Origin: an uncultured Anaerolineae bacterium
GTDB taxonomy: Bacteria > Chloroflexota > Anaerolineae > JACIWP01
Assembly (NCBI GenBank): GCA_938049385.1
Contig: CALIBQ010000003.1
Span: 1 to 64,000, forward strand
Direction of reading: 5' to 3'
Length of the DNA stretch: 64,000 nt
Part shown: one piece after another, positions 1-64,000 of the stretch
Layout of the letters: each line of letters opens with the position of its first letter
How positions within the stretch are numbered: the stretch's first letter is position 1
Notes under the pieces: model-generated
Told to the model about the DNA's origin: nothing
The model's database searches: none
The model's input: only the letters and a program-made list of their open reading frames with translations
Position numbers and translations under genes: made by a program

Positions 1-282
1 GCGCCGTCCCAACCCCGTCTCCTGACGCGCGACCAGCACCATCTGCTCCAGCTCGGCGGGGGTCTGGCGCGGCGAACGCTGGGGACGACGGGAGCGCTCC
101 ACCAGCCCCCGCTCCCCCTCCGCCAGGTAGCGGGACACCCACTTGCGCACCACCTGCCGCGAGGTGTGCCACAGGCGGGCCGTGGCGCTGATGCTGCCCA
201 CCTGCTGGTAGGTGCGCACGAGCTGCTTCCTTGCCTCAATGGCGTTCATGGCGTATACTTCCCGGTAAGCCAGTTCGGCCAT
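1..282 (-). CDS. IS481-type transposase, N-terminal part (cut by window edge)
   Basis: Ninety-four codons are visible before the left edge. An ATG at 282 follows a GGAGGAG Shine-Dalgarno. The protein begins MAELAYREVYAMNAIEARK and contains a helix-turn-helix (SISATARLWHTSRQVVRKWV), followed by a basic stretch (VERSRRPQRSPRQTPAELE). This arrangement is typical of the N-terminus of IS481 and related IS3-like DDE transposases, in which an HTH_28/29-type domain binds the terminal repeats before the rve catalytic core. The core would lie outside the window. Without it I cannot say whether the element is intact. The family is a fairly confident call from the HTH pattern; the exact IS type is inference. 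Confidence 0.75.
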   Translation of the reverse strand, partial: MAELAYREVYAMNAIEARKQLVRTYQQVGSISATARLWHTSRQVVRKWVSRYLAEGERGLVERSRRPQRSPRQTPAELEQMVLVARQETGLGRR

Positions 283-321
283 AGGCGGTGCTCCTCCTGG
301 TGCAGGTTCTCCCACAACCCT

Positions 322-350
322 TGTATCGGGGGAGCGCCGCTTTTTGTCAA
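322..350 (-). promoter_or_regulatory. Putative promoter of the transposase gene
   Basis: On the minus strand TTGACA (345-350) is followed after 17 bases by GATACA (322-327), about 40 bases upstream of the transposase start. The -35 is perfect and the -10 is weak. I did not identify the terminal inverted repeat of the insertion sequence. Confidence 0.4.
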
Positions 351-401
351 GATCACCTCTATTACCTGGTAACGATCTGCTGGCGCAAATACTACCAATC
401 G

Positions 402-429
402 TTGCCTCCCGTCCATTCTGTGGTATAAT
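402..429 (+). promoter_or_regulatory. Putative sigma-70 promoter with extended -10
   Basis: TTGCCT (402-407), 16 bases, then TATAAT (424-429) preceded by TGG, an extended -10. It lies about 80 bases upstream of the secreted protein gene that starts at 512. Confidence 0.55.
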
Positions 430-511
430 ATAAGAGGCTTCCCGGTAGCATTTCGTGAGAAACGCCTTGGTCGGCTTCGTCAATGGTTCCCTCAGCCAGG
501 AGGAAATGTGG

Positions 512-2734
512 ATGTCCGAACCCAAGAGTAGCTTCAGCAAGCGCTCCGTTGCCCTCATCCTGTCCCTGCTAATGCTCTTCAGCCTGGTTCCCAGGGCCTC
601 TGCGATCACCATCTACGGTGCCATCCAGGGCACAGTCACCTGCGAGGGTAGCCCGGTAAGCGGAACGGTTGTCTCCGTTTCCGGCCCTCTGCCCTCTACC
701 AGCATCATCTGGACGGGCACCACCAACGCCGCCGGCGTCTACTTCACCGATTTTATCCTCCCTCCGGGGGATTACACGGTCCAGCTCTTTTACCTGGAGG
801 GTGTCTGTCAGTTCGCCGAACCCACCAAGCCCGCAACCGTCGCCGGCGGCAGTACCACCACGGTGGACTTCAGCGGCACAGCCTGCGCCGACATTATCCA
901 GAACGGCTCCTTCGAGACCATGGATGTCTGGCAGGTCGGCCCCACTCCCTGGCCGGCGCGCTACTCGACCACCTATGTCCGCACCGGCCTGCGCTCCATG
1001 CGCTCCGGCATCGAACCATCCGAAGCGGATCGCGTGACCGAATCCTCTTTCTACCAGCGCATCAGCGTGCCGGCCGACGCCGCCAGCGTGACCCTGGCCT
1101 TCTGGTACCGGCCGTTCACGCAGGAGACCCCCACCGCCGCTTGGGAAGAGGTGAGCTGGACTGGCTACGACCCCCGCAAGACCATCGCCGGCGAGCCGAT
1201 GGCAGCGCCCGACGCCCTGGCACAACGCGATGCCTCTGCCTATTGGTACGCCTATGACTGGCAGGAAGTGCTGGTGCTGGACGCCAGCTACCGTCTGCTG
1301 GAAGTGCTGATGCGCGAGCGCTCCAACGCCGGCTCCAGCGGCTGGATCGCGCGGAGCTTTGACCTCACCCCGTACAAGGGCCGCACCATCAACATCTACT
1401 TCAACACCATCAACAACGGCATCGGCAACAAGCGCACATGGATGTATGTGGACGATGTCCAGCTCTTCACTTGTGCACAGCCGCCGGCCTGCACCCTCAA
1501 CCCTTCCAACCAGTGGGTCAACCTGTACGGGCTGGACAGCCGCTTCCACGGCATGCCGTTGGCGCCTGGCCAAATTATCCGAGCCTATGACGCCGCCGGC
1601 ACGCTGGCCGGCTGTTTCGTGGTGCGCTCCAGCGGCCGCTACGGCGCCATGGCCGTGTATGCCGATGACCCCGAAACCGCGGTGGACGAGGGTCTGACCC
1701 CCGGCGAGCGCATCCGCCTGACGGTAAACGGCGAGCCGGCCATGACGCTCGGACCAGACGAACCCATCTGGATCGAGAACGGCGCACTGCTCCACGTGGA
1801 GCTGGCCGTCGGAGGAGCCATTACCCGCACTCTGCCCCTGCGCCTGGGCTGGAACCTAGTTTCCTTTGACGTCATGCCCCTGGACACGCGGGTGGAGACT
1901 GTGCTGGCGCCCATCGCCGGCCAATTTACCCGTGTGCTGGGCTTCTCCTGCACCGCCGGCGCCCAATCGTACTACCCCTCCCTGCCGCCGGGCATGAACA
2001 CCCTGACGGACATGGACCCTTATCACGGCTACTGGATCTATGCCACCTCCCCGGTCACCCTGACCGTGAGCGGGCCGGAAATGCCGGACAGCATCCCCAT
2101 CAGCCTCTGCGAGCGCTGGAACCTGGTCAGCTACCTGCCGGATGGCCCCCTGCCCGTCCTTCAGGCGCTGGACAGCATCGCTGGCGGGTTCCGCGCCGTG
2201 CTCGGTTTCGACGCTGGCGGCCTATCCTATTATCCCGACCTGCCGCCGGAGATGAACACGCTCCAGCAGATGCGCCCCGGCTTGGGCTACTGGATCCGCA
2301 TGAACCAAGCTGGCACGCTTACCTATCCGCCGGCCGGCTTGGGCCTGATGAGCGCGCTGGCCCAGAGCGAGCCGCAGGGCGAGATCGCCATCCCTGCCGG
2401 CCTTCTGCCCACCAACCGCTGGGTGGACGCCTACAGCCTCAACTCAACGCTGGACGGTCAGCCCCTGCCAGCCGGCAGTGTGATCGAGGCCTTTGACCCC
2501 GATGGGGTGAAGATCGGCCGCTTCGTCGTGAAGGAAGCCGGCAAATTCGGCCCCATGCCGCTCTACGGCGACGACCCGTACACGCCGGAGGATGAGGGGG
2601 CCAAGCCAGGCGACCGCATCACTTTCACCGTCAACGGTCAGCGGGTGCTGACCACGCCGGCGCGCCCGATCTGGTCCGGCGAGTACGGCCTCCTGCAGGT
2701 GGACCTGCGCAGTTCCGCCGGCATGTCCCGCTAA
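512..2734 (+). CDS. Secreted multidomain protein with duplicated modules
   Basis: A 740-residue exported protein of unknown function. The start at 512 is chosen because AGGAGG (498-503) sits 8 bases upstream; in-frame starts at 455 and 506 are less well placed. Residues 1-31 are a signal peptide ending in ASA. A prealbumin-like carboxypeptidase-regulatory domain follows (about 35-130), then a jelly-roll-like region (about 130-325, NGSFE...WYRP). Two copies of one module lie at about 334-431 and 635-735, sharing WV-(N/D)-Y/LYxLxS, a (C/R)FVV..GxxGxMxxYxDDP core and PIW near the end. Between them are two WNLVS...YYPxLPPxMNTL...GYWI modules (about 446 and 535). It probably acts at the cell surface; no catalytic motif is visible. 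A hairpin follows the stop. Confidence 0.8.
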   Translation: MSEPKSSFSKRSVALILSLLMLFSLVPRASAITIYGAIQGTVTCEGSPVSGTVVSVSGPLPSTSIIWTGTTNAAGVYFTDFILPPGDYTVQLFYLEGVCQFAEPTKPATVAGGSTTTVDFSGTACADIIQNGSFETMDVWQVGPTPWPARYSTTYVRTGLRSMRSGIEPSEADRVTESSFYQRISVPADAASVTLAFWYRPFTQETPTAAWEEVSWTGYDPRKTIAGEPMAAPDALAQRDASAYWYAYDWQEVLVLDASYRLLEVLMRERSNAGSSGWIARSFDLTPYKGRTINIYFNTINNGIGNKRTWMYVDDVQLFTCAQPPACTLNPSNQWVNLYGLDSRFHGMPLAPGQIIRAYDAAGTLAGCFVVRSSGRYGAMAVYADDPETAVDEGLTPGERIRLTVNGEPAMTLGPDEPIWIENGALLHVELAVGGAITRTLPLRLGWNLVSFDVMPLDTRVETVLAPIAGQFTRVLGFSCTAGAQSYYPSLPPGMNTLTDMDPYHGYWIYATSPVTLTVSGPEMPDSIPISLCERWNLVSYLPDGPLPVLQALDSIAGGFRAVLGFDAGGLSYYPDLPPEMNTLQQMRPGLGYWIRMNQAGTLTYPPAGLGLMSALAQSEPQGEIAIPAGLLPTNRWVDAYSLNSTLDGQPLPAGSVIEAFDPDGVKIGRFVVKEAGKFGPMPLYGDDPYTPEDEGAKPGDRITFTVNGQRVLTTPARPIWSGEYGLLQVDLRSSAGMSR

Positions 2735-2740
2735 CACTAT

Positions 2741-2770
2741 GCCTCCCGCGAGGCCATTCTCGCGGGAGGC
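2741..2770. terminator. Bidirectional hairpin between convergent genes
   Basis: A perfect 12-bp stem (GCCTCCCGCGAG, 6-base loop) lies between the stops at 2734 and 2781. There is no clear T-run on either side, so termination is inferred from position and stem strength. Confidence 0.6.
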
Positions 2771-2780
2771 GCTGTTGTCG

Positions 2781-4052
2781 TCAGCGATATATGAGCGGCA
2801 GCCGTACTGCCCGGCTGGGTGTGCTCGCCGGCGTGCTGGTCGGCGTGGGGGTACGCGTGGGGAAAGAGGTGGGAGTCGCAGTATTGGTTGGCGTGGGCGA
2901 ACGCGTTGAGGAAGGAGTCGAGGTCGCAGTGCTGGTCGGAGAGGGTGTAGGGGAGGGGATCCCTTCCTGGACATAATACACGTCACTGCGCCCCGGCGCG
3001 CTGTCCGCCAACCAGATGAGATGCCAGACCGCGCCGGCGGCCGCACGAGCCTCTCGCGCCTGGCTCATCCCCTCGGCAATATCTTCCACTGGCATCCAAC
3101 CTGCGGAGGAATCCCACCGCCGGCCGCGCACCATCTCCCCCGCGCCCCAGACGACCATGCCGGCGCCGTCCGGGCGAAAAGCCAGCCCTGGCCGGCCGAG
3201 CGGAGCCTCATCGGATAATACCATCACATCGTCCCAGGTTCCTCCCAGCGGGTCAAAATTCGATGTGACGACCCGGGCGCCATCCCCTTCCCCTTCGACC
3301 CAGGCGAGAGTCCAAACATCCCCGCGCCAGGCCAGCGCCGGCCGGCGGGAGGGCACATCCAGCGCCGCCGATACATCCTGCACATCGCTCCACCGCGTCC
3401 CTGTCCAGCGGCAGAACAGGATATCTTCCGGGTATCCGGCACCCAGCGTCTCCTGCCAGGCCACTGCCGGCCGCCCCATGCTGTCAAACGCTGTGCTGGG
3501 ATAACTGCCCTGGCCAAAGCTCACAGGCCCAACCGACCACGACACGCCGTCTGCGGAAGTGGCGACAAATATCCATGCCCCGCCGGCAATCCTCTCGCTC
3601 CAGGTGACCGCCAGTGCGCCGGATGCCGCCGCCGCAAGCGCCGGCATCTCGGAGATATTCTCGCTTTCCGATAGATTCAGCGGGCTTCCCCACGTGCCGT
3701 TCTGCCAGCGGGCGATCCAAACGTCCTGCCCAATGCTCACGGGTCGGACAAAGGCCAGATACACCCGCCCTTGGCCATCTGCGGCCAGCGCCGGCTGACT
3801 GCCGGCGCCGATGGTCCCAACACTGCTCCAGCCGGCGCCGGCGTTCCAGCGGTGATACAACGTCCCGCCGGCGCTCCAGACCACGTGCACCCGCCCCGCG
3901 CTGTCCATCACCATATCCGCTCCCCCAACGCCGACGGTCGCGCCCGAAAGAACCTCGACGCCCGGCCAGCCGGCCCGCGCTTGAGGAAACCCCACGACGG
4001 TCAGTGCTATCAGGAGAAGCCCCACCGCCGGCAATATGTATTTCCGAGGCAC
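2781..4052 (-). CDS. Secreted beta-propeller protein with Thr/Pro tail
   Basis: A 423-residue exported protein. GTG at 4052 is preferred because GGGAGG lies 6 bases upstream; the GTG at 4058 would overlap that site. A signal peptide (MPRKYILPAVGLLLIALTVV...ARA) is followed by about seven short repeats of the BNR/propeller kind, each with a small hydrophobic strand and Gly/Asp turn (for example QPALAADGQGRVYLAF, RPAVAWQET). From about residue 365 it is almost pure Pro/Ser/Thr and ends in VRLPLIYR. Such a Thr/Pro linker plus LPL(I/V)xR tail recurs in secreted proteins of Chloroflexota and may be a surface-sorting or anchoring signal (inference). The propeller may bind a glycan or protein; no sialidase Asp-boxes or catalytic residues are clear. 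Confidence 0.75.
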   Translation of the reverse strand: MPRKYILPAVGLLLIALTVVGFPQARAGWPGVEVLSGATVGVGGADMVMDSAGRVHVVWSAGGTLYHRWNAGAGWSSVGTIGAGSQPALAADGQGRVYLAFVRPVSIGQDVWIARWQNGTWGSPLNLSESENISEMPALAAAASGALAVTWSERIAGGAWIFVATSADGVSWSVGPVSFGQGSYPSTAFDSMGRPAVAWQETLGAGYPEDILFCRWTGTRWSDVQDVSAALDVPSRRPALAWRGDVWTLAWVEGEGDGARVVTSNFDPLGGTWDDVMVLSDEAPLGRPGLAFRPDGAGMVVWGAGEMVRGRRWDSSAGWMPVEDIAEGMSQAREARAAAGAVWHLIWLADSAPGRSDVYYVQEGIPSPTPSPTSTATSTPSSTRSPTPTNTATPTSFPTRTPTPTSTPASTPSRAVRLPLIYR

Positions 4053-4079
4053 ATCCACCCTCCCGCTCTGCTAGCGCGC

Positions 4080-4112
4080 GAAGGGGTACCGGCAGACAGC
4101 CGGTACCCCTTC
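4080..4112. terminator. Strong hairpin downstream of the DUF5666 gene
   Basis: A perfect 14-bp stem (GAAGGGGTACCGGC, 5-base loop) lies between the stop at 4131 and the start of the next minus-strand gene. No T-run follows, so it may act as a processing or stabilising hairpin rather than a classic terminator. Confidence 0.55.
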
Positions 4113-4130
4113 GTCATTCCGCATCGTAAC

Positions 4131-5126
4131 CTATGGTGCAGTATCACTGATGCGCACAAGCACTGCCATCAGCCGGCCCATAGGCGACAGCACGGCCTCC
4201 ACATGGGCGAACTTGCCCACCGCCGGCCGGCCCTCAATCTCTGTCCAGGGAGTCACCTCGATGAACTGGTCGGTAACCTTCCATGTGCCGAAGATGCGCG
4301 GCGGCAGGCGCTGGATGCGGCCTTCGATGATGATGGGCTGAGGCGGTTCCAGGCCGCTGAGATTCTTGATCTGGACCGCGATGAGCCGGCCGTCCGGCAG
4401 TTGCACCGCGCGCACCAGCACTGTGTCGCCGACCTTAGGCTCCCCGATCAGGAGCGTGTGCTCCGTGACCAGCACCTGGCGCTCTCCAACGGTCCAGAGC
4501 TGTTGATTAGCGTCAGCCGGCTCAATGCTCTGCACCACGCCGGTGAACTCCACCACCCGCCGATGCGGCCAGCCGCTCTCGACCACATTGATGAGCACTG
4601 CCTCAAGCTGTACTGGCGCGCCGGGCGTGGCACCAGGGAGCACCTTGGCCCGCACCACCACTGCCGCGCCGAGGGAAAGCTCACCGTTGATAACGGTCTG
4701 CGCGGTGATGGCGATGCGCAGGCCGTTCACCACCAGGTAATCCTCCCCGAGGTCCGTGACCAGTCCCTTGATGGTGATAGTGGCCGGCGGCCTCTGCTGG
4801 AGCACGCGGATCATGACCGCCACCAGACTGCCATCTGCCTGCACTTGCGCCAGAACCATCACTTGCGCCCCGATCTGGGCCGGGCCGGCGGTCTCATTGA
4901 TGATGGTCCGCTCAGTGACCGCTATGGTGCGGCCGGCGATGACCCAATTCCCCACCGTCGTATCGGCGGGACGAGACTCAATGATCCCCTGGAACTGGAT
5001 CACGCGCGGGCGGCGGCCTGCATCCCCACTGCCGGCAAACGCCGCCGGCATCAGCGCCGTCAGCAGGACAACGGCGACAACCACTGCACTGACCACTTTC
5101 ATCCAGACCTTCTGTCGTTCGTTCAT
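4131..5126 (-). CDS. Exported protein with four DUF5666-like repeats
   Basis: The ATG at 5126 is preceded by AAGGAGGT at good spacing, giving 331 residues. Residues 1-31 are a signal peptide (MNERQKVWMKVV...AAFA). The rest is four successive repeats of about 65-75 residues, each with the pattern (F/I)xGxI/V...(W)xVxxxxI.VTxxTxI.......G..V.V.A...DG.L.AV.I. This is the DUF5666 pattern: small beta-barrel-like units, often in exported bacterial proteins, of unknown role. It lies downstream of the sigma/anti-sigma pair with a gap of only 57 bases, so it is likely a member of that regulon. A metal- or envelope-related role would be speculation. Confidence 0.75.
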   Translation of the reverse strand: MNERQKVWMKVVSAVVVAVVLLTALMPAAFAGSGDAGRRPRVIQFQGIIESRPADTTVGNWVIAGRTIAVTERTIINETAGPAQIGAQVMVLAQVQADGSLVAVMIRVLQQRPPATITIKGLVTDLGEDYLVVNGLRIAITAQTVINGELSLGAAVVVRAKVLPGATPGAPVQLEAVLINVVESGWPHRRVVEFTGVVQSIEPADANQQLWTVGERQVLVTEHTLLIGEPKVGDTVLVRAVQLPDGRLIAVQIKNLSGLEPPQPIIIEGRIQRLPPRIFGTWKVTDQFIEVTPWTEIEGRPAVGKFAHVEAVLSPMGRLMAVLVRISDTAP

Positions 5127-5183
5127 GGTACCTACCTCCTTCGTGTGGAATGGTTCCGAACAATGGTCCATGCACCCTAGATT

Positions 5184-6629
5184 TTACCTGCGGGGCGTTC
5201 CCGGTCCTGGAGACGGCCAGTATCCTTGGGTCGGTTCGGGTGTTGGCCGGGGGCCAGGCGTTTGAGCAGGCGTTGGCCATGCCGGCGGCCCGGCTGTCGG
5301 GGTCTCCCAGGGCAAGGATGGCGTCCAACCTGGCGACGGCTGTGGCCCAGGTCTATGCCGGCAGGTAGGTGTCGCCCAGGGAGTGATGGACGGCTCCAGC
5401 GTCGGCTCGGGAGCGCGCGTTGGCCAGGGCGAGATGGTCGGCGTCTCGGGTCCCCACGTCGGCCGTGTCGGTCTGGGCATCACCGTCGGCGCCGGCATGG
5501 GAGTGCCGCTCGGACGCGGCTGGCGAGTTACGGTTGGGATGGGCAGTTCACCTCCTGTCGGAGTAGGGAGAGGCTCTGTCGGACGCCGGCGTGGGTGCGT
5601 CGGAACCGCCCCAGGCGTGATGTCCGGCATTGGGGTAAGATGGGGCCCCGGCGTGTGCTCTGGCCGAGGGGTCATCTCCGATGTTCCTCCGGGCTGTGTC
5701 GGCACCACCGCCGGCGGATAAGTCGGAGGCGCGTACATGCCGCGCGGTTCCGCCTGCGGCGTCGAGACTTCTTGGGCCGGCACCACCAGCACCGGCGCGC
5801 CGCGCTTCAGCACGGCCTGAGCGCCGGCATATACCTCTGCCCGATCCACATCCCCCACAACTTCGATCACGCCTTCCAACACCCGCACGCGAGCGCGTTC
5901 CCGATCCTGTACCTCCACCTGGAAACGGGTTCCCCGCACGATCACGCTCCCCACTGGGACGCGCACCTGGAACTCCGCCCACGGCACTGCGGCCGGCTGG
6001 ACGATGTACTCGGCACTGCCGGCGTTTTGCTCAATCACCACCTGCCGGCCGGCAGGGAACAGCGGCCGATGCTGGAGCCGCGCCAGCTTCAGCTCCGTGC
6101 CGGCACCCATCCAAACGGAACTCCCATCGAAGAGGGAGATCTGCGCGCTCCCCTGGGCCACGCGCAGGCGACTGCCGGCCGGCATGGGTTCCGCCGGCGG
6201 AACAGCCAGCCAGGGCATTGTCTCATCGTACCTCACCTCCACCTGGGAGACGGCTTCCTCGGCCGGCACCACCACCGCTGATCCCTCTCTCCCCAACACC
6301 ACTATCCCAACAACCGCCGCGATGACCAACGCCAGAACCGCTGTCAGCGCGGGCCATACCCGAACGCGTGGGAAAAAGCGGAACGCCGGGGAGGGGGGAC
6401 GGACACGCCGGCGATCATACAATGCCCGGGCGCGCTTTACCAGATCGGCCGGCGGCTCAGGGAGCGGCTCCGCCCGCGCCGCCCGAAGGAACCGCTGTAA
6501 CCATGTCAGCTCCTCCGCACAGCGCGCGCACCCAGCCAGATGCCGCTCCAATTCCTGATGTATTTCAGGCGTGAGCCGGCCATCCAGCCAGTCTGCCAGC
6601 ATCTCCAACGTCACTGGGTGCGCGTTCAT
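5184..6629 (-). CDS. Membrane anti-sigma factor with FecR domain and long Pro/Thr tail
   Basis: A 481-residue protein whose ATG (6629) overlaps the sigma-factor stop as ATGA, so the two are translationally coupled. Residues 1-45 form a zinc-binding anti-sigma domain (H30, C34, C37 in the HLAGCARC pattern). A basic linker leads to one transmembrane segment at about 91-113. An extracytoplasmic FecR domain covers about 150-275 (GSAQISLFDGSSVWMG; GSVIVRGTRFQVEV; RVLEGVIEV). About 190 residues of Pro/Thr-rich sequence follow to the C-terminus. The family role is to hold an ECF sigma factor at the membrane until an envelope signal is received. The Pro/Thr tail probably spans or embeds in the cell wall and may be the sensor (inference). 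Confidence 0.85.
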   Translation of the reverse strand: MNAHPVTLEMLADWLDGRLTPEIHQELERHLAGCARCAEELTWLQRFLRAARAEPLPEPPADLVKRARALYDRRRVRPPSPAFRFFPRVRVWPALTAVLALVIAAVVGIVVLGREGSAVVVPAEEAVSQVEVRYDETMPWLAVPPAEPMPAGSRLRVAQGSAQISLFDGSSVWMGAGTELKLARLQHRPLFPAGRQVVIEQNAGSAEYIVQPAAVPWAEFQVRVPVGSVIVRGTRFQVEVQDRERARVRVLEGVIEVVGDVDRAEVYAGAQAVLKRGAPVLVVPAQEVSTPQAEPRGMYAPPTYPPAVVPTQPGGTSEMTPRPEHTPGPHLTPMPDITPGAVPTHPRRRPTEPLPTPTGGELPIPTVTRQPRPSGTPMPAPTVMPRPTRPTWGPETPTISPWPTRAPEPTLEPSITPWATPTCRHRPGPQPSPGWTPSLPWETPTAGPPAWPTPAQTPGPRPTPEPTQGYWPSPGPGTPRR

Positions 6630-7186
6630 CCCATCATCCCCATGCGCTTCAGCACCTGCCGTAGTTTCTCCAAACATCTTGCCCGGGTCGGGCCGATACT
6701 GCCCGGCGGTATTTTCATCTGCCGGCTGATATCTTCATAAGAGGGATGTGCCTGGTCAAGGTACAATAACCTTAGTAACTGCTGACAGCGCTCGCCAATC
6801 TGTGCCAGCGCTTCCTGCACCATGACCTGGTCCAACCACAGCTCCTCGTCAGGATGATCGTGCAGTCCATCAAAAGGTTCGACCAATGCGTCATCAAGGG
6901 TTTCTGTTTCCGCCGGCCTCTTGCGCAGAGCTTTCCATGACTCCCGCTTCGCCGTAATGATCAGCCATTTCCCCAGCGCCTGCGGCTCCCGTAGGGCATC
7001 CAGGGATTCGACCAGCCGTAGAAAGACCACCTGGAAGACATCCGCCGCCTCGTCAGGGGTCAGGCCGGCGCGCAGAGGGATGGCATAGACCAGGCGCTGA
7101 TAGCGCTCCACCAGCGCTTCCCATGCCCAGCGCTGACCACTGCGACAGGCATGCACGAGTTCAGCATCGGTCAGGTTGGTTGGCAC
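6626..7186 (-). CDS. ECF-type RNA polymerase sigma factor
   Basis: A 186-residue sigma-70 family protein starting at GTG 7186, with GAGG 6 bases upstream. Region 2 is visible (ALVERYQRLVYAIPLRAGLTPDEAADVFQVVFLR, with the DxxQ/FxxVF core), followed by a short linker and region 4 (QLLRLLYLDQAHPSYEDISRQM...IGPTRARCLEKLRQVL), a helix-turn-helix for -35 recognition. There is no region 1 or 3, as in ECF factors. It is the first gene of a coupled unit with the anti-sigma FecR protein and DUF5666 protein. I found no obvious ECF-type promoter repeated in front of this operon and its neighbours. Confidence 0.9.
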   Translation of the reverse strand: MPTNLTDAELVHACRSGQRWAWEALVERYQRLVYAIPLRAGLTPDEAADVFQVVFLRLVESLDALREPQALGKWLIITAKRESWKALRKRPAETETLDDALVEPFDGLHDHPDEELWLDQVMVQEALAQIGERCQQLLRLLYLDQAHPSYEDISRQMKIPPGSIGPTRARCLEKLRQVLKRMGMMG

Positions 7187-7326
7187 GATATCCTCACCGC
7201 CGGCGATTTCCGCCTTTCATGATAGAAGAGTCATTAGAAAGACGAAAAAATACATGGCGAAGATATGATTCTGCGCCTATCCCTTCCTGCCCCAATACCC
7301 TGTTCTTTTCAAGGTAGTCGCTTCCC

Positions 7327-7355
7327 TTGCCATTCTCCTCAAGTTCGAGTATCAT
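7327..7355 (+). promoter_or_regulatory. Putative promoter of the glycosidase operon
   Basis: TTGCCA (7327-7332), 17 bases, TATCAT (7350-7355), about 40 bases upstream of the start at 7398. Confidence 0.55.
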
Positions 7356-7397
7356 TCTCTGCGAGCCGGCCGCTGATATGAGCCACCGAGGAGCGGA

Positions 7398-8756
7398 ATG
7401 CACATGTACCCATCCATCCTTTCCTTTCCCGAGGGCTTCCTGTGGGGCACTGCCACCGCCTCACACCAGGTGGAAGGGGGCAACACCAATAACGACTGGT
7501 ATCTCTGGGAGCAACAGCCCGGCCGCATTCGCAACGGGGACCGTGCCGGCACTGCCTGCGACTGGTGGAACCGGGCGGAAGAGGATTTCGACCGGGCACG
7601 TGAGCTGGGCCAAAACACGCACCGTCTGTCGCTGGAATGGAGCCGGCTGGAACCCCGTCCCGGCGAATGGGACACCTCCGCCTTCGCACGCTACCGCCAG
7701 GTGCTGGCCGGCCTGCGCCAGCGCCACCTCGAGCCTATGGTCACGCTCTTCCACTTCACCTTGCCCATCTGGGTGGCAGAGCGCGGCGGCTGGATGAACC
7801 CCGAGACCATCTCTCTCTTCTCTCGTTATGTCGAGCATGTCGTGCGCGAGCTGGGTGACCTGGTCACATTATGGTGCACCATCAACGAGCCGGTGGTCTA
7901 TGCCTATCAGGGCTATCTGCGCGGCATTTGGCCGCCCGGCCGGCAGAGCTTCCCCGAAGCCGTCAGAGTGCTCCGCCATCTCCTGCTGGCCCACGGCGAG
8001 GCGTACCGGCTCATCCATGCCCTGCAGGGAGAGGCGCAGGTCGGCCTGGTGAAGAACATGATGTATGTCGAGCCCTGGCGGCCTGACTCCTGGCTGGACC
8101 GCAAATGGGCCGGCTTCATGAATCGCTTGTATAACGAACTGAGCCTCATCGCCGTCACCGAAGGGCGCTTCCTGCCCCCGCTGGGCAGGGCAACGGTACC
8201 CAAGCTGATCGATTCCATCGACTTCCTGGGCGTCAACTATTATACCCGTGCGCTCTTCGGCGTGGACAAACGCCGTTGGATGAACAGCCTCAATCCCCGG
8301 CTGAACACGGCCGGCATCATCAGCGACTATGAATACGGAGAAGTGTTCCCCGAGGGGCTGTACCGCATCCTCAAGCACGTCCAGCGCTGTGGTAAGCCCA
8401 TCTACATCACCGAGAACGGCCTGCCAGACGCAGATGATGACCTGCGCCCCTATTTTATCCTGACACACCTCCAGCAAGTCTGGCGCGCCATCCAGGAAGG
8501 GGTGCCCGTGCGCGGCTACTACCACTGGAGCCTGCTGGACAATTTCGAATGGTCCGAGGGCTATCGGATGCGCTTTGGGTTGATCGAGGTGGATTTCGCC
8601 ACCCAACGCCGGCGCGTGCGCCGAAGCGGCCGGCTTTATGCCGAAATCTGCCAGACCAATGCCATCACCCCCGAACTAGTGGAGCGCTACGCGCCCGAGG
8701 CGATGGAAGCTGTTTTCGGCGCTCGTTTACCCTCTGCGGTGAAGGAGATGGGATGA
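7398..8756 (+). CDS. Glycoside hydrolase family 1 (beta-glucosidase/galactosidase type)
   Basis: A 452-residue cytoplasmic enzyme; there is no signal peptide. GAGGAG precedes the ATG. The GH1 N-terminus is clear (FPEGFLWGTATASHQVEG). The catalytic acid/base is E164 in TINEP and the nucleophile is E339 in YITENG, both conserved, and WSLLDNFEWSEGY near the C-terminus is the usual aglycone-side motif. Family enzymes hydrolyse terminal non-reducing beta-D-glucosides, galactosides or fucosides with retention of configuration. The substrate cannot be fixed from sequence alone. The stop overlaps the start of the radical SAM gene as ATGA, so both are made together. Confidence 0.92.
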   Translation: MHMYPSILSFPEGFLWGTATASHQVEGGNTNNDWYLWEQQPGRIRNGDRAGTACDWWNRAEEDFDRARELGQNTHRLSLEWSRLEPRPGEWDTSAFARYRQVLAGLRQRHLEPMVTLFHFTLPIWVAERGGWMNPETISLFSRYVEHVVRELGDLVTLWCTINEPVVYAYQGYLRGIWPPGRQSFPEAVRVLRHLLLAHGEAYRLIHALQGEAQVGLVKNMMYVEPWRPDSWLDRKWAGFMNRLYNELSLIAVTEGRFLPPLGRATVPKLIDSIDFLGVNYYTRALFGVDKRRWMNSLNPRLNTAGIISDYEYGEVFPEGLYRILKHVQRCGKPIYITENGLPDADDDLRPYFILTHLQQVWRAIQEGVPVRGYYHWSLLDNFEWSEGYRMRFGLIEVDFATQRRRVRRSGRLYAEICQTNAITPELVERYAPEAMEAVFGARLPSAVKEMG

Positions 8757-9760
8757 GCGTCCAACGGCAGGAAGCCAGCGTCTCTACGACGCTGAACGAA
8801 ATACAGGTGTCCGCCGGCACCGCCGCCGTGCTGGGCCTGCTCGAGCTGAAAATGGACGCCCCGCCCACCACGGCTTACCTTATGTTGGGCGGCCGCTGTC
8901 TGATGAACTGCGCCTTCTGTGCCCAGGCGCGCGACAGCAGTGCCTCCGCTCTGCACTTGTCCCGCATCACCTGGCCCCCCTTCCCCCTGGAAGAGGTCGC
9001 CGGCCGCATCGCACAGGCTTTCGCGCAGAAAACCTTGCGGCGCGCTTGCCTGCAGGTCACCGTCGGGCCGCATGATTTCGAACAGGCGCTGGAGGCGGTG
9101 CACGCCATACGCCGGCACAGCCCGATCCCGATTGACGTATCCATCCTGCCCAATTCTATGGATGAGGTACGCCGGCTTTTCGAGGCCGGCGTCGAACACA
9201 TCGGTTTCGGGCTGGATGCCGCCTGCGAACGGGTGTTCCGACAGATAAAGGGCGGAAGCTGGCGGCGCTCGCTGGCAATGATTGAGGAGACCGCGGCGGC
9301 ATTCCCCGGGCGCGCCGCCGTGCACCTCATCGTCGGGTTGGGCGAGACCGAGCAGGAAATGGTCGAGCGCATTGCCTGGATGCACCAGCGCGGCGTCACG
9401 GTGGGCCTGTTTGCCTTCACACCGGTGCGCGGCACGGAGATGGAGAACATGCCGGCGCCGGCCCTCGCCCACTACCGCCGCATGCAGGCCGCCCGCCACC
9501 TCATTTGCCAAGACCTCGCCCGAGTATCCGATTTCACTTTTGACCAGGACGGCCGGCTGACTGCCATCGCTGTGCCGGACTGGCGCACTCTTCTGCTGGA
9601 TGGCAAGGCGTTCGAGACCTCTGGCTGTCCGGACTGCAACCGCCCCTATTACAACGAGCGGCCGGCCGGCCCCATGTACAACTATCCCCGCCCGCTGTCG
9701 GCAGAGGAAGCACAGCGGGCCATCGAGGAAATGGCGCTGGCCGGCGACCCCAACGCCTGA
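8753..9760 (+). CDS. Radical SAM protein, BioB-like
   Basis: A 335-residue protein translationally coupled to the glycosidase (ATGA overlap, GGAG upstream). The radical SAM cluster motif is C-x3-C-x2-C in GGRCLMNCAFC. Downstream it resembles biotin-synthase-like TIM barrels (QVTVGPHDFEQALEAV; VHLIVGLGETEQEM; FTPVRGTEMEN). Near the C-terminus SGCPDCNRPYYNERPAGPMY adds two cysteines that could ligate an auxiliary iron-sulfur cluster. This resembles the split lipoyl-synthase type (LipS) as well as uncharacterised BioB relatives; I cannot choose between them. Pairing with a glycosidase is not an obvious pathway link. Confidence 0.75.
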   Translation: MSVQRQEASVSTTLNEIQVSAGTAAVLGLLELKMDAPPTTAYLMLGGRCLMNCAFCAQARDSSASALHLSRITWPPFPLEEVAGRIAQAFAQKTLRRACLQVTVGPHDFEQALEAVHAIRRHSPIPIDVSILPNSMDEVRRLFEAGVEHIGFGLDAACERVFRQIKGGSWRRSLAMIEETAAAFPGRAAVHLIVGLGETEQEMVERIAWMHQRGVTVGLFAFTPVRGTEMENMPAPALAHYRRMQAARHLICQDLARVSDFTFDQDGRLTAIAVPDWRTLLLDGKAFETSGCPDCNRPYYNERPAGPMYNYPRPLSAEEAQRAIEEMALAGDPNA

Positions 9761-9814
9761 CCGCTCTGCCCTCCAATTCTTCGCCTGGCGCTGAAACACC
9801 TGGCTCACGGCGCA

Positions 9815-9876
9815 AAGCCCACCAGGGCTTCCGCCCCTCTGCCTACAGGCCCCCCTCCCTGCGTGCGGAGAGGGGT
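9815..9876. repeat. Intergenic dispersed repeat, copy 1
   Basis: A hairpin AAGCCC-ACCA-GGGCTT (9815-9830) is followed by a CCCTCCCTGCGTGCGGAGAGGG-type segment (9852-9875). The same two motifs recur near 10885 and 21476-21550, and the second alone near 14220 and 30408. All copies are intergenic. Confidence 0.55.
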
Positions 9877-9907
9877 CAGGGGTGGGGCTCACTGCCCTAC
9901 CCTATTT

Positions 9908-9936
9908 TTGACAATCTGTCCGCTCTCTGCTATACT
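9908..9936 (+). promoter_or_regulatory. Strong promoter of the tRNA cluster
   Basis: TTGACA (9908-9913), 17 bases, TATACT (9931-9936), about 40 bases ahead of the first tRNA. This is the closest match to the sigma-70 consensus in this part of the window, as expected for stable RNA. Confidence 0.8.
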
Positions 9937-9975
9937 GAGGTCGTGCGGTGGAGAGGGCCATCCACCGGCGTGACT

Positions 9976-10065
<90 letters not shown>

Positions 10066-10084
10066 GTGGCCATCTCAGGAGCAT

Positions 10085-10175
10085 GGGGAGATGCCAGAGT
10101 GGTCGATTGGGGCCGCCTGCTAAGCGGTTGAGGGGCTGAATAGCTCCTCCTAGGGTTCGAATCCCTATCTCCCCG
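10085..10175 (+). tRNA. tRNA-Ser(GCU)
   Basis: Acceptor GGGGAGA (10085-10091) pairs with TCTCCCC (10168-10174). The anticodon loop CTGCTAA carries GCT at 10119-10121. A long variable arm and a TTCGAAT T-loop are present, and CCA is not encoded. It serves AGC/AGU serine codons. Confidence 0.95.
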
Positions 10176-10195
10176 CCTTGGACAATTATATACAT

Positions 10196-10273
10196 GCCCC
10201 CGTAGCTCAGTGGATTGAGAGCGCTTCCCTGCGGAGGAAGAGGCCACAGGTTCGAATCCTGTCGGGGGTACCA
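10196..10273 (+). tRNA. tRNA-Arg(GCG), CCA encoded
   Basis: Acceptor GCCCCCG (10196-10202) pairs with CGGGGGT (10263-10269; a G-T pair at position 1-72). D-stem GCTC/GAGC, anticodon stem CTTCC/GGAAG, loop CTGCGGA with anticodon GCG at 10231-10233, T-stem ACAGG/CCTGT. Discriminator A and an encoded CCA follow. Anticodon GCG reads CGC/CGU arginine codons. Most bacteria use ACG (edited to ICG) for these, so this is unusual. Confidence 0.88.
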
Positions 10274-10278
10274 CGATG

Positions 10279-10309
10279 GGCCTTGCCACCATAGTGGCAA
10301 GGCCTTTTT
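10279..10309 (+). terminator. Rho-independent terminator of the tRNA operon
   Basis: A perfect 11-bp stem (GGCCTTGCCAC, loop CATA) is followed directly by TTTTT (10305-10309). Confidence 0.93.
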
Positions 10310-10354
10310 CTCCCCACCGCCGGCGCCCTGCCAGTAACATCAGGAGGAGCGCCT

Positions 10355-10804
10355 ATGAAACACCTGCCGCTGACCCCCGAAGACATGGAGCTGATTCGTG
10401 CCGCAGGGGAAGCGCTGGGGCGCGCCTATCTGCCAGACCGCCACACCGTTGCCGCCGCAGTGCACGCCGGCTCCGGCCGTATCTACACCGGCGTCAACAT
10501 CGAGGGCATCCACGGCCCCTGCGCCGAGCCGGTGGCCCTGGGTGCGGCATTCTCCCAGGGCGAACGCGACATTCTGGCTGTGGTTGCGGTCCACCGCGCC
10601 GGGAACGGCCTCAGCGTGCTGTCTCCCTGCGGGAACTGCCGCCAGCTCATCCTCGACTATGCGCCCCAGGCCCATGTCCTCCTGGTCGAGGGTGGCCGGG
10701 TCGTCAAAGCGCCGGCGTACGAGCTTCTGCCCGGCGCCTATCACTACTTCGACCACAACGCAGCCCCCGGGATGAACCCCTGGCCCAACCCTGAGCGGCT
10801 CTGA
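10355..10804 (+). CDS. Cytidine deaminase family protein
   Basis: A 149-residue protein with a Shine-Dalgarno CAGGAGGAG ahead of the ATG. Zinc-site motifs of the homotetrameric cytidine deaminase / blasticidin-S deaminase fold are present: GPCAEPVALGAA supplies the first Cys and the catalytic Glu, and SPCGNCRQL supplies the other two Cys ligands. A substrate-side VNIEG motif (usually xNVEN) is also seen. The usual reaction is hydrolytic deamination of cytidine or a related base or nucleoside in pyrimidine salvage. Length fits the family. It stands alone between the tRNA terminator and the metal-efflux genes. The precise substrate is uncertain because the xNVEN motif is altered. Confidence 0.8.
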   Translation: MKHLPLTPEDMELIRAAGEALGRAYLPDRHTVAAAVHAGSGRIYTGVNIEGIHGPCAEPVALGAAFSQGERDILAVVAVHRAGNGLSVLSPCGNCRQLILDYAPQAHVLLVEGGRVVKAPAYELLPGAYHYFDHNAAPGMNPWPNPERL

Positions 10805-10852
10805 TATCTGGCGAGGCCTGCGCCGGCTTAGCAGATACCATCGCGGCTGATG

Positions 10853-10922
10853 GCCTGGTGCTTCAGCACCAGGCTCACGGTACCAAGCCCCACTGGGGCT
10901 TCGCTGCGTAAGCCGGTGGCTT
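10853..10922. repeat. Tandem hairpins of the intergenic repeat, copy 2
   Basis: Three adjacent perfect palindromes: GCCTGGTGC-TTCA-GCACCAGGC (10853-10874), AAGCCCC-ACT-GGGGCTT (10885-10901) and AAGCC-GGT-GGCTT (10910-10922). The middle one matches copies near 9815 and 21476. The rest of 10805-11043 holds no gene that I can support. Confidence 0.55.
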
Positions 10923-11043
10923 CCAGCCGCCGGCGAACCTGCCGGCCTACAGCTCGTAGGTCCATGCGAACGAAAAGCTGTGGCACCGGCCAGCCTCGAT
11001 GAGCACTTGAGACAGCAGGCTTGCACACCCTGATCAGGCCCAT

Positions 11044-11072
11044 TTGACATCCTGCCCGATCTATGCTATTAT
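11044..11072 (+). promoter_or_regulatory. Promoter of the metal-sensor gene
   Basis: TTGACA (11044-11049), 17 bases, TATTAT (11067-11072), with the repressor operator immediately downstream. Confidence 0.75.
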
Positions 11073-11080
11073 AAATGATG

Positions 11081-11097
11081 TTTGAACATATATTCAT
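11081..11097. promoter_or_regulatory. SmtB/CzrA-type operator upstream of the repressor gene
   Basis: The imperfect inverted repeat TGAACA-TA-TATTCA overlaps the expected transcription start. It matches the TGAAxx-N2-xxTTCA pattern bound by ArsR/SmtB family zinc sensors, implying autoregulation. Confidence 0.7.
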
Positions 11098-11120
11098 GAA
11101 TATTCCTGGGAATTGGGCCA

Positions 11121-11459
11121 ATGAGCGCGGATACAGATAACCCACAGGGATCGTGTGCGCTGTCGCTCTCCTTCGTGGATGAGCACACCGCCGCACGCCT
11201 GGCGGAAATCTTCAAGGCCCTGAGCGACCCGACGCGCGTGCGGCTGATCGCCGCATTGTGCGCCGGCGAGCGCTGTGTGCATGAGCTGGCCGAACAGCTC
11301 GAGATGAGCCAGTCCGCCATCTCTCACCAGCTCCGCACCCTGCGCCAACTGCGCCTGGTCCGCTCCCACAAAGAAGGCCGGCATGTCTACTACGCGCTGG
11401 ACGATGACCATGTCCTCACCCTTTTCGCCCAGGGCATGGACCACGTCCAGCATATCTGA
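11121..11459 (+). CDS. ArsR/SmtB-family zinc-type metal sensor repressor
   Basis: A 112-residue winged-helix repressor. The recognition helix is MSQSAISHQLRTLRQL and the wing is GRHVYYAL. The alpha-5 metal site is complete: D95-x-H97-x10-H108-x2-H111, the CzrA-type zinc/cobalt arrangement. The alpha-3 region has RCVHEL instead of the CVCDL of CadC, so a cadmium/lead site there is not supported. In this family, metal binding releases the repressor from DNA. The gene has its own promoter and operator, and a second operator precedes the efflux ATPase downstream. Confidence 0.9.
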   Translation: MSADTDNPQGSCALSLSFVDEHTAARLAEIFKALSDPTRVRLIAALCAGERCVHELAEQLEMSQSAISHQLRTLRQLRLVRSHKEGRHVYYALDDDHVLTLFAQGMDHVQHI

Positions 11460-11523
11460 ACAGACATCCCGCCGGCCCACCATACATCCCTGACCGCATG
11501 GAGACCTGAGAGCACGTCGCAGT

Positions 11524-11550
11524 GAGGCGACCGCATGGTCGCCTCTTATT
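11524..11550 (+). terminator. Terminator after the metal-sensor gene
   Basis: A 9-bp perfect stem (GAGGCGACC-GCAT-GGTCGCCTC) is followed by TTATT. It separates the repressor transcript from the ATPase gene. Confidence 0.75.
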
Positions 11551-11561
11551 CCGGAATAACG

Positions 11562-11585
11562 ATGAATATATACTCATATATTCAT
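11562..11585. promoter_or_regulatory. SmtB/CzrA-type operator of the efflux ATPase gene
   Basis: A perfect 10-bp inverted repeat ATGAATATAT-ACTC-ATATATTCAT lies 15 bases ahead of the ATPase start, a stronger palindrome than the one in front of the repressor gene. Confidence 0.8.
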
Positions 11586-11600
11586 TATTGAGGTGCAGAC

Positions 11601-14201
11601 ATGGCAGAATTGCAGTACCACCCCTTTCCTGAACAACCCGAACGGCGGGAATGCCCCGCCTGCCTCGGCCGGCTGAAAGAGAACCTGCTCGCCCAGGCCG
11701 GCGTCGAAGCAGTCGACGCGGACCAGCAGGGCACCCTGCGGGTCCAGTTCAACCCGGAAAAGGTCTCCCGCTCCTCCCTGCTGGAGCAGGCACGCCGGCA
11801 GGAATCTGCCCTCGGACAGAATATCCGCCATCTGCGCTATACGGTCGGCGGCATGGACTGCACCGAGTGTGCGCGCACCATCGAGAAGACGATCCGCCGG
11901 CTTCCTGGCGTGCGCGACGCATTCGTCAATTTCGGGACAGGGACGCTTATTGTCGAGGTCGAGGGTGATGCCGAGCTGGGGCCGGCCATCGAACGGCAGG
12001 TCTCCGCGCTGGGCTATACCCTGCAGAAAAGCGGCGGCCCTCAGATCACCGTGTTCCGCGTGGAAGGTATGGACTGCGCGGACTGCGCCGCCAAGCTGGA
12101 GCAAATCGTGACTTCGCTGGAGCAGGTGCGCTCCGCCCGGGTGAACTTTGGCGCCGGCCTGCTCACTGTGGAACATAACCGGCCGGACATCCTCGAAGCG
12201 CTCCAACAATCAGTGCAGGCCGCCGGCTATCGCCTGGAACCCGCCGGCCCGACGCCGAAAGGTACCGCCCTGCCTTGGTGGAAACCGCGCAGTCCGCGTG
12301 AGTGGCTCACACTGGCCAGTGGGTTGGCCTGGGCAGTCGCCGGCATCCTTCATCTCACCGGCGCTGGCCCGCTTTTCACCATTCCCTTCTGGGCGACAGC
12401 CATCCTGCTGGGCGGATTCCCCATCGCGCGCGCCGGCCTGGCCGCCCTGCGCACAGCGCGCTCGATTGACATGAATCTGCTTATGACGGTAGCGGTACTC
12501 GGTGCCGCCGGCATCGGCGAATGGGCGGAAGCCGCCACAGTGGTGTTTCTTTTCTCCATCGGACACATTCTCGAAATACGCACCATGGACCGCGCCAGGA
12601 ACGCCATCCAGAAGCTCTTTGACCTGGCCCCCCGCCTGGCGGCACGTCTGCGCGACGGCGTCGAAGAGAAGGTGCCGGTGGAATCCCTCCGGGTCGGCGA
12701 CCGCATCCTCGTGCGGCCCGGCGAGCGCATCCCGATGGATGGACAGGTGCTGGCCGGCCGCTCCAGCGTGGACCAATCCCCCATCACCGGGGAATCCATG
12801 CCGGTGGAGAAGGGGCCTGGCGATCCGGTGTACGCCGGCAGTCTCAACGGCGAGGGCGCGCTGGAGATCGCGGTAACCTGCCTGGCACAGGACAATACCC
12901 TGGCGCGCATCGTGCACATGGTACAGGAGGCCCAAGGGTCACGCGCCCCGTCCCAGCGTCTGGTGGACCGCTTCGCGTCGGTCTACACCCCGGTGGTGCT
13001 GGCCCTGGCGGCCGGCGTCGCCGCTGTCCCGCCCCTGATGTTCGGGGAACCCTTCCTGCCCTGGCTCTACCGTGCGCTCACCCTGCTGGTCATCTCCTGC
13101 CCTTGCGCGCTGGTCATCTCCACACCGGTAGCCATTGTCTCTGCGCTGAGCAGTGCGGCCCGCCAAGGCATTCTCGTCAAAGGCGGCCTGCACCTGGAGA
13201 ACGCCGGCCGGCTCAAAGCCGCCGCCTTCGACAAGACCGGCACCCTCACTCGCGGCCGGCCGGTCGTAACTGACCTCATCAGCTTCAATGGACATAAGCC
13301 GGAAGAACTGCTCGCTATCGCCGCATCTATCGGAGAGCGCTCCAGCCATGCCCTGAGCGAGGCCATCGTATCCGCCGCGGAGGAGCGCGGCGTGATGCGC
13401 TGGAAGGCGGAGGATTATCGTGCGCTGGCCGGCCAGGGAGCTGTGGCTCGCGTGAATGGCTGTCTCTTCATCCTCGGCAGTGCCCGGTTAATGGAACAGT
13501 TCGCTCTGCTCAATGAGGAAGCCCGGCAGCAGCTCGAAAAGCTTCAGCAGAAGCGCCGCAGTGTGGTGTTGGTGGCCAGCCGGGAGGGGTGCGAGCACGT
13601 CGGTGGGCCCCATCTCATCGGCGCTATCGGTCTGGCGGACGAACCACGCCCCGAAGCCGCTGAGGCCGTCCGCAGACTGCGCGCCGCCGGCATTTCCCAT
13701 ATCATCATGCTTACCGGCGACCATCAGCGCGTCGCGCAAGCCATCGCCGATGAGCTGGGCCTGGATGAATTTCATGCCGAACTTCTGCCGGCACAGAAGG
13801 TGCAGGTGGTAGAGCAGTTGATACAGCGCTACGAGCGCGTTGCGATGGTGGGCGACGGCGTCAACGACGCGCCGGCGCTCGCCCGCGCCACCATCGGTAT
13901 CGCCATGGGTGCCGCCGGCACCGATGTAGCGCTGGAGACTGCCGATGTGGCGCTCATGTCGGACGACCTGCGCAAGATCGCCGACCTGGTGGAGCTGGGC
14001 CGGCGCACCCGCCGCAACATCACGCAGAACGTGGCTTTCTCTCTGGCGATCAAGCTGACGTTCCTGATCCTGGCGGTGGCCGGCATGGCCACGCTGTGGA
14101 TGGCCGTCTTCGCTGATGTAGGCGCATCTCTGCTCGTTATCCTCAACGGCCTGCGCCTGCTGGCCGCCCGGCCCGCTAACCCGCCGGCCTCGTCAAAGTG
14201 A
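11601..14201 (+). CDS. Zn/Cd/Pb-type P1B ATPase with three HMA-like domains
   Basis: An 866-residue membrane pump. Metal-binding CxxC domains lie at the N-terminus: a divergent one (CPAC, 18-21) and two canonical ones (GMDCTEC with C87/C90; GMDCADC with C159/C162). The actuator TGES motif is at 396-399. The membrane CPC motif is at 500-502 and the phosphorylated D544 is in DKTGT. HP (SSHAL) and GDGVNDAP motifs follow. Near the end VFADVGASLLVILNGLRLL carries the Asp typical of ZntA-like Zn/Cd/Pb exporters rather than copper pumps. The perfect operator just upstream and the adjacent zinc-type repressor support metal-induced efflux. Confidence 0.92.
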   Translation: MAELQYHPFPEQPERRECPACLGRLKENLLAQAGVEAVDADQQGTLRVQFNPEKVSRSSLLEQARRQESALGQNIRHLRYTVGGMDCTECARTIEKTIRRLPGVRDAFVNFGTGTLIVEVEGDAELGPAIERQVSALGYTLQKSGGPQITVFRVEGMDCADCAAKLEQIVTSLEQVRSARVNFGAGLLTVEHNRPDILEALQQSVQAAGYRLEPAGPTPKGTALPWWKPRSPREWLTLASGLAWAVAGILHLTGAGPLFTIPFWATAILLGGFPIARAGLAALRTARSIDMNLLMTVAVLGAAGIGEWAEAATVVFLFSIGHILEIRTMDRARNAIQKLFDLAPRLAARLRDGVEEKVPVESLRVGDRILVRPGERIPMDGQVLAGRSSVDQSPITGESMPVEKGPGDPVYAGSLNGEGALEIAVTCLAQDNTLARIVHMVQEAQGSRAPSQRLVDRFASVYTPVVLALAAGVAAVPPLMFGEPFLPWLYRALTLLVISCPCALVISTPVAIVSALSSAARQGILVKGGLHLENAGRLKAAAFDKTGTLTRGRPVVTDLISFNGHKPEELLAIAASIGERSSHALSEAIVSAAEERGVMRWKAEDYRALAGQGAVARVNGCLFILGSARLMEQFALLNEEARQQLEKLQQKRRSVVLVASREGCEHVGGPHLIGAIGLADEPRPEAAEAVRRLRAAGISHIIMLTGDHQRVAQAIADELGLDEFHAELLPAQKVQVVEQLIQRYERVAMVGDGVNDAPALARATIGIAMGAAGTDVALETADVALMSDDLRKIADLVELGRRTRRNITQNVAFSLAIKLTFLILAVAGMATLWMAVFADVGASLLVILNGLRLLAARPANPPASSK

Positions 14202-14219
14202 CAGTTACCTCCGCAAAGT

Positions 14220-14250
14220 CCCCCTCCCTGCGTGCGGGAGTCCCCCTTCT
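14220..14250. repeat. Fragment of the intergenic repeat (CCCTCCCTGCGTGCGG type)
   Basis: CCCCTCCCTGCGTGCGGGAG followed by a C-rich tract, matching segments near 9852 and 21512, in the gap between the ATPase and channel genes. Confidence 0.5.
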
Positions 14251-14318
14251 CCTGCGATTTGCAGGTATCCGCCCCGTTGATTATCATATCCTCTGGAATC
14301 GCCCGGAGGTGCCGCAAA

Positions 14319-15377
14319 ATGCCCATCACTACCCCAGTCCAGCGCATCTATCGGCTGATCCTGTTCTTCTTCCTCCTGGTCTTCGTGGGGGTCGCCGGCT
14401 ATATGCTCCTCGAAGGGCTTCCCTTGCTGGACGCCCTCTACATGACCATTATCACCATCTCCACTGTGGGATTTCAGGAGGTCCGCCCATTATCTGCCGA
14501 CGGCCGCCTCTTCACGATGGTGCTGGTACTGCTGGGTGTCGGTGCCGGGGCATATACCTTTGGCACCATCGCGGAATTCCTGATCGCCGGCGAGCTGGCC
14601 GGCACGCTCAAGCGGAGGAGACTCATGCGCGCCATCGAACGCCTGCACGGACATTACATCGTGTGCGGCTACGGCCGGGTCGGAGAACAGGTCGCCAGGG
14701 GGCTGGCTGATGAGGGCATCCCTTGTGTCATTGTGGACCAGGCTGGCGAGGCCATCCAGCGTTGCGAGCAGTGCGGCATTCTGTACGTCATGGGCGATGC
14801 CACGGAGGATGAGACGCTCCTGCGCGCCGGCATCGAGCGCGCCCGCGGTCTGGTAGCCGTGCTGGACAACGACGCGGAGAACGTCTTTGTGGTGCTGAGC
14901 GCACGCTCGCTGAACCCACACCTGACCATTATCGCCCGCGCTACCACACGGGAAGCCGAGGCGAAACTGCGAAAAGCCGGCGCTGACGGCGTCCTGTCCC
15001 CCTATCAACTGGCGGCGCACCGCATCGTCCGCGAGCTGACCCGCCCGCATGTGATGATCTTCCTCGAGAAAGCCATGGGCAATGACCCGGAGCTGTACAT
15101 GGACGAGATCCGCATCCATCCCACATCGGAACTGGTGGGGAAGACGTTGGGCGAGGCAGAACTGCGCACACGCACCGGCGCCAATGTGCTTTCTATTCTG
15201 CGCGGGGCAGACCAAAGAGTGATCGACTGGGCGCCAGACCTGACCCTGCAGGCGGAGGATGTCATGGTGGTACTGGGCCGGCCGGAACAGGTGGAAGCCC
15301 TGGCGCGGTTAGCTGGCGACGAGAAATACCTATCGCGAGTTTCCAAAAGACGGGTCGGCGGGGTCAATCAGTCATAA
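14319..15377 (+). CDS. Potassium channel-like protein with RCK (TrkA) domains
   Basis: A 352-residue protein; the ATG at 14319 is chosen because GGAGGT lies 8 bases before it. Two transmembrane helices (about 11-31 and 65-90) flank a pore loop with TISTVGFQEV in place of the usual TVGYGD filter. A Rossmann RCK-N domain starts at YIVCGYGRVGEQVARGL (GxGxxG) and an RCK-C domain (about 265-350) follows. Related proteins gate K+ flux in response to nucleotides or ions. The altered filter (GFQE) makes K+ selectivity uncertain. Its 3' end overlaps the convergent membrane gene by 14 bases. Confidence 0.83.
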   Translation: MPITTPVQRIYRLILFFFLLVFVGVAGYMLLEGLPLLDALYMTIITISTVGFQEVRPLSADGRLFTMVLVLLGVGAGAYTFGTIAEFLIAGELAGTLKRRRLMRAIERLHGHYIVCGYGRVGEQVARGLADEGIPCVIVDQAGEAIQRCEQCGILYVMGDATEDETLLRAGIERARGLVAVLDNDAENVFVVLSARSLNPHLTIIARATTREAEAKLRKAGADGVLSPYQLAAHRIVRELTRPHVMIFLEKAMGNDPELYMDEIRIHPTSELVGKTLGEAELRTRTGANVLSILRGADQRVIDWAPDLTLQAEDVMVVLGRPEQVEALARLAGDEKYLSRVSKRRVGGVNQS

Positions 15378-16023
15378 TATACGGACGGGTCCGGCGGGAC
15401 CATGCCGCGACCGCCGCGCCTGCCAGCAAAAGCGCGCCGGCCGCCATAACGCCCCATCCCCACCCCCAGGGCGCCGGCGCGCCGTACACCCGATCTACGG
15501 CCGGCTTGACTTGCAGGAACGCCCATACCGCGCCGGCCGCGGTCAGAGCATTCGCGGCTGCCGCCAGCAGGATGAGCCAGCGCCACGACAGGAGCCGCCA
15601 CGCCGGCGCCAGCACCAGCGCGGCCAGGCCGGCCAGCATAACCATCGTGGACAGCCGGAATTCCGGCGCCCAGAGGAGCGCCGGATACCACGCCGGCGGC
15701 AGTAGCGTCAGGGAGGTCAGCACGCCGGCCGCCGCCCCCACCATCCTCCAGTACCAGCGCAGTCGCAATGCAGGATGAAAGAGGCACAGCGCCAGCGCCA
15801 ATGTGATGGCGCCGGCCGGCAGGATGAACCAGCCGCGCCACACCGCCAGGGTGCCGGCGCGGTACTCCGCCAGGAACTTCACATATTCCGCCAGGTCATA
15901 GCCCAACAGGACCAGGCCGGCGGTCTTATGGCTCACCCAAGGCCCCCAGTAGCCGCATACCAGCAGGACCAGGCCGGCCAGCACGCTGGCCCTTTCCCAA
16001 CCGTTCACACGTTTATCGTCCAT
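15364..16023 (-). CDS. Hypothetical multi-spanning membrane protein
   Basis: I do not recognise a family. The 219 residues hold five or six hydrophobic segments (about 12-30, 63-82, 90-108, 120-140, 145-165, 190-210) and short Arg-rich loops, ending in a basic tail (SRRTRPYI). Its ATG lies inside the end of the upstream glycosyltransferase gene (11-base overlap), so it is the last gene of the minus-strand polysaccharide operon. A role in surface glycan export or membrane organisation is inference from position only. Confidence 0.65.
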   Translation of the reverse strand: MDDKRVNGWERASVLAGLVLLVCGYWGPWVSHKTAGLVLLGYDLAEYVKFLAEYRAGTLAVWRGWFILPAGAITLALALCLFHPALRLRWYWRMVGAAAGVLTSLTLLPPAWYPALLWAPEFRLSTMVMLAGLAALVLAPAWRLLSWRWLILLAAAANALTAAGAVWAFLQVKPAVDRVYGAPAPWGWGWGVMAAGALLLAGAAVAAWSRRTRPYIMTD

Positions 16024-17155
16024 GCATCACCTGCGCATATTCCCGTACCAGTGCCTCTGCCGACCTCTGCCAGGTGAACTTCGCCGCACGCGCCAGGCCG
16101 GCCGCCCGCAGTCGCTCCCGCAGCGCGCTGTCCCCCACCCCCTTCTGCATGGCCTCCACAAGCGCCTCCTCGTCCAGCGGGTCGAACATAACCGCCGCCT
16201 CGCCGGCTACCTCTGGCAGGGAAGAGGCGTTCGAGCAGGCGACCGGACATCCGCATGCCATGGCCTCCAGCGGCGGCAGACCGAACCCTTCGTACAGGGA
16301 TGGATAGACGAAGAGCCAGGCGCGGCGGTACAGCGCCGGCAAGAGGCGGTCCTCCACAAAGCCCAGCAGATGCACATGCTCCCGAACACGGAGCGACCGA
16401 TGGGTCGCGAAAATCTCCTCGTACAGCCAGCCCTTCCCGCCGGCGATGACCAGCTCGGGAAAATCGCCGCCAGCTTCCTCCCATGCCCGTTCATATGCCC
16501 GCATCAGCCGCACGTAATTCTTGCGCGGTTCCAGCGTCCCCAGGCTGAGGATGTACGGCGCGTTCAGCCCATAGCGCTGGACCAGCTCCGCATCCAGCGC
16601 CGGCTCAGGCGCCGGCGAGAAGCGCTCCTCCACCCCGCCGTACACCACAGCGACCTTTTCCGCCGGCACCCCCAGCAGTGCTATCAAATCCTCGCGCGCC
16701 GCCTGCGAATCGGCCAGGACCCGCGCCGCGCGCCGCAGGGAACGCGGCACCACCTGCATAAGGTAGCGCCGCAGGTTCGGATGCGCGCATTCGGGAAAAC
16801 GCAGGAAAGAGAGGTCATGCACGGTCAGGATGCCCGGCGCACGGGTCGGCGGGAGGACGAAATCGGTGGCATGAAACAGGTCACAGCGGCCGGCCCATGT
16901 TTCGACCGGCAGGGGCACGCCGGCCCGATGCCAGAGGATGGTCAGAAGGCGTTCGGAAAGCGCAGTATCAACCAGCCGCACATGAGATGGCCAGCCGGCC
17001 CGCTCCGGGTGGTCGGCCGGCACAGGGCCGGCCGCGAACAGCGTGATATGATGTTCCGCAAGGAGCGGCACCGCGGCATGCACCAGATGACGGGTCAGCC
17101 GGCCGATGCCGGCGGCCTGGCGCAGCGCCGGCGTGTAATCAATGACGATATGCAC
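16013..17155 (-). CDS. Glycosyltransferase family 4
   Basis: A 380-residue cytoplasmic GT-B enzyme. GTG at 17155 follows the GtrA stop directly and has AAGGG 8 bases upstream. N-terminal features: VIDYTPALRQAAGIGRLTRHLV (acceptor side). Donor-side features: ILSLGTLEPRKNYVRLMRAY, then VYPSLYEGFGLPPLEAMACG, whose E-x7-E pair is the GT4 nucleotide-sugar site. Enzymes of this type retain configuration when moving mannose, glucose or similar sugars to lipid-linked glycans. The gene is tightly packed between gtrA-like and membrane protein genes in one operon. Confidence 0.88.
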   Translation of the reverse strand: MHIVIDYTPALRQAAGIGRLTRHLVHAAVPLLAEHHITLFAAGPVPADHPERAGWPSHVRLVDTALSERLLTILWHRAGVPLPVETWAGRCDLFHATDFVLPPTRAPGILTVHDLSFLRFPECAHPNLRRYLMQVVPRSLRRAARVLADSQAAREDLIALLGVPAEKVAVVYGGVEERFSPAPEPALDAELVQRYGLNAPYILSLGTLEPRKNYVRLMRAYERAWEEAGGDFPELVIAGGKGWLYEEIFATHRSLRVREHVHLLGFVEDRLLPALYRRAWLFVYPSLYEGFGLPPLEAMACGCPVACSNASSLPEVAGEAAVMFDPLDEEALVEAMQKGVGDSALRERLRAAGLARAAKFTWQRSAEALVREYAQVMHGR

Positions 17156-17156
17156 C

Positions 17157-17681
17157 TCACAGGCCCTTATAGGTCCAGATGCGGTTGATGCCGTAGTTCC
17201 AGAACAGCACGATGAGGATAGCGATAGCCTTGGCCACGTTATAGCCGAGCCGGCCGAGCCACGGGCCGAACACATAATGGTCCAGGCTCAGGAACACCAA
17301 CTGATTGATGCCCAACCCGATGAGATTCACCAAGGCGAACTGCGGCAGTTGGGTGCGGATCGGCCGCTGACGCGACTCTGGGAAAGTCCACAGCCGGTTC
17401 CAGGTGAAGTTGCTCAGCACCGCCGCACTGAACGAGAAGGTGTTGGCCATCGCCTTGGACCATCCAAAAGCCAGGATCAAGAGATTGAGCACGCTGAAAT
17501 CCACGACCGCACCCAGCGTGCCCACCAGCGCGAACTTAATGAAGCGCTCCAGCTCCCGCGCATTGCCGCGCGCTTTCTCCAGCGCGCCGGCAACGAGCGG
17601 GACTTTACACAGGGGCGTCTTCCCCAGGAAGCACAGCCCCCAATCCACCAGTCTGGACATGGACAGTGTCCCATTCCTCAT
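17157..17681 (-). CDS. GtrA-family membrane protein
   Basis: A 174-residue protein with four transmembrane helices in the GtrA pattern: FIKFALVGTLGAVVDFSVLNLL, then a helix containing SFTWNRLWTF-like residues (here LSNFTWNRLWTF), and a final NYGINRIWTYK. GtrA-like proteins are thought to help move undecaprenyl- or dolichyl-linked sugars across the membrane. The start at 17681 overlaps the ligase gene by 77 bases; a start at 17660 is possible but has a poorer Shine-Dalgarno. An N-terminal extension of about 45 residues precedes the core. Confidence 0.85.
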   Translation of the reverse strand: MRNGTLSMSRLVDWGLCFLGKTPLCKVPLVAGALEKARGNARELERFIKFALVGTLGAVVDFSVLNLLILAFGWSKAMANTFSFSAAVLSNFTWNRLWTFPESRQRPIRTQLPQFALVNLIGLGINQLVFLSLDHYVFGPWLGRLGYNVAKAIAILIVLFWNYGINRIWTYKGL

Positions 17682-19137
17682 ATGCAGATGCCCTTGTCAA
17701 TGGGATAATTAATCCAAGCCACAGGGCAATTTGCAGGTAGATGCCCTGGACGTACAGATTGTCGAACATATTATGCACGCTGAGATGGGCGATGACGCCC
17801 AGCACACCCAGCGCCGTGCCGCGCCATATGCCGGCACTGTGCCGGCACGCCTGCCATGCCTGCCGCGCCGCACCAATCCAGAACAACACATAGGCCAGCG
17901 CCCCGATCAGGCCCGTCTCTGCCGCAGTGTTCAGGTAATAATTATGCGCATGGCCCAGCGGGTCGGGCCAGCGCGGCAGGCGGTACGCCGGGTACACCGG
18001 CTCATAATTCCCGATGCCCACGCCCAGCCAAGGGTGCGCAGCGAACATGCGCTCGGCCGCCTGCCAGTGCGCCAGCCGTTCCACCACCGCCCAGTTCGCC
18101 GGCGTCGGCACGATATCGCTCACATCCCCCAGCGTGAAATAATCGGTGAAATCCGTGACGCGCACTACCAGAGACGCCGGCAGTATCCTATCGAGTTCCA
18201 ATACGATGAAAGTGCCGGCCAGCACCAGCACCGCCAGCACCGTCAGGAAAGCGGACCGCCGGCCGCGCAGCAGTAGCACGGTCAGCACAGCCGCCGCGGC
18301 CCCGAACCATCCGCCGCGCGACCAGCTCATCAGCAGGGCCGGCCCCATGGTCAGCAGGCCGGCCGCCCCCAACAGCCACAGCACACGCTCGCCCCAGGAA
18401 GCGCCGGCGCGCCAAGGCCAGTAGCTGATCAGGAGCGCCAGGGCGACCGGCAGTATGATGCCCAGATAGCCGGCATATGGGTTCGGCTGGCGGAACGTGC
18501 CGTAGGCACGCATGAAGCGGCCGAACAGGATGAACCCTTCTGGCCCAACCCCGCGCAGAAACTGATACCAGCCCAACAGTGCGGCGGCACTGCCGGCGGC
18601 CAGCGAGGCGCCCAGGGCGATTTTCCGCTCGCCGGCGTTCGGCAGAGACGCGGCGCACAGCATAATCGCGCCGAACTCCAGCCACTTGCTCAGCTCCTTG
18701 ACGGCATAGCTCAGGGAGAGCGCCTGCGTAATGGAAATCAACATAGCCGCCAGCAGAAGGCCGAACAGAAGCCACAGCCGGCTCGGCGCAACCCAAACCC
18801 GCCGCCAGGCAGTCATGGACATAAACCAGGCGGCGATGACGAACAGCGCGTAGAATTCGGCCACGCCGACCGACGCCGGCCCCAGCGGCACCTCCCGCAC
18901 GGAACCAAAGGGCACCAGCAGGGCCAGGAACCCCAGCCCCAGGGCAGGCCGCACCAGGGTGATGCCGGCGGCTAGCGCGCCCCCCACCAGCAGGATGCCC
19001 CACGAGAGGGGCGCCAGTGCCAGCACGATAGCCAAGCCGGCGGCGATCACCCAGCCGGCGGCATCGTACCAGGACACCCCCGCGGGGGAGGAGTATCCCT
19101 TGACGTCCGGCCGACGCCTCCCGCACTGATTCGTCAC
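17605..19137 (-). CDS. O-antigen ligase/polymerase (Wzy_C) family protein
   Basis: A 510-residue protein with about 11-12 membrane segments. The Wzy_C signature region is visible: WSRGGWFGAAAAVLTVLLL, then a large external loop (about 330-420) containing RMFAAHPWLGVGIGNYE and GHAHNYYLNTAAETGLIGAL. Ligases and polymerases of this family join undecaprenyl-linked glycans to an acceptor or to each other. GTG at 19137 is the first likely start; its ribosome site is weak. It is the first gene of the minus-strand operon and has a near-consensus promoter 42-70 bases upstream. Confidence 0.87.
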   Translation of the reverse strand: MTNQCGRRRPDVKGYSSPAGVSWYDAAGWVIAAGLAIVLALAPLSWGILLVGGALAAGITLVRPALGLGFLALLVPFGSVREVPLGPASVGVAEFYALFVIAAWFMSMTAWRRVWVAPSRLWLLFGLLLAAMLISITQALSLSYAVKELSKWLEFGAIMLCAASLPNAGERKIALGASLAAGSAAALLGWYQFLRGVGPEGFILFGRFMRAYGTFRQPNPYAGYLGIILPVALALLISYWPWRAGASWGERVLWLLGAAGLLTMGPALLMSWSRGGWFGAAAAVLTVLLLRGRRSAFLTVLAVLVLAGTFIVLELDRILPASLVVRVTDFTDYFTLGDVSDIVPTPANWAVVERLAHWQAAERMFAAHPWLGVGIGNYEPVYPAYRLPRWPDPLGHAHNYYLNTAAETGLIGALAYVLFWIGAARQAWQACRHSAGIWRGTALGVLGVIAHLSVHNMFDNLYVQGIYLQIALWLGLIIPLTRASAYEEWDTVHVQTGGLGAVLPGEDAPV

Positions 19138-19178
19138 CGCTTCTCTTCCGCCTTCTATCTCGCACCGCCTACCCGCTC

Positions 19179-19207
19179 AATATAGGCACGGCATGGAGAT
19201 TTGTCAA
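19179..19207 (-). promoter_or_regulatory. Promoter of the minus-strand polysaccharide operon
   Basis: Reading leftward, TTGACA (19202-19207), 17 bases, TATATT (19179-19184). Confidence 0.8.
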
Positions 19208-19264
19208 AACATTGACCCTTCACAGCCAGATGACTGTTACCCACCTGCCCGCCCCACCCTCGAT

Positions 19265-19293
19265 TTGTCAAACGTTCCCGATTGTGATTACAT
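19265..19293 (+). promoter_or_regulatory. Putative promoter of the plus-strand polysaccharide operon
   Basis: TTGTCA (19265-19270), 17 bases, TTACAT (19288-19293), about 60 bases ahead of the first glycosyltransferase start. It is divergent from the ligase promoter. Confidence 0.5.
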
Positions 19294-19351
19294 TACTGCC
19301 AGTCGCCCGCCGGCACCGCCGGCGCGAACTCGCCTTCAGGATGCCAACAAC

Positions 19352-20323
19352 ATGCAGTCTGGCCTCATCTCCGTGATTATCGTCAACTGGAACAGCGGCC
19401 GCCAACTGGCGCTCTGCCTGGAATCCTTGACGGGGCAGACCTACCACCCATTGGAAATCATCGTGGTGGACAATGCCTCGACCGACGACTCCCTGGCGCC
19501 GGCATACACCGCCGGCCATGTCCGAGTCATCCGCAACGAGACCAACGCCGGCTTCTGCCGGGCGTTCAACCAGGGCTATGCCCTCAGCCAGGGCGAGTTC
19601 ATCGTTTCCCTGAACCCAGACGTCTATCTGCTCCCCGATTTCCTCACCCGTCTGGCTGACCTGCTGAAGGAGCGGCCGGCGGCCGGCCTGGCCGGCGGCA
19701 AGCTCTGGCGCGGCGGCCCTAGGGCCGGCTATACCCTCGACTCGACGGGACTGTTCCTTTCCCCTTCCCGCCGGCCGTACGACCGGGGACAGGGACAGAT
19801 TGACCGGGGCCAGTACGACCGCACGGAAGAGGTCTTCGGCGCTTGCGGCGCGGCCTGGATGGCGCGCCGGGCCATGCTGGAAGACGTGCGCTGTCTGGGC
19901 GAGGTGCTGGACGAGGACTTCTTCGCCTACTACGACGATGCCGACCTGGCCTGGCGGGCGCGCTCGCGCGGCTGGCAGTGCTGGTACGAACCGCGCGCCG
20001 CCGGCTGGCACGGGCGCGGCGGCGGCGATACGCTCCGCAAACCATCACGCGCTCCTAAGATGGCCTTCGCCCAGCGGCACGCCGTGAAAAACCGCTACCT
20101 GATGATGCTGAAGAACGACTCCCTGGCCGGCCTGCTTCCCGCCCTGCCGCGAATTCTGATAGAAGACGGCACCCGCCTCGGCTATATGGCGGTGCGCCGG
20201 CCCATTTTACTCGGCGCTTACCTGGACGTCTTGCGTCTGCTTCCTCGCATGCTGGAAAAGCGGCAGGAAATCCGGAGGCGCCGTTGGGTCCCCGACCAGG
20301 CCTTGTATCGGTGGTTCCGATGA
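19352..20323 (+). CDS. Glycosyltransferase family 2 (rhamnosyltransferase-like)
   Basis: A 323-residue GT-A enzyme. The start at 19352 (MQSGLISVIIVNWNSG) is the family's usual beginning; an upstream in-frame ATG at 19193 lies ahead of the proposed promoter and adds non-conserved sequence. Motifs: VDNASTDDS for nucleotide binding, SLNPDVYL as the DxD equivalent, and DEDFFAYYDDADLAWRARSRGW, the ED/acceptor motif of WbbL-like enzymes. A C-terminal amphipathic region may touch the membrane. It inverts configuration and probably adds rhamnose or a similar sugar to a lipid-linked glycan. Its stop overlaps the next gene as ATGA. Confidence 0.88.
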   Translation: MQSGLISVIIVNWNSGRQLALCLESLTGQTYHPLEIIVVDNASTDDSLAPAYTAGHVRVIRNETNAGFCRAFNQGYALSQGEFIVSLNPDVYLLPDFLTRLADLLKERPAAGLAGGKLWRGGPRAGYTLDSTGLFLSPSRRPYDRGQGQIDRGQYDRTEEVFGACGAAWMARRAMLEDVRCLGEVLDEDFFAYYDDADLAWRARSRGWQCWYEPRAAGWHGRGGGDTLRKPSRAPKMAFAQRHAVKNRYLMMLKNDSLAGLLPALPRILIEDGTRLGYMAVRRPILLGAYLDVLRLLPRMLEKRQEIRRRRWVPDQALYRWFR

Positions 20324-21456
20324 TGCGCGTCGCGGAAGTCTTTTACGAACCCATCCACAGCGGGCAGGCGGTGCACGTGCTCTCCCTGGCACAGCACCTG
20401 GACCGCCGGCAGTGCGCCCTGCATGTCTGCTACCCCGCCGGCGACGAGTGCACCCGCCGGCGGCTGGCCGAACTGGGGGTGCCGGGGTATCCCTGGCCTA
20501 TGCACAAATGGCGGAACGCCGGCCCCTTCCTGGCGCTCCTGCGTCTGATACGCCAAAAGTCCATCGACATCGTCCACGTGCACAGCCAGTTCGCCGGCAT
20601 CTGGGCGCGGCCGGCGGCGCGGCTGGCCGGCGCCGGCGTCGTCTACACCCCGCAGACCATCCGCATCCGCCAGACCGCGCTCCAGCCCATATACGAGGCG
20701 CTGGAACGCGCCTGGAGCCGAATAACCGATATCACCATCGCCGTCTGCGAGGCAGACCGCCAGTGGATGCTGGCAAAAGGCTGGGGAAACCCGGATTCCA
20801 TAGTCACGGTGTACAACGGCCTGGATTGGGAAGAATGGGAGCCGCGCCAGATGGCAAAGGAGACCGCCCGGGAGCGCTTGGGATGGCCGCTGGAAGCGCC
20901 GGCAGTCCTGCAGGTCGGCCGGCTGGACGCCCAGAAAGCGCCGGCGGATTTCGTGCGTATGATGCGCTGTCTGCATGCCCAGCGCCCGGACGTCCGCGGC
21001 TTCCTGGCCGGCGATGGCCCTCTGCGTCCCAGCATCGAGGCGATGATCCGGGAACACGGGCTTGTTGGCGTGATCACCTTGCTCGGCCAGCGCCAGGACG
21101 TCCCGCTGTTGCTCGCCGGCGCGGACGTGGTAACATTGACCTCGTACTGGGAGGGCCTGCCGTACAGCCTGCTGGAGGCCGGCGCCATGGCCCGGCCGGC
21201 CGTCGCCACAGCGGTCAACGGCGTGCCCGAGGTCATCCAGCATGGGGTAACCGGCCTGCTCGTGCCGGCCGGCGAGCCGGCGGCGGTGGCACAGGCCGTG
21301 CTGACACTGCTGAACGACCCTGCGCGCGCCGGCGCTATGGGCCTGGCCGCCCAGCGGAGGGTGCGCGGACACTTCGACGTCCGCCGCACTGCCGAAGGGG
21401 TTATGGAGGTGTATCAGCAGGTCATTCGGCACCGGGGGAAGACCGCCGGACGCTGA
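20320..21456 (+). CDS. Glycosyltransferase family 4
   Basis: A 378-residue GT-B enzyme coupled to the preceding gene by an ATGA overlap. The N-terminal acceptor domain has EPIHSGQAVHVLSLAQHL and DIVHVHSQFAGIW. The C-terminal donor domain has AVLQVGRLDAQKAPADFV and YWEGLPYSLLEAGAMARP, where two Glu residues eight positions apart fit the GT4 signature, then NGVPEVIQHGVTGLLVPAG. It is the second transferase of the plus-strand polysaccharide operon; the sugar is not identifiable. A terminator follows the stop. Confidence 0.88.
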   Translation: MMRVAEVFYEPIHSGQAVHVLSLAQHLDRRQCALHVCYPAGDECTRRRLAELGVPGYPWPMHKWRNAGPFLALLRLIRQKSIDIVHVHSQFAGIWARPAARLAGAGVVYTPQTIRIRQTALQPIYEALERAWSRITDITIAVCEADRQWMLAKGWGNPDSIVTVYNGLDWEEWEPRQMAKETARERLGWPLEAPAVLQVGRLDAQKAPADFVRMMRCLHAQRPDVRGFLAGDGPLRPSIEAMIREHGLVGVITLLGQRQDVPLLLAGADVVTLTSYWEGLPYSLLEAGAMARPAVATAVNGVPEVIQHGVTGLLVPAGEPAAVAQAVLTLLNDPARAGAMGLAAQRRVRGHFDVRRTAEGVMEVYQQVIRHRGKTAGR

Positions 21457-21475
21457 AGCGCATGGTTCATGAAGC

Positions 21476-21496
21476 AAAGCCCGCTAGGGCTTTTTT
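21476..21496 (+). terminator. Rho-independent terminator, also repeat copy 3
   Basis: AAAGCCC-GCTA-GGGCTTT followed by TTT. The stem is the same motif as the intergenic hairpins near 9815 and 10885, and the CCCTCCCTGCGGGCGGA segment follows at 21512-21530. Confidence 0.75.
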
Positions 21497-21511
21497 GCTC
21501 CATTCCAGCAC

Positions 21512-21550
21512 TCCCCTCCCTGCGGGCGGAAAATGGGCAGAGGGATGGGG
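21512..21550. repeat. Intergenic repeat segment, copy 3
   Basis: CTCCCCTCCCTGCGGGCGGA and a GGGCAGAGGGATGGGG tract, close to the copy at 9852-9890 in both order and wording. Confidence 0.5.
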
Positions 21551-21579
21551 TACTGTTGCTCGGGTGAGGTCCTGGACAT

Positions 21580-22746
21580 ATGTCGTTCACGGTAACGGGT
21601 AACCCGGATGTGGAACAGCTCATCGCCGGCCATATGCGCTATATTCGTCAGGCGGTGCTGGAAGCGGCCGGCGGTATGGTGCGCTGTATCGCCCTGACAG
21701 GTGGGTTCGGCCGCGGCGAAGGGGGCGCCGCGCCCGACGAGCACGGCCGGCTCCGTCCCGTCAACGATTACGACATCCTGGTGGTGTGCCGGCAGGACGG
21801 CTGGCTCGCGTGGTGGCGCCTGCGCCGCCGGCTGAAGGCCCTGGAGCCGGCGCTGAGCCGGCACTGCGGCCTGCGCGTGGACCTGGCCTGCAAGACCCCC
21901 GGCATGCTGGCAAGCGCTCCTCTGACCGTTGAATCCTACGAGACCGCTCTCGGCCATCAGGTACTATGGGGCGATGGCTCGGTCATCGAGGTGATGCCCT
22001 GGCGCGATGCCGGCCTGCTCCCACCCTGGGAGGCCGCCCGCTACCTCTTCAACCGCGGCGCCGCCCTGCTCTGGTCACAGCGCATGCTGGAAGATGAGCC
22101 GTTCACAGAACCCATCCGCCGCTTCGTCCACATTGCTGTCCAGAAGGCGCGGCTGAGCTGGGGCGATGCGGCCCTCATCCTGCATCGGCGCTACGACGCC
22201 GTGTACCGCCGGCGGCCGGCCCTGCTGGAGGCATGTCCTCTGCCGGCGGAGCTGGGGTTCATTCGGCCGGCCTACGCTGAAGCAGTGCAGGATAAGCTCA
22301 TGCCGGCCTTCCCGCTTTATGACAGGTCCCAGCTCCAGCACCTGCTGGATGAAACGATCAACCATCACGAGGCCGTCTGGCGCTGGGTGGAGACGGAACG
22401 CGGGACCGCACAGGGTCACGGACAGACCTTCTGGCCTTCATTTTTCGCCTGTGCCGCGCCGCTTCTGCGCGATCCATCCATCCGCCTCAGCCTTTCGGCC
22501 CGCCTGTATCATCTGATCGTGACGGCAGCCCGCCTCCGCCCCCTGACGCTGGAATTATGGGGCGAACATCCGGCGGAACACCTGGTGCGCGTCCTGCCGC
22601 TCCTGCTCTTTCTGCCGGCGGACGAGGTCCCTTGGCCGGCGGTGGCGCGCCGGCTGGGATGTTTGGGCCGGGACTGGGAGCGGTCGCCGCGCCAGATATT
22701 GGGCCGCCGGTTCATCCGCGCCTGGCACCCCGGCCCGCCGTACTGA
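21580..22746 (+). CDS. Nucleotidyltransferase-fold protein
   Basis: A 388-residue protein with a minimal nucleotidyltransferase core near the N-terminus: LTGGFGRGEGGA (helix after the first strand) followed by VNDYDILVV, supplying the paired Asp residues that bind metal. A third Asp may be in LRVDLAC. The remaining about 280 residues are helical (PWEAARYLFNRGAALLWSQ; HHEAVWRWVETERG) and unrecognised. The fold transfers a nucleotide to a small molecule, sugar or protein; the substrate is unknown. It sits inside the polysaccharide locus, 8 bases ahead of the phosphatase-fold gene, so a role in sugar-phosphate metabolism is plausible but unproven. Confidence 0.7.
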   Translation: MSFTVTGNPDVEQLIAGHMRYIRQAVLEAAGGMVRCIALTGGFGRGEGGAAPDEHGRLRPVNDYDILVVCRQDGWLAWWRLRRRLKALEPALSRHCGLRVDLACKTPGMLASAPLTVESYETALGHQVLWGDGSVIEVMPWRDAGLLPPWEAARYLFNRGAALLWSQRMLEDEPFTEPIRRFVHIAVQKARLSWGDAALILHRRYDAVYRRRPALLEACPLPAELGFIRPAYAEAVQDKLMPAFPLYDRSQLQHLLDETINHHEAVWRWVETERGTAQGHGQTFWPSFFACAAPLLRDPSIRLSLSARLYHLIVTAARLRPLTLELWGEHPAEHLVRVLPLLLFLPADEVPWPAVARRLGCLGRDWERSPRQILGRRFIRAWHPGPPY

Positions 22747-22754
22747 GGAAGCCT

Positions 22755-23930
22755 ATGCAGGCTAATATCACTATTGCGATCCTGATTGATGCATTGAGCT
22801 GGCCAGCGGTAGAAGCGAGCGGCTTCCTGCGGGATTTCTGCCCTTTCCGCAAGCCGGTGCGCACCATCCTGGGCTACAGCTCCGCCGCCGTCCCGTCCAT
22901 CCTGACCGGTCAGCTCCCGCAGGTGCATGGACGCTGGTCGTACCTGTACTATGATCCGGTGCATTCCCCCTTTGCCTGGACGCGCTGGCTGAATCTCGCC
23001 GGCCCGCTCCTGCACAACCGGCTGGCCGACAACCCGCTCCTGAAACGCCTGATCGCGCGCTGGACGGCGCGCCGGCACGGATTCGACGGCTACTTCCCGG
23101 TCTATGACTTCCCCCTGCGCTACTTGCATTTGATGGACCACTGCTCCAAGCGCTGGGACTTTCGGCCGGGTGCCTTCGACTGCCCTTCGCTGATTGACGT
23201 GCTCGCAAAGCACGGCGTGCCGGCCCTTTTCCTCACGTATCCTCTCCCTGAGGAAGAGATATTCCAGCAGTGCGCCGCCGCCTTCCGCCCCGATGGGCCG
23301 CGCCTGACCTTCCTGTACCTGGCCGCGGTGGACGCCCTGGGACATGCCGGCGGCCCTGTCTCGCCGGCTGTCCTGGAGCGCCTGCACTGGTACGAGCGCC
23401 GCATCGAGGAGTTGCTTCGCGCCGTCGAAACAGCGGGCGTAGCTGTCAAACTGTTTGTATTCTCCGACCACGGCATGGTCCCCGTGCGCGGCACAGTGGA
23501 CATTCGCCGGCAGGTCGCATCCTTGGGCCTGCGCTTCGGCAGGGATTATATCGCGGTCTACGATTCCACCATGGCGCGCTTTTGGTATCTTGACCCGCAC
23601 TGCCGGCCGCGCATCCGGGAGGTCCTGGCCGCCTGCCATCAAGGCCGGCTCTTGACGGATGCAGAAAAGGAGCGTTACGGCATCGCCTTCGCCGGCGACC
23701 GCTACGGCCAGGACATTTTCCTCCTGCAGACCGGCCTGGTCATCCATCCCTCGCACATGTCCCGCCGCGTCCTGCACGCCATGCACGGCTACGATCCGGA
23801 TGACCGCATCAATGACGGCGTTTTCCTCGCCTCGGAGCCGCCGGATGCACCCCCGGAAACCATCACCGACCTGTTCTCCCTGATCCTACGTGCGGTAGGA
23901 ATGTCTTCGCCGGCGGAGGTGGGGGGATGA
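22755..23930 (+). CDS. Alkaline phosphatase superfamily protein (phosphodiesterase type)
   Basis: A 391-residue protein; ATG 22755 has GAGGAAG upstream. The core matches type I phosphodiesterase / nucleotide pyrophosphatase folds: ILIDALSWPAV (first metal Asp), SSAAVPSILTGQ (the Ser/Thr nucleophile region), LYLAAVDALGHAGG (Asp/His ligands), VFSDHGM (Asp-His ligands), and a C-terminal HAMHGYDPDD (His ligand). No signal peptide is visible, so it acts in the cytoplasm or on a membrane surface. In this operon it could remove or transfer phospho-groups such as phosphoethanolamine during glycan assembly (inference). The stop overlaps the Wzx gene as ATGA. Confidence 0.8.
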   Translation: MQANITIAILIDALSWPAVEASGFLRDFCPFRKPVRTILGYSSAAVPSILTGQLPQVHGRWSYLYYDPVHSPFAWTRWLNLAGPLLHNRLADNPLLKRLIARWTARRHGFDGYFPVYDFPLRYLHLMDHCSKRWDFRPGAFDCPSLIDVLAKHGVPALFLTYPLPEEEIFQQCAAAFRPDGPRLTFLYLAAVDALGHAGGPVSPAVLERLHWYERRIEELLRAVETAGVAVKLFVFSDHGMVPVRGTVDIRRQVASLGLRFGRDYIAVYDSTMARFWYLDPHCRPRIREVLAACHQGRLLTDAEKERYGIAFAGDRYGQDIFLLQTGLVIHPSHMSRRVLHAMHGYDPDDRINDGVFLASEPPDAPPETITDLFSLILRAVGMSSPAEVGG

Positions 23931-25423
23931 GCGCACCCGCCCAGCCGCTGGCACGCCAGTTGAAAGAGCGCGCCCTCAAGGACACTGCCGCCGCGATAGG
24001 GGTGGCCGGCCTCAGCCGGCTTATCTTCCTCCTCCAACAGCTCCTCCTGGCCCGCCTGCTCCCCGAAGAGGCCTTCGGCCAGTATGCCTTCGCTATGATG
24101 GTCGTCGGCCTGCCGGCCCTGCTGGTCAACCTGCGCGGTGCCGAAGCCATCATTCAGAACAGCGATGACGATCGGCGCTTCCATGACCTGGTAGACACCG
24201 CCTTCACGCTCCAGCTTGTACTCGCTTCCATTATGGCGCTCCTGCTGATCGCCGGCCGTGGGATTCTCGCCGCCCTGCTGGACAAGCCCTACTTGGCCCC
24301 CCTGCTGGCGGCCATATCGCTCCTGCTCTTCACCTCGACCGGTGGGCCATCCGCCAACACCGGGCCGCTGATGCTGCCGGCCGCCCTGCTGGAGCGCCGG
24401 CTGGAGTTCGTGCCGGCGCGCCTCCCCGAGCTGGCCAACGTCAGCGTCAACCTGGCCGTCAGCCTGGCCCTGGCGCTCCTTGGACAGGGGGTTTGGAGCC
24501 TCGTATGGGGGTTTGCCACCGGCGCCTTCGCCCAGGCCCTCCTGCTCTGGATGCTGGCCCGCTTCCGACCGCGCCTGCGCATCTCGCGCTCCGTCCTGCG
24601 GCGCTATCTGGGCTTTAGCTGGCCCCTTTACCTCAGCTACATCCTCAGTTGGGGCTATTTGAACGCCGATTATTTCTTCGTGGGACGCTGGAAAGGGGAA
24701 GGCCGGCTGGGCCTCTATTATATGGCGTTCACCATCTCTCAGCTTCCGCTCCAGGCGCGCTTCATCCTGAGCCGGGTTGCCCTGCCGACCTTTGCCCGGG
24801 CGCGGCAGGAGCCGACACTCTTACAGCGCGCCTACACCTTGACCACCCGCTACGCGCTGGCCGCCGCCGGCCTGGCCGCTGGGGTTGGCATCGGGCTGGC
24901 GGAGCCGACCGTGCGCCTCCTGCTGGGCGAACGTTGGTTGCCGGCAGTGCCGGCCCTGCAGATTCTCCTGCTCTCGACTTTCCTCCGCCTGGGCTTCGGC
25001 TTCAATGGAGAACTGCTCATCAGCCTGGGCCGTACGGATGCCTTTTTATGGGCCACCGCCGCCGCGCTGGGGACCCTGCTGGCCCTTGGGCCGGCGCTCT
25101 TGACCCTCTGGGACATCCCCGGCATGGCCTGGGCGGTGGCCGGCTCATCGCTTGCCAGCGCGGCGCTTTCGTGTATCATCATTGGCAGAGAGCTGAAGGT
25201 CACGTATACCAGCCTCGTCGCGCCGGCCCTGGCCTGCACACTGCTGACTGCGCCGGCCGGCCTGCTCCTCGCTCCTCACGTCCGCGGCTTCATCGGGCTG
25301 ATCGGCGCCGGCGCCGGCCTTGTCATTCTGTACGGCGCTGTCTTTCTGGTGCTGTTTGAGCGGGGGGCGGCGCGCCGGCTGTGGGCATATCTGAGACGTA
25401 GCACAGGAACCCATCATGACTGA
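23927..25423 (+). CDS. Wzx-like polysaccharide flippase (MOP superfamily)
   Basis: A 498-residue protein with 12-14 hydrophobic segments and an N-terminal IGVAGLSRLIFLLQQLLLARLLPEEAFGQYA, the usual opening of Wzx/MATE-like oligosaccharide exporters. Further signs are FSWPLYLSYILSWGYLNADYFFVGRW and LGLYYMAFTISQLPLQ. The family flips undecaprenyl-linked repeat units across the inner membrane, fitting the ligase/polymerase and transferases nearby. It is coupled to the upstream gene (ATGA) and overlaps the following radical SAM gene by 8 bases. Confidence 0.88.
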   Translation: MSAPAQPLARQLKERALKDTAAAIGVAGLSRLIFLLQQLLLARLLPEEAFGQYAFAMMVVGLPALLVNLRGAEAIIQNSDDDRRFHDLVDTAFTLQLVLASIMALLLIAGRGILAALLDKPYLAPLLAAISLLLFTSTGGPSANTGPLMLPAALLERRLEFVPARLPELANVSVNLAVSLALALLGQGVWSLVWGFATGAFAQALLLWMLARFRPRLRISRSVLRRYLGFSWPLYLSYILSWGYLNADYFFVGRWKGEGRLGLYYMAFTISQLPLQARFILSRVALPTFARARQEPTLLQRAYTLTTRYALAAAGLAAGVGIGLAEPTVRLLLGERWLPAVPALQILLLSTFLRLGFGFNGELLISLGRTDAFLWATAAALGTLLALGPALLTLWDIPGMAWAVAGSSLASAALSCIIIGRELKVTYTSLVAPALACTLLTAPAGLLLAPHVRGFIGLIGAGAGLVILYGAVFLVLFERGAARRLWAYLRRSTGTHHD

Positions 25424-26921
25424 TGAAAGACCGTTTCCGGAACATCTGCCGCAAATGCGGGTGCTGATGCTGAACCCACCCTTCCTGCCGCGCTTCTCGC
25501 GCGCCCAGCGCAGTCCGGCGGTCACCAAAAGCGGCACGCTGTACTATCCCATCTGGCTGGCCTATGCGACCGGGGTGCTCGAGGACGCCGGCCTGCAGGT
25601 GCGGCTCATTGACGCGCCGGCGGACGGCACTACCCTGGACCAACTGCGCGCACTGGTGGCGGAGTGGCGGCCCCACCTGCTGGTAACCGATACCAGCACT
25701 CCCAGCTTTGACAACGATATGCGGGTGGTGCAGGAGCTGAAGGCGGTCCAGCCGGCCATGTTCTGCGTCGCCGTCGGCCCCCACGTATCGGCACTGCCCG
25801 ATGAGACGCTGGCACTTGCGCCGGCGCTCGATGCTGTCGCCCGGCACGAGTACGAATACACCCTGCTCGACCTGGCCAGGACGCTGACTGCTGGCGGGCC
25901 GCTGAATAGTGTGACCGGCCTGAGCTTCCGTCAGGACGGCGGCATCATCCACACCCCTGACCGCCCCTTCATAGAAGACCTCGACGCCCTGCCTTTCGTC
26001 ACCCGGGTATACAAGACGCACCTGAATCCCCTGCACTATTTCTACGCCATCACTCCCTATCCGCAGGTGGCCATCGTCACCGGCCGCGGCTGTCCGCACC
26101 GCTGTGTCTACTGCGTCTATCCCCAGACCTTCCAGGGCCGGCGCTACCGTTACCGCAGTCCGGCCAACGTCGTGGCAGAATTCGAATACATCGCCCGCGA
26201 GCTCCCCTACATCAAGCATGTCTTCATCGAGGATGACACGCTGACCGTCAACCGTGAGCGCTGTCGCGAGCTGGCCGAGCGCCTGCGCCAGGCACGCACC
26301 GGGCTGACCTTCACCGCCAATTCCCGCGCCGATGTGGACTTTGAGACGCTGAAAGCGCTGAAAGCCGCCGGCTGTCGCATGCTGTGCGTCGGGTTCGAGA
26401 GCGGGGATGATGAGGTCCTGCACCAGATTCGCAAGGGCATCACGACTGACCGAATGAGGCGCTTTATGCGCGACGCCCGTCGCGCCGGCATCCTGGTGCA
26501 CGGCTGTTTCATGGCCGGCTGTCCGGGCGAGACCCGCGCCTCCCTGGAACGCACCCTGCAACTGGCGAAAGAGCTGAACCCTGACACCGCACAGTTTTTC
26601 CCACTGATGGTCTACCCTGGCACGGAGGCCTACGCCTGGGCGGAACGCAGTGGCTACCTGCGAACGCGCGATTTCCGCCATTGGGTGACCGAAGAGGGCC
26701 TACACAACTGCGTGGTGGATCTGCCGGGCCTGCGCGCTGAGGAGCTGGTGGCCTGGTGCGGCGAAGCGCGGCGTCAGTTTTACCTGCGGCCGCGCTACAT
26801 CTTTTCCAAACTGACCCAGATTACCAGTCATCCGGACGAATTCGTGCGGGTGGTGAAAGCGGCGCGCGCCTTCCTGCCGTTCCTGTTCCGCCGGCATATG
26901 CGCCGTGACGCCGGCGGTTGA
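25416..26921 (+). CDS. B12-binding radical SAM protein
   Basis: A 501-residue class B-type radical SAM enzyme. The N-terminal 150 residues form a cobalamin-binding-like Rossmann fold (MRVLMLNPPF...; LLVTDTSTPSFDNDMRV; VAVGPHVSALPDE) without the DxHxxG histidine, as in many base-off members. The cluster motif is GCPHRCVYC (C-x3-C-x2-C), followed by FIEDDTLTVNRERCREL and FTANSRADVDFETL. Such enzymes methylate or rearrange unactivated carbons. It terminates the polysaccharide operon, so it may modify a sugar, lipid carrier or membrane lipid; that link rests on position only. Confidence 0.82.
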   Translation: MTDERPFPEHLPQMRVLMLNPPFLPRFSRAQRSPAVTKSGTLYYPIWLAYATGVLEDAGLQVRLIDAPADGTTLDQLRALVAEWRPHLLVTDTSTPSFDNDMRVVQELKAVQPAMFCVAVGPHVSALPDETLALAPALDAVARHEYEYTLLDLARTLTAGGPLNSVTGLSFRQDGGIIHTPDRPFIEDLDALPFVTRVYKTHLNPLHYFYAITPYPQVAIVTGRGCPHRCVYCVYPQTFQGRRYRYRSPANVVAEFEYIARELPYIKHVFIEDDTLTVNRERCRELAERLRQARTGLTFTANSRADVDFETLKALKAAGCRMLCVGFESGDDEVLHQIRKGITTDRMRRFMRDARRAGILVHGCFMAGCPGETRASLERTLQLAKELNPDTAQFFPLMVYPGTEAYAWAERSGYLRTRDFRHWVTEEGLHNCVVDLPGLRAEELVAWCGEARRQFYLRPRYIFSKLTQITSHPDEFVRVVKAARAFLPFLFRRHMRRDAGG

Positions 26922-26949
26922 AAGGCCGGCGCCGCATACCCTCGACGAT

Positions 26950-26978
26950 TTGCCTTTCCCTGCCGGCGGGTGTATAAT
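26950..26978 (+). promoter_or_regulatory. Promoter of tatA
   Basis: TTGCCT (26950-26955), 17 bases, TATAAT (26973-26978) with a TG just before it. Confidence 0.75.
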
Positions 26979-27036
26979 GCGGCCGACTGGTACGGCCAAC
27001 TAGCTGTGAGATCACAAGTGCTGGAGGATATATCCC

Positions 27037-27261
27037 ATGCCACAACTGGGTGTGCCTGAACTGATCATCATCCTGGTGATCGTGCTGATCCTATTCGGTG
27101 CCGGCAAGCTGGCGGAGGTCGGCGGCGCGCTGGGGCGCGGCATCCGCGAGTTCCGCAAGGCCAGCCGCGAGGCCGAGGACGCGGCCAAGGAATCTGGAGA
27201 AGAAACCAAGACCACGAAGGCGGAAGCGTCGAAAGAGGCCGAGGCTTCCGAGGAGAAGTAA
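27037..27261 (+). CDS. tatA: Twin-arginine translocase subunit TatA/E
   Basis: A 74-residue protein with the full TatA plan: a short N-terminal transmembrane helix ([15 protein letters not shown]), the hinge [17 protein letters not shown], an amphipathic helix ([16 protein letters not shown]) and a charged Glu/Lys tail. GGAGG precedes the ATG. TatA oligomers form the pore for folded twin-arginine substrates, recruited by TatBC, which are not in this window. It is transcribed alone from its own promoter, with a hairpin after the gene. Confidence 0.93.
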
Positions 27262-27298
27262 TCCCGCCGGCGTCCCCCAACGCCATCAAACAACATCG

Positions 27299-27331
27299 CC
27301 CCGTGTATCATCGCCAGGATGATACACGGGG
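27299..27331. terminator. Bidirectional hairpin between tatA and the disulfide oxidoreductase
   Basis: A perfect 14-bp stem (CCCCGTGTATCATC, loop GCCAG) between convergent genes. A T-run is lacking on both sides. Confidence 0.65.
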
Positions 27332-27357
27332 CGTGCATTGCCATCAGCAAGCCGGCT

Positions 27358-28014
27358 TCAGCTCTTGGCCGGCCGCACCGCCTCCAGAATCTTCTCCAAC
27401 AGCATGCCCTCCGGTGCCGCACCCTCGATGTGCACCTTCTCGTTAATGACCGTGCGCGGCACGCCCTGGACATGATATTTTTGCCCCAGGTGCGGGAACT
27501 CGATCACCTCAATGCCATCGGCACGCACCTTGTCGCTCTCGATGGCCATGCGGTGCGCCAAATGCACCGCGCTGGGGCAGTATGGACAGGTCGGCGTGAC
27601 GAAGACTTGCAGGTGCACCGGGGTCTCCAGCTTTGCCAGCGCCTCCTTCGTCTTCTGCGAAAGGCCCGATTCTCCCTTGGAGACCGCAATCATGGTCTCA
27701 ATAAGGCCGGTAAATTCATACCCTGATGGGATCCCGTAGAAGCGGATGCCGTAATCCTTCGCCCCAATAATGGCAATGGCCGGAATCTTATCAATGCCGT
27801 AGGCTTCCGCCTTGTCCTTGTCGGTGACGAAGTTATAGACCTCCACATGCACGCGCGGGGAGATCTCCCCCAGCTCCTCCACCAACTGCCGGGTCTCGCG
27901 GCAGAACTGACATTCGAACTCCTGGGTGAACATGACCAGCGTCACGTCATTGACGAACTCCTGGTCGAACATCTTGCGGATCGTCTCGCGATCTTCCTTG
28001 CCAATCAGTGCCAT
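27358..28014 (-). CDS. Protein disulfide oxidoreductase with two thioredoxin folds
   Basis: A 218-residue protein; ATG 28014 with GGAGGG upstream is preferred over in-frame positions further upstream, which fall in the promoter. There are two tandem thioredoxin units, each with a redox motif: C35-QF-C38 and C143-PY-C146, with cis-Pro segments KIPAI and GVPRT. This is the archaeal/thermophile glutaredoxin-like PDO plan, used for cytosolic disulfide formation, isomerisation or reduction by a thioredoxin reductase-like partner. The promoter is overlaid by CsoR/CstR-like operators, suggesting induction by copper or reactive sulfur species (inference). Confidence 0.88.
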   Translation of the reverse strand: MALIGKEDRETIRKMFDQEFVNDVTLVMFTQEFECQFCRETRQLVEELGEISPRVHVEVYNFVTDKDKAEAYGIDKIPAIAIIGAKDYGIRFYGIPSGYEFTGLIETMIAVSKGESGLSQKTKEALAKLETPVHLQVFVTPTCPYCPSAVHLAHRMAIESDKVRADGIEVIEFPHLGQKYHVQGVPRTVINEKVHIEGAAPEGMLLEKILEAVRPAKS

Positions 28015-28043
28015 GGGAACGCCCTCCTCTGTTCGTTTCATGC

Positions 28044-28060
28044 ATACCCCGTATGGGTAT
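28044..28060. promoter_or_regulatory. CsoR/CstR-like operator 2
   Basis: The inverted repeat ATACCC-N5-GGGTAT lies just downstream of the -10 element of the disulfide oxidoreductase promoter. Confidence 0.55.
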
Positions 28061-28064
28061 CTCC

Positions 28065-28093
28065 AATATACCATACCCCTAGGGGGTTGTCAA
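28065..28093 (-). promoter_or_regulatory. Promoter of the disulfide oxidoreductase gene
   Basis: On the minus strand TTGACA (28088-28093), 17 bases, TATATT (28065-28070). Confidence 0.8.
28073..28088. promoter_or_regulatory. CsoR/CstR-like operator 1 in the promoter spacer
   Basis: ATACCCCTAGGGGGT occupies the spacer between -35 and -10. G-tract/C-tract palindromes of this form are bound by copper sensors of the CsoR family and by the persulfide sensor CstR. No such regulator gene is in the window. Confidence 0.6.
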
Positions 28094-28106
28094 ATCCGGG
28101 AAAGCG

Positions 28107-29120
28107 TCATCCCACCAGGCGGGCGAATTCGTCGCGAGGGAAGCGTGGAAGGGGGCGGTCGCTGCCGGCATCGTTCAACCACACCCCCGCGTCCGCCGGC
28201 AGTACCTCCCCAATACAGCGCGCTGGAATGCCGGCTTCTTCCAGTACTTGCACCGCCCGCTCCGCCTCCTGCGCCGGCACCGCCGCCAGCAGTGCGCCCG
28301 AGGCGATCAGGCCCAATGGGTCCAGCCGGAAACGTTCGCAGAGCGCCCGCGTCTCCGGCAGGACGGGAATCTGCTCCCGATGCACCCGCAGGCCGACGCC
28401 GGCGGCCGCCGCCAGCTCCCAAAGCGCCGTCGCCAGCCCGCCTTCCGTCGGGTCATGCATGGCATGTACATCCACATGCTGGCGCAGAAGACGCGCCTCG
28501 CGCACGACGCTGATGCCGGGCTCGTGGAGCATTCCTCGACAGCGCGCCAGGAAATCGGCAGGGAACTCGCCGGCCAGCTCAGCCCCCTTCTCACGGGCGA
28601 TGAGCGCCGTGCCCTCGATGGCGATGCCCTTGGTCAGGATGAGCGCATCGCCCGGCCGGGCGCCGGCGGAGTGCACCAGCTTGGCCGGCTCCACCTCTCC
28701 CAGCATCAGCCCCACCAAAATGGGACGGTCCAGGTCGTAGGTGATCTCGGTGTGCCCGCCGCACAGGGTGATGTCCAGCGCCCGGCAGGCCTTCGCCAAC
28801 TGGGCAAAGATGGATTCCGCCATTTCCGCGTCAGCACTGCCGGCCGGCAAAAGCGCCGTCACCAAGAGCCAGCGTGGCACCCCGCCGCTACAGGCAATAT
28901 CGTTGGCATTCACGTTGACCGCGTACCAGCCGATCTCGTCCGTGGCAAAAGTGATAGGGTCAGTCTTGGCCACCAGATAGCGCTCGCCGAAATCAATGAC
29001 CGCGGCGTCCTCTCCCACCCCTGGCCCAACGATGACGCGATCGTCAGGACGCGTATATTTCGCCAGCAGAGCCTGGAGCAGGTCCGCCGGCAGTTTGCCC
29101 ACTGGCAAAGGCTTCGACAT
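28107..29120 (-). CDS. AIR synthase-related protein, HypE-like but lacking the C-terminal Cys
   Basis: A 337-residue protein of the PurM/SelD/HypE/ThiL ATP-binding superfamily: VGPGVGEDAAVIDFGE near the N-terminus, DPITFATDEIGWYAVNVNANDIACSGG for ATP, and DPTEGGLATALWELA in the C-terminal half. HypE ends in PRIC, whose cysteine is carbamoylated for hydrogenase cofactor synthesis. This protein ends RDEFARLVG with no cysteine, so it is not a standard HypE, and no other hyp gene is visible. Its role is unknown. GGGAGG precedes the ATG. It is expressed behind a leader with a small peptide and a terminator-like hairpin. Confidence 0.8.
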   Translation of the reverse strand: MSKPLPVGKLPADLLQALLAKYTRPDDRVIVGPGVGEDAAVIDFGERYLVAKTDPITFATDEIGWYAVNVNANDIACSGGVPRWLLVTALLPAGSADAEMAESIFAQLAKACRALDITLCGGHTEITYDLDRPILVGLMLGEVEPAKLVHSAGARPGDALILTKGIAIEGTALIAREKGAELAGEFPADFLARCRGMLHEPGISVVREARLLRQHVDVHAMHDPTEGGLATALWELAAAAGVGLRVHREQIPVLPETRALCERFRLDPLGLIASGALLAAVPAQEAERAVQVLEEAGIPARCIGEVLPADAGVWLNDAGSDRPLPRFPRDEFARLVG

Positions 29121-29153
29121 GATCTTCCTCCCGATGCGTTCCCTCTGAACAAG

Positions 29154-29191
29154 GTAAAAGGCCTCTCTCGAAGCCGAGCGAGGCCTTTTAC
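29154..29191 (-). terminator. Terminator-like hairpin between leader peptide and HypE-like gene
   Basis: Reading leftward, GTAAAAGGCCTCGCTCG, a 4-base loop, and CGAGAGAGGCCTTTTAC form a 17-bp stem with one mismatch. The A-tract/GC-stem/T-tract layout is that of an intrinsic terminator, placed 33 bases ahead of the HypE-like start and 25 bases after the leader-peptide stop. That position suggests attenuation. Confidence 0.65.
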
Positions 29192-29216
29192 GTCTCTCTG
29201 CGCCGCAGCGTCTCTT

Positions 29217-29273
29217 CTACCGGACTTCAGCAGGAGGTGACGCTACGGCGCAACGCATGTTACTATTACACAT
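29217..29273 (-). CDS. Putative leader peptide, 18 residues
   Basis: A short reading frame MCNSNMRCAVASPPAEVR preceded by AAAAGGAGGTGAT, a nearly full complement of the 16S rRNA 3' end, 11 bases from the ATG if counted from GGAGG. Codons 2 and 8 are cysteine and codons 1 and 6 methionine. It lies between a near-consensus promoter and a terminator-like hairpin, as leader peptides in attenuators do. Within the peptide TCACCTCCT can pair with the Shine-Dalgarno. No family is recognised; coding is supported only by layout. Confidence 0.5.
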   Translation of the reverse strand: MCNSNMRCAVASPPAEVR

Positions 29274-29357
29274 GTGTGGCATCACCTCCTTTTCCGTAGG
29301 ATGGCGACGGAGGGGAAAAGGAGTGCGCCGTTGACACACCTTTTCACACCGAACCCC

Positions 29358-29386
29358 ATTATCGCACAGAATGCGCCGGCTGTCAA
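29358..29386 (-). promoter_or_regulatory. Promoter of the leader peptide / HypE-like transcript
   Basis: TTGACA (29381-29386), 17 bases, GATAAT (29358-29363) on the minus strand, leaving a leader of about 230 bases before the HypE-like start. Confidence 0.75.
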
Positions 29387-29424
29387 TATGCCCCGCTCGC
29401 CGGCGCGCGGTTGTCTGCATCCTC

Positions 29425-29871
29425 TCACCGAGGATAGGTCTGGGCGAGGTACCGGACCACCGCCTCGATCTCTTCGGTCGAGAGCACAGCGCCCTTGCGC
29501 ACCATCCGCTCTACCGTGGCTTTCCAATCCGCCTCGCTCTTGCGGGACTGTTTGACCCGGTCCAGGGTGTGGCAGACGGTACAGCGTTCCCCTAGAAGGG
29601 TCTGGCCGTTCAGCGCCGGCACAGCCGTCGGAGACGGCTCAACGGTAAATGTAGGCGTCGCTTCCACAGTAGACGTCGGGGAGGGCTGGGCCGCCGGCGT
29701 GGACGTCGGGGGCTCGGCCGGCGTTGGGGCCTGTTCCTGCGCGGTCGTCGGGGTCGGTGCCGGCGGCTGGGTAGGCGTAGGGGCCGGCGGCTGACCGCCG
29801 CAGGCGGCCAGAAGCACGACGATACTCATCAACGCCGCAAAGATCAAGAGGATGCACATTCGTCGGGACAT
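29425..29871 (-). CDS. Mono-heme cytochrome c lipoprotein
   Basis: A 148-residue protein with a lipoprotein signal peptide ending LLAACGG (lipidated C24 predicted). About 65 residues of Pro/Thr-rich linker then hold the haem domain away from the membrane. The C-terminal cytochrome c domain has one CTVCH motif and a short helical part; RMVRKGAVLS may supply the Met axial ligand. It would transfer electrons on the outer side of the membrane. It follows the small membrane b-type-like protein by 12 bases, so they may form a two-subunit redox unit. Confidence 0.82.
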   Translation of the reverse strand: MSRRMCILLIFAALMSIVVLLAACGGQPPAPTPTQPPAPTPTTAQEQAPTPAEPPTSTPAAQPSPTSTVEATPTFTVEPSPTAVPALNGQTLLGERCTVCHTLDRVKQSRKSEADWKATVERMVRKGAVLSTEEIEAVVRYLAQTYPR

Positions 29872-29883
29872 CGCTTCACCTCA

Positions 29884-30291
29884 TCAGTAGCCTCTGATAA
29901 AGTACCACAATGCGCTGAGCAGGAAAATGCCCAGCACCAGCAGGCCGGCGAGCGCGCCCAGGCCGTTGTTCCACCGCAGATACTGCCGGAAACGGTTCGT
30001 GATGAACGCCTTGACGACGAGGACCAGGATGACGACTGCGCCCAGCACGGCATGCAGTGTCACGCGCAGTGAGGAGAAATAAAGCCCCTGGCTGGCGATG
30101 CACAGCACCGCGATCAGCGCCAGCAGGAACAGCGCCGCCACCCCGCCCAGACGGTGCAGGTCACGGAGCCTGCGCTTTTCGATAGGGAGCACGCGCAGGT
30201 ATCCTTTCAACTGCGCCATTTCCAGCCCTTGCACCAGGGCCAACGCCAGCACAACCGTGGTGAGGATAGATTTAATCATGGTGATGGACAT
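29884..30291 (-). CDS. Four-helix membrane protein, possible b-type cytochrome subunit
   Basis: A 135-residue protein with four transmembrane helices (about 5-22, 47-66, 75-97, 110-130). ATG 30291 has GGAGG upstream. Two histidines in comparable positions, DLHRLGGVAAL and TLHAVLGAVV, lie in helices 2 and 3 and could bind a haem b, as in cytochrome b561-like or DUF6529-like proteins; this is inferred from positions alone. The partner would be the cytochrome c lipoprotein encoded immediately downstream. Confidence 0.6.
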   Translation of the reverse strand: MSITMIKSILTTVVLALALVQGLEMAQLKGYLRVLPIEKRRLRDLHRLGGVAALFLLALIAVLCIASQGLYFSSLRVTLHAVLGAVVILVLVVKAFITNRFRQYLRWNNGLGALAGLLVLGIFLLSALWYFIRGY

Positions 30292-30407
30292 AAGGACCTC
30301 CGTATCTCGCCAGAGGAAAACAGACAGCATGCCAGCTCAAAAGATGTATTTCACCAAGTATTGACAATATCTTACTACAGGATGATTTTCGTGTCAAAGG
30401 GGTATAT

Positions 30408-30428
30408 CCCTTCCCTGCGTGCGTAGGG
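30408..30428. repeat. Short fragment of the intergenic repeat
   Basis: CCCTTCCCTGCGTGCGTAGG, related to the CCCTCCCTGCGTGCGG motif near 9852, 14220 and 21512. Apart from this and the terminator, I see nothing coding in 30292-30512. Confidence 0.4.
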
Positions 30429-30433
30429 TTTCC

Positions 30434-30477
30434 AAAAACACCACGGGCTCCCGGAGCGCCATAGCCCGGAAGCCCGT
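30434..30477 (-). terminator. Rho-independent terminator downstream of the DUF2007 gene
   Basis: On the minus strand ACGGGCTTCCGG pairs with CCGGGAGCCCGT (12 pairs, one G-T) across a 11-base loop and is followed by GGTGTTTTT. Confidence 0.75.
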
Positions 30478-30512
30478 CAGATTGTTCCCGCATATGGTTC
30501 GGCACGGCCGTT

Positions 30513-30803
30513 TTACCCGAGCGTATCGCTGATATCGGAAATCTCCGGAAAATCGTCCGAATCCTCGGTAAAGGGTTCCTCCGCTTCCACTAGGAGAGCG
30601 CGAGCGGCGTCGGCATATTCCGCCGGCACCAGCACCCGCACCTCGCCCAACCCGTCCACCGTTAGGCCCATGACGATGCCCAAACTCTCATATTGGAGCA
30701 GGACCGGGATGCCAGCCGCCTCCAGCTTGGACCGGATCACCTCTGCCCGAAGCTGGCCCGACGCGACGTACACCACCTCTAACCTGCTGGAGTCCTCGTC
30801 CAC
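30513..30803 (-). CDS. DUF2007-family small protein
   Basis: A 96-residue protein with the DUF2007 pattern: EVVYVASGQLRAEVIRSKLEAAGIPVLLQ, then DGLGEVRVLVPAEYADAARALL. The family is annotated as putative signal-transducing and resembles PII-like/ACT folds; its ligand is unknown. It begins one base after the stop of the hydantoinase-family gene, so the two are co-transcribed. The acidic C-terminus (EDSDDFPEISDISD) is probably disordered. Confidence 0.75.
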   Translation of the reverse strand: MDEDSSRLEVVYVASGQLRAEVIRSKLEAAGIPVLLQYESLGIVMGLTVDGLGEVRVLVPAEYADAARALLVEAEEPFTEDSDDFPEISDISDTLG

Positions 30804-30804
30804 G

Positions 30805-32823
30805 CTATTCCCTCGCGTTCTCGAAAACGATGAGCCGCGGCCGGCCCACGGCGGTGAAGATCATATCGCTCCCCAGATAGAGCTTATCACCCCAGCCAGA
30901 GGCCACCTGGACATACTGGTGGTTCTCTTCCACTTGAACCTCTACCTTATCCGCGCCGGCTTCACGCGCCCGCTGTTCTGCCAGCCGGCGCCCAACCACC
31001 AGCGCATGCTCCCGGGCTTCCTCCAGTAAGCCGAACTCCCGCACCCCTTCAGGACTGTACAGCCGCACCTTTTCCCCGCCGTCCACCGGCGCGATCTGCA
31101 AGCGCACGGTCTGGATCACACTGCCCGATACCGCGCCAATGGCGTTGGCCAGGCCGGCGTGCTCCGGGATGCTCAATTCCGTATGCAGTAGCTCCGCCAC
31201 GCGCGGCATGTAGATGCGCACTGGCGCGCCGATAGCCACCAGGTGCAGGTTGACCTTCAGCATGCACTCCAGGCTGGTGTTTTCCCTGTCGTTCTGCAGG
31301 GCATTGTTGATGAGGAATTCCCCGACGCCGTTCGCCTGCTCCAGCTCCAGGCCGCGTTCATCTGCCAGCACTTTGGCGAGAATCTCGCGGGCGATTTTCT
31401 CCGACGTGCCGGCCACGATGCGCCGGCAGAATCCCTCGACCGGAAGCCCGGCCATACGCGCCAGGATTTTGGCCCCAAGCTCGGCGGCTTCAGTGTTCCA
31501 GGCGTTGTACATGCCCAGCACGTGGGTCGCGTCGGTGGGGGTGAAGCCGGCGCGCAGGAGATAGCCCTTGTCCTCCCACTCCTTGAGGTAGCCCAGATAG
31601 AGCCGGCGGAATTTCCCCTTGGAGGTGAGCTGATAGAGCGAGCGCGGGCCTTTCTTCAACTCTTCCAGCAGTTCCACCTCCACCTCGTCCAGCGTGCGGC
31701 CGTTCGTGGGGACGGGGCGCATCGGCACCATGAACTCCACCGCCAGCTCGTCATAGGTATCCAGGAGCATATCCTGTTTGCGCAGTTCCAGCAGGACTTC
31801 GGGGCGCTGAGCCGCCAGGATGGAGAGCGGGATCACGCGCCGGGGTCCGATCTCGATACCGCGCTCGCGGGTGACGCGCACGTGACTGTCTCCGCCGATG
31901 CCGGCAGTGCGCATGTCCACGGCCTCCACCATGGTGCGCCATCTTCCAACGCGCGCGCCTTCGGGGTTGATGCCAGGCCGGCCGGCACGCAGGACCGCGA
32001 TGTCGGTGGTGGTGCCGCCCACATCGACTACCAGCCCATCCTGAAGCGCGACCAAGTGTTTGGCTCCGATGACGCTGGCGGCCGGCCCAGAAAGGATAGT
32101 CTCCACCGGGCGCTGTTTGGCCATCTCCACATCCATCAACGAGCCGTCGCCGCGCACCACCATCAATGGGGCGCGGATGCCGCGCTCCTTCATGGCCTGC
32201 GCCACCGAATCCATCAGCGAGCGCAGGAAGGGGATCAGGCTGGCATTCAGTGCTACCGTGGTGGCGCGGCGGATGGAATTCAGGCGGGTGGTCAGTTCGT
32301 ATCCGCACGTCACCGGCAGTCCGGTCAGCTCTTCCACCATTTGGCGGACGATTTTCTCATGGGTCGGGTTGCGGATGCCGAAGTAACCGGAAATGGCAAA
32401 GGCTTCGACCCGGTCCTTCCATTCAAGGATCGTCTTGCGGGTCAGCTCTAGGTCCAGGGGCTCTTCCTCGTTGCCGTTGAGGTCATGCCGGCCTGGGAGG
32501 AAGACGAAATTATCGGTCACTAGGTCTCGCTGGAAACCATAGTCATACACCAGCTCTTTATCATATCCCAGGAGCAGGAGGCAGATCGGAGCGCCCTTCC
32601 CCTCCACGATGGCATTGGTGGCCAAGGTGGTGGAAATGGCCACCAAGCTGATGTTTTTGGCGTCATTTTCCACCACGGCGTCCATGGCGTTGCGGATGCC
32701 AATAGCTAGGTCCTCCTTGGTGGTCAATGCCTTGGCGCCCCGCAGTACTGCCCCAGTATCGTAATCCACGATGACGGCATCAGTATAGGTGCCCCCGGTA
32801 TCGATTCCCAGAGCTAGTGCCAT
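30805..32823 (-). CDS. Hydantoinase/oxoprolinase family protein (HyuA-like)
   Basis: A 672-residue protein. The N-terminal Hydant_A_N motif LGIDTGGTYTDAVIVD (phosphate-binding loop) and the ASKHA second loop VVDVGGTTTDIAVLRAGRPG are clear, with GKGAPICLLLLGYD and RPVETILSGPAASVIGA typical of hydantoinase A / acetone carboxylase beta. It lacks the fused B subunit of 5-oxoprolinase, and no hyuB-like gene is adjacent. Members use ATP to open cyclic amides or activate ketones; this substrate is unknown. AAGGAG precedes the ATG and a good promoter lies about 60-90 bases upstream. Confidence 0.85.
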   Translation of the reverse strand: MALALGIDTGGTYTDAVIVDYDTGAVLRGAKALTTKEDLAIGIRNAMDAVVENDAKNISLVAISTTLATNAIVEGKGAPICLLLLGYDKELVYDYGFQRDLVTDNFVFLPGRHDLNGNEEEPLDLELTRKTILEWKDRVEAFAISGYFGIRNPTHEKIVRQMVEELTGLPVTCGYELTTRLNSIRRATTVALNASLIPFLRSLMDSVAQAMKERGIRAPLMVVRGDGSLMDVEMAKQRPVETILSGPAASVIGAKHLVALQDGLVVDVGGTTTDIAVLRAGRPGINPEGARVGRWRTMVEAVDMRTAGIGGDSHVRVTRERGIEIGPRRVIPLSILAAQRPEVLLELRKQDMLLDTYDELAVEFMVPMRPVPTNGRTLDEVEVELLEELKKGPRSLYQLTSKGKFRRLYLGYLKEWEDKGYLLRAGFTPTDATHVLGMYNAWNTEAAELGAKILARMAGLPVEGFCRRIVAGTSEKIAREILAKVLADERGLELEQANGVGEFLINNALQNDRENTSLECMLKVNLHLVAIGAPVRIYMPRVAELLHTELSIPEHAGLANAIGAVSGSVIQTVRLQIAPVDGGEKVRLYSPEGVREFGLLEEAREHALVVGRRLAEQRAREAGADKVEVQVEENHQYVQVASGWGDKLYLGSDMIFTAVGRPRLIVFENARE

Positions 32824-32881
32824 ATTTCACAATATCTCCTTTCCATATCGTGTATCTATGCACAATATATTCGCTCCGGAC

Positions 32882-32910
32882 AGTATACTACAAATCTGAA
32901 GAATTTTCAA
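32882..32910 (-). promoter_or_regulatory. Promoter of the hydantoinase-family operon
   Basis: TTGAAA (32905-32910), 17 bases, TATACT (32882-32887) on the minus strand, directly next to the repeat element at 32922. Confidence 0.75.
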
Positions 32911-32921
32911 GAGATAGCCCG

Positions 32922-33130
32922 GAGGGTGTTGAAAAAGTCTAAACATACAATCTGTGGAAGAGCGGCCTGGCGGCTGAAGCCACGGCGACAACCAACTGTG
33001 AAGCCTGCCTACGCAGGCTTCGCGAAGCCGGCGCAGGCCGACTTCGCAGGCACAGCCGCAGTTGTAACTGCCAGGCGATGAGCCAATACCCGCAAATCGA
33101 ATGACAATCTTGACTTTTTCCAACACTCTC
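32922..33130. mobile_element. MITE-like element, copy A
   Basis: A non-coding segment of about 209 bases bounded by near-perfect terminal inverted repeats: GAGGGTGTTGAAAAAGTC at the left and the complement of GAGAGTGTTGGAAAAAGTC at the right. A second, inverted copy lies at 39941-40110. Blocks identical between copies include 32941-32958, 32960-32981 and 33068-33097 (30 bases). The interior has hairpins (AAGCCTGCCTACGCAGGCTT). No transposase is present, so mobilisation would need an enzyme elsewhere. Confidence 0.72.
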
Positions 33131-33192
33131 AACCCGGACGCCAGAAGCTTCGATACCAGAGTGATTTGCGAGAAATTCGGGAGGTCCTGAAG

Positions 33193-33217
33193 CAGCGCGA
33201 AAAACCTTTGCGCGCTG
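33193..33217. promoter_or_regulatory. Inverted repeat overlapping the chemotaxis-operon -35
   Basis: CAGCGCG (33193-33199), 11 bases, CGCGCTG (33211-33217). Its right half overlaps TTGCGC of the proposed -35, so it may be an operator; no regulator is suggested by neighbours. Confidence 0.35.
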
Positions 33218-33235
33218 TCCATATCATGGTATAAT
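33208..33235 (+). promoter_or_regulatory. Putative promoter of the chemotaxis operon
   Basis: TTGCGC (33208-33213), 16 bases, TATAAT (33230-33235) preceded by TGG (extended -10), about 70 bases ahead of the first start. Confidence 0.6.
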
Positions 33236-33305
33236 GGGAAAGCGAGGCGCCAATACGTTCTCCCATACAAACCGACTTGGTAAAAGAAGACTCTGGCGAG
33301 GGGAA

Positions 33306-34520
33306 ATGGCCAACGGACAGCAGGACAGGATTCTGATCGTTGACGATAACAAGCTGATCCTGAAGCTCGTGCAGGATAAGCTGGGGGCCGCCGGCTTTGA
33401 GGTCTTCACCGCCGAAAGCGCCGAGCAGGCCAGCGCCATCCTACCGTCAGTCAAACCAGACCTCATCGTCCTGGATGTCATGATGCCGGGCATGGATGGC
33501 TACGAGTTCTGCCGTCGGCTGAAATCTGCCCCTGAGACTTCTCCTATCCCTGTTATCATGCTCACGGCGCGCGGCGACATCAGTGAGAAGGTGCGCGGTT
33601 TCGAAGCCGGCGCCGACGACTATCTGGTCAAGCCGTTTGACCCCACTGAGCTGGCCCTGCGCATCCGTGCCTTGCTGACCCGGGTGCGCTCCGCGCGCGG
33701 CCAGGCGTCGGCCCCCTCCCCCGCCGGCCATATCTTCACCGTCTTTTCCCTGCGCGGCGGCTCGGGGAAGACCAGCCTGGCGGTCAATCTAGCTATGGCA
33801 CTGGTCCAGCTCTGGAGCGCCGAGGTCGCCCTGGTAGACCTAGCGTTCGAATCCGACCATGATGCCATGATGCTGGACCTGCGGCCCAAATACACCTGGG
33901 CGGACCTGGCGGAGAAAGAGCAGACCGAGATTGACGAGGATGTGGTGCTGGGCTGTATGACCAAACACGCCAGCGGGATATACCTGCTGGCCGCGCCGCC
34001 CAGCCCGGTATCCGCCGGCGCCATCACCCCGAAGCTCGTGGGCACCGTCCTCCCCATCCTGCGCTCCCGCTTCGAGTTCGTGGTGATTGACATGCCCTCC
34101 TGCTTCTCCGAGCCGAACCTGGTGACATTCGACCTTGCGGATATCATTATCCTGCTGGTCACACCGGAGCTGGCCGGCCTGAAGGCCGCCCGCGCCGCGC
34201 TAGACATCTTTGACTCGCTGGGCTACCGCAAAGAGCGCCTGTCCATCGTCCTGAACTGGACCTTCCCGAAACGCGGCCTGCCCCAGCGCAACATCGAAGA
34301 TGCCCTGCGTCTGCCCATAGACCTGGTCATCCCATACGACTCGGCGCCGTTCGTGGATGCCATCAACAGCGGCATCCCACTGCTTCAGGCCAATCCCTCC
34401 AGCCGCATCGCTTTCGAACTGCAGAAATACGCCTACCAATTAAGCGTCGAGTATATGCAGTACGCCAACGTGCCGGCCAGTGAGGTGCTGGCGCGCGTGC
34501 AGGCCGCTTTCGGGCATTAG
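33306..34520 (+). CDS. Response-regulator receiver fused to a ParA/CpaE-like ATPase
   Basis: A 404-residue protein; ATG 33306 directly follows GAGGGGA. Residues 6-125 form a canonical receiver (DD at 13-14, phospho-acceptor D57, K109 in LVKPF). A linker leads to a P-loop ATPase of the MinD/ParA/CpaE type with RGGSGKT at 150-156, VALVDLAFESDHD, and FEFVVIDMPSCFSEPNL (Walker B). The plan matches CpaE-type proteins that position Tad pili at the pole, and TadE/TadG genes occur 20 kb away. It is the first gene of an operon with cheR-cheW-cheY-cheB-cheA, so it may place or count the array or pilus machinery (inference). Confidence 0.82.
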   Translation: MANGQQDRILIVDDNKLILKLVQDKLGAAGFEVFTAESAEQASAILPSVKPDLIVLDVMMPGMDGYEFCRRLKSAPETSPIPVIMLTARGDISEKVRGFEAGADDYLVKPFDPTELALRIRALLTRVRSARGQASAPSPAGHIFTVFSLRGGSGKTSLAVNLAMALVQLWSAEVALVDLAFESDHDAMMLDLRPKYTWADLAEKEQTEIDEDVVLGCMTKHASGIYLLAAPPSPVSAGAITPKLVGTVLPILRSRFEFVVIDMPSCFSEPNLVTFDLADIIILLVTPELAGLKAARAALDIFDSLGYRKERLSIVLNWTFPKRGLPQRNIEDALRLPIDLVIPYDSAPFVDAINSGIPLLQANPSSRIAFELQKYAYQLSVEYMQYANVPASEVLARVQAAFGH

Positions 34521-34531
34521 GCAGGCAGACC

Positions 34532-35389
34532 ATGGAAGAGCACTCTCCTCCGGAGCTGGAACTGCTCCTGCGCTATATCGCCCAAGAATGCGGCATTGAC
34601 TGCCGCAAATACAAGCCCAACTTCCTGGTGCGCCGGCTGGCCTCCCGCATGCGCGTCCACCGCGTCAGCGACTACCAGTCGTACCTATATATCCTGAAAA
34701 AGCATCCCGAGGAGCTGGACGCCCTTCTGGATAACCTGACCATCAACCTCACTTACTTCTTTCGAGACCAGAGCGCCTTCGAGGCCCTGCGGGAAGAGGT
34801 GCTGGTGCCGCTGATCCGCCAGCGCGACCGCCCCGGCCGGCGCCAGCTCCGCCTGTGGAGCGCCGGCTGTGCCACCGGCGAGGAGCCGTACTCCCTGGCC
34901 ATCCTCTTGCATCAACTGCTGGGGACCAACCTGCCGCACTGGGATATATCCATCCTAGCTACCGACCTGGACGAGAAGGCCCTGCAAAAGGCGCGGGCCG
35001 GCGTGTACGACGCATTCAGCTTCCGGGAAGTCTCGGCACAGGCATTGTCGCCCTTTTTCAGCCTCCAGAACGGCCGCTACCATCTCGCTCCCGAGGTCAA
35101 ATCCCTGGTCGTCTTCCAGCGCCACGACTTGCTCGGCAATTCCTACCCATCCGATATGGACGTGATTTTGTGCCGCAACGTGCTCATCTATTTCACCCGC
35201 GAACAGCACGACCATATCTTTTCTATGTTTCACCGGGCGTTGAGGGACGGCGGCGTCTTGGTCACCGGCAAGACGGAAATCATGCTGGGACCGATAGCCG
35301 CGCTGTTCAAGAGCATCAACCTCCGAGAGCATATTTACCGCAAAGTGCGGACAGACCTGCCGCGTTCGCCGGCACCCCCTCAGGAGTGA
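34532..35389 (+). CDS. cheR: CheR chemoreceptor glutamate methyltransferase
   Basis: A 285-residue protein with a small N-terminal helical domain (LLLRYIAQECGIDCRKYKP; RRLASRM) and the SAM-binding domain: LTYFFRDQSAFEALRE, LRLWSAGCATGEEPYSLAI (SAM loop), ILATDLDEKALQKARAG, and DVILCRNVLIYF. It transfers methyl groups from SAM to receptor glutamates. Typical length. It lies 11 bases after the receiver-ATPase gene and 5 bases ahead of cheW. No receptor (MCP) gene is within this window. Confidence 0.93.
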   Translation: MEEHSPPELELLLRYIAQECGIDCRKYKPNFLVRRLASRMRVHRVSDYQSYLYILKKHPEELDALLDNLTINLTYFFRDQSAFEALREEVLVPLIRQRDRPGRRQLRLWSAGCATGEEPYSLAILLHQLLGTNLPHWDISILATDLDEKALQKARAGVYDAFSFREVSAQALSPFFSLQNGRYHLAPEVKSLVVFQRHDLLGNSYPSDMDVILCRNVLIYFTREQHDHIFSMFHRALRDGGVLVTGKTEIMLGPIAALFKSINLREHIYRKVRTDLPRSPAPPQE

Positions 35390-35394
35390 AACGC

Positions 35395-35898
35395 ATGTCC
35401 ACCGCAGAATACTGGTCCGAGGAACTGGCCCAATTTATCACCTTCAAACTGGCAGACACTGGCTTCGGTGTCCCCATCGAGCAGGTCCTGCGCATCGAGA
35501 GATACCAGCCGGCCACCCGCGTGCCCAACGCCCCGCCCTTCCTGGAAGGCGTCATCAATGTGCATGGAGATATTATCCCGGTGCTGGACCTGCAGAAGCG
35601 GCTGAAGGTTGGCCCAGGTGTTCCCAATGGGGAACGGGCGCGCATCATTATTGTGGAAGCCGCCGGCCAGAAAGTCGGCATGATCGTGGATGATGTTACC
35701 GGCATCGAACGCTTTGCGCTGGCGGAAATCGAACCTCCCCCTCCTATGATCGCTGACATCAACGGGGTGTTCCTCGCCGGCATTATCCATCGGGACGACA
35801 AAATGCTCATCCTGCTGGACCTTGCTCGGGTGCTGACCCTCGCGGAGCTGGAGGAGCTGGAGACGCTTCAAAACGCGCCGGCAGTGCGCGATGAGTAA
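35395..35898 (+). CDS. cheW: CheW coupling protein
   Basis: A 167-residue CheW fold: ITFKLADTGFGVPIEQVLRI, PPFLEGVINVHGDIIPVLDLQKRL (the conserved GxxNxxGxxxPVxDL), IIVEAAGQKVGMIVDDVTGI and a C-terminal MLILLDLARVL. ATG 35395 has GGAG 8 bases upstream. CheW bridges receptors and CheA in signalling arrays. It lies between cheR and cheY in the operon. Confidence 0.93.
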   Translation: MSTAEYWSEELAQFITFKLADTGFGVPIEQVLRIERYQPATRVPNAPPFLEGVINVHGDIIPVLDLQKRLKVGPGVPNGERARIIIVEAAGQKVGMIVDDVTGIERFALAEIEPPPPMIADINGVFLAGIIHRDDKMLILLDLARVLTLAELEELETLQNAPAVRDE

Positions 35899-35916
35899 TC
35901 TCGGGGAGAAAGCACC

Positions 35917-36315
35917 ATGAACCGATTTCGCATCCTGGTGGTGGATGACGCCGTGTTCGTCCGCCGGGCCATCGCCCAGATACTTCAGGCAAGCGAATTC
36001 GAGGTTGTGGGTGAGGCGTCCAACGGCAAAGAGGCCGTCCAGGAATACCGCCGGCTTCAGCCAGACGTAGTACTTATGGACATCATGATGCCGGAGATGA
36101 ACGGCATCGAGGCGGTGCGTCAGATCAAACAGGAACGCCCTTCTGCTAGAATCGTGATGTGCAGTGCGCTGGGCCAAGAGAATGTCATCATTGAAGCGCT
36201 CTCCGCCGGCGCGCTCGATTTCATCGTCAAGCCCTTTCTGCCCGAAAAAGTGCTAGCCACCCTCCGCCATGTGGTGCAGTTATACACGAGGGGCGAGGAA
36301 CGCCCAGGTAGCTGA
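35917..36315 (+). CDS. cheY: CheY-like single-domain response regulator
   Basis: A 132-residue receiver with a complete acid pocket (D10, D11), phospho-acceptor D55 in VVLMDIMMP, Ser/Thr in VMCSAL and Lys in FIVKPF. It carries no output domain, so it works by protein contact. Its target cannot be a flagellar motor encoded here, since no flagellar genes appear; a pilus or gliding apparatus is possible. It lies between cheW and cheB. Confidence 0.9.
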   Translation: MNRFRILVVDDAVFVRRAIAQILQASEFEVVGEASNGKEAVQEYRRLQPDVVLMDIMMPEMNGIEAVRQIKQERPSARIVMCSALGQENVIIEALSAGALDFIVKPFLPEKVLATLRHVVQLYTRGEERPGS

Positions 36316-36332
36316 ACGCGAGCATCCAACAA

Positions 36333-37463
36333 ATGGGCACTACCACACGACTTGCCCGTCAACCGACCCGAGTGCTGATCATAGACCGCTCATCCGCATG
36401 GCGGCGCGTGCTCGCTGGCATGCTGTCCCAGAGCGAAGAGGTGCGCGTCCTGGCCTCCGCTCCCCCCGAAGATGCCCTACCGATGATCCATCAGCACCGC
36501 CCGGATGTACTCCTGTGGGGGGTGGACGGTTCCGACCCCCAGGCGCTGACACCACTGCGCAGTGTACAGTATCTCAATATCCCTGCCATCGCCATGACCA
36601 ATTTGGTCGAGCCGCACCAGGTGAACATCCTGCGTCGGCACGGCGCGTATGACGTGTATATCAAGCCGGGCAATTTCCTGACGGCAGACCTGAACGCGCA
36701 CCGCATGGAGCTGATCACCAAAATTCGCGCCGCGGCCGAGTCCCGCGCCGGCTCTGCCAGCTCCCAACCGGTGCCGGCCGCTCCAGCTCGGCCAGCAACC
36801 CAGTCGTTGGTCACAGCGGTGCGGCCGCGGCCCCCAACAGGCCGCCTCCGCCATCCCACTGACCCTATTGTGGTCGCCATCGCCGCCTCGACCGGCGGCC
36901 CCCAAAGCCTCGATAAAGTCATTGCCGCACTGCCGGCGGACCTGCCGGCATGCATCCTCATCGTCCAGCATATGCCGGCAGGCTTCACGGCCTCCTTTGC
37001 GGATCGGCTCAACCGCAAGGGGCAGTTGCCGGTGAAAGAGGCCGCCGATGGTGACCCGGTGCAGGCCGGCAGAGCGTATGTCGCCGCCGGCGGGTATCAC
37101 CTGGTCGTCCAGCGCGCTTTCCCGGGCGGCCCGCTGACCCTGCACCTGGATGATTCACCGCCCGCCAACGGCTTGCGGCCGGCGGCCAACATGCTCTTCC
37201 ATTCGCTGGTAAAGCAAGAGGTGGAGCGGGTAGTGGCTGTCGTGATGACCGGCATGGGGACCGACGGTGCGGAGGGCATACAAGCCATCAAGGCCCTGGG
37301 CGGCTGGGTCATCGCCCAGGACGAAGAGACCAGCGTCATCTACGGCATGCCAAAAGCCGCTGTGGCGACCGGCTGTGTAGACCGGATCGTCCCTCTGTCC
37401 TCTATTCCGGAGGAAATCGTGAAAGCTGTACAGAACATGCGGTTGCGAGAGCGTCTGCCATGA
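36333..37463 (+). CDS. cheB: CheB methylesterase with degenerate receiver domain
   Basis: A 376-residue protein. The C-terminal methylesterase domain is intact: S186 in AASTGGP, H213 in VQHMPAGFT and D311 in GTDGAEG. The N-terminal receiver keeps the fold (VLIIDRSSAWRRVL; AIAMTN; K111 in YIKPG) but the expected phospho-acceptor aligns with G63 in PDVLLWG, and one of the acidic pair is replaced by Arg (IIDRS). It probably cannot be phosphorylated in the normal way, unless nearby D65 is used. A Pro/Ala linker (about 140-175) joins the domains. It overlaps cheA as ATGA. Confidence 0.87.
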   Translation: MGTTTRLARQPTRVLIIDRSSAWRRVLAGMLSQSEEVRVLASAPPEDALPMIHQHRPDVLLWGVDGSDPQALTPLRSVQYLNIPAIAMTNLVEPHQVNILRRHGAYDVYIKPGNFLTADLNAHRMELITKIRAAAESRAGSASSQPVPAAPARPATQSLVTAVRPRPPTGRLRHPTDPIVVAIAASTGGPQSLDKVIAALPADLPACILIVQHMPAGFTASFADRLNRKGQLPVKEAADGDPVQAGRAYVAAGGYHLVVQRAFPGGPLTLHLDDSPPANGLRPAANMLFHSLVKQEVERVVAVVMTGMGTDGAEGIQAIKALGGWVIAQDEETSVIYGMPKAAVATGCVDRIVPLSSIPEEIVKAVQNMRLRERLP

Positions 37464-39448
37464 TAGACATGAGCGAATATAAAGACCTGTTTCTCAGCGA
37501 GTCCCAGGAACACCTGCAAGCCATGAACCAGCACCTGCTGGCGCTGGAACAGCGGCCGGACAATGAAGAAGCGATGAACAGCGTGTTCCGGGCCGCCCAT
37601 ACCCTCAAGGGCATGGCCAGCACTATGGGCTACGAACAGATGGCCCAACTGGCTCATGCGCTCGAGGATTTGCTGGACGCTGTCCGCCAGCATCGGCTGA
37701 TGCCCTCGCCGGCCTGGTTCGACCTGGCTTTCGGCGCCGCAGACGCTCTGCAGACACTGCTGAACGACATCGCCGGCGATCAGCCGGCCAGCGTTAACGT
37801 AGCGGACTGGGTAGAACGACTGCGTTCCTTCCTCGCCCGGAGCAAGCCCGCAGAAACGGATCCAGGCGCTCCTGCCGCCGCGACCAGCACAGCGCCGGCA
37901 ACATCTCCAACAAAGCTTATCCGTCTGAAAATCCTGCTCGATCCCAATGCCTCTCTGAAAGGAGCCAGAGCGTTCTCCCTGCTCCGCCAGTTGGAGGAAC
38001 TCGGCAGTGTAGTGGATTCCATGCCCCATGCCGACGACTTGCCGCACATGGATTGGGGCACGGAGCTGGTCGTCTTCCTGCTGACAGAACTGCCGGCCGG
38101 ACAAATTGTGGAGGCGCTCCGCTCTGCACCGGACGTCATGCATGTGGAAGCTCACTGCGCGTCGGAAGCGCCGGAACCCGCCGGAGAACCCGCGCGCCCG
38201 GCCGACATTCCGGCCCCACAGACCGAAGCTCCAGCTCCGCCCGCACCGGCGCCCGTGGCTCCAACGGCCGAGACATCCGGCGCCGGCATGGTGCGCATCC
38301 GGCTCCAGCACCTGGACCATCTCCTCAATCTGGTAGGCGAGCTGGTCATCAGCCGCAGTCGGTTGTGGCAGGCCGCAGAACAAAGCCCCACCCCCGCCTT
38401 GCTGGAAGCCCTGGAAGATCATACACGTCTGCTGAATGAACTCCGCGATGCGGTCCTGGCCTCCCGTCTGGTTCCCATCGGACAGATTTTCGACCGCTTC
38501 CCGCGCATGGTGCGGGACCTGCTCAAACAGCAGGGGAAAGAGGCGCGCCTCATCATCGAAGGCCGGGACATGGAGTTGGACCGGGCAGTGGTCGAGCGTC
38601 TGAGCGACCCGCTACTGCACCTCTTGCGCAACGCGGTGGACCATGGGCTGGAAGCGCCGGCAGAGCGGCTGGCGGCCGGCAAGCCGGCCGAGGGCCTCAT
38701 CCGCCTCACCGCGCGTCCCGAACAGGATATGGCGGTGATCGAGGTTTCCGACGATGGGCGCGGACTGGAGCGAGAAGCGATTGAGCGCACCGCCGTGGCC
38801 CGCGGCCTCATTACGCCGGAGCAACTGCGCGAGATGACCGACGAGCAGGTTTCCCTGCTGATATGCGACCCGCGTTTCTCGACCAGCACTTCGGTAACCC
38901 AGATTTCCGGTCGGGGAGTCGGCATGGCGGTGGTCAAGCAGGCGGTGGAGGAACTGCGCGGCGAGCTGGAAATCCTCTCGCGCCCTGGCAAGGGCACTAC
39001 ATTCCGCCTGCGTCTGCCCATCACCATTGCCTTGACCGAGGCCCTGCTGGTCCAGGCCGGCCCCGACCAGTATGCCATCCCCTTGAACTATATCAACCGC
39101 CTGGTCGAGGTGGAGCATGAGCGCATTGGACTGCTGGGGGACAAGCGCGTGCTGAATCTGGACCGCACCATTCCCCTGTTTTTCCTGCCCGAACTGCTGG
39201 GGGTTCCTGACCCGGCCGGCCCGGAGAGCGGCAGTGCTAACGGCCGCGCCTATGTGATACTGACAGGGCGCGGCCGGCAGGAAATCGGTGTTATGGTGGA
39301 CCGGGTGCTGGGAAAAGACGAGATCGTGGTCAAGCCGCTCAAGGGCATCCTGCGCGCCGTGCCTGGTCTGGCCGGCGCCACCATTTTAGGAGACGGCCGG
39401 GTGGTGCTCATCCTTGACCTGGCCAACCTGGTTCAGCGCCGGCGCTGA
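37460..39448 (+). CDS. cheA: CheA histidine kinase
   Basis: A 662-residue protein coupled to cheB by an ATGA overlap. Domains in order: P1 Hpt with phosphorylated H47 (AAHTLKGM); a P2-like response-regulator docking domain (about 155-230) after a linker; a Pro/Ala-rich linker; P3 dimerisation (MVRIRLQHLDHLLNLVGELVISRSR); P4 ATPase with N-box LLRNAVDHG, DDGRGL, FSTSTSVTQISGRGVGM; and a P5 CheW-like C-terminus. All catalytic boxes are intact. It would phosphorylate the CheY here and perhaps the receiver-ATPase; phosphorylation of the degenerate CheB receiver is unlikely. Confidence 0.93.
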   Translation: MIDMSEYKDLFLSESQEHLQAMNQHLLALEQRPDNEEAMNSVFRAAHTLKGMASTMGYEQMAQLAHALEDLLDAVRQHRLMPSPAWFDLAFGAADALQTLLNDIAGDQPASVNVADWVERLRSFLARSKPAETDPGAPAAATSTAPATSPTKLIRLKILLDPNASLKGARAFSLLRQLEELGSVVDSMPHADDLPHMDWGTELVVFLLTELPAGQIVEALRSAPDVMHVEAHCASEAPEPAGEPARPADIPAPQTEAPAPPAPAPVAPTAETSGAGMVRIRLQHLDHLLNLVGELVISRSRLWQAAEQSPTPALLEALEDHTRLLNELRDAVLASRLVPIGQIFDRFPRMVRDLLKQQGKEARLIIEGRDMELDRAVVERLSDPLLHLLRNAVDHGLEAPAERLAAGKPAEGLIRLTARPEQDMAVIEVSDDGRGLEREAIERTAVARGLITPEQLREMTDEQVSLLICDPRFSTSTSVTQISGRGVGMAVVKQAVEELRGELEILSRPGKGTTFRLRLPITIALTEALLVQAGPDQYAIPLNYINRLVEVEHERIGLLGDKRVLNLDRTIPLFFLPELLGVPDPAGPESGSANGRAYVILTGRGRQEIGVMVDRVLGKDEIVVKPLKGILRAVPGLAGATILGDGRVVLILDLANLVQRRR

Positions 39449-39454
39449 CTGGCC

Positions 39455-39913
39455 TCATCCCGGGAACCAGATTTGCACCGGAGGAAGCATTCCCGTTATC
39501 TTTGTCGCTCTGGGCGGTTTGCGCCAGTACAGCAGATGGCCGGCACACTGGCAGTCTGAAGCGCCGAACCCCGGTACGATCCTGCGGGCGCCGCCGCACT
39601 GCACCAGCAGTTCCGCCCATTCACATTCCTCCCGCTTGGCATCGAACTCAGCCCATACCGCCTGCACCACAGCGGCCGGCAGGAGGTAGTCAATGTGCCA
39701 GCGGATGCGTTTGTCTGACCGCAGATGCCGTTCGACGCGTGCCCGCACCCCGCCGGCGCCCCGGGCGCTCCCGACATACGCATAACAGCCGGCCGGCAGT
39801 GAGACCATCCCCAACCGCCCGATGCGCATCACCTGGCCGGCGGGGAGATACAGCCACAGGATATAGGTGCCCGGACGACTCCACTCGCCTGGTAGCTCCC
39901 TCATGCGCATCAT
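39455..39913 (-). CDS. DUF123 / GIY-YIG-like protein
   Basis: A protein of about 152 residues (several ATG codons at 39904-39913; the first is used, but the one at 39904 has a better-spaced GGTGGG). Motifs of DUF123, a GIY-YIG relative seen also fused to archaeal endonuclease III: GTYILWLYL, CYAYVGSARG (the GIY-YIG equivalent), RVERHLRSDKRIRWHIDYLL, ECEWAELL and VPGFGASDCQCAGHLLYW. It may be a DNA-processing nuclease; activity is not proven for the family. It converges on cheA, and its upstream region is repeat element copy B. Confidence 0.8.
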   Translation of the reverse strand: MMRMRELPGEWSRPGTYILWLYLPAGQVMRIGRLGMVSLPAGCYAYVGSARGAGGVRARVERHLRSDKRIRWHIDYLLPAAVVQAVWAEFDAKREECEWAELLVQCGGARRIVPGFGASDCQCAGHLLYWRKPPRATKITGMLPPVQIWFPG

Positions 39914-39940
39914 CCCACCGCTTTCGATACGCAAACCAAC

Positions 39941-40110
39941 GAGGGTGTTGAAAAGATTTGCGGGTATTGGCTCATCGCCTGGCAGTGGAAGCTGCGGGCC
40001 TGCGTCGCCTTCGCCAAGCCTGCGCAAGCAGGCTTCGCAGTTGTTGTCGCGGCTTCAGCCGCCAGGCCGCTCCTCCACAGATTGTATGTTTGGACTTTTT
40101 GTTTTTGCCA
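39941..40110. mobile_element. MITE-like element, copy B (inverted relative to copy A)
   Basis: The reverse complement of this segment matches copy A at 32922-33130: 39956-39985 is identical to the 30-base block there, and 40051-40072 and 40074-40091 match two further blocks. The left end is GAGGGTGTTGAAAA; the right end retains GACTTTTT and then diverges. It is about 40 bases shorter inside. It is followed at once by the EF-G promoter. Confidence 0.7.
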
Positions 40111-40133
40111 ATCAAGCCGTATTCGGTTACAAT
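40105..40133 (+). promoter_or_regulatory. Promoter of the EF-G paralogue gene
   Basis: TTGCCA (40105-40110), 17 bases, TACAAT (40128-40133). The -35 touches the end of repeat copy B, so the element's insertion or decay may have shaped this promoter. A leader of about 150 bases follows, with a small ATGGGA/TCCCAT hairpin. Confidence 0.65.
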
Positions 40134-40286
40134 AAAAATATGGGATTTTCCCATTCGCATACTCACCCAAAGGGGAATGTCGTGCGGCAGACTGTGTGAA
40201 GGGTACCGCCTGCCGCCATTTTTGTGACCGTCAGCCGGCGGTCAGCCCAGCTCGGAACAACCTAATGCTATCATCGGGAGGGATGG

Positions 40287-42359
40287 ATGTCAACGTACAG
40301 CCCTGATAAAATCCGCAACGTGGTGCTCGTGGGACACAGCAGTTCCGGCAAAACCACCCTGGCCGAGGCCATCCTGTTCAATACGGGCGCGCTCAAACGC
40401 CGCGGCCTGGTGGATGATGGCAACACCGTTTCCGACTTCGACCCCGAGGAAATCCGGCGCAAGATTTCCATCAACACTTCCGTCCTGCCCTGCGAGTACC
40501 AGCAGGCCAAGATCAACGTTCTGGATGCGCCCGGCTATCTGGACTTTGCCGGCGAGGTGAAGGGCGCCATCGCCGCGGCCGACACCGCCGTCGTGGTGGT
40601 GGATGCCGTGGCCGGCGTGGAGGTCGGCACCGAACTGGTCTGGTCCTACCTCGACGAAGCGAACCTGCCGCGGGTCGTCTTCGTCAATAAGATGGACCGC
40701 GAGAACGCCAACTTCGGGCGTGTGATCTCTCAGCTCTCCGACCTCTTCGAAACCCGCATCATCCCCTTCCAGCTCCCTATTGGCACTCAGGAGACCTTCC
40801 AGGGCGTGGTGGACGTCATCAAGATGAAAGCCTACATGGGGGAGGATGGCAAAGAGGCGGAGGTGCCGGCGGAACTGCGGGAGCAGGCCGGCGAATATCG
40901 CCAGGCCATCGTCGAAGTCGCCGCCGAAAGCGATGACGAGCTTATCATGAAGTACCTGGAAGGCGAGGAGCTTACCCTCGAGGAAATCGTGCGCGGCCTG
41001 CGCAAACGCATCGCGGAGAACGAAGTGGTGGGCGTGTTCTGCGGTTCCGCCCTGAAGAATATTGGTATTCGCGCGCTGGTGGACGCCTTTGTGGATTATC
41101 TGCCCTCGCCGGCGGAGCGCGTCATCGTCGGCAAGCGCGTCAACTCCGGCGAAGAGGTCGAACTGCGTGCCGAAGCCGGCGGTCCCCTAGTGGCGCGCGT
41201 CTTCAAGACCACCGCTGACCCCTACGTCGGCAAACTGAGCTACTTCCGGGTGCTCTCCGGCACCATGCGCAGTGATTCGCGCGTGGTCAACGCCTCGGAC
41301 GGCAGCGAAGAGCGCATCGGCACCATCTTCTTCATGCGGGGCAAAGAACAGCTCCCCACGGAAGAAGTGGGGCCAGGGGATATCGGCGCAGTCGCCAAGC
41401 TCTCCAAGACCACGACCGGCGAGACTCTGTGCAGTAAGGATGACCCAATTACGGTGGAACCCATCAAGTTCCCCAACCCGGTCTACAGCGTCGCCATCTT
41501 CCCCAAGACCAAGGCGGACCTGGACAAGATGTCCAGCGCCCTGGCGCGACTGCTGGAAGAGGACCCGACGCTGAAGGTAGAGCGGGAGCCGGGCACCGGC
41601 GAGACCATCATGTCTGGCATGGGCGATACCCATATTGACATCGCCGTTCGCAAACTGCAGGCCAAATTCGGCCTGGAGCTGGTCACTGACGTGCCCAAGG
41701 TGCCCTACCGCGAGACCATCACCAAGGTCGCATCGGCGCAGGGCCGGCATAAGAAGCAGACGGGCGGCCGCGGCCAGTTCGGTGATGTCTTCATCCGCTT
41801 CGAGCCGCTGGAGCGCGGCGCCGGCTTCGAGTTCGCCGATGAAATCTTCGGCGGCGCCGTCCCCAAGAACTACATCCCGGCGGTCGAAAAAGGCTTGCGC
41901 GAAATCATGGAGCACGGCGTGCTCGCCGGCTATCCCACTGTGGACTTCCGGGCCGTGCTGTACGACGGCTCCTACCACCCGGTGGACTCCTCGGAACTGG
42001 CCTTCAAGCTCGCCGCGCACCTGGCGTTCAAGAAAGGCATCCCCGAGGCCGGCCCGGTGCTCCTGGAACCCATCATGCTGGTGAAGGTCACCGTGCCCGA
42101 AGAGTACATGGGCGATGTCATCAGCGATTTCAACACCCGCCGCGGCCGCGTCCAGGGCATGCATCAGGAAAAGGGCAAGGCCACCGTCACCGCCCTGGTC
42201 CCGCTGGCGGAGATGCTCCGCTATGCCATTGACCTGCGCGGCCTGACCCAAGGACGCGGGCTGTTTACCATGGAGTTCTCGCACTACGACATCGTGCCCA
42301 GCCACATCGCCCAGAAGATCATCGAGCAGGCCGCCAAGGAAAAGGCGGAGAACGAATAA
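40287..42359 (+). CDS. Elongation factor G paralogue (EF-G-like GTPase)
   Basis: A 690-residue translational GTPase with the full EF-G domain set. The P-loop is GHSSSGKTT (16-24) rather than GHVDAGKTT, and switch II is DAPGYLDF with Tyr84 where EF-G has the catalytic His of DTPGH. NKMD and SGS-like GTP motifs are kept, and C-terminal domains III-V (GTGETIMSGMGDTHIDIA; MGDVISDFNTRRGRVQGM) are present. It resembles the EF-G-like paralogues (often FusA2) found beside standard EF-G; these may act in ribosome rescue or recycling or under stress. No rpsL/rpsG/tuf neighbours are present, supporting a paralogue rather than the housekeeping factor. Confidence 0.85.
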   Translation: MSTYSPDKIRNVVLVGHSSSGKTTLAEAILFNTGALKRRGLVDDGNTVSDFDPEEIRRKISINTSVLPCEYQQAKINVLDAPGYLDFAGEVKGAIAAADTAVVVVDAVAGVEVGTELVWSYLDEANLPRVVFVNKMDRENANFGRVISQLSDLFETRIIPFQLPIGTQETFQGVVDVIKMKAYMGEDGKEAEVPAELREQAGEYRQAIVEVAAESDDELIMKYLEGEELTLEEIVRGLRKRIAENEVVGVFCGSALKNIGIRALVDAFVDYLPSPAERVIVGKRVNSGEEVELRAEAGGPLVARVFKTTADPYVGKLSYFRVLSGTMRSDSRVVNASDGSEERIGTIFFMRGKEQLPTEEVGPGDIGAVAKLSKTTTGETLCSKDDPITVEPIKFPNPVYSVAIFPKTKADLDKMSSALARLLEEDPTLKVEREPGTGETIMSGMGDTHIDIAVRKLQAKFGLELVTDVPKVPYRETITKVASAQGRHKKQTGGRGQFGDVFIRFEPLERGAGFEFADEIFGGAVPKNYIPAVEKGLREIMEHGVLAGYPTVDFRAVLYDGSYHPVDSSELAFKLAAHLAFKKGIPEAGPVLLEPIMLVKVTVPEEYMGDVISDFNTRRGRVQGMHQEKGKATVTALVPLAEMLRYAIDLRGLTQGRGLFTMEFSHYDIVPSHIAQKIIEQAAKEKAENE

Positions 42360-42373
42360 ATCCCCGGTAAGCA
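42103..42373 (+). terminator. Rho-independent terminator after the EF-G paralogue (42373-42103 read as 42373-42403)
   Basis: AAAAGGAGGCCA, loop GTGA, TGGCCTCCTTTT, then TT, spanning 42373-42403. The A-tract/T-tract symmetry allows use from both directions and also ends the minus-strand TPR transcript. The end coordinate intended is 42403. Confidence 0.85.
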
Positions 42374-42419
42374 AAAAGGAGGCCAGTGATGGCCTCCTTT
42401 TTTGTCCCTCAATGATGCT

Positions 42420-42974
42420 TCACACTCTCATCAGCCGGCTCATGATGCGGAACAGCCAGCGGAATATCCTCTGTTTGAACGTCAGCCTCTGGCCGGCGGC
42501 CAGCATGCGCTCATACGTGAACAACGATTCCAACCACCGATGGTGAGTGACCTGCAGGCGCGTCAGCGCGGCCAAGGTCACCCGCGCATTTTCACGCTCC
42601 CCCAGCTCCTCAAATATGGCGGCGGCCTGCCGATAATACTTAGAGGCGCGCCCGGCCTGGCCGCGGCGCTCATACATGCTCCCCAGATTGCCCAGCACTT
42701 GGGCCTCCTCGGAGCGCCGGCCCAGCCGGCGGAATGCCTCCAGCGCCTCCAGCAGTAAGCGCTCTGCGCCGACATAATCCCCGCGCTGGATGGCCAGCAC
42801 GCCCAGGTTCACCTGCATCTCGGCCCGTCCGGCCGTGTCGCCGGCATGCTCAAAATGCGCCAGGGCACGCTGAAAGGCATCCTCTGCCGATTGGTAATCC
42901 CCGCGGCGGAATGCTTCGACCCCCTCGGATTTCAACACTTCGATCTCACTGGCCGGCACTATCCGCTCGTCCAT
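42420..42974 (-). CDS. TPR-repeat protein
   Basis: A 184-residue protein with about three tetratricopeptide units in the middle (AFRRGDYQSAEDAFQRALAHFE; GVLAIQRGDYVGAERLLLEAL; GSMYERRGQAGRASKYYRQAA) and a basic, hydrophobic C-terminus (QRIFRWLFRIMSRLMRV) that may be membrane-associated. The ATG at 42974 lies inside the 3' end of the histidine kinase gene (29-base overlap), so the two are co-expressed. TPRs mediate protein contacts; here perhaps with the kinase (inference). Confidence 0.75.
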   Translation of the reverse strand: MDERIVPASEIEVLKSEGVEAFRRGDYQSAEDAFQRALAHFEHAGDTAGRAEMQVNLGVLAIQRGDYVGAERLLLEALEAFRRLGRRSEEAQVLGNLGSMYERRGQAGRASKYYRQAAAIFEELGERENARVTLAALTRLQVTHHRWLESLFTYERMLAAGQRLTFKQRIFRWLFRIMSRLMRV

Positions 42975-44733
42975 GCTGTCCCATGTGCTCCTTGTCCATC
43001 GGTCCGGCCACCGCCAGCGGGGGCGTCTCCCAAATCTCCGGCCGCAAGGGCACATCCAGGGTCACCAGCGTCCCCCGCTCGCGCCCCTCGCTCAGGGAAT
43101 AGATCATCAGCGTCCCATCCAGCAGGGCGGCTCGCTCCCGCATATTCAGCAGACCCAGGCTCCCCCGCTCATCGTAATTGCGCTCCACTTCCAAGCGGTG
43201 AAAGCCACTGCCGTCATCTTCGACCTCCACATGCAGGCGCTGTTCATCGAGAGAGAGCCTGAGCCAGATGTTCTGCGGCCGGCCGTGCCGGCGGGCATTG
43301 TTGACCGCCTCTTGGATGATGGAGAAAATCGTGCCCTCGACTTTCGATTTGATCCTGCCGCTGTACGGCTGTGCCTCCAGATGCACCTGCAGGGTCTTAT
43401 CAGAGGATAACTGCTCGACATAGGACTGCAGGGCGGCCAGCAGTCCCCGGGTCTCCAGGATGACCGGGCGAAGCTCGAACAGCAGGAGGCGCACCTGGCG
43501 GGAGGCCTGGCGAGCTGTCTGCCGCACCGATTCCAGCTCCGCCGGCACATCTTCCGGCTTTTTCTCCAACAGCCGTTCGATATGGTCTATGTTCCAGGTG
43601 ATGGCCGTTAGCTGGGCGGCGATGCCGTCGTGCAGGTTGCGGGCCAGCTCTTTCCGCACATCCTCCTGGGCGGTGATGATCTTGTCCCGCTCTTCCCGCA
43701 GGGACTGATACAGCCGGGCGTTCTCGATAGCGATGGCGGCCTGGCCGGCGATGGTCATCAATAGGGCCTCATCATCCGCATCAAACCCCTCGCCCGAATA
43801 CTTGTTCAGCACCTCCAGCACCCCGATGGTCTTGCCCTTGATCTGCAAAGGTACGCACAGCACCGATTGGGTGAGGAAACCGGTGCGTGCGTCAATATGG
43901 CGGGCAAAGCGGGGATCATGTGCCACATCATTCACGATAAGGGGTTTGCCGTGGGTCGCCACCCAGCCGGCAATGCCCTCCGACATGGGAATGCGCGAAT
44001 GCTGTAAGACCGTGCCTTTCTCACCCAGGGCGATCTCAAAGACCAGCTCCTGGCGCTCCTCATCAATCAGCATCAGCGACGCCGCACTGGCGTTGACGAT
44101 GCTGGCGGCAATGCCCACCGTATCCACCAGCAGGCGGTTCAGGTCCAGCGTGGAGACCATGCGCTGGCCGATCTGGAAAAACAGCTCCAACTGCGTCAGC
44201 TTGTCCCGGCTGACGCTCAGGTCGTGCACCAGCCGCAGGAGCGTGCCCACATTGGCCGCGGCATGCTGGAGCATGGCCCGGTAATCGGGTGGGACCGGGT
44301 TATCGGCGGTAAATCCCACCGTCAGCGTGCCCACCACCTCTGCGCCGGCCAGCAGAGGCACGTTCACCAGCAGGATAATCGCCCCGTCGCTGATGCGCGC
44401 TTCCGAGGGCGCCGGCATCGTGACCACGTACATGCGGCGCTGGAGCAGTTCACCGAGCACCGCCTGCTCCCAGCGCCCAAGCTGGCGCAGGGCCGGCTCC
44501 GACCAATCCCCGTGGCGAACGCGCACCGGCGCCTTCCCCGGCTGGCCGACGAACAGCAGAGCGCCGGCGCCGGCACCACATTCCAGGATGACGCGATCCA
44601 GCATCCCCGGCGCAATCAGTTTCACATCGCGCGACAAAAGCAGATCGCTCAGACCGGGGAGAGTCAGGAATCGTGATGTATTCTCGGGGAGCAGGAAAGG
44701 CCCTGTCAAGACGGCTTGCTCCTGTTTCACCAC
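42946..44733 (-). CDS. GAF-domain sensor histidine kinase (NarL-type, HisKA_3)
   Basis: A 595-residue soluble kinase. Two GAF-like sensor domains: a divergent one at about 35-165 and a clear one at about 185-340 (RMVSTLDLNRLLVDTVGIAA; MSEGIAGWVATHGKPLIVNDV; GVLEVLNKYSGEGFDADD). HisKA_3 has phosphorylated H368 in LARNLHDGIAAQL, then an N-box EAVNNARRHG and DDGSGF ATPase motifs. No transmembrane segment is visible, so it senses a cytoplasmic signal such as a small ligand or redox state. No response regulator is adjacent; it is followed by the TPR gene. Confidence 0.88.
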   Translation of the reverse strand: MVKQEQAVLTGPFLLPENTSRFLTLPGLSDLLLSRDVKLIAPGMLDRVILECGAGAGALLFVGQPGKAPVRVRHGDWSEPALRQLGRWEQAVLGELLQRRMYVVTMPAPSEARISDGAIILLVNVPLLAGAEVVGTLTVGFTADNPVPPDYRAMLQHAAANVGTLLRLVHDLSVSRDKLTQLELFFQIGQRMVSTLDLNRLLVDTVGIAASIVNASAASLMLIDEERQELVFEIALGEKGTVLQHSRIPMSEGIAGWVATHGKPLIVNDVAHDPRFARHIDARTGFLTQSVLCVPLQIKGKTIGVLEVLNKYSGEGFDADDEALLMTIAGQAAIAIENARLYQSLREERDKIITAQEDVRKELARNLHDGIAAQLTAITWNIDHIERLLEKKPEDVPAELESVRQTARQASRQVRLLLFELRPVILETRGLLAALQSYVEQLSSDKTLQVHLEAQPYSGRIKSKVEGTIFSIIQEAVNNARRHGRPQNIWLRLSLDEQRLHVEVEDDGSGFHRLEVERNYDERGSLGLLNMRERAALLDGTLMIYSLSEGRERGTLVTLDVPLRPEIWETPPLAVAGPMDKEHMGQHGRADSAGQ

Positions 44734-44771
44734 CTGTCGAGGGGTGCTCGTACCACCCCATTATACAGCAT

Positions 44772-45440
44772 TTACAGGGTGATATCCAGCAGTCCCTCGC
44801 CCAGCCGGCGCAAAGTATCCACAGAAAGCTCGCTCAACAACATGGCCAGCCGCAGATACAGCACGTTGGCCGGTTTCAGGACAAACTCCCGCACGTCCGC
44901 CGGCATCTGCTCCAGCAGTTCCAGCATCTGCCGCTCTTTCTCCGAGTGCGAGAGCAGGCTTTCATCGGTAAAATAGGTCAGGGGAACATGCAGAAAATCG
45001 GCCAGCCGGCGCAGGTGCGAAAAGGGGATGTCCTCCTTGCCGTACTCATAGCTAGCGATAGTCTCGGAATCTACCCCCAGCACCCGTGCACACTCGCTCA
45101 GGCTCTGGCTGGCGGCCAGCCGCGCCTGCCGCAGGAGCACCCCGATCATCCGCCGGCGGACGGCCAGGAACATCTGCGGGGGCAGGGAGGCCACTTCCTG
45201 GTGCTCCGCCTGCGGCTCATGCCAGAAGTAAGTGACCGGGACATCAAAATGCCGGCTCAGCAGTTCCAACTGCGGCAGGCTCACTTCTTTGTCGCCGGCT
45301 TCATACGCCAGGTATTCCTCGGGGGACACGCCCAGCAGACCAGCACATTCTGCCACTTCCACGCCGGCACCCAACCTCGCCCGCCGCAACAGCTCCGCTA
45401 CGGTGCGGGGCACTGCCCGCGCCTCCGCCTGCACATCCAT
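44772..45440 (-). CDS. Transcriptional regulator with two XRE-type HTH domains
   Basis: A 222-residue protein starting at ATG 45440 with AGGAGG upstream. Two Cro/C1-type domains in tandem: VAELLRRARLGAGVEVAECAGLLGVSPEEYLAYE (about 15-75) and VLLRQARLAASQSLSECARVLGVDSETIASYE (about 102-160), each followed by a PxTYF-type segment (VPVTYFWHE; VPLTYFTDE). The C-terminal 50 residues are helical. The two units could bind one DNA site as a single-chain dimer. The gene is expressed alone on the minus strand from its own promoter. Confidence 0.82.
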   Translation of the reverse strand: MDVQAEARAVPRTVAELLRRARLGAGVEVAECAGLLGVSPEEYLAYEAGDKEVSLPQLELLSRHFDVPVTYFWHEPQAEHQEVASLPPQMFLAVRRRMIGVLLRQARLAASQSLSECARVLGVDSETIASYEYGKEDIPFSHLRRLADFLHVPLTYFTDESLLSHSEKERQMLELLEQMPADVREFVLKPANVLYLRLAMLLSELSVDTLRRLGEGLLDITL

Positions 45441-45515
45441 CCGCGCACCTCCTGCCGAAAACTGCCGGCCCACCGCACGAGTCACGCCTCGTGTTATGGA
45501 AACTTCACCTCTCCC

Positions 45516-45544
45516 ATTATAACACACTCCCCCACCGCCTGCAA
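45516..45544 (-). promoter_or_regulatory. Promoter of the XRE regulator
   Basis: TTGCAG (45539-45544), 17 bases, TATAAT (45516-45521) on the minus strand. Confidence 0.75.
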
Positions 45545-45563
45545 CAACCGGTGCCCGCCGGCT

Positions 45564-45591
45564 TTGCCGCCGGCACGCACTGTGCTACAAT
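45564..45591 (+). promoter_or_regulatory. Putative promoter of tlyA
   Basis: TTGCCG (45564-45569), 16 bases, TACAAT (45586-45591), about 33 bases before the start. Confidence 0.6.
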
Positions 45592-45624
45592 TCCAGGCAA
45601 ATCACCAAACGCAAGCATGGGAAT

Positions 45625-46455
45625 ATGTCCAGGACAGAACGACAGCGCCTCGATATCCTGCTGGTGGAACGCGGCCTAGCGGAGACGCGCGAGAAAGCCC
45701 GCCGGCTCATCATGGCCGGCCAGGTGCTGGTCAACGATCAGCCCATCCAGAAACCCGGCACAGCGGTGCCGCTCGATGCGGACATCCGCCTGACCGGACA
45801 GATGCGCTACGTCAGCCGCGGTGGATGGAAGCTGGAGGCCGCGCTGGAGCGGTTCAGCATTGATGTTGCCGGCTGGGTAGCGGCCGATATTGGCGCCTCC
45901 ACCGGCGGCTTCACCGACTGCCTCCTTCAGCGCGGTGCGAAGAAAGTATACGCCGTTGACGTGGGATACGGTCAGCTCGCCTGGTCCCTGCGGCAGGACC
46001 CGCGCGTGGTAGTGATGGAACGGGTCAACGCCCGGTACCTGGAACGGCTGCCCGAAGAGGTGGACCTTGTCACGATCGATGTCTCGTTCATCTCCCTGCT
46101 GTTGATCCTTCCGGCGGCGGTGCGCCTGCTCAAGCCGGAGGGCCTTATTATCGCGCTCATCAAGCCGCAGTTCGAGGCCGGCCGGGAACAAGTAGGCAAA
46201 GGGGGTGTGGTGCGGGAGCCGGCGGTGCACCGCGCCGTGCTGGAGAAGGTCCTGCGCGGTGCGCTGGAACTGCGCCTTATGCCGTTCGGCCTCATCCCCT
46301 CGCCCATTCGTGGGCCGGCCGGCAACATCGAATTCTTGGCCGGCTGGCAGTGGATGGGCGAGAAATGGACCGCCGCCGATGAGGATGCCGTTCCTCTCCT
46401 AATTGCAGAAGCACTGCAAGAGGTAGAGCGCAATCCCCCCAGCGAGGATGAATGA
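45625..46455 (+). CDS. tlyA: TlyA-family S4/FtsJ rRNA methyltransferase
   Basis: A 276-residue protein. An N-terminal S4 RNA-binding domain (RLDILLVERGLAETREKARRLIMAGQVLVND) is followed by an FtsJ-like SAM methyltransferase domain (YVSRGGWKLEAAL; ADIGASTGGFTDCLLQRGA; YAVDVGYGQLAW; VDLVTIDVSFISL). TlyA 2'-O-methylates cytidines of 16S and/or 23S rRNA at the subunit interface, affecting capreomycin sensitivity in mycobacteria. Length is typical. It converges with the cinA-like gene with 5 bases between the stops. Confidence 0.9.
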   Translation: MSRTERQRLDILLVERGLAETREKARRLIMAGQVLVNDQPIQKPGTAVPLDADIRLTGQMRYVSRGGWKLEAALERFSIDVAGWVAADIGASTGGFTDCLLQRGAKKVYAVDVGYGQLAWSLRQDPRVVVMERVNARYLERLPEEVDLVTIDVSFISLLLILPAAVRLLKPEGLIIALIKPQFEAGREQVGKGGVVREPAVHRAVLEKVLRGALELRLMPFGLIPSPIRGPAGNIEFLAGWQWMGEKWTAADEDAVPLLIAEALQEVERNPPSEDE

Positions 46456-46460
46456 ACGGG

Positions 46461-47699
46461 CTACAGCTCCTTGAGCGGCAGTCCCAGGAGAACCCTGCGC
46501 AGGCAGTCCAGGGCACGGGTAGTGATCCATCCCTGAGTATGCGGGTCCATCCCGCCGTACCGGAACGGCAGGACCGCCTGTTGATCCGAAGTGCGTAACA
46601 CAATATAGGTACGGCCTGGCTCTCGGCCGTGAATCCCCTGCCCCGGCTCCCCGCTCCCGAACACGCACATTACGATATCGGTGTGGGTGTTCCCCGCGAA
46701 ATCATCTGCGCGCGGGATAAGGCTTGCCGCCGGCGTATCAGCCGGGATCACCGGCTCCACACGAGAGACGAGCAGCAACCTCTCCTGCCCCAGTTCAGCC
46801 AGCGCCCGGCGGAAGCGATCCGCGATCGCGCCGGCGGTGTTGGTCTCCAGCACCGCCAGCGAATACCTGCGCGCCGCCAGTTCCCGAGCGACAATGCCTT
46901 CCAGCGTCTCCTCATCCACGCCGAAGATAATGTCGCCCAGCCGCCGGCGGATTTCCTCCTCCACTTCGTCCACCATGCGCCGGGCCTCTGCCGGCGTCAC
47001 CGCCCGGGCCGTGATGCGGATATCGGTGCGGCCGGCATGCGCTACCAGCCCCACGGAAGGGTTGTTCAGCGATTCCAGGTCTCCGATGAGGCTGTCAATC
47101 GTGCTTTCCCCCACACTGCAGGTGTGCAGGGTGCGGGTCACCATGCTCTGCTGAGCGCCCCACCGCCGGCGCAGGTACGGCAGGACCGCGTTCTGCATCA
47201 GATATTCCATCTCGCGCGGCACGCCCGGCAGGCAGATAATGGTCGAGGAGGGTGTCTCGACGATGAACGCCGGCGCAGTGCCCACCGGGTTGCGGATTGG
47301 GGTGGCACCGGCGGGGATATAGGCCTGCCGGCGGTTGTTCTCGGACATAGCTCGGCCGGCACGGGCGAAAAAGGCGGCGATATCCTCCAGCAAATCCTCG
47401 CGGAACACCAGCTCTTGGCCCACCGCGCGCGCCACCGCCTCACGCGTCACATCATCCACCGTCGGCCCCAGGCCGCCGGTGGTGATGATAAGCTGGGAAC
47501 GCTGGAGCGCCTCCCGCAGGACAGCGGTCATGCGCTCCAGATCATCGCCGACGGTAATCAGGTACTGTACCTCAATGCCGGCGTCCCGCAGACAGCGGGC
47601 GATATACGCCGAATTCGTATCCACCGACTCGCCCAGCAGGAACTCACTGCCTGTGGTGATGATCTCCGCAAACATGCTCGGCTCCGATGACAGATGCAC
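46461..47699 (-). CDS. cinA: CinA-like protein with intact MoCF domain and degenerate C-terminal amidase
   Basis: A 412-residue protein. The N-terminal MoCF_BD domain is typical (FAEIITTGSEFLLGESVDTNS; ITTGGLGPTVDDVTREAVA; PGVPREMEYL), as in ADP-ribose pyrophosphatase domains of CinA. The C-terminal domain, normally an NMN deamidase with ESCTGG, reads ETNTAGAIADRF, so the catalytic Ser is missing, and the rest is divergent (ADDFAGNTHTDIVMCVFGSG). It may keep pyrophosphatase activity but not NMN deamidation. It lies 6 bases downstream of the ThiF-like gene in a minus-strand operon. Confidence 0.82.
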   Translation of the reverse strand: MHLSSEPSMFAEIITTGSEFLLGESVDTNSAYIARCLRDAGIEVQYLITVGDDLERMTAVLREALQRSQLIITTGGLGPTVDDVTREAVARAVGQELVFREDLLEDIAAFFARAGRAMSENNRRQAYIPAGATPIRNPVGTAPAFIVETPSSTIICLPGVPREMEYLMQNAVLPYLRRRWGAQQSMVTRTLHTCSVGESTIDSLIGDLESLNNPSVGLVAHAGRTDIRITARAVTPAEARRMVDEVEEEIRRRLGDIIFGVDEETLEGIVARELAARRYSLAVLETNTAGAIADRFRRALAELGQERLLLVSRVEPVIPADTPAASLIPRADDFAGNTHTDIVMCVFGSGEPGQGIHGREPGRTYIVLRTSDQQAVLPFRYGGMDPHTQGWITTRALDCLRRVLLGLPLKEL

Positions 47700-47705
47700 T
47701 GCAGT

Positions 47706-48554
47706 TCATCCCAATTGGAAGCATTCCACCGTGCCGGACTCTGCGTCCAGGAACAGCAAGCGCCGGCGCAAAGGTGTGCCGCGGCCGATGAGGAGCTTGA
47801 CGGTCTCCTGAATCTCCCAGGCGGCCACCATCATGGGGGTGCCAGCGGGATTGCCCCATTCGACCTCCGCGCCGCGCTCCGGCACCGGCCCGTCTCCGTA
47901 CAGCGCGCGCAGGCCCGGGTCCCCCGGGAAAACCGTCGTCACCTGACCGATATATCCCCCAATAGCGCCGTGCACCATCGGTACACCGAGCCGGGCGCAT
48001 ACATCCTGAAGCATGATGCGCACCGGCAGTTTGTCCAGCGCGTCCACTACGACCTGTGCTCCCTGTAGAAGTGCCTCAGCGTTCTCTTCCGTCAGCCAAA
48101 CGTGATGTGCGGTAACCTCGACCGCGCGGTTTACCTCGAGCACCCGCCGGCGGGCCGCTTCTGCCTTGCTCTGCCCCAGCAGGTCTTCGCGGGAAAATGC
48201 CTGCCGGTTCAGGTTGTTCTCCTCAAAGACATCCCCGTCAATGACGATGAGATGTCCTACACCCATGCGCGCAAGCCCCTCAATGATCCAGCCTCCCAGG
48301 CCGCCGGCACCCACCACCGCCACCGTGGACTCCAGCAGGCGAATTTGGCCTTCCCAGCCCACCGTGCCCAGGTTGCGCTGATAGCGCGCCGGCATGATGC
48401 GCCGGCACAGGGCCGCCAGCTCCACCTCTTTCACGCTGACACCCAATTGTCGGGAGATTTCCCGCACGGAAGCTAAGTCAATCAGCGAAAGGTCACCCTG
48501 GACACGGGCAAGCTGTTGCAGTGCGGCATCGAGCGATTCAACAGAAAGAGCCAT
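47706..48554 (-). CDS. ThiF/MoeB-family adenylyltransferase
   Basis: A 282-residue E1-like protein; ATG 48554 with AGGAGGG upstream. An N-terminal helical extension (SLIDLASVREISRQLGVSVKEVE) precedes the Rossmann domain: TVAVVGAGGLGGWIIEGLARMG, VIDGDVFEENNLNRQAF, VVDALDKLPVR. It lacks the CxxC zinc pairs of MoeB and ThiF and has no obvious catalytic Cys. These enzymes adenylate the C-terminal Gly of a ubiquitin-like protein (MoaD, ThiS); none is encoded nearby. The substrate is unknown. Confidence 0.82.
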   Translation of the reverse strand: MALSVESLDAALQQLARVQGDLSLIDLASVREISRQLGVSVKEVELAALCRRIMPARYQRNLGTVGWEGQIRLLESTVAVVGAGGLGGWIIEGLARMGVGHLIVIDGDVFEENNLNRQAFSREDLLGQSKAEAARRRVLEVNRAVEVTAHHVWLTEENAEALLQGAQVVVDALDKLPVRIMLQDVCARLGVPMVHGAIGGYIGQVTTVFPGDPGLRALYGDGPVPERGAEVEWGNPAGTPMMVAAWEIQETVKLLIGRGTPLRRRLLFLDAESGTVECFQLG

Positions 48555-48573
48555 CTTCCCTCCTGCCAGGTGC

Positions 48574-49389
48574 TCATGCATCCCAGAACATCACGATCCA
48601 TTCGTCATACGGCTGGAACCCGAGGCGCTGATACACCCTGCTGGCGGCAGGGTCCTGGGGATTATACACCAGGTACGGCGTGTACCCCTCGGCGATCAGC
48701 TCCTGGCTCAACAAGCCGGTGCAGGCGGTGGCATATCCCTGCCGGCGGTAATCCGGCAGGGTGATCACCCCGCCGATCATGGCCATGCCGTGCCCGATGG
48801 CGGACGTGCGGGCGGCGGAAACCGCCCGGCCGTCCCGCTCAATGAAGGCAATTTTCCCACCGGTCTCCAGCGTCTCCAGCAAACGCCGGCGGTGCTCCTC
48901 GCGGGCCTGATAGGTGAACAGCAGGTTGCGCCCGTACAGCTCCACCAGCATATCTACATCCGCAGGGGTTGCCAGGCGTTCCCCGCGCGCCGGCCAAGGG
49001 CGCAGGTTCCCTGGGGACAGTACGGCGAACACGCCGTGCAGGGTGCGCTCCGGCACAGCCGACGGCAGGAAAGGCATCCACGGCTCAATCTGCCGCCGAC
49101 AGCCGCTTAAGGCCGTCACGCTGGTTTGCTGGAAGATCGCGGCGAACAAGGGCAGGACGCCGGCATCCTCCCAACAGATGCCGGCGCTGTGGCGGAAGAA
49201 CATCAGCACCCCGACCAGCTCTCCTCGGCGAAAGGCACCGAAATAGCGCAGATGGGGAGATGCGATACCCCACTGCGCCAGGTTGGCCAGGAGAAAAAGG
49301 TTATTGGCGGCATCCCGCTCCAGAAAGCGCACCATCGCCGGCACATCCGGCTGTCCCAGCCGGCGAATTTCCAGAGGGTGTTCAAGCAT
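48574..49389 (-). CDS. GNAT-family N-acetyltransferase
   Basis: A 271-residue protein with a C-terminal GNAT domain: GGVITLPDYRRQGYATACTGLLSQEL holds the acetyl-CoA pyrophosphate loop (RRQGYA), and YLVYNPQDPAASRVYQRLGF is motif B. The N-terminal half has a second, degenerate GNAT-like part (RFLERDAANNLFLLANLAQWG). The substrate is unknown. It is 19 bases upstream of the ThiF-like gene on the same strand and probably in one transcript with it and the cinA-like gene. Confidence 0.8.
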   Translation of the reverse strand: MLEHPLEIRRLGQPDVPAMVRFLERDAANNLFLLANLAQWGIASPHLRYFGAFRRGELVGVLMFFRHSAGICWEDAGVLPLFAAIFQQTSVTALSGCRRQIEPWMPFLPSAVPERTLHGVFAVLSPGNLRPWPARGERLATPADVDMLVELYGRNLLFTYQAREEHRRRLLETLETGGKIAFIERDGRAVSAARTSAIGHGMAMIGGVITLPDYRRQGYATACTGLLSQELIAEGYTPYLVYNPQDPAASRVYQRLGFQPYDEWIVMFWDA

Positions 49390-49405
49390 GCTGTCCTATC
49401 CGGTG

Positions 49406-50755
49406 TCAGGCCTGGGGAGCTTCCGCCTTGTGCTCCAGCATTTCGCGCACCATCTCCAGCTTACGCACCACGCTTCCCTGACCATCGGCCTGGAACTGGC
49501 GGATGAGTGCCCCCACCAGCTCCATCAGCTCTGGATGCGGCACCGGCGGGTTTTCCAGCATCCGCCGGCGCTCCTCGTCGGAGCCGGCACGCAGTAGTTG
49601 GTTCACAAAGCGCAGGGCCGGCGGCATCCGCTGTTCCACCGCATCGGCGGCCAGCTCGGCGATGCGGCGCAGTTTAGCGATGGCCGGCGCGTTGGCTTGC
49701 GCGTCCTCGCGCACCGCCTGCTCCATATTCACGCTGAGCACATAGAAGAACAGGTCGTCAATCTCATTGATATGCTCCAGGATCACCTGTTCCGGGTGTT
49801 CCGCGTGGTAGACCTGGCGCAGAAGGTCGCTGGCACGGCGCAGGGCCTGGCGCGCTTCTTCATCCAGACGCTCCGTGATTTCCAGAAGGCGTTCGCGAAG
49901 CCGGCCCAACTTCTGCGCTTCATCCACCCGCCCCTCTTTCTCAAAGGCCTGGATGCGCTCCGCTAGCAAGAGATAGAACGAATAATCAATCAGCGGTCGC
50001 GCCAGCGCCACCATGGCTTCCAGCTCTTTCTCATCCTCGATTTCCAAAATCACATCAAGCAAATCCTCTCGGGTCATCGGCTGTTCCTCTTCCAGCCGCG
50101 CGACCTCTTCCGCCGGCCGCTCCGGCGCGATGGCCTTCAGGAGCTTCGCCCGCAGGCCAAGGAGCAGATTGGCGCCGGCCTCATCGCCGGCCTGCGCCAT
50201 TGCCTCTGCCATGGCGGTCAGCGTCTGGAAAAACTCATAGTCCAAGCGCTCCTTGTTCTGCTCGAGGAGCATTTGAAATGCCTTCTCGTCATCTTTCATC
50301 CGCAGGAAGGAATTGATCAGCTCCTGCCGGCGCCGCTGTTCCTCCAGCATCTCCGGCGTGATGCCCTCTGCCGCCAGGACAGCATTGATCAGCGAATCCA
50401 ACAGCATGAAGGTCTTGGGCTGAAACAGATAGCCCTTGCGTTTTTCCTGGGGCAGGCTCAGCATTACCTCCTGGGTCAGCGAGCCGATGAGTTTCTGCTG
50501 ATCGTTGGCCGATAGGCCGGCCTCGTTCGGCATGAAGATGAGCAGTAGCTCTTTGTCAGGGTCATGATAGGCGAAAGGCATGCCCAGGATGCCGGCCATC
50601 CCGCAGTGCGGGCACTGTGCGACATTCAGGTTGCCGGCCAGTAACTGCCATTTCAGCTCCGGATTGCGCCCCACATCCACGATGTGATAGATATCGGCCA
50701 TGAAAGGGCGCTTGCAGTTGGGACAGGTCACCGATAATCGTCTTGCACTCGACAT
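49406..50755 (-). CDS. CpXC-domain protein
   Basis: A 449-residue soluble protein; ATG 50755 with GGAGG upstream. The N-terminal CpXC domain contains two zinc-ribbon-like CPxC pairs (C11PNC14 and C48PHC51) and DVGRNPELKWQLLAGNLNVAQCP. The remaining 330 residues are strongly helical and charged (EDEKELEAMVALARPLIDYSFYLLL; AQKLGRLRERLLEITERLDEEARQAL), probably coiled coils. The function of the family is unknown. It lies 38 bases downstream of the TlpA-like gene and 16 ahead of the acetyltransferase, in one minus-strand run. Confidence 0.75.
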   Translation of the reverse strand: MSSARRLSVTCPNCKRPFMADIYHIVDVGRNPELKWQLLAGNLNVAQCPHCGMAGILGMPFAYHDPDKELLLIFMPNEAGLSANDQQKLIGSLTQEVMLSLPQEKRKGYLFQPKTFMLLDSLINAVLAAEGITPEMLEEQRRRQELINSFLRMKDDEKAFQMLLEQNKERLDYEFFQTLTAMAEAMAQAGDEAGANLLLGLRAKLLKAIAPERPAEEVARLEEEQPMTREDLLDVILEIEDEKELEAMVALARPLIDYSFYLLLAERIQAFEKEGRVDEAQKLGRLRERLLEITERLDEEARQALRRASDLLRQVYHAEHPEQVILEHINEIDDLFFYVLSVNMEQAVREDAQANAPAIAKLRRIAELAADAVEQRMPPALRFVNQLLRAGSDEERRRMLENPPVPHPELMELVGALIRQFQADGQGSVVRKLEMVREMLEHKAEAPQA

Positions 50756-50793
50756 GGAATTTGGCCTCCAGGACAATACAGCGGACGATGCCG

Positions 50794-51318
50794 CTACGGG
50801 ATCAATTCGTCCAGCACTTGGCGCAGAACGACGGGGTCAATCACACCGACGCGCCGGTAGCGCAGTATGCCGTCCGGGCCGATGACATAGGTCTCCGGCA
50901 CACCGGTAACGCCGAACTGCCGGCCGATGTTGGTGCTGGAATTGGCCACCGGGAACGAGATGCCGGCCTGCTGAATGAACTCGCGCACCTTGCTGTCCAC
51001 ATCCTTATAGGCGATGGCGATAAGGAGCACCCCTTTGTCCTGATACTCGCGCCACAGCGCTTCCAGGTCGCCGGCCTCCTGCCGGCAGGGCTGGCACCAT
51101 GTGGCGAAGAAATTCACCACCAGCACCTTTCCCGCCATCGCCGATGAGTCAATCGCCTGGCCGTCCATGGTCGTTACACGGAAGGCCCGCGCCGGCTCGC
51201 CAATCTGTGGGGCGCGGCCGGCGAACGCGCCGGCAAGACCCAGCCCGACGGCAAAGATGATGACGGCGCCCACCACCAGCAGGATGACCAGGTTGCGGCC
51301 GGATAAAGAACCCTGCAT
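50794..51318 (-). CDS. TlpA/ResA-like membrane-anchored thioredoxin
   Basis: A 174-residue protein with an N-terminal anchor helix (NLVILLVVGAVIIFAVGLGLAG) and an extracytoplasmic thioredoxin domain: APQIGEPARAFRVTTMDGQ, VVNFFATWCQPCRQEAGDLE (C75-x-x-C78), and the cis-Pro segment GVPETYVIGPDG. Such proteins reduce disulfides of apocytochrome c or other exported proteins, and the cytochrome c lipoprotein gene elsewhere in the window is a possible client. It is the first gene of the minus-strand run to the cinA-like gene. Confidence 0.87.
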   Translation of the reverse strand: MQGSLSGRNLVILLVVGAVIIFAVGLGLAGAFAGRAPQIGEPARAFRVTTMDGQAIDSSAMAGKVLVVNFFATWCQPCRQEAGDLEALWREYQDKGVLLIAIAYKDVDSKVREFIQQAGISFPVANSSTNIGRQFGVTGVPETYVIGPDGILRYRRVGVIDPVVLRQVLDELIP

Positions 51319-51468
51319 GTACTGCTCCTTATGTCACGAACCTGTTGATTCACCAATAAGAGCACAGCGGCGATGTGCCCCTACGCCTCTACCATCAATG
51401 CTCACATAGTGCATTCAATACGTTCTATTGTACCTCAAACCGCTGAATTGGGGAAAATCGCGCCTATG

Positions 51469-51497
51469 TTGCTTCCCTGTATCCTATATGCTATACT
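51469..51497 (+). promoter_or_regulatory. Promoter of the pseudo-kinase operon
   Basis: TTGCTT (51469-51474), 17 bases, TATACT (51492-51497), close to the GGAGG at 51506. Confidence 0.7.
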
Positions 51498-51515
51498 TAT
51501 CAGCAGGAGGAAGCA

Positions 51516-52427
51516 GTGGACGTGCTGGAATGGCAAGCCGGAGAGCAGGAGGGGCAGGACCTGCACCAGACGCCGGCCTTGTCGGCCGACATCCTGGAGC
51601 GCATGTCCGCGCAGGTGGAGAATGCCATCCTGGCGCTGGGGCCGGCGCCGCCCCTGCTGACACTGCGCGAACTGCTGGAGGAAATGCGGCAGGCGCAGGT
51701 GCCTGCCGGCGAACGCCCCACTGCGCCGGCGGACGAATCCGCCCGGCTGACCGCCCTGCACGCCATGCTGGCCCAGGAGGAAGCCGGCCGCCGGCTGGCG
51801 CAGCAGCTTGAGGACACCTTCGGCCAGTTGGTCGCCAACGCCATCATCGAGATGGACTTCGCCGGCCGCCTGCTGGACAGCGACCCGAACGCGGTGCGGC
51901 AGGGTCTCCAGCACCTGAAGGAGGAATTCCAGCGAGCGCGGCAGATACTGCAGGAGATACTGGCCGGCCTGCGGCCCCCTCCCCTGCTGAACGAGATGGG
52001 GTTGGGGCCGGCACTGGCCCGTTACGCGCAGAGGTTGTCCGCCGCGGCCGGCCGCCCCATCCAAGTGATCGGGTTTCAGGAGCTTCCACAGCGCCTGCCG
52101 GCCACCGCCGAGCTGGCCCTGTTCCGCCTCTTCCAGGAGGCGCTGGGGATTTTCCTGGCCAACCCATCCCCATCCCCGCTGGAGATAGGGGTCATGCCGG
52201 CGGATGACCACTGCGTATTTTATGTCAAAAACGAGGAGTGGAACTGCGACGAGCCGGCCTTGTCCGCGCATGCGCCGGCGTTGCGCCTCATGCAGGATTG
52301 GGCCCGTGCCATCGGCGGCACGCTGAACCTCTGGAGCCGGCCGGAAGGCGGGACCATCATCTCCGTCTCCCTGGCACTCCCCGCGAGTGCACCGGCTCAC
52401 CCTTCCGAAAAGGAGAGCAACCCATGA
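51516..52427 (+). CDS. Degenerate (pseudo) histidine kinase of the HisKA_3 type
   Basis: A 303-residue protein starting at GTG with GGAGG upstream. A HisKA_3-like dimerisation helix is visible, but the phospho-acceptor is replaced: LAQQLEDTFGQLV aligns with LARQMHDGPAQSL of the kinase at 53151, with E99 where His is needed. Downstream similarity continues (RQILQEILAGLRPPPLLNEMGLGPAL). The ATPase part has FQEALGIFLA in place of the N-box Asn, and the G-box is absent (WARAIGGTLNLWSRPEGGT keeps the last part). It should not autophosphorylate and may instead bind or regulate the real kinase encoded downstream. It overlaps the regulator gene as ATGA. Confidence 0.8.
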   Translation: MDVLEWQAGEQEGQDLHQTPALSADILERMSAQVENAILALGPAPPLLTLRELLEEMRQAQVPAGERPTAPADESARLTALHAMLAQEEAGRRLAQQLEDTFGQLVANAIIEMDFAGRLLDSDPNAVRQGLQHLKEEFQRARQILQEILAGLRPPPLLNEMGLGPALARYAQRLSAAAGRPIQVIGFQELPQRLPATAELALFRLFQEALGIFLANPSPSPLEIGVMPADDHCVFYVKNEEWNCDEPALSAHAPALRLMQDWARAIGGTLNLWSRPEGGTIISVSLALPASAPAHPSEKESNP

Positions 52428-53119
52428 GCGAATCCATCAAACTGGTCATTGTGGAAGACCATGAGATTTTTCGCACGGGACTGCGGCGCGCCTTGGAGCT
52501 GGAGGAAGACCTGGCTATCGTCGGCGAGGCCGGCGATGGCCCTACAGCCATCGACATGGCAGAGACGCTCGCGCCGGATGTTATTCTCATGGACATCAAT
52601 CTGCCCGGCATGAACGGCCTGCAGGCGACCCGTATCATCAAAGCCCAGCATCCCGAGATCAGCGTCATTGTCCTGACCGCGTATCACGACGACGAACAGC
52701 TCCTGCACGCCCTGCGCGCCGGCGCCTCGGCCTACCATCCAAAGGAGGTCTCCCCCACTCAGCTTATTGAAACCATCCGGCAGGTGCACGCCGGCAACTA
52801 CGTGCTGGGAGAAGAAGTGCTGAAGAAGGAGCAAATCGCAGACTGGCTGATCCAGCAGTTCGAGCAGATGTCCATCGCCGGCACCCTGCCCGAGGATATC
52901 GAAATATTCCAGCCCCTCACCGATCGCGAGATGGAAATCCTGCGCTTCATCGCCCAGGGACGCAGTAATAAGGAAATTGCCCACACGTTGAACATCAGCC
53001 AGCAAACAGTGAAAAACCACATCACTTCCATCCTGCGCAAGCTGGCGGTCAACGACCGCACACAAGCCGCCGTCTATGCCCTGAAGCGCGGTTGGATCCG
53101 GCTTCAGGACACCCGCTGA
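52424..53119 (+). CDS. NarL/LuxR-family response regulator
   Basis: A 231-residue protein, coupled to the pseudo-kinase (ATGA). The receiver domain has EDHEIFRTG, phospho-acceptor Asp in VILMDINLPGMNG, Thr in VLTAY and Lys in AYHPKEV. A linker with a hydrophobic helix (ADWLIQQFEQM) leads to the LuxR HTH: LTDREMEILRFIAQGRSNKEIA and ISQQTVKNHITSILRKL. It should bind DNA when phosphorylated by the downstream kinase. Likely targets include the adjacent Tad genes (position only). Confidence 0.9.
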   Translation: MSESIKLVIVEDHEIFRTGLRRALELEEDLAIVGEAGDGPTAIDMAETLAPDVILMDINLPGMNGLQATRIIKAQHPEISVIVLTAYHDDEQLLHALRAGASAYHPKEVSPTQLIETIRQVHAGNYVLGEEVLKKEQIADWLIQQFEQMSIAGTLPEDIEIFQPLTDREMEILRFIAQGRSNKEIAHTLNISQQTVKNHITSILRKLAVNDRTQAAVYALKRGWIRLQDTR

Positions 53120-53150
53120 TCCCAATGCTATCTGCATCGAGGAGGTTTCG

Positions 53151-54203
53151 ATGAAACGCGACACGCCCGCCGGCAAATCGCCGCTCCAGGCGCTCCTGCT
53201 GGAACTGCAGAACGAGCTAGAACAGGCACAGAAAGAGGCCAAAGAGGTCGAAATCCTTATCCGCCAGAGTTCCAGCGAGGTCGAAAAGCTGACCCAGAAC
53301 AATACCCGCCTGGCCAACAAGGTGCGCCAGATGGAAGCGAACTTGGAAACCTATCCGCGCCAGGACATCCGGGAGCTGTACACCTCTTACCTGGAGAGCC
53401 AGATGCGCCTGTTCATGATGCGCGGTCAGCTTGAGCAACTGCAAAGCCGCCAACAGCACCTTGCCAGGTACACCAGCCTGCTCCAGCGCATTATTGAGAC
53501 CGCTCGCGCCGCGGTGCTTCCCGCCGGCGCATCCACCCCCGTGTCGGCCGGCGCGCCGTCCATCGCCCGCATCATCGAGGCGCAGGAACGCGAGCGCGGC
53601 CGGCTGGCGCGCCAGATGCACGATGGGCCGGCGCAGTCCCTCACCAACCTTATCTTGCAGGCCGAAATCTGCGAGCGGCTGTTCGACAGCAACCCAGCCC
53701 AGGCTCGCGCGGAACTGGCCAATCTGCGTAGCGCGGTCAATGCCACCTTCCAGAAGGTGCGCGAGTTCATCTTCGACCTGCGTCCCATGATGCTGGACGA
53801 CCTGGGCCTCGTGCCCACTCTGCGGCGCTATCTGAAAGACTATCAGGACAAAAGCGGCATCACTGTGCAGTTCAACCTGCTTGGCCAGGAGCGCCGGCTT
53901 CCCGGCCACATCGAGGTCATCCTCTTCCGCGGCGTGCAGGAGATGCTCAGGAACGTGCAGAAGCATGCCCAAGCCAGCCAGACCGTAGTTACCCTGGAAT
54001 TCGGGCAGGAAGCCGTCACAGCCAGCGTGGAGGATAACGGCGTCGGGTTTATCCCAGAGGCGCTGGAACAATCCGCCGGCAAGCCCTCTGCCCTCGGCAT
54101 CCCCGCCCTGCGCGAGCAGGCACAGATGCTGGGCGGTGTATTCAGCATCGAAAGTGCCCCGGGACGGGGCACCCGCGCCAGCCTGGAGATTCCTCTCAGC
54201 TAA
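53151..54203 (+). CDS. Cytoplasmic NarL-type histidine kinase
   Basis: A 350-residue kinase. Residues 10-120 are a long coiled coil (LLLELQNELEQAQKEAKEVE...; VRQMEANLET). HisKA_3 has H157 in RLARQMHDGPAQSLTNL, then RPMMLDDLGLVPTLRRYL, an N-box-like EMLRNVQKHA, DNGVGF and a final GRGTRASLEI. There is no membrane segment or GAF domain, so the signal must come from partner proteins, perhaps the pseudo-kinase two genes upstream. It lies 31 bases after the response regulator. Confidence 0.88.
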   Translation: MKRDTPAGKSPLQALLLELQNELEQAQKEAKEVEILIRQSSSEVEKLTQNNTRLANKVRQMEANLETYPRQDIRELYTSYLESQMRLFMMRGQLEQLQSRQQHLARYTSLLQRIIETARAAVLPAGASTPVSAGAPSIARIIEAQERERGRLARQMHDGPAQSLTNLILQAEICERLFDSNPAQARAELANLRSAVNATFQKVREFIFDLRPMMLDDLGLVPTLRRYLKDYQDKSGITVQFNLLGQERRLPGHIEVILFRGVQEMLRNVQKHAQASQTVVTLEFGQEAVTASVEDNGVGFIPEALEQSAGKPSALGIPALREQAQMLGGVFSIESAPGRGTRASLEIPLS

Positions 54204-54235
54204 TCCCTTCTGGCGACAATTGAAACCCTCTCATC

Positions 54236-54268
54236 ATGGGCCGAAAGCGATTAGTACTTTCGGCCCAT
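54236..54268. terminator. Hairpin downstream of the kinase gene
   Basis: ATGGGCCGAAAG and CTTTCGGCCCAT, a 12-bp perfect stem with a 9-base loop. There is no T-run, so it may be a weak terminator or an RNA-stability hairpin. Confidence 0.5.
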
Positions 54269-54281
54269 GACCATTATCCTA

Positions 54282-54309
54282 TGGATTTCCCAACTCCCAA
54301 ACGTATAAT
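54282..54309 (+). promoter_or_regulatory. Putative promoter of the Tad genes
   Basis: TATAAT (54304-54309) with a weak -35 TGGATT (54282-54287), 16 bases apart, about 110 bases ahead of the first TadE-like start. Confidence 0.4.
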
Positions 54310-54418
54310 GGATTACGAAACCAGCCGCGGCACATGTCCGCCGTGGTATCGATGTGCTATAAGCAGTATTGGCAAAGTGACATGCCGGCAGTCTGGAACG
54401 AACAGCAGGGAGGAACGC

Positions 54419-54895
54419 ATGTCCTTCTGGAAGCACAGGGCCAATGAGCCGAGAGACAGCGGCACGCGGCGCAAATCGCTCGGCCAAAGCGTGGTGGAAA
54501 TCGCCTTCACCGCGCCGATCTTGCTTCTCATCCTGGCCACCATCATTGACTTGGGGCGCGTTATTGATGCCTATATCGCCCTCACGAACGGCGTGCGCGA
54601 GGGTGCCCGTTACGGCTCACTGCACCCCACGGATTACGGCACCATTGCCATCCGCACTGTGAATGAGGCTAACGGCTCCAGCTTTGGCCTCACCGGCGTC
54701 CAGTTGACGACTTCCCATGTCAGCGTGAGCTTTCCCGCCGGCGGCGCCTATGCCGGCAACCCCATCCGCGTCACCGTGGATTACGACCTGCCCCTCTATT
54801 TCGGGGGCATCATCGGTATGAATACGATCCACATCCGCAAATCGGCCGAAATGGCCATCATCTACAGCCCGTTCTCACCGCCGCTGGGGCCATGA
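54419..54895 (+). CDS. TadE-like pseudopilin/assembly protein
   Basis: A 158-residue protein with GGGAGG before the ATG. After a basic N-terminus, SLGQSVVEIAFTAPILLLILATIIDLGRVI is the TadE pattern, with the conserved Glu (E of VVEIAF) used as in type IV prepilin-like proteins, then NGVREGARYGSL. The rest is an extracytoplasmic beta-rich part. TadE-like proteins are processed minor pseudopilins needed for Flp/Tad pili. No tadA, tadB or flp gene is in the window. Confidence 0.85.
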   Translation: MSFWKHRANEPRDSGTRRKSLGQSVVEIAFTAPILLLILATIIDLGRVIDAYIALTNGVREGARYGSLHPTDYGTIAIRTVNEANGSSFGLTGVQLTTSHVSVSFPAGGAYAGNPIRVTVDYDLPLYFGGIIGMNTIHIRKSAEMAIIYSPFSPPLGP

Positions 54896-54919
54896 GGGTG
54901 AAACGAGGAGGTGAAAGCC

Positions 54920-55354
54920 ATGATGCGAAAGATCACGCAAGCGTTTCGCTCCCCACAGGTCCGTCAGCGCGGTCAGACCCTGGTGGAATTTGCCCTGGTG
55001 GTCATCTTCCTGGTAGTAGTGATGGTCGGGTCCATTGACTTCGCGCGGCTGATGTACACCTACGGCGTCATCTCCAACGCCGCGCGCGAGGGGGCCCGCT
55101 ACGGCATCATTTACCCGAACAACATCCATGCCGGCTTCAGCCCCGACCCGAACAACATCATGTACCGGGTCAACTCCAAGCTCCTGCTGATCAAGAACTC
55201 GACCGACAACCCATATATCGAGGTGCTGTTCCCAGATAACTGCCGGAGCGTCGGGTGCCGCATCTCCGTGCGCGTCACCGTCTGGTTCCGGCCGTGGACC
55301 TTTTTCATTCCCAGACTGCGCCTGGTATCGCAGTCCACCATGTATATCGAATGA
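54920..55354 (+). CDS. TadE-like pseudopilin/assembly protein
   Basis: A 144-residue protein; ATG 54920 with AGGAGG 8 bases upstream. QRGQTLVEFALVVIFLVVVMVGSIDFARLMYTY carries the TadE core including the Glu after Val, then NAAREGARYGIIYP. It is paralogous to the preceding gene and 24 bases after it. The C-terminal half (CRSVGCRISVRVTVWFRPW) has two cysteines that could pair outside the cell. Confidence 0.85.
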   Translation: MMRKITQAFRSPQVRQRGQTLVEFALVVIFLVVVMVGSIDFARLMYTYGVISNAAREGARYGIIYPNNIHAGFSPDPNNIMYRVNSKLLLIKNSTDNPYIEVLFPDNCRSVGCRISVRVTVWFRPWTFFIPRLRLVSQSTMYIE

Positions 55355-55401
55355 CGGCAACGAACGGGTGCCTCCCGGTACAGAAAAGGAGGGGATAGGC
55401 A

Positions 55402-58400
55402 ATGAACGAGAGGTCGTTACAGCGTCAGAGAGGCCAATCCATCGTGATCGTGGCAATGGCGATGATCGTACTGCTGATCTTCGGCGCCTTTGCCACAGAC
55501 CTCAGCTTCGCGTTTTTCCAGCGGCGTGCCATGCAGAACGCCGCGGACGCGGGCGCGCTGGCCGGCGCGCGTGCCCTGGGCCTCTACCAATTGGACCCCA
55601 CCGCACCGACCATGACCTCGGATGATCTCTTCATGATCATCCAGGAGTTTGCGGCGCGCAACAAGGCCAAATACGTGGAGGCCTACTACACCGCGCCCGG
55701 CGGAGTGCGCGTCGCCCCCATTCGGCCGGGGAGCGGCTCCCCCGTCCCGAAGAGCGGGGTGACCGGCGTGGAGGTCATCGCTTCCACCGATTTCTCCAGC
55801 TTCTTCGCCCGGGTGCTGGGGTATGACATCCTGCAGGCCAAGGCCCAGGCCGGCGCCGCCTACGGCACCGCGGTGACCGCCAAAAACGTGGTGCCTATCG
55901 CCGTGCACGAGCGCTTCGTCCAGGTGGGGCAGGAAGCTACCATCTATGACCGCAACCTGGCCAGCGGGAACGCGGACACAGGGTGGCTGGCGCTGACCTG
56001 CCGCTACCCCAGCTACGGGACGTACTGCACTCCTACCAACCCCGCACTGCGGGATTGGACCGCCGGCGGCTATCCCGGCATCGTGCGCGTCCCCAGCCAG
56101 GTCTCTGGTACCCCGGACCATGACTTCTGGGGCAATGTGGGCGTCCTGCGGCCGGGCGACGTCGTCATCCTGCCCGTCTTCAACAACGTCTACCACTATA
56201 CCACCTATGCCAAATGCAACCCCACCTATGTCGCCCAGTACGGCTCCTATGAATGCTGGGCCAACGAGGAATTCGGCGGCGTGACGCCGGTCTATACCAC
56301 CAAACCCCAGTACGAGAACTTCTACTTCTACAACCTGGTGTCCTTCGCCGCCTTCGAGGTGCACTCCGTCGGCGGGGATTCCATCTCCGGCAAATTCATC
56401 CCCTATTCCGTCGAGGGCGACTGGATCAACCCGACCAGCTACGGCGTGTTCGTGGTCAAGCTGACCGACAACAAGGGTATGCCCACGCCGGTACTGCCCA
56501 CTGCCACCCCACCCGGCGGCCAGCAGTGTGACGCCAGCATCTCGCTGGTCTTCACACCACAGACCTGCTCCGATTGCGGCACCTTTACCTACAACCTGAC
56601 GGTGCAGAACCTGGGATCGAACGGCTCTGCGCGCGACCTCACGGTTCACATCTACGCCACCAGCGGGGAGCAGTGGATCCAGTCCATCTCGCCCGAAATC
56701 TGGAACGTTGGCTCCCTGGCCCCTGGCGAGGTAAAGACCCAGCAGGTCGTGGTCACCATGATCCCTGACTGGATGGACCTGCCGCCAGAAGGGCCGGCCT
56801 TCGGCACGGAGCTCAAGCTCGAAGCGCGCATCATTGCCGAGGGCTGTCGGCCGGAGCACAACATCGGCAGACGCGACACCGCCACTGGTGTGAAAGATGC
56901 GGCCTGCCGGCCGCCGGCTCCCACGCCCGTGGTGACCGAGACCATCACGCCGGCGGTCACCCCCAGCTACACCGAAACGCCGGAGCCGACGCCCACGCCC
57001 ACCCTGGGGCCCTGCGGCAATGGGCATCTGGTGGAGCTGATCAGCACGTCCTTCAATGGACAGGACACCACCTTCACTTACCGGGTCACTTCCGGACGTC
57101 AGCCGTCTATCAGTAACTGGGTGCTGTCCTTGCCCGATTCCATCAGGCCTACCGACATCGTCGGCGCCAGCGAGCCGTATGAGTTCGTGATGTCCGATCC
57201 CAATTCGGGCCTGCGCGGTGTGAAATTCGATAGGGGGTACAATGATAACGAAACCCGCGTCGTGACCATCACCTTCCGCGGCTACCATGAGACCCAGGAG
57301 CGGCAGTACTCCATCAAGGCCGGCACGAACGTGTACTACTGCTGGGTGCCTGGCCCCACAGGCGCCTTGGCGCCCGTGGAAACCCCGACGCCCACAAACT
57401 CGCCCGTTCCCCCCAACCCGGCTACGCCTACACCTACCAACACGCCCATCCCGGGCGGGGAAGATGTATGGGTGACGGACTGGAGCGGCAGTTTCCTGAA
57501 CTCCGGGCACCGCTACACCTCCATCCCGCTCTGTCAGTACCAGGCCGGCTGGGTGGTGGTCACCGGCACGCTGTCCATCGAGCCGCCCGGCGCCAAGGCC
57601 TACCTCCAGCGCTCCTGGCGCGTGGTGCATCCCAACACGCCCGAAATCTGCCCATCTGAGGCCCCCAACTGCAATGAGATGCAGTACGAGGAACCGGAGC
57701 TCATCCGCGGCGACACGCAGTTCACCATGCGTGCCTGGTGGCCCGGCATCCGCCCGACCGACCAAGTGGTGGAAATCCAGTACGGCGTCAATATCCTGGA
57801 TGTCAACGGCAACCCCATCCACGAAGGCATCGGCATGTACGTCTACTGGTATCCGTGGGTGTGCACGCCGGCCAGCCTGACGCCCACGCCGACACGCACA
57901 CTGCCGCCGGCCGAAACACCCACGCCCACATTCACACCAGAGCCAACGAACACGCCCACGCCGACCTTTACGCCGACACCGATACCACCCAACACGGTGG
58001 TGCCAACCGTCGGGCCAAGCCCGACGCCGCTCCCGGGTGGGTACAACGTGGTCTTCTTGGGCAGTGTCTTCGACGGCACCAACACGAAGTTCCGCTATCG
58101 GGTGACATCCGGATCCAAGCCGGCCATCAGCAACTGGGTGCTGTCCATGGGCAACTGCATCACCGCCGGCGATATCGTGGCGGCCAGCGAGGCCTATGAG
58201 TTCGTCAGCCCTGACCCCAACTCCGGCCTGCGCGGTGTAAAATTCACGAATGGCTATTCCGACGGTGAGAAACGCAACGTCTGGGTCACGGTCAGGGGCT
58301 ACTGGGAGCTGGAGAGCCGCCAGTACTCCATCAAGGCCGGCACTAAGATGATGTACGGCACTGTGGCCGGCCCGGCCTGCGCCGCAGTACCAACCCCCAC

Positions 58401-58938
58401 GCACACCGCCACGCCCACGCCGGCCAGCACCGCCACGCCCACGCCGGCCGCCCCAGCAACCGCCACGCCCACGCCGCAGTCCACGCCGGTGCTTATCCGC
58501 ATCAACGCCGGCGGCCCGGACTGGACCGACCCCAACAATAGCCCCTGGTCGGCGGACCAGTACTTCACCGGCGGTCGGACCTACTGCCCTGGCACGAGGG
58601 ACCCCATCGGCGGCACCAATATGGACGATATGCTACGCTGTTACCGTACGGGAGGCTCCTTCGAGTACCAGTTCACCGGGCTCGAGAACGGCACCTACAC
58701 CATCAACCTGTGGTTTGTGGAGCCTTGGTGGACGGCCAGCGGCAAGCGCCAGTTCAAGGTGCTCATCAACGGCCAGCGGGTGCTGAACTACTTCGACATC
58801 TTTGCCCAGGCCGGCCATGACTACAAGCTGACCAAGTCCTTCACCGCCAGCGTCACCAACGGCACACTGAAGATCAGCTTCGTGGCGCAGAAGGACAACG
58901 CCATCGTCAGCGGCATCGTGGTGCGCAAAGCACAGTAA
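55402..58938 (+). CDS. Giant TadG-like surface protein with duplicated modules and a malectin-like tip
   Basis: An 1178-residue protein. GGAGGGG precedes the ATG. Residues 10-60 are a TadG/TadE-like membrane anchor (QRGQSIVIVAMAMIVLLIFGAFATDLSFAFFQRRAMQNAADAGALAGARAL), given here as a position range only in sense: hydrophobic helix at about 13-35 then the NAADAGALAGA signature. An exported region to about 365 follows. Pro/Thr linkers at about 505-540, 655-690, 835-880 and 995-1028 separate a DUF11-like domain, two copies of one module (541-651; 879-993), and a central Ig-like region. Residues 1030-1178 resemble malectin, a sugar-binding fold. It is probably a long surface adhesin. Confidence 0.82.
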   Translation: MNERSLQRQRGQSIVIVAMAMIVLLIFGAFATDLSFAFFQRRAMQNAADAGALAGARALGLYQLDPTAPTMTSDDLFMIIQEFAARNKAKYVEAYYTAPGGVRVAPIRPGSGSPVPKSGVTGVEVIASTDFSSFFARVLGYDILQAKAQAGAAYGTAVTAKNVVPIAVHERFVQVGQEATIYDRNLASGNADTGWLALTCRYPSYGTYCTPTNPALRDWTAGGYPGIVRVPSQVSGTPDHDFWGNVGVLRPGDVVILPVFNNVYHYTTYAKCNPTYVAQYGSYECWANEEFGGVTPVYTTKPQYENFYFYNLVSFAAFEVHSVGGDSISGKFIPYSVEGDWINPTSYGVFVVKLTDNKGMPTPVLPTATPPGGQQCDASISLVFTPQTCSDCGTFTYNLTVQNLGSNGSARDLTVHIYATSGEQWIQSISPEIWNVGSLAPGEVKTQQVVVTMIPDWMDLPPEGPAFGTELKLEARIIAEGCRPEHNIGRRDTATGVKDAACRPPAPTPVVTETITPAVTPSYTETPEPTPTPTLGPCGNGHLVELISTSFNGQDTTFTYRVTSGRQPSISNWVLSLPDSIRPTDIVGASEPYEFVMSDPNSGLRGVKFDRGYNDNETRVVTITFRGYHETQERQYSIKAGTNVYYCWVPGPTGALAPVETPTPTNSPVPPNPATPTPTNTPIPGGEDVWVTDWSGSFLNSGHRYTSIPLCQYQAGWVVVTGTLSIEPPGAKAYLQRSWRVVHPNTPEICPSEAPNCNEMQYEEPELIRGDTQFTMRAWWPGIRPTDQVVEIQYGVNILDVNGNPIHEGIGMYVYWYPWVCTPASLTPTPTRTLPPAETPTPTFTPEPTNTPTPTFTPTPIPPNTVVPTVGPSPTPLPGGYNVVFLGSVFDGTNTKFRYRVTSGSKPAISNWVLSMGNCITAGDIVAASEAYEFVSPDPNSGLRGVKFTNGYSDGEKRNVWVTVRGYWELESRQYSIKAGTKMMYGTVAGPACAAVPTPTHTATPTPASTATPTPAAPATATPTPQSTPVLIRINAGGPDWTDPNNSPWSADQYFTGGRTYCPGTRDPIGGTNMDDMLRCYRTGGSFEYQFTGLENGTYTINLWFVEPWWTASGKRQFKVLINGQRVLNYFDIFAQAGHDYKLTKSFTASVTNGTLKISFVAQKDNAIVSGIVVRKAQ

Positions 58939-58960
58939 GTCCACCGCTCCCACCACATCG

Positions 58961-58997
58961 TCACAGGGCCGCGTCCATCAAAGACGCGGCCTTGTGA
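58961..58997. terminator. Strong bidirectional hairpin between the TadG-like and lysX genes
   Basis: TCACAGGGCCGCGTC, a 7-base loop, GACGCGGCCTTGTGA: 15 base pairs with one G-T, then CTTTCT. It separates convergent genes and probably serves both. Confidence 0.75.
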
Positions 58998-59042
58998 CTT
59001 TCTGCAAAGGAAATGCGTTGAGTATTTTTTCGCACTATTTCA

Positions 59043-59942
59043 TTATTGTAATGTTCCGGAGAAAACCATCGTAGAGGCCGGCTGGCCTTCCACCTCCCCG
59101 CGCGCCACCCGAAGCACATAGTCAATCACCCGGGCAGGGATATTCACGCCGGTCGTGTGAATGCTGTTCCTGAATTCCATGGTGTAGTTCACCTCGTTGA
59201 CCAGCAGGCCGCGATCTTCATCCTCCAGGATGTCAATCGCCAGCACACCGCCGCCCACAGCGCGCGCTGCCGCTCGGCTCAACGCATCCAGCTCCGGCGT
59301 CACTGGACAGTTGGATGCCCGCCCCCCGCGCGCCGTGTTGGTGATCCAGTGCTCCGATGTCCGGTAGATGGCGCAGATAGTCTCATCGCCCACCACGAAG
59401 GAGCGGATATCACGCCCAGGCTTGCGGATGTATTCCTGGATGTAAAAGATAGAGTGAAGGAAATTGCCCAACGTCGCCTTATGCTGGATGACCGCCTCCG
59501 CCGCGTCGCGGTCGTTGATCTTCACCACCATGCGCCCCCAGGAACCCACGACCGGCTTGATGACCACCGGGTAGCCCATTTGCTCGATGGCCTCGAGCGC
59601 GGACTCCTCGGTGAAGGCAATAACGGTGCGCGGGGTGGGAACGCCGGCGCGGATCAGGGCGCTCGTCGTCATGAACTTGCTCCCGCAAATCTGCGCCACC
59701 TCCCAGCGGTTGACCGTAGGGATGCCCCAATCCTGAAACACCCGCAGGGCATGCTCCGCCCGGGAATGCTGGATGCACCGTTCCAGTATCACATCCCAGC
59801 GCCGCATAGGCTGATCCATGGGCAGGATGATCTGCCGGTCATCAATCAGCTCGAAATCCAGGCCCCGGCGTTCCATCTCATCCGCCAGGAGCTTCTCCTC
59901 CGCCCGCACTCGCGAGAGCAACATACCGATTTTCACAGCCAT
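59043..59942 (-). CDS. lysX: LysX, alpha-aminoadipate-LysW ligase
   Basis: A 299-residue ATP-grasp ligase; ATG 59942 with GGGGAGG upstream. Motifs: [20 protein letters not shown] at the N-terminus, [41 protein letters not shown] (ATP-grasp), [21 protein letters not shown] and [20 protein letters not shown] (metal and ATP ligands, with the N-x-N signature that separates LysX-type from RimK-type enzymes). LysX attaches alpha-aminoadipate to the C-terminal Glu of the carrier LysW, protecting its amino group during lysine synthesis. LysW is not encoded in this window. Overlaps the upstream dehydrogenase gene by 10 bases. Confidence 0.9.
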
Positions 59943-61156
59943 GCCTGCCTCCCCAGCGATCCAGGATAATTGAATTGAAAGCGCCGGCCCCGCACCGCCG
60001 GCCGCGGCGCCTCCCCCGCCGGCGGGGGATCCAACAGCAAACCCTCGCCTATCGTGCACTCCAGCTCATGATGCGCCGAGGCGTACCATGCGCCCTTGGC
60101 GCCCGAATCACCAGACGAAGATTGTGCGGCGTCGGCATACCATCGGCCGGCCGCCAGCTCCCCAACGACATCCCGCACAAAGGCCGTCACCTGGGCAGTG
60201 GTCGCCTGGCCGCCCAGGTCCGGCGTCACCACACCGCGGCGCAGTGCGGTCTCGACCCCCTGCACCAGCCAGCCGGCGGCCTCGCTCTCGCCCAAGTACG
60301 ACAGCATCATCGAAGCGGCCAGGATGGCGGCCATGGGGTTGGCGATGCCTTTGCCGGCAATGTCCGGCGCCGATCCGTGCACCGGCTCAAATATGGCGGT
60401 GGAATCCCCCAAATTGGCGGACGGTGCCAGGCCCATCCCACCGCAAACCGCCGCCGCCTCATCCGAAAGGATATCGCCGAACATATTGGTTGTCACAACA
60501 ACATCGAAGGACTGCGGATCATGCACCAGGCGCATCGCCATGGCATCCACCAGTACCTCTTCCACCTGCAGGCCAGGGAACCCGCCAGCGACCTCGCGGA
60601 CCGCATCGCGAAACAGGCCGCAGGTAAGCGGCAAGATATTCGCCTTGTGCACGATCGTCAGCTTGCGCCGGCGGCCCATCGCCAGCCGGCAGGCCGCTCG
60701 GGCGACGCGTTCCGATGCCTGCCGCGTGATGACGCGCTGGGCAACGGCGCGTTCCCCTTCCAGATGCTCCTGCTGGACGTACAGGTCCTCCGTGTTCTCT
60801 CGCACGATAAGCAGGTCCACATCCTGGGGCACGCCGGCCAGCGGCCAGGAACGCGCCGGCCGCAGGTTGGCGTACAGATTGAACTCCCGCCGCAGTGCCA
60901 CGATAGGACTGCGGTAGCCATCCACGCGCCGGCCGGTGGGAGAGGAAACCGCCCCGAACAGGGTCGCATCCGCCTGGCGCACGGCCTGGATGGTTTCCTC
61001 CGGCAGGGCGGTGCCGAATTCCTCGAAACATGCCCAGCCGGCCTCCGCAAAATGGAAATTGAGCTCCAACCCCGTGGCGCGCAGGACCTCGATAGCCGCC
61101 GGCACTACCTCCCGGCCGATGCCGTCACCTGGAATGACGCAAATCCGATAGCCCAT
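59933..61156 (-). CDS. Homoisocitrate/isocitrate-type dehydrogenase with C-terminal extension
   Basis: A 407-residue enzyme of the isopropylmalate/isocitrate dehydrogenase family. ATG 61156 has GAGGAGGTG upstream. Motifs: [30 protein letters not shown] (substrate and specificity loop), [33 protein letters not shown] (metal Asp residues) and [19 protein letters not shown]. Context and the loop fit homoisocitrate dehydrogenase (homoisocitrate to 2-oxoadipate). The core ends near residue 340 ([12 protein letters not shown]); about 65 residues follow with no recognised homologue, rich in Ser/Gly and then basic. That tail may be an artefact of a frameshift or a true addition. Confidence 0.87.
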
Positions 61157-61167
61157 TCCGCACCTCC

Positions 61168-61668
61168 TCAGCCGGCCGACTGGCCGGGCAGACGCCCATA
61201 GCGGCGGAAATATGCCGTCGTACCGCCGGCCTCCCAAATCTCCCGCACGAAAGCCGGCGGCGGTTTCAGAAGATATTCCTGGCCGGCCTCCGTGACCACC
61301 ACATACCGCGACATGTCCAGCGTCACTTCCTGCCCATCGCGCAGGACACTCGTCAAATCCGCCTCAAACAGGGGAATACCCAGGTTTAGCGCGTTGCGAA
61401 AGAAGATGCGGGCAAAGCTCGGCGCGATGATGGCGCCGATGCCGCACAGCTTGAGCGCCTTGGGCGCATACTCGCGCGAGGAGCCGCACCCGAAATTGGC
61501 GCCGGCGACGATAATATCCCCTGGACGCACCTCCCGCGCGAACTCCGGCCGGGCTTCAATAAAAGCATGCTTGGGCAGTTCCGCCTCGGAAGTCATGTAC
61601 GGGGCATAGCGCCCCGGCACGATCTGGTCGGTATCCACATCCTCACCAAACAACCACACCCGTGCCAT
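61168..61668 (-). CDS. lysU: Homoaconitase small subunit
   Basis: A 166-residue protein of the LeuD/HacB type: VWLFGEDVDTDQIVPGRYAPYMTS, GDIIVAGANFGCGSSREYAPKAL (Ser-rich loop of the substrate site), and ARIFFRNALNLGIPLFEA. Pairs with the large subunit to convert homocitrate to homoisocitrate through homoaconitate. The loop after DTDQI (PYMTSE) differs from leucine-type enzymes and may set specificity. It follows the large subunit by 16 bases and precedes the dehydrogenase by 11. Confidence 0.87.
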   Translation of the reverse strand: MARVWLFGEDVDTDQIVPGRYAPYMTSEAELPKHAFIEARPEFAREVRPGDIIVAGANFGCGSSREYAPKALKLCGIGAIIAPSFARIFFRNALNLGIPLFEADLTSVLRDGQEVTLDMSRYVVVTEAGQEYLLKPPPAFVREIWEAGGTTAYFRRYGRLPGQSAG

Positions 61669-61684
61669 TTTCCCTCCTCCTTGC

Positions 61685-64000
<2,316 letters not shown>

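Follow-up and report, generated by a model that had tools for sequence, protein, structure and literature searches.

The described systems closest to the RNA reported here share single traits with it. Leader-peptide attenuators (the trp/his type and mycobacterial cysteine attenuation) combine within a single transcript a short open reading frame (ORF), its Shine-Dalgarno sequence (SD), hairpins and an intrinsic terminator, and in ribosome-arrest leader peptides such as TnaC, ErmCL and SecM a short ORF is translated and where it lies with respect to a hairpin is important. Dual-function small RNAs (SgrS, RNAIII, SR1) carry a small ORF within a structured RNA that has its own promoter and terminator, and in SD-sequestering pseudoknots (the preQ1-I and SAM-II riboswitches and the rpsO/S15 mRNA) the SD pairs with a hairpin loop. 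A further likeness is offered by raiA/ModT, a broadly conserved structured RNA gene that was long without a known function (PMC11706538).

The unit lies on the minus strand, from 29386 to 29154, of the window, i.e., the whole stretch of 64,000 nucleotides analyzed from an uncultured Anaerolineae bacterium, and has the following anatomy:

29358 to 29386, minus strand: sigma-70-type promoter, TTGACA-17-GATAAT with an extended TG, 11 of 12 positions matching
29297 to 29305, minus strand: GCCATCCTA motif (family consensus GCYATCYYA), with its GCYATC core at 29305-29300, upstream of the SD
29278 to 29293, minus strand: extended SD, AAAAGGAGGTGATGCC
29217 to 29273, minus strand: 18-codon ORF, MCNSNMRCAVASPPAEVR, with its stop codon, TAG (29219-29217), inside the loop of P2
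29199 to 29252, minus strand: hairpin P2, 14 bp, TGCGCCGTAGCGTC (29252-29239) with GACGCTGCGGCGCA (29212-29199)
29232 to 29240, minus strand: anti-SD TCACCTCCT at the top of P2, predicted to form a pseudoknot with AGGAGGTGA at 29290-29282
29154 to 29191, minus strand: intrinsic-terminator-like hairpin GTAAAAGGCCTC...GAGGCCTTTTAC with a T-rich end, 16 bp in the fold
28107 to 29120, minus strand: HypE-like AIR-synthase-related gene (PF00586/PF02769), the downstream neighbor, outside the unit

The near-consensus promoter, the SD directed at 16S rRNA and the 18-codon frame of a preliminary description of this DNA are all found on the minus strand, together with the exact complementarity between a segment of the peptide frame (TCACCTCCT) and a segment of the SD (AGGAGGTGA); the 17-bp terminator-like hairpin of that description is also present, one pair shorter in the fold. 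At the SD (AAAAGGAGGTGAT, 29293-29281, minus strand), AAAGGAGGTGAT is perfectly complementary over 12 nt to the 3' end of the 16S rRNA encoded by this same genome, and P2 holds the 3' part of the ORF and its stop codon. The fold of the 211-nt sequence reaches -105.5 kcal/mol, against -68.3 +/- 4.5 kcal/mol for shuffled versions (z = -8.3); since it lies so far below the shuffles, and since the unit is kept in distant families, the element cannot be attributed to chance.

The fold of the window copy contains an extra 5' hairpin, GAAAAGGTGTGTC...GCGCACTCCTTTTC (29346-29316, minus strand), whose sequence is not common to homologs outside the genus. Promoter-like sites number 5 in a 2.7-kb region, against 0.6 expected. 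The best NCBIfam match of the downstream gene is hypE, with a score below the cut-off of that model. A second near-perfect promoter, TTGACA-17-TATATT (28093-28065, minus strand), stands before a protein disulfide oxidoreductase gene (27358-28074) and is overlapped by the palindromes CCCCTAGGGG and ATACCCATACGGGGTAT, which by likeness form a putative metal or persulfide repressor operator.

A search at the DNA level recovers the unit from two congeneric genomes and, with 73-78% identity, from six that belong to other families of the class; the match spans the SD, the ORF and P2 and excludes the downstream gene. A covariance model built from eight sequences (R1) has matches in 230 of 396 genomes of the class (Anaerolineae-type Chloroflexota), and a second model built from 99 sequences (R2) in 139 of 199, with one match per genome, about 30% of class genomes having no match at the thresholds used. 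Named records carrying the exact pattern belong to Anaerolineae, Caldilineae, Thermoflexus and other Chloroflexota. Weaker matches with equal anatomy and different sequence are present in other classes of the phylum (families f71, of the MSISKRMGVTVGEAR type, f81, f107, f112, f124 and f80), and the weak matches in f74, f109 and f126 (L289-L294, L298) have the SD/ORF layout in common with the unit but are not counted as certain members. Those in f74 (L291-L294) may represent a compact variant: the SD and start are similar, the ORF has about 12-17 codons, and it is the loop of the terminator hairpin itself that contains the stop codon. Pattern matches in other phyla gave no model match and are taken as chance, the best E-value in a whole-genome model search of 14 such non-Chloroflexota genomes being 0.096.

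No Rfam 15 model (tmRNA, 6S, SRP, riboswitches and others) scores above its gathering threshold at the window element or at nine homologous loci, and no description of the unit was found in the open-access literature. Chloroflexi-1, an RNA with an Rfam number whose only listed organism is Chloroflexus aggregans (Weinberg 2010, PMC2864571), was considered as a possible identity and does not match. It is close to certain that these sequences represent a new conserved, free-standing RNA family, and a small RNA gene of about 160-200 nt was probably ancestral in Chloroflexota.

The unit carries its own signals for the start and end of transcription. A TTGACA-17-TATAAT-like promoter is present in nearly all homologs, mostly 20-90 nt upstream, and 102 of 118 homologs have, no more than 25 nt from P2, a terminator that passes strict criteria; most of the others have a strong hairpin and miss narrowly, and the window copy fails with its T run inside the stem. 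Gene neighborhoods are much less uniform: about 19 of 118 loci, the one in the window among them, have a HypE-like gene downstream in the same orientation, an HNH-type gene lies on the opposite strand in 19 loci, and other neighbors vary. As neighbors differ in both identity and strand, with 51 of the 91 assignable downstream genes on the opposite strand, the unit cannot in general be a HypE leader, and the attenuator specific to HypE-like genes of the preliminary description is not supported, the unit preceding or facing many gene types. That description did not include P2, the invariant GCYATC motif upstream of the SD or the autonomy conferred by the unit's own promoter and terminator, nor the position of most copies elsewhere than ahead of a HypE-like gene.

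A linked downstream gene that could be regulated is consequently a property of subsets such as the HypE-like loci and not of the family. In most of the HypE-like loci checked, the gene starts a few to some tens of nucleotides past the terminator, a gap offering a promoter little space or none; it must therefore be reached by read-through or from a promoter hidden in the element; read-through control is thus possible at these loci. A cis attenuator in which ribosome movement on the ORF sets terminator read-through into the downstream gene (the HypE-like gene in the window) would account for this close spacing, and is nonetheless unlikely as an explanation of the unit, for the many opposite-strand neighbors speak against it, as does the structure itself: in minimum-energy folds of the window copy and of homologs, P2 and the terminator are adjacent, have no bases in common and form together, no antiterminator is seen, and a terminating ribosome would disrupt P2 rather than the terminator. 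Several HNH-type loci have a tRNA cluster a short way downstream, and in f81, at L283 (1427-2101), the element is oriented toward the 3' end of a 23S rRNA gene. A tRNA- or rRNA-linked position was discarded as a general property, nearby tRNA clusters mostly tracking one gene neighborhood.

Structure statistics were obtained from an alignment (A6) of 68 diverse sequences. In P2, both sides change in 7 of 10 conserved pairs and 96.3% of cells are paired, so that by covariation this hairpin is the best-supported predicted structure of the unit. The helix between the SD and the P2 loop is paired in 96.5% of cells, against at most 75% in slid controls. At one position of this helix, A-U is replaced by G-C in 10 sequences and by G-U in 5, and the codon concerned switches from Ser to Pro or Leu; the amino acid changes with the pair, and it is therefore the pairing, not the peptide, that is followed. 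In one lineage (f28), a longer SD (GGAGGAGG) occurs together with a longer anti-SD (CCCTCCTC). Since 16S rRNA also constrains the SD, most SD/anti-SD columns are not free to covary, and the case for the pseudoknot is therefore made by the one compensatory pair, the G-U changes, the lengthening in f28 and the slid control. The self-pairing, short frame and terminator put forward in the preliminary description are accordingly conserved in relatives, with a compensatory change in the self-pairing of the kind it had named as a check.

Median duplex energies of the SD are -20.9 kcal/mol with the 16S tail, -21.7 kcal/mol with its own P2 loop and about -12.5 kcal/mol with shuffled loops, the near equality of the first two being partly built in because the anti-SD copies the 16S tail. 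GGAGGTG and the following TG of the SD are invariant in the 68 sequences, as are GC and T of the GCYATC motif, in which A and C are almost so. Pairing of this motif with the SD can form in 93.5% of cells, with no covariation, and the motif may be a weak partner of the SD. A 5' pairing between GCYATCCT and AGGAGGTG (P1), suggested by some single-sequence folds, is without covariation and was kept as a possibility only.

These invariant segments also bear on a second alternative, a trans-acting small RNA whose seeds for the ribosome-binding sites of mRNAs would be the P2-loop anti-SD, the GCYATC motif or both, with exposure of the seeds or decay of the RNA controlled by the ORF. The single copy with its own promoter and terminator, the invariant GCYATC motif and the CACCUC exposed in the P2 loop are what would be expected of such an RNA. 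An anti-SD of this kind, however, would fit nearly every strong SD and confer little specificity, this genome having 30 occurrences of AGGAGGTGATG alone, and this explanation appears somewhat unlikely.

In 117 of 118 homologs the short ORF runs uninterrupted to a stop within P2, and stops occur early in the other frames (85 of 118 homologs in +1 and 115 of 118 in +2). The start codon is ATG in 115 homologs and GTG in 3, and the SD-to-start spacing is 8 nt in 84. The sole homolog with a broken frame (L063, about 2004-2104) represents either a real loss or an assembly error. In the first codons of the window copy (29272-29258, minus strand), the other-frame stops read TAA TAG TAA, the corresponding sequence being TAGTAG in most homologs, and codons 3-5 almost invariably end in T among homologs, an RNA-level signal.

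The constraint on the frame is hardly matched by one on the peptide. Outside P2, changes are about equally frequent at the three codon positions (343/307/354), and single changes comprise 73 synonymous and 223 non-synonymous ones, with 50 synonymous expected without selection, a slight excess that leaves room for weak selection on the peptide. The frame kept in 117 homologs, the tolerated GTG start and an M-D-x-S-S that recurs at the N-terminus could be read as signs of an mRNA whose translation is autoregulated and whose product is a conserved micropeptide (MDxSS...AVASPR). Such an mRNA is very unlikely given the near-equal variation of codon positions and the loss of AVASP where the RNA pairing changes (ASLLK, ALPP or GVTAGEAR standing in its place), and L095 and L111 read P2 in another frame with the stop still in P2. 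The stalling peptide of the preliminary description fares no better: besides the equal codon-position changes, which are near-neutral, the C-terminal half varies freely between lineages, and no conserved arrest residues are found. Its suggestion of Cys or charged-tRNA sensing falls as well, since most homologs have no Cys codon and the position of such codons is not fixed. Selection seems, from these substitution patterns, to act on where the ribosome enters and exits and hardly at all on the peptide.

The reading we prefer, with a probability of roughly 0.45 and resting on sequence comparison, is that this free-standing RNA is a ribosome-occupancy switch whose SD is contested between its own P2 loop and the 16S tail. 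The RNA would have two states. In the closed one, P2 would be formed with its loop on the SD, and loading of the 30S subunit would be blocked. Where a 30S subunit wins the SD, about 17 codons would be translated before the ribosome enters P2, opening both the hairpin and the SD:anti-SD duplex, and it would stop there, short of the terminator hairpin, so that each ribosome would leave the RNA open for the next one. Translated and untranslated forms might differ in stability or in the segments they expose, such as the P2-loop anti-SD and the GCYATC motif, and the RNA could report ribosome supply or act as a trans-acting regulator under the control of that supply. Where a HypE-like gene directly follows the terminator, read-through might be set by the switch as well. 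We infer the closed and open states, the opening by a translating ribosome and the reading of ribosome supply. A wider proposal, an ancient, phylum-wide sensor of free ribosomes that unites an SD and a copy of the 16S tail in one RNA, is toggled by a throw-away ORF and has a global trans-acting output in Chloroflexota, is doubtful.

The architecture is new in being undescribed within Rfam 15 and the open-access literature; if the output proves to be ordinary mRNA pairing, the unit falls back to a variant of translated small RNAs. As a normally single-copy RNA gene found in the majority of families of a class, within a major and poorly studied phylum, it is likely important, and its design is unusual, the points of ribosome entry and exit being selected and the peptide hardly, with both SD and anti-SD halves in one RNA. 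A short ORF under little peptide constraint can evidently face strong selection, which is a trap for small-protein annotation. If confirmed, the switch would offer a simple system in which to test how ribosome supply is read by cells, and Chloroflexota would gain a marker RNA.

Compared with the known systems, the unit fails the defining tests of leader-peptide attenuators: it is free-standing and has neither a conserved regulatory codon run, nor an overlapping antiterminator, nor a conserved downstream gene. It differs from TnaC, ErmCL and SecM in that its peptide sequence is not conserved. We know of no ORF crossing the main hairpin of raiA/ModT. That RNA also belongs to other phyla, Bacillota and Actinomycetota (PMC11706538). 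With dual-function small RNAs and SD-sequestering pseudoknots the unit shares single traits, and it cannot be placed in either class. Like the former it has its own promoter and intrinsic terminator, but, in contrast with SgrS, RNAIII and SR1, its structure is built around the ORF, the peptide is apparently dispensable and the RNA would sequester its own SD. Like the latter it has, as judged from aligned homologs, an SD paired with a hairpin loop; unlike in preQ1-I, SAM-II and rpsO, this hairpin lies downstream, inside the ORF, so that translation itself would open it, and the ORF that is gated is the short one and not the downstream gene.
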